A stretch of 9,275 nucleotides of DNA, taken from contig JAUWOV010000069.1 in assembly GCA_030611945.1 (NCBI GenBank), positions 1-9,275 of the forward strand, written 5' to 3'. Source of the stretch: a bacterium. GTDB lineage: Bacteria > JAHJDO01. Shown in pieces: positions 1 through 9,275 of this stretch. The translations under genes were made by a program, and so were the position numbers. The notes beneath the pieces are model-generated. The model saw only the letters and a program-made list of their open reading frames with translations, was not told where the DNA came from and searched no databases. The first letter of the stretch is position 1. The number at the start of each line of letters is the position of its first letter.

Positions 1-1044
1 AAGACAATTTTTCAGTCCATTTTTAACGCGTTTTCGAATGACATAGCAATAGATCTTGGAACATCTACTACTCTTATATATGCAAAGGGCAAAGGTATTG
101 TTCTTTCTGAACCATCGGTTGTTGCTATAAGAGGAAATACGAGCAAAGTGCTGGCTGTTGGAAACGATGCAAAGAGAATGCTTGGAAGAACGCCCGGGGA
201 TATTTCTGCGATAAGACCTTTAAAGGATGGAGTTATTGCAGATTTCGAGGTGGTGGAGATAATGTTAAGACATTTTATAACAAAAATTCATAATAGAAGA
301 ATGTTTATAAGCCCAAGAGTAATTGTTGCCATTCCGTCAGGTATAACAGCCGTGGAAAGAAGGGCTGTAGAGGATTCAGCTATTCATTCGGGGGCAAAAG
401 AGGTTTATTTAATTGAAGAGCCAATGGCAGCAGCTGTAGGAGCAGGACTCCCTGTTCAGGATCCTGCTGCAAGTATGATTGTAGATATAGGAGGCGGGAC
501 TACAGAGATTGCCGTTATATCCCTTGTCGGCAGTGTTTACGGACGAACAATCCGTGTTGCTGGCGATGAAATGGATGCAGGTATTATAGGGCACATCAAA
601 GAGACATATAATGTTCTTATCGGCGAACGTACGGCAGAGGATATAAAAATAAAAATAGGCTCAGCATTTCCAGCAGACAAAGAGGAAAAAATGCAGGTTA
701 AGGGGAGAGATTTGATTGCAGGATTACCAAAGACTGTGTCTGTATCATCTGAGGAAATAAGAGAAGCTCTGAGTGAGCCTGTGTCTGCAATTGTTGATGC
801 CGTTAAAGCAACTCTTGACCGAACGCCGCCTGAATTATCAGCAGATCTGGTTGACAGAGGCATAATATTAGCAGGAGGAGGAGCGCTTCTTAAGGGACTG
901 GATAAATTGCTCATTAAAGAAACGGGCCTTCCTACCAATATAGCAGAAGATCCTATAACTGCTGTTGTGAGAGGCGCTGGCAAGATATTGGAGGAGTTAG
1001 ATTTTTACAAGGATGCTTTGATACATTCTGAATACAGGACTTGA
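1..1044 (+). CDS. mreB: Rod-shape-determining actin homologue MreB (5' end cut by window)
   Basis: MreB is a bacterial actin that polymerises under the inner membrane and positions the elongasome. The reading frame is open from base 1, and 347 residues are visible, about the full family length (E. coli MreB has 347), so only the initiator and perhaps a few residues are missing. The in-frame GTG at 148 is internal, because clear MreB sequence lies upstream of it: a short hydrophobic stretch (IFQSIFNAF), then FSND and the phosphate-1 motif DLGTSTTL near in-window residues 18-25. Further motifs are LGRTPG, the IEEPMAAA stretch near 138, phosphate-2 VDIGGGTTE near 161-169 and the nucleotide-binding segment LAGGGALLKG near 290. 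All actin-fold motifs look intact. The stop overlaps the mreC start by one base. Identification is by direct recognition and is very sure. Confidence 0.97.
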   Translation, partial: KTIFQSIFNAFSNDIAIDLGTSTTLIYAKGKGIVLSEPSVVAIRGNTSKVLAVGNDAKRMLGRTPGDISAIRPLKDGVIADFEVVEIMLRHFITKIHNRRMFISPRVIVAIPSGITAVERRAVEDSAIHSGAKEVYLIEEPMAAAVGAGLPVQDPAASMIVDIGGGTTEIAVISLVGSVYGRTIRVAGDEMDAGIIGHIKETYNVLIGERTAEDIKIKIGSAFPADKEEKMQVKGRDLIAGLPKTVSVSSEEIREALSEPVSAIVDAVKATLDRTPPELSADLVDRGIILAGGGALLKGLDKLLIKETGLPTNIAEDPITAVVRGAGKILEELDFYKDALIHSEYRT

Positions 1045-1829
1045 TGAAACGTGTTCTAGTCCCTATTATTATTTTATGCGCCTGCACTATTATACTCACC
1101 ATCAGTCATAATTATTCGCAAGATAATGTAAGATCAGTATTTTTAAATCTCTTATATCCATTTCAGAAATTAACGAGCTCTGCATATAAGTCTGGTATGA
1201 ATCTAAAGCGAGTTATTCTCTCTGTAAGGGAAATGCGTTCTAAGGAGGATGATCAGAAAAAGGAGATTGAAAGCTTATCAATAGAGATAAGGTTGCTAAG
1301 GTCTTTACATGCAGAAAACAAGAAATTAAGAGAACTTTTGGAGATTAAGAATAAATATAATTATCAGATTATTTTTGCGGAGATTATCGCAGGAGATGTA
1401 ACAGGTCTGTACGATTCAGTAATAATTGACAAAGGAAAAAAGGATAATATTGAGAAGAATATGCCGGTTATGACAGCACGGGGCATTGTAGGAATAACGC
1501 AAGATGTAGGTGCATACTCAACCAGGGTTATAACTATCCTGAATCCAAATTGCAAAGCAGGTGTATCTGTTGGTAAAAATTCCATAAGAGGAGTTATGCA
1601 AGGCAAAGGAGATTATTGCATTATAAAATATATATCTGTAGAAGAAAATATAGAAGTAGGTAACAAAGTATATACTTCTGAAGGAGGAGGAATATATCCT
1701 GAAGGAATAGAAGTTGGCAAAATATTCAGAATAGATAAAAAGCCGCACGATATTTTTCAGATTGTATACGTTCTTCCTTGTGTAAATATTCGAAATTTGG
1801 ATAGGGTCGCAGTAATAAAAAATAAATAA
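1044..1829 (+). CDS. mreC: Rod-shape-determining protein MreC
   Basis: MreC is a bitopic membrane protein whose periplasmic part scaffolds the elongasome and activates PBP2. This 261-residue protein has the expected order: a short basic start (MKR), one membrane helix at about residues 4-21, a charged coiled-coil stretch at about 60-102 (KEDDQKKEIESLS, then ENKKLRELLEIKNK), and a beta-rich domain to the end. That domain carries the family signature GIVGITQDVGAYSTRVITI, followed by NPNCKAGV. I chose the ATG at 1044, which overlaps the mreB stop (TGATG). A TTG at 1041 in the same frame would add one residue but is less likely. No strong Shine-Dalgarno is visible, so translation is probably coupled to mreB. 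The length is near the family norm. Confidence 0.93.
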   Translation: MKRVLVPIIILCACTIILTISHNYSQDNVRSVFLNLLYPFQKLTSSAYKSGMNLKRVILSVREMRSKEDDQKKEIESLSIEIRLLRSLHAENKKLRELLEIKNKYNYQIIFAEIIAGDVTGLYDSVIIDKGKKDNIEKNMPVMTARGIVGITQDVGAYSTRVITILNPNCKAGVSVGKNSIRGVMQGKGDYCIIKYISVEENIEVGNKVYTSEGGGIYPEGIEVGKIFRIDKKPHDIFQIVYVLPCVNIRNLDRVAVIKNK

Positions 1830-2356
1830 TGAAACTGCTTGTCTGGTTATTTCTCGGTCTGTTTTCGATCATTTTCCAAACATCGGTTTTTGATAAATTG
1901 GAGATTCTTGGCGCAAAGCCAGATTTATTATTGATTCTAGTAGTTTACGCCAATTTGCATAAAAAGATGTATAAGGGACTAGCAGTTGCATTATTTGGAG
2001 GTATCTTTGCAGATGGATTTTCAGGTGCTGTCTTTGGGATACAGCTTATTTGTAAACAGGTTGATGCATTCGTTACCCAATTTTTATCAAGAAGATTATT
2101 CGTTAATGAGAAATTTGTAAAAATTTTAATAATAGCAATAGTTAGTCTTGCGGATAGAGTAATATTATATTCAATATCCATTCTGCTGAATCAAAATATG
2201 AACACATTGTTATACCTGGCAAGAAATACAGCGGTTATTATTCTATACAACGTAATGGTCAGCCTTGTTCTTTTCAGATTCTTTGATTATGTTTTTGTAT
2301 TGGGGGATAAAATCTATAAAACATGTTACACAATAAAAAAGAAACTGCGAATATAA
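1829..2356 (+). CDS. mreD: Rod-shape-determining membrane protein MreD
   Basis: MreD is a small polytopic inner-membrane protein of the elongasome that interacts with MreC. The 175-residue product is strongly hydrophobic, with several membrane segments: about 4-18, a stretch around GAKPDLLLILVVYANL, then LAVALFGGIFADGFSGAVFG, ILIIAIVSLADRVILYSISI and TAVIILYNVMVSLVLFRFF. The APDLLLIL-like segment and the GxxxDxxSG-type segment (GIFADGFSGAVFG) are typical of MreD. The ATG overlaps the mreC stop by one base (TAATG), and there is no convincing ribosome binding site of its own, so coupling is likely. Family sequences are poorly conserved, so identification rests on hydrophobicity, these short motifs and position between mreC and mrdA. 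Confidence 0.9.
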   Translation: MKLLVWLFLGLFSIIFQTSVFDKLEILGAKPDLLLILVVYANLHKKMYKGLAVALFGGIFADGFSGAVFGIQLICKQVDAFVTQFLSRRLFVNEKFVKILIIAIVSLADRVILYSISILLNQNMNTLLYLARNTAVIILYNVMVSLVLFRFFDYVFVLGDKIYKTCYTIKKKLRI

Positions 2357-4089
2357 AGAAAAGAATAAAGAACCTTGCTTGGATATTACTGGCATGTTTT
2401 TTGGTTATTATCTTTCGTCTATGGTACTTGCAGCTCATAAGAGGAAAACAGTTCAGCGATAAAGCAAAATCCAACAGAATACGCTTAATTCATATCAATG
2501 CCCAACGAGGCTGCATATACGATAGATATGAAAATGTACTTGTTAAAAATGTCAGTTCTTTTAATGTGCTGGCAGTCCCAGATGAAATAAAAGACATAGA
2601 CGCAACAGTCAAATTACTCTCCGGGATTCTTGGCTTGGAAAGAACTTTTATAATGAAGAGACTTTATGGTTCAGACCATGAGAAGTATTCTCCTGTCAAA
2701 CTGGCATCAAATATTAGTTTGGAGAAAGTAATATTGATTGAAGAGAGAAGCTCTCTTCTTTCAGGAATATTTATTCAGATAGAGCCGCGAAGAAAATATA
2801 TATTAGGAGAAAGCGTAGCGCATATAACAGGACATGTCAGGCAAATTAGAAAAGGAGAGATTGAAAAGAAGCAGTATCATATATTTCAATACAATGAATT
2901 TAAAGGAGAAGGAGGCGTTGAGGAAGCAGCTAATGATTTTCTAAAGGGGTCTGATGGAGGAAAACAGATTGAGGTTAATTCCAGAGGGGAACAAGTAGCA
3001 GTACTTGTGGAGAAAAAACCGGAAAGAGGCAGCAATGTTATTCTTACAATTGATAAGAATATGCAGGAATTTGTAAGCAAATTATTAGAGGACAAGGCAG
3101 GTACAATAATTGTTATGAATCCTCAAAATGGAGATATACTCGCAATGGCAAGTAGTCCTTCTTATAACCCTGAGATTTTTAATACGCCTGTTCTGCAAAC
3201 AGATCTGGACGCTTTAGGGAAAAAGGATGCTCCTTTAGTTAACAGAGCTGTTTCCGCTTTATATGCGCCGGGTTCAATATTTAAGATAGTTATAGCTGCT
3301 GCGGGCTTGAAGTATCATGTTATAAGCTGCTCTCAGGAACTGGAGTGTAAAGGGCACTTGAAAGTTGGGAAAGGAATATTGTATTGCTGGAATAGAGCAG
3401 GACATGGAGGTATGAACATGTCTGACGCTATAAAAAATTCATGCGATGTTTATTTTTATAGATTAGGACTATTGCTGGGAATTAATAGAATTGTGAATTT
3501 TGCAGACGAATGCGGATTTGGCAAACTTACAGGCATAAAGCTTCCTGGTGAGAAGTCGGGACTTCTACCTGATAAGAGCTGGAGAAAAAAGAGGGCTTGG
3601 TATTTCGGGGATACAGCGCTCTTATCAATAGGACAGTCCTATCTCTTAGTAACTCCGCTTCAGCTGGTAAGTCTAATTAGCGCAGTGGCAAATGACGGAA
3701 CTATATATATGCCTAGAATTCTTTTGCAGACACCTCCTGAGCAAATAGGTAAGTTGCCATGCAGTAAGAAAATAATAGGGGAGATTAAAAAGGCTCTCTG
3801 CGAAGTTGTAAGCAATAAAGGAACCGGTAAATTCGCTCAGGTTAAGGGGCTGGAAATTGCAGGCAAAACCAGCACGGTTCAGGTAGTAAAGATGGAACAT
3901 ACTAGAAAATACAAAAATATTCCGTATAAATTCAGGGATCATGCTATGTTCGTTGCTTTTGCTCCTGCAAAAAATCCACAGATTTCCCTCATAGTAGTTA
4001 TTGAACACGGCGGAGAAGGGGGAAGAGTAGCTGCGCCTATTGCAAAACAGATATTTAAATGGTATATGAAAAATAGAAGTGATAAATAA
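2323..4089 (+). CDS. mrdA: Peptidoglycan transpeptidase PBP2, with KTS in place of the KTG motif
   Basis: PBP2 is the class B penicillin-binding protein that cross-links new peptidoglycan during elongation, working with RodA and MreC. The 588 residues show a basic N-terminus, one membrane anchor at about 17-38, a pedestal domain with the INAQRGCIYDR segment (58-68) and a C-terminal transpeptidase domain. Visible catalytic motifs are SxxK (S318-I-F-K321, nucleophile and general base) and S373-C-D375 in the SxN position. The third motif, normally KTG or KSG, reads K515-T-S517, in context AGKTSTVQVV. The segment usually written IGQGYLxVTPLQ reads IGQSYLLVTPLQ here. The start lies 34 bases inside mreD. 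The only purine-rich patch (GGGGG, 2302-2306) is about 16 bases away, so initiation is probably coupled. Length is near normal. Function is sure, but the motif change could alter catalysis or beta-lactam binding. Confidence 0.94.
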   Translation: MLHNKKETANIKKRIKNLAWILLACFLVIIFRLWYLQLIRGKQFSDKAKSNRIRLIHINAQRGCIYDRYENVLVKNVSSFNVLAVPDEIKDIDATVKLLSGILGLERTFIMKRLYGSDHEKYSPVKLASNISLEKVILIEERSSLLSGIFIQIEPRRKYILGESVAHITGHVRQIRKGEIEKKQYHIFQYNEFKGEGGVEEAANDFLKGSDGGKQIEVNSRGEQVAVLVEKKPERGSNVILTIDKNMQEFVSKLLEDKAGTIIVMNPQNGDILAMASSPSYNPEIFNTPVLQTDLDALGKKDAPLVNRAVSALYAPGSIFKIVIAAAGLKYHVISCSQELECKGHLKVGKGILYCWNRAGHGGMNMSDAIKNSCDVYFYRLGLLLGINRIVNFADECGFGKLTGIKLPGEKSGLLPDKSWRKKRAWYFGDTALLSIGQSYLLVTPLQLVSLISAVANDGTIYMPRILLQTPPEQIGKLPCSKKIIGEIKKALCEVVSNKGTGKFAQVKGLEIAGKTSTVQVVKMEHTRKYKNIPYKFRDHAMFVAFAPAKNPQISLIVVIEHGGEGGRVAAPIAKQIFKWYMKNRSDK

Positions 4090-4090
4090 C

Positions 4091-4097
4091 AAGGAGG
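4091..4097 (+). promoter_or_regulatory. Strong Shine-Dalgarno (AAGGAGG) upstream of a possible leader peptide
   Basis: AAGGAGG is a near-perfect match to the anti-Shine-Dalgarno sequence. It lies 8 bases before the ATG at 4106 and 3 bases before an out-of-frame ATG at 4101, but 46 bases before the flavin reductase start at 4144. It is therefore placed to serve a short reading frame in the gap rather than the annotated downstream gene, which has its own weaker AAAGGG at 4131-4136 with 7-base spacing. Confidence 0.6.
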
Positions 4098-4105
4098 AAA
4101 ATGGT

Positions 4106-4147
4106 ATGTCTAAGAAAACACATTGTCATGAAAGGGATAAATCATGA
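4106..4147 (+). CDS. Possible 13-residue leader peptide, ATGA-coupled to the next gene
   Basis: This is a tiny open frame encoding MSKKTHCHERDKS, with a strong Shine-Dalgarno at optimal spacing. Its TGA stop (4145-4147) overlaps the ATG of the flavin reductase gene (4144) in an ATGA junction, the usual arrangement for translational coupling. The peptide is charged and contains one Cys and two His. I recognise no family. A second ATG at 4101 reads a different 16-codon frame that ends at 4151, also across the downstream start, but it sits too close to the Shine-Dalgarno. It could be a translated leader that feeds ribosomes into the next gene, or simply chance. Length alone gives no statistical support. 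Confidence 0.3.
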   Translation: MSKKTHCHERDKS

Positions 4148-4683
4148 ATAAAGTTCGTATAGAAAAAGGGACGACTCTGTGTAGAACTCGACCTTGCATG
4201 ATTATTACCACTTTGCATGAGAATGGGATAGTAAACGCAGGGACTTTTGGTTCCTATACAAATGCGGGGCCACAAGAGATAGCTATTGCTATCGGAAGTT
4301 CGAGTCATACTTATACAAATATAAAACGTACAGGAGAATTTGTTATCAACATTCCTCATATCGGTATAGCTCAAGCCCTGGAGATATGTGGAGGAAATGT
4401 TCCCATAACTGAGAGTGAATTGGATAAGGCTAATTTAACGACAGAGCCTGCCGATGAAATTAAAACTCCTATAATTTCCGAATGTGTGGCTAATGTAGAG
4501 TGTAAATACTGGAAGGAACTGAAAGTCGGGTACCACATACTGGTTCTGGGAAAGATGATTTGTGGTCATCTAGACAAGCGATATGTGGACGAGGATGGGT
4601 CTATTGATGTGGTAAAAGCGCGTGTTCCTTTCAGTATTCGCTATCCTTCACCAATTTATGCTGTTCTTGCCAATGCTGATTAA
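4144..4683 (+). CDS. Flavin reductase-like FMN-binding protein (flavoredoxin type)
   Basis: The 179-residue protein matches the flavin-reductase-like split-barrel family, which binds FMN and includes NAD(P)H:flavin oxidoreductases and the anaerobe electron carrier flavoredoxin. The FMN-site region is visible at about residues 33-72: an AGTFGSYTNAGPQEIAIAIG stretch that fits the family pattern of Ser/Thr-rich loop plus 'P-x-x-(hydrophobic)', then SSHTYTNIKRTGEF, then VINIPH. The C-terminal half (ECKYWKELKVGYHILVLGKM) is also typical of the family. No signal peptide or membrane segment is present, so it is cytoplasmic. The ATG at 4144 has AAAGGG upstream. It lies 54 bases after mrdA and may share its transcript, although no functional link to cell shape is evident. 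The exact electron donor and acceptor cannot be assigned from sequence. Confidence 0.82.
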   Translation: MNKVRIEKGTTLCRTRPCMIITTLHENGIVNAGTFGSYTNAGPQEIAIAIGSSSHTYTNIKRTGEFVINIPHIGIAQALEICGGNVPITESELDKANLTTEPADEIKTPIISECVANVECKYWKELKVGYHILVLGKMICGHLDKRYVDEDGSIDVVKARVPFSIRYPSPIYAVLANAD

Positions 4684-4733
4684 TGATAATTGAGCTAAGA
4701 GTAAAAAAATTGAAGTGTTACTAATAAACGAGA

Positions 4734-4742
4734 GGAGAGGAG
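4734..4742 (+). promoter_or_regulatory. Ribosome binding site of purC
   Basis: The purine-rich stretch GGAGAGGAG contains two GGAG cores. The first (4734-4737) has an 8-base spacing to the ATG at 4746, and the second is only 3 bases away. This supports the chosen purC start. The rest of the 62-base gap after the flavin reductase stop is AT-rich, and I see no convincing promoter pair or terminator hairpin in it. Confidence 0.75.
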
Positions 4743-4745
4743 ATT

Positions 4746-5540
4746 ATGTCAATCAATTTTGAGTCTATGGACAAAACGGCAGAGGGAAAGACAAAGGTAA
4801 TATACAGAAATCCCGAAGATGAGAAAACAGTTTATATGGTCTTCAAGGACGATATAACAGCAGGTGACGGGGTAAAACATGATGTGATTGAGGGCAAGGC
4901 TTTAGTTGACTGGAAAACTAATAGAGATACATTTGAACTTCTTAATAGAAAAGGAGTTAGAACTCATTATATCTCAAGCCCTGAAGAAAAAGTAGCGCTT
5001 GTAAGAAAACTTGACAGAAAAATTAACCTTGAGGTTGTATCAAGAAGAGTTGCTGCAGGCTCTATTCTGAAATGGAGTAATGCTGCTGAGGGACAGAGAT
5101 ACGATCCTGTAATTACCCAATTTCACTATAAGGATGACCCGTTACATGATCCTATGCTGGATGATGCCTATATTGACTATATCATAAAGACAAAGAATGC
5201 TTTTGAATATACTGCGATGAAAAAAATCAATGAACAGGCTTTTGGATATCTTGAGGAAGCTTTTGCGCATTTTGATGTTCAGTTAATAGATATCAAGCTG
5301 GAATATGGTATTATTAATGGAGAGGTATATCTCATAGATGAGATTTCAGGCGGCTCTTTTCGGCTGTGGCCCTATGCGCATAAAAACCCTGATCTCAATC
5401 AAGACAATGTATTGGGGGAACTTAATCCGGAAGCCCGGCTTGACAAGGATACATACAGGATGGGGCAAAGCGCAGATATGGTTAAAAACAAGTTTGCAGA
5501 AATAGCCGATATAACTGCAGGTTTTAAGGATATAGAATAG
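4746..5540 (+). CDS. purC: Phosphoribosylaminoimidazole-succinocarboxamide (SAICAR) synthase, divergent form
   Basis: PurC condenses CAIR with aspartate using ATP in de novo purine synthesis (EC 6.3.2.6), in the cytoplasm. The 264-residue length is near the family norm. Family landmarks are the N-terminal AEGKTKVIYR (12-21), FKDDITAGDG (33-42, matching the usual F.D..TAg.g.), EVVSRRVAAGSILKW (96-110, matching EvVvRn.aaGS), KDDPLHDPML (129-138) and DIKLEYG (182-188). The ligand segment reads DEISGGSFRLWPY, where most PurC proteins have DE(I/F)SPD..RLWD. The end of the protein (LDKDTYRMGQSADMVKNKF) also departs from the common ending. The invariant RLW and LDKD elements remain. No other purine gene is adjacent. 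Assignment to PurC is firm, but the divergence leaves room for a subfamily with somewhat altered ligands. Confidence 0.9.
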   Translation: MSINFESMDKTAEGKTKVIYRNPEDEKTVYMVFKDDITAGDGVKHDVIEGKALVDWKTNRDTFELLNRKGVRTHYISSPEEKVALVRKLDRKINLEVVSRRVAAGSILKWSNAAEGQRYDPVITQFHYKDDPLHDPMLDDAYIDYIIKTKNAFEYTAMKKINEQAFGYLEEAFAHFDVQLIDIKLEYGIINGEVYLIDEISGGSFRLWPYAHKNPDLNQDNVLGELNPEARLDKDTYRMGQSADMVKNKFAEIADITAGFKDIE

Positions 5541-5546
5541 AAAGAA

Positions 5547-6596
5547 TTAAACAAACACTTTCTTCACATAAGGCGAAGTTGACAATCTAAGCAATGCCGA
5601 ATAGTTAATATCAAATGCTATTTCACTTCCTACTTCAAGATGCTTTTTGGAATGTAAAATCAAATGATCGCTGCTTGCTCCAATGACTTTAGCATTTATT
5701 CTGGGCGTTACAGCTTTTGTATCAACGTCTTGTTCCCCGATACCAATTATTATCCGATTGATATTACCAATATCTGCAAACTCAGGTGTATCTCCAAATG
5801 CATTTTGACATATTTCACCATAAGGTAGAGAGGGTTTTAATTTACTTTCTATAACCTCGCATATTAGAGTAAATGCATCTGTGTACAATTTTGGGATTTT
5901 GTTTCTGTGCAAAGTTTCCCTACCTAATAAAATAGCCTCCCCAATTCTTAGATTATTAATATTTCTTATATTATTTGTATGTAAAAACCATTCATAATTT
6001 GCCGAATTCCCACCTGAAATCATATGCAGCTTTATGTTGTATTTTTCTTGTATACGTTCTGCTGTTTGAGATAACTCAATCATATTTTCCTCTGAAGGGT
6101 TAACACCTCCAAAGCAGGCAAGATTTGTGCCAATGCCATATAATTCAACTCCTTTTAGTAGAATAATTTGTTCAATGATTGAGTCTGTATCTCCGGGTAA
6201 TATCCCTTCTCTTAAATCACCGAGTTCTAACATTAAAACTACTTTATGTCTTTTACCTTGTTTAAGAGAATGTTCAGATAATAATTTAATTGTTGATATC
6301 TCAGAGTTTAAACTTATGTCTGCATATTTAACAACATCTGCAACTTCAGTATGCATAGGTAGACGTGTAAGCAAAAATTTTGCTTTCACTCCGGATTCTT
6401 TCATTCTTTTGATATTTTGAACAAGAGAAACTGCTATTGTAGATATTCCGCACTCTAAAATTGCATTAGCAATTTCGGGAGAACCTGTTACTCCCTTTAT
6501 TACGGCAGTAACAGATATACCTTTTTTAGCAAATAATTCTTTTAATGTTGTAACATTGTGCTTTATCTTGTTTATATCTATTTCTAATCTGGGCAT
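5547..6596 (-). CDS. orr: Ornithine racemase-like, PLP-dependent amino acid racemase
   Basis: The 349-residue protein belongs to the fold-type III alanine/ornithine racemase family, which inverts the alpha carbon of amino acids using PLP. It closely follows the clostridial ornithine racemase (Orr) pattern as I remember it: opening PRLEIDINKIKHNV, the probable PLP lysine K34 in SVTAVIKGV, DISLNSE (93-99), MLELGDLREGI (122-132), GIGTNLACFGG (154-164), ISGGNSANY (193-201), NNLRIGEAILLGRET (214-228), GASSDHLIL (306-314) and the ending TSPYVKKVFV. In clostridia Orr makes D-ornithine for the cobalamin/PLP enzyme ornithine 4,5-aminomutase. Here it is the last gene of a three-gene minus-strand set and starts 13 bases inside the ligase gene with only a weak ribosome binding site, so it is probably coupled. 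Substrate is inferred by resemblance; alanine, lysine or another amino acid remains possible. Confidence 0.85.
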   Translation of the reverse strand: MPRLEIDINKIKHNVTTLKELFAKKGISVTAVIKGVTGSPEIANAILECGISTIAVSLVQNIKRMKESGVKAKFLLTRLPMHTEVADVVKYADISLNSEISTIKLLSEHSLKQGKRHKVVLMLELGDLREGILPGDTDSIIEQIILLKGVELYGIGTNLACFGGVNPSEENMIELSQTAERIQEKYNIKLHMISGGNSANYEWFLHTNNIRNINNLRIGEAILLGRETLHRNKIPKLYTDAFTLICEVIESKLKPSLPYGEICQNAFGDTPEFADIGNINRIIIGIGEQDVDTKAVTPRINAKVIGASSDHLILHSKKHLEVGSEIAFDINYSALLRLSTSPYVKKVFV

Positions 6597-7579
6597 TTTA
6601 TTTTATTTCTTTTTAAAGCTGATTTTACAATTTTATCAATAAGTTCGGTTGAATCCATATTGCTGGCGACAGCCATAAACCCAATGTAACTATGCGGTTT
6701 TTCTTTAGGCGTACACATTAAGCCTGCAAAGGAGTTCACTTCTAAAAGATAAGAACCTTCTTTGGTTAATATGGTATCAATTCGTCCGTAATCTTTCAAG
6801 CCAATAGCACGGTAAGCATTTTTTGCAAATTCTTTGATATTGTTCATCTCTGTTTCATTTAATCTTGCAGGACAATAAAAACTGTCATCATCCATCTCTT
6901 TTTTATCAAATGTTAAAAATCGTGACTCACCACCAAAAGAAATCTCTAGTGGTGGCAGTACTTCAATATCATCACCATTGCCAATTACACCAAGAGTTAT
7001 TTCGGTTCCCTGCAAAAATTTCTCAATTAAAACAGGTTGTTTTATAGTACTTAATCTTTCTTCAACACCTTTTACAAGTTGCTCAAAATTTTCAACAATA
7101 GAGTTGTCATCAATTCCAGCGCTTCCTCTGCCTGCAACCGGTTTAATAAATAACGGATAATCAAAAGGAGGATTGTTTTTAAATACAGAACAATCTTCTA
7201 CAGATTTTGCTACAAAAAAAGGTGAAGTTTGCAATCCTTCACTTTCCCATATTTTTTTTGCTAATGATTTATCAGTAGCAATAGCAATTGCAGAAGTATC
7301 TGATCCTACAAATGGAATTTCAAGTTCTTCTAAGATCGCTGCTTCTGCCATACTCGAAACATTAAACACTAAATCGACATTGTTATCTTCTAAATCTTTT
7401 ATAAAAGATATTCCCCAGTTTATAGTGCAAACTTCATATCCGGCATTAATTAATGCTTGTTTATGATGAGCAACTTCTTTATGTGTTTCATCAACTACAT
7501 CATCTTTACCTACAAACTTTTCCTGTAATTTAAAATTCCCTCTTTTCTTGTTTAATAATCCAATTTTAATTTTTGTCAT
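6584..7579 (-). CDS. D-Ala-D-Ala ligase-like ATP-grasp enzyme of uncertain substrate
   Basis: The 331-residue protein has the ATP-grasp layout of D-alanine-D-alanine ligases, which make an amide bond through an acyl-phosphate. It has an N-terminal Rossmann-like domain to about 100 (VDLVFNVSSMAEAAILEELE, then IPFVGSDTSAIAIATDKSLA), the ATP-binding lysine K146 in FIKP, the glycine-rich loop GRGSAG (150-155), E186-K187, E193, and the metal-binding end R266-I-D268 with E280-V-N282 in YLLEVNSFAGL. The canonical Ddl loop, HGxxGEDG after the 'VFN' strand, is absent: the corresponding residues are SSMAE, with only a glutamate kept. Such Ddl-like proteins are often not the cell-wall enzyme. It overlaps the upstream gene by 14 bases and the racemase by 13, so it likely acts in the same pathway, joining a (D-)amino acid to something. 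A true Ddl role cannot be excluded. Confidence 0.72.
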   Translation of the reverse strand: MTKIKIGLLNKKRGNFKLQEKFVGKDDVVDETHKEVAHHKQALINAGYEVCTINWGISFIKDLEDNNVDLVFNVSSMAEAAILEELEIPFVGSDTSAIAIATDKSLAKKIWESEGLQTSPFFVAKSVEDCSVFKNNPPFDYPLFIKPVAGRGSAGIDDNSIVENFEQLVKGVEERLSTIKQPVLIEKFLQGTEITLGVIGNGDDIEVLPPLEISFGGESRFLTFDKKEMDDDSFYCPARLNETEMNNIKEFAKNAYRAIGLKDYGRIDTILTKEGSYLLEVNSFAGLMCTPKEKPHSYIGFMAVASNMDSTELIDKIVKSALKRNKIKCPD

Positions 7580-9275
7580 TTTCCAAATTTTTCCTTATTA
7601 TCAAATTCATTCTATCCTTTGCCGATATTATTTTACCATCAAGATAAATATCAACTCCTCCATTTCTTAATTTTGTATCCCATTTTACAGCTTCAGGGAA
7701 TTCCTCTCTACAATACATTAGCTGTGGTACCGGTAAAAACCCCATCTTAAAGATGCCGTAAAAACCTTGCGGAGTATATGTGTCTTTTATGTTAGTCTCA
7801 ATAGCATTTATCACTATCTTAGCTTCGTTTATAAGATGGACCATCCTTTTGTTAACATCCTGATTCTCATGCATATTATCTATCCATCCTTTTTTCCTAT
7901 ACTCTCGGTATTTATTAAGAGAAAACAATGTTATCTTAATACTTTCATCTATTATTTCCGGTGTTGCCAAATCATTACCCTCAGAATAACTAACTACATG
8001 AATTATATCCGGGCTCTGACTATTAAAAGGCTCAATGTCATCCATTAATGCGGTTATTGAAGCCAGTTGTTTTTTGGCTTTATCGATATCGTGTGATAAA
8101 TAACTTAAACCAACCCTTGTTTGCAAAAATACTTTAAAATCCGAATCTTCCAGTGCTTTTACTATATTTAATGTTGCTCTTGCTTTCGCCAGATCATTAA
8201 TTGCTGAAGTATGCTTTGGGTCATTTAACATTATTTGCAGAATAAAATGTTTTATGCCTAGCTTCTTGGCAGCCTTTGCAGCAAGGAAGGCTGATACTGC
8301 ATAACTTACATCGTCCGATGCGCGGAATGCAAAATGATGGGCTACATTTGCTTCGTATGGTTTACCGGTTTTGGCAATATATTTAATTGTTTCAAAATGT
8401 TCGGTTAAATTATCAAGAAGATTTAACGCTCCCCGTCCATCTATTTTAGAAAACCACCATAAAGATAAAGCATGCCATGCGATATTTAATGATTTTTCAT
8501 GTATTTTAGCTTGTTTGCAGAGATTTTTTGTACCGGCATAAGTTCTTACAAGCATCGGTTTTGCAGCTTCATATATACGTTCATATTCCTCTTGCGAATT
8601 AACCCCTACACCTCCACCATTAGGAAGATTATCCCAGTTTTCTCCAAATTTTGATTGAGTTAATTGGGAAGTTCCTATTGACAGAACATCCAAATAGCCA
8701 CTATGAGCCAATAAACGGGACCATTCAATAAATTGTTTTACAGATTCATAACTGTTTTCAAGATAAGGTCCTGCGTGAGCTCTTATTATCGGCGGTAAAT
8801 TGTTTTCTCTACCATGCCTGATGCGATCGATTAATCCATCATGTACTGTCCCGAAATTCTTATATCCACTTCTATCCACAGGTAATGTTGATATATAATC
8901 TCCTTTATCAATTATTTCTTTACCAAAGTCATCTAAGGTGATTTTATATGTACTCTCGTCTTTAAATCCTTTTGATGCTTTTGCAGGGTCTATGCCAAGC
9001 ATTTTCAGGCTATCTGTAAATGATTCATCACCATAAAAAACAATTACGTCTTTATATAAATATTTAATTTTATTACAAGCTTCAGGCAATCCGGCAAACC
9101 AAATATTTTTTAGTTTTCCACCGTCTTTTACCAGCATTTTCTTTGATTCCAATTGGTACATAAGTTTTTGGAATATTAGTACTGCATCATCAACATTCAG
9201 ACGGTAACTAAACCCTAAAGCTTTAATATTGTATTTTATAATCCATTTTTCGATTAATGATGAATTGTATATATT
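7566..9275 (-). CDS. Glutamate-mutase-epsilon-like TIM-barrel protein (5' end cut by window)
   Basis: At least 569 residues are visible. The frame is open to the window edge, so the ATG at 9161 is probably internal: about 38 further in-frame residues precede it, including KALGFSYRLNVDDAV. Numbering from that ATG, the protein has an N-terminal part with IWFAGLPEA (20-28), then a region resembling the TIM barrel of GlmE (methylaspartate mutase epsilon subunit): FGTVHDGL, NLPPIIRAHAGPY (121-133), LSIGTSQLTQSKFG (160-173), NGGGVGVNS, MLVRTYAGT, and especially KPYEANVAHHFAFRASDD (267-284), then AFLAAKAAKKLG and DLAKARATL. These align by eye with GlmE segments REPFGPLTG...ALLAAEQG and DIAALRCL. No DxHxxG cobalamin-binding signature is seen, so a separate B12 subunit would be needed. 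GlmE, KamD and OraE are all possible relatives. The substrate is unknown, and the call is by recognition, not search. Confidence 0.5.
   Translation of the reverse strand, partial: NIYNSSLIEKWIIKYNIKALGFSYRLNVDDAVLIFQKLMYQLESKKMLVKDGGKLKNIWFAGLPEACNKIKYLYKDVIVFYGDESFTDSLKMLGIDPAKASKGFKDESTYKITLDDFGKEIIDKGDYISTLPVDRSGYKNFGTVHDGLIDRIRHGRENNLPPIIRAHAGPYLENSYESVKQFIEWSRLLAHSGYLDVLSIGTSQLTQSKFGENWDNLPNGGGVGVNSQEEYERIYEAAKPMLVRTYAGTKNLCKQAKIHEKSLNIAWHALSLWWFSKIDGRGALNLLDNLTEHFETIKYIAKTGKPYEANVAHHFAFRASDDVSYAVSAFLAAKAAKKLGIKHFILQIMLNDPKHTSAINDLAKARATLNIVKALEDSDFKVFLQTRVGLSYLSHDIDKAKKQLASITALMDDIEPFNSQSPDIIHVVSYSEGNDLATPEIIDESIKITLFSLNKYREYRKKGWIDNMHENQDVNKRMVHLINEAKIVINAIETNIKDTYTPQGFYGIFKMGFLPVPQLMYCREEFPEAVKWDTKLRNGGVDIYLDGKIISAKDRMNLIIRKNLENDKN

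Follow-up and report, generated by a model that had tools for sequence, protein, structure and literature searches.

The closest described systems each share part of the cluster reported here. B12-dependent mutases are represented by glutamate mutase (GlmE + GlmS; PF06368, PF02310) and by the D-ornithine 4,5-aminomutase OraSE, which accompanies the racemase Orr in clostridial ornithine fermentation. The Pyl pathway uses a radical-SAM mutase, and its protein families are other than those found here. Clusters for the opine metallophores staphylopine and pseudopaline follow a logic of racemase plus opine dehydrogenase. Glutamate-mutase-type chemistry on lysine or ornithine leads to methyl-branched diamino acids. 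Osmolyte operons of the N-epsilon-acetyl-beta-lysine or N-acetylglutaminylglutamine amide type contain, to our knowledge, neither a B12 enzyme nor an opine dehydrogenase.

The present locus brings together a predicted B12-dependent mutase (MUT), an opine dehydrogenase (ODH), an ATP-grasp ligase (LIG) and an amino-acid racemase (ORR). Judged from its sequences, it is a conserved, undescribed pathway-like cluster. No paper linking these four genes was found among openly licensed PMC papers, in agreement with the earlier note on this DNA, whose author knew of no described operon of this kind.

Gene layout and distribution of the cluster

The analysed stretch ("the window", 9,275 nt) is the entire contig C107 of the source genome G000. 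Three minus-strand genes had been read there as overlapping by 14 and 13 bases, and both lengths were exact on re-measuring (Table 1). The window end shares 141 identical bases with contig C41 of the same genome, an exact overlap, and the joined reading frame gives a complete MUT equal in length to its intact relatives, with ODH located upstream on C41, outside the window. Extension past position 9275 had been proposed as a way to find a B12-binding subunit; a B12-binding domain was obtained, fused at the N-terminus of MUT and not as a separate subunit. The window also contains mreBCD-PBP2 near the cassette, genes which other cassettes are without.

Table 1. Features of the cluster in the window and on the overlapping contig C41
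Feature	Position	Strand	Description
MUT	7566..9275	minus	569 aa in window, open at window end (residues 55-623 of 623); predicted B12-dependent mutase, unnamed family
MUT N-terminal B12-binding domain, window part	8988..9275	minus	about residues 55-150; boundary approximate
MUT C-terminal catalytic region	7569..8885	minus	about residues 185-623; putative TIM barrel, remotely GlmE-like
MUT/LIG overlap	7566..7579	minus	14 bases
LIG	6584..7579	minus	331 aa, ATP-grasp ligase, Ddl superfamily, not Ddl
LIG/ORR overlap	6584..6596	minus	13 bases
ORR	5547..6596	minus	349 aa, PLP-dependent amino-acid racemase resembling ornithine racemase Orr
MUT first 54 residues	contig G000:C41 (L009, from base 6708)		joined frame
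ODH	L009 5572-6681		369 aa, opine dehydrogenase

ODH adjoins MUT at every one of the 62 MUT loci examined, LIG is found at 42 of them and ORR at seven, these being the window and six close relatives only. The linkage of the four genes is far beyond chance. Together with these counts for ODH and LIG, the permutation of gene order among lineages argues for a functional, not merely inherited, link. All four genes, in unchanged order, are present in MAGs named Bacteroidales, Bacteroidota, Chlorobiota, Cloacimonadota and Victivallaceae, so the co-occurrence in unrelated taxa that the earlier note wished to see checked is strong. In MAGs of several phyla the MUT gene of this cassette shows 82–92% identity at the DNA level, and the cassette has therefore moved recently. 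Searches for a plasmid match with both mutase types and a PHROGs search for phage origin gave no match.

MUT is carried by 15 of 385 genomes in a domain-wide sample, and by 65 of 101 genomes and 27 of 38 genera in the phylum of G327, which was taken as Thermotogota. Genome G419 has a mutase of the window type (51% identity) together with an ODH and a LIG that share 82% and 71% identity with their counterparts in sister genomes having the other mutase type. This pattern indicates that the mutase was swapped in place, and the two mutase types thus probably do the same step.

Some loci have further neighbours. ODH-MUT lies next to an MFS transporter in L033 and next to a TrkA_C transporter in L035, a class III aminotransferase adjoins MUT in L118, and in L038 ODH is fused to a PTS EIIA. 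No exporter or osmosensor recurs beside the cassette.

Family assignment of the four proteins

The window fragment of MUT matched no Pfam and no NCBIfam family, including PF06368 (GlmE) at E 0.01, and a single MUT sequence matched no solved structure. When a MUT profile was searched against PDB, cobalamin proteins were matched, in their B12 domains only. The match to the B12-binding family PF02310 reaches 40 bits in L003 and is weak (17 bits) in the cassette-type MUT. The DxHxxG motif occurs as DAHTLG at residues 19-24, on C41; in an alignment of 62 relatives its His and last Gly are kept in all 62, and the first position is D in 27 and C in 35. In hhalign comparisons the C-terminal region aligned to GlmE at 92.1% (E 6e-7, 232 columns), while the barrel region gave 5.9% with lysine aminomutase, 0.5% with the ornithine aminomutase barrel and 38% with methylmalonyl-CoA mutase. 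An aminomutase-type barrel was rejected on the 5.9% and 0.5% values, and PF09043 (aminomutase barrel) had no match in G000. The AlphaFold model of MUT, built with 7 near-identical sequences, was poor (mean pLDDT 45.5). PduO-type adenosyltransferase (PF01923) was not found in G000; it is absent from 15 of the 18 genomes examined and hence is a poor marker.

Motif and homology thus support MUT as a B12-type mutase with a putative TIM barrel, and profile similarity places it nearer glutamate mutase than the ornithine aminomutase that Orr feeds. The earlier reading of the large protein as a B12-type mutase is borne out by the B12-binding domain, the motif and the GlmE similarity. The comparison with Orr-fed aminomutases failed for the putative barrel, which is remotely related to GlmE and not to the ornithine or lysine enzymes.

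ODH, the constant partner, contains the Octopine_DH domain (PF02317) at 141.6 bits against a cut-off of 30. The family aligns over its full length to N-(1-D-carboxylethyl)-L-norvaline dehydrogenase 1bg6 (profile E 1e-104), and H201, R291 and D296, conserved in 58 of 58 aligned sequences, correspond to H202, R292 and D297 of that enzyme. The staphylopine dehydrogenase model gave only 15 bits (cut-off 25).

LIG matches Dala_Dala_lig_C of Pfam at 6e-27 and stands far under every Ddl cut-off, with 132 bits against 245.65 for TIGR01205. A true Ddl of G000, scoring 334 bits, is encoded on contig C79. An ordinary cell-wall Ddl was accordingly rejected for LIG, as the earlier note had anticipated. At the positions of the Glu15/Ser150/Tyr216 triad of Ddl the window LIG has D, G and E; among the 42 LIG sequences Tyr216 is kept in none and Glu15 is lost in most. 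The ATP/Mg residues K97, K144, E180, K215, D257, E270 and N272 are conserved in 37 to 42 of the 42, and equivalents of the acceptor residues R255/S281 are retained. These site residues suggest that the acceptor amino acid has a free carboxylate and that the donor is not D-alanine.

ORR matches Ala_racemase_N of Pfam at 2e-26. Its best family by far is NCBIfam NF040742 ('ornithine racemase Orr'), matched over the full length at 402 bits, under the cut-off of 480. ORR is present in all four-gene cassettes. The earlier note's reading of an ornithine-type racemase stands as to the closest family, Orr, but with its occurrence at so few loci the racemase is peripheral.

Riboswitches and the proposed pathway

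A c-di-AMP riboswitch (RF00379) is located directly before ODH of ODH-MUT-LIG in G050 and G385, at 107 and 106 bits. Under the stricter filters used for whole-genome aptamer counts, it is the only one found in each of these two genomes, and none was found in the others of 50 MUT genomes. Both nhaA-I (Li+/Na+) RNAs of G187 are at its MUT locus, and one of them precedes ODH-MUT-CBS-Na+/H+ exchanger by 47 nt. These osmotic/ion riboswitches upstream of relatives are the strongest hint as to physiology. They belong to two independent lineages, both with the other mutase type, and not to the window cassette: at gathering score none was found in the window cassette or the scanned four-gene cassettes, and none was found at other Thermotogota loci. 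Only about 75 bases of the leader before ODH are conserved among the window, L010 and L012.

We give about an even chance to the reading that the mobile ODH-MUT-LIG-ORR operon directs B12-dependent synthesis of an amino-acid conjugate, which would most likely be a compatible solute or some other metabolite of osmotic or ion stress. The steps, listed in no particular order, may be as follows. ORR, in this cassette only, would supply a D-amino acid, probably D-ornithine. MUT with adenosylcobalamin would carry out a carbon-skeleton rearrangement of the glutamate-mutase type, giving a branched non-protein amino acid from a substrate that we can only infer. ODH, whose catalytic residues are present, would use NAD(P)H to join the amino group to a 2-oxo acid to form an opine-type secondary amine, the substrates again being putative. 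LIG with ATP would form an amide bond between a free-carboxylate acceptor amino acid and a donor that is not D-alanine, and expression in some relatives would be set by c-di-AMP or alkali-ion riboswitches. A bolder form is tentative and falls somewhat short of even: this would be the first B12-dependent compatible-solute pathway, in which a GlmE-like enzyme of a new family works with an opine dehydrogenase and a ligase of the ATP-grasp type to make an opine-peptide under c-di-AMP or alkali-ion riboswitch control in some bacteria, encoded by a cassette that has spread between phyla, apparently under anoxic marine conditions.

A role in cell-wall modification seems rather unlikely. In it the racemase and the Ddl-like ligase would bring a D-amino acid or dipeptide into peptidoglycan, and the mutase and dehydrogenase would make an unusual residue. 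A Ddl-superfamily ligase and a D-amino-acid racemase are indeed present, and genes of the cell wall are likewise among those regulated by c-di-AMP riboswitches (PMC3766115); but the true Ddl is separate in the genome, the racemase is confined to its seven loci, the ligase is absent beside 20, no Mur genes recur near the cluster and mreBCD-PBP2 belongs to the window alone among the cassettes. The nhaA-I riboswitch and the Na+/H+ exchanger point to ions, and the osmotic/ion riboswitches upstream of relatives argue against a primary cell-wall role. Those classes would also fit oddly with catabolism, in which an opine or ornithine is degraded, with fermentation as in Orr/OraSE clostridia. We consider this unlikely, since the ligase uses up ATP, the thiolase/dehydrogenase set of ornithine fermentation was not seen near the cluster and the MUT barrel is unlike those of aminomutases, although the racemase is of the Orr type, an aminotransferase adjoins MUT in L118 and every enzyme but the ligase is reversible in principle.

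Like the staphylopine and pseudopaline clusters, the four-gene cassette combines a racemase with an opine dehydrogenase, and with amino-acid modification these could yield a secreted metal chelator; the MFS transporter of L033 would suit such a product. This reading is quite improbable, because the ODH resembles norvaline dehydrogenase in type and scores under the staphylopine model cut-off, the riboswitches belong to osmotic/ion classes, and among the annotated recurrent neighbours of the 62 loci there was no recognisable nicotianamine-synthase-like gene, exporter or metal importer. Very improbable, in our judgement, is a counterpart of the pyrrolysine pathway assembled from different enzymes, where the mutase makes a methylated diamino acid, the ligase couples it and the dehydrogenase finishes it as PylB, PylC and PylD do. 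The set of enzyme types is the same, and a rearrangement of lysine or ornithine in the manner of glutamate mutase would yield methyl-branched diamino acids, but for none of the families was homology to a Pyl protein established, the best families being Ddl for LIG and octopine-type for ODH.

Implications and comparison with known systems

The MUT family, with no name or Pfam model, occurs in about 4% of the domain-wide sample and in most of the Thermotogota genera sampled, and would extend the short list of adenosylcobalamin isomerases. Through the osmotic/ion riboswitch link the product becomes directly accessible to experiment in bacteria that can be cultured, Kosmotoga among them. Should the product be a compatible solute, salt tolerance in anoxic communities would be affected by the supply of vitamin B12, and the recent transfer between several phyla would represent the passage of a whole osmoadaptation trait in one piece.

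MUT resembles glutamate mutase in two respects, a B12-binding domain that carries the DxHxxG histidine and the profile similarity of its C-terminal half. It differs in being a single chain that has the B12 domain at its N-terminus, in having no GlmL seen adjoining and in the constant presence of an opine dehydrogenase; in our reading of a low-confidence alignment, at best two of the GlmE substrate arginines seem to be matched. With OraSE and Orr the cluster shares the Orr-type racemase and a B12 domain that resembles its OraE counterpart (96%, profile), whereas the barrel is unlike and no OraS, DAP dehydrogenase or OrtAB was recognised near the cassette. LIG shares with D-Ala-D-Ala ligase (TIGR01205) and its relatives the ATP-grasp family, the ATP site and the acceptor-carboxylate residues, and differs at Tyr216 and Glu15. 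Among its closest counterparts, 1bg6 and octopine dehydrogenase, ODH shares the full-length alignment and the His/Arg/Asp residues with 1bg6, and it differs in its constant coupling to a B12 mutase. The likeness to PylB-PylC-PylD, a set of mutase, ATP-grasp ligase and NAD dehydrogenase, is one of analogy only. The loci of G050 and G385 share their riboswitch class with operons for osmolytes that are controlled by Na+/c-di-AMP riboswitches, as for the N-epsilon-acetyl-beta-lysine precursor (PMC9337991), and the proposed product would resemble the dipeptide osmolyte N-acetylglutaminylglutamine amide (PMC1224877) as a peptide-type osmolyte made from amino acids.

A mobile operon completed across two contigs

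The operon of the window is conserved and mobile, and combines an unnamed B12-type mutase family (MUT) with an opine dehydrogenase (ODH), an ATP-grasp ligase distinct from the cell-wall D-Ala-D-Ala ligase Ddl (LIG) and a racemase resembling ornithine racemase, Orr (ORR). We found no description of it among searchable papers. As the earlier note stated, three minus-strand genes overlap, by 13 and 14 bases. Positions 1-5540 hold ordinary plus-strand genes (the mreB-mreC-mreD-PBP2 group, a flavin reductase and purC), convergent with ORR.

Operon genes located in the window
Gene	Position	Strand	Basis
ORR	5547-6596	minus	ORF
LIG	6584-7579	minus	ORF
MUT	7566-9275, open at window end	minus	ORF

The window is the entire contig C107 of a 1.66-Mb MAG. 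Searching in all six frames recovered the opening 47 residues of the MUT fragment a second time, with 100% identity, where contig C41 ends; the two contig ends have 141 identical bases in common. Extension past 9275, which the earlier note had proposed, completed MUT as a single open frame of 623 aa with a GTG start and placed ODH (369 aa) 26 bases upstream. The join is very probably correct, because four relatives with an intact contig have the identical gene order and a MUT of 623 or 625 aa. The break within MUT may stem from a sampled community in which several cassettes resembled one another.

Distribution and gene neighbours

Six further loci in the species genome set encode a MUT of 84-91% amino-acid identity, and MUT DNA is 82-92% identical among the cassette loci. 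Two of their MAGs carry the name Bacteroidales; the others are named Bacteroidota, Chlorobiota, Cloacimonadota and Victivallaceae. All six have ODH-MUT-LIG-ORR as far as the contigs extend, with different flanks, so that the co-occurrence of MUT, LIG and ORR, suggested as a check, was found in MAGs named after several phyla. None of the four genomes searched from the same genus as the window organism has MUT. This pattern reflects recent inter-phylum transfer or, in part, mis-binned single contigs; the contig sizes of L010 (98 kb) and L014 (84 kb) speak for transfer. In the Victivallaceae locus (L014, 11697-13769) a single gene of 690 aa encodes another, different ATP-grasp ligase followed by LIG, a fusion suggestive of two steps of ligation. 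In the two Bacteroidales MAGs (L010, 13745-15136; L012, 6020-6877) ORR is followed, 12 bases on, by the start of a gene for a B12-binding radical SAM protein, which may add a pathway step there.

More distant MUT relatives (25-39% identity) occurred in 14 further genomes of a 385-genome sample spanning the domain and, within the phylum Thermotogota, in 27 of 38 genera (65 of 101 genomes). ODH adjoined MUT in all 62 loci, the joined window included (ORF calling gave 59; tblastn added L109, L123 and L011, which is cut). LIG was present at 42 of these, in the orders LIG-ODH-MUT, ODH-LIG-MUT and ODH-MUT-LIG, and ORR was limited to the seven cassettes. In one genome (G455, L115) ODH-MUT occurs as two pairs, separated by about 9 kb. 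At L118 (5882-7081) a class III aminotransferase gene lies 85 bases downstream of MUT; its N-terminus looks ornithine-aminotransferase-like, a second hint of ornithine. In one Thermotogota family (L097-L100, L105, L106, L111) a 2-hydroxyacid-dehydrogenase-like gene, possibly an oxo-acid supplier, immediately precedes ODH-MUT-LIG, and is itself preceded in most by a glycerate-kinase-like (MOFRL) gene.

The MUT tree, whose branches are long and whose deep order is unsure, places G419 and G471 with the window type and sets these apart from the rest. The window-type mutase of G419 stands beside an ODH and a LIG that share 82% and 71% identity with their counterparts in relatives carrying the other type. 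The mutase was exchanged in place there, so the two types probably carry out a step of the same kind.

Riboswitches and the candidate product

In two genomes of one genus (G050, G385) the single c-di-AMP riboswitch of the genome stops 2 bases short of the ODH gene in ODH-MUT-LIG. Both nhaA-I RNAs of G187 lie at its MUT locus. After about 47 bases one of them is followed by ODH-MUT-CBS-Na+/H+ exchanger; the other precedes a neighbouring asparagine-synthase/amidotransferase-like gene, possibly another osmolyte-type gene (RNA and gene at L036, 4992-6413, 6654-6706). The nhaA-I RNAs are Li+ riboswitches, or Na+ in variants (PMC9646797). By our estimate, which assumes about a thousand operons per genome, four such aptamers in 50 genomes would precede any of 62 given operons about 0.005 times by chance; three operons, of two independent lineages, were actually preceded. 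Neither RNA was found before other Thermotogota operons or the cassettes. Further hints of an osmotic or ion link are an ODH-MUT pair located after a TrkA_C transporter gene (L035) and an ODH with an N-terminal PTS EIIA domain (L038, 3135-4736; PF00359, 103 bits), an unusual fusion with a regulatory domain. At L040 a c-di-GMP-I-GGC riboswitch (5159-5241) precedes a chemoreceptor gene, and this gene lies 36 bases before LIG-ODH-MUT; that operon may be controlled by a different cyclic dinucleotide.

Since both mutase types probably perform the same kind of step, the osmotic clue would carry over to the window cassette. We infer the adenosylcobalamin chemistry, substrates, step order and product of the operon; the product would most likely be an opine-type amino-acid conjugate serving osmotic or ion stress, to which we give about an even chance. 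Less likely alternatives are a cell-wall or catabolic function, a metallophore and a Pyl-like pathway.

The enzymes compared with known families

ODH matched N-(1-D-carboxylethyl)-L-norvaline dehydrogenase over its full length (profile E 1e-104). His, Arg and Asp, the catalytic residues of the octopine dehydrogenase family, stand at the 1bg6 positions H202, R292 and D297 in 58 of 58 sequences.

LIG is an ATP-grasp ligase whose ATP site is intact. Set against eight true Ddl proteins of the same genome set (E. coli numbering), it keeps Arg255 and Ser281, which hold the acceptor carboxylate, and has lost Tyr216 (42 of 42) and, in most, Glu15, residues that in Ddl close over the first D-alanine and bind it. 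This pattern predicts that the acyl donor differs from that of Ddl and that the acceptor should be an amino acid whose carboxylate is free. The Tyr216 loss and a separate true Ddl on contig C79 of the window genome exclude the ordinary cell-wall Ddl, an identity that the earlier note had raised against its own reading.

The N-terminal 150 residues of MUT are a B12-binding domain: the Pfam B12-binding model scored as high as 40 bits in L003 but just 17 in the cassette type, the family profile matched cobalamin proteins in PDB, and the DxHxxG histidine is invariant in 62 sequences. The catalytic part reached no Pfam or NCBIfam family. The family profile (55 rows after filtering) matched the glutamate mutase catalytic subunit GlmE at 92.1% (E 6e-7), methylmalonyl-CoA mutase at 38%, lysine aminomutase at 5.9% and the ornithine aminomutase barrel at 0.5%. 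These values point to a distant glutamate mutase relative and against an Orr-fed aminomutase; the proposed mutase likeness held as a B12-type mutase, and its aminomutase link did not. The likeness to glutamate mutase is remote at the profile level, with low-confidence counterparts from a forced global alignment: the GlmE QPRAG arginine fell on MUT Arg219 (62/62) and the RHG arginine near Arg298 (61/62).
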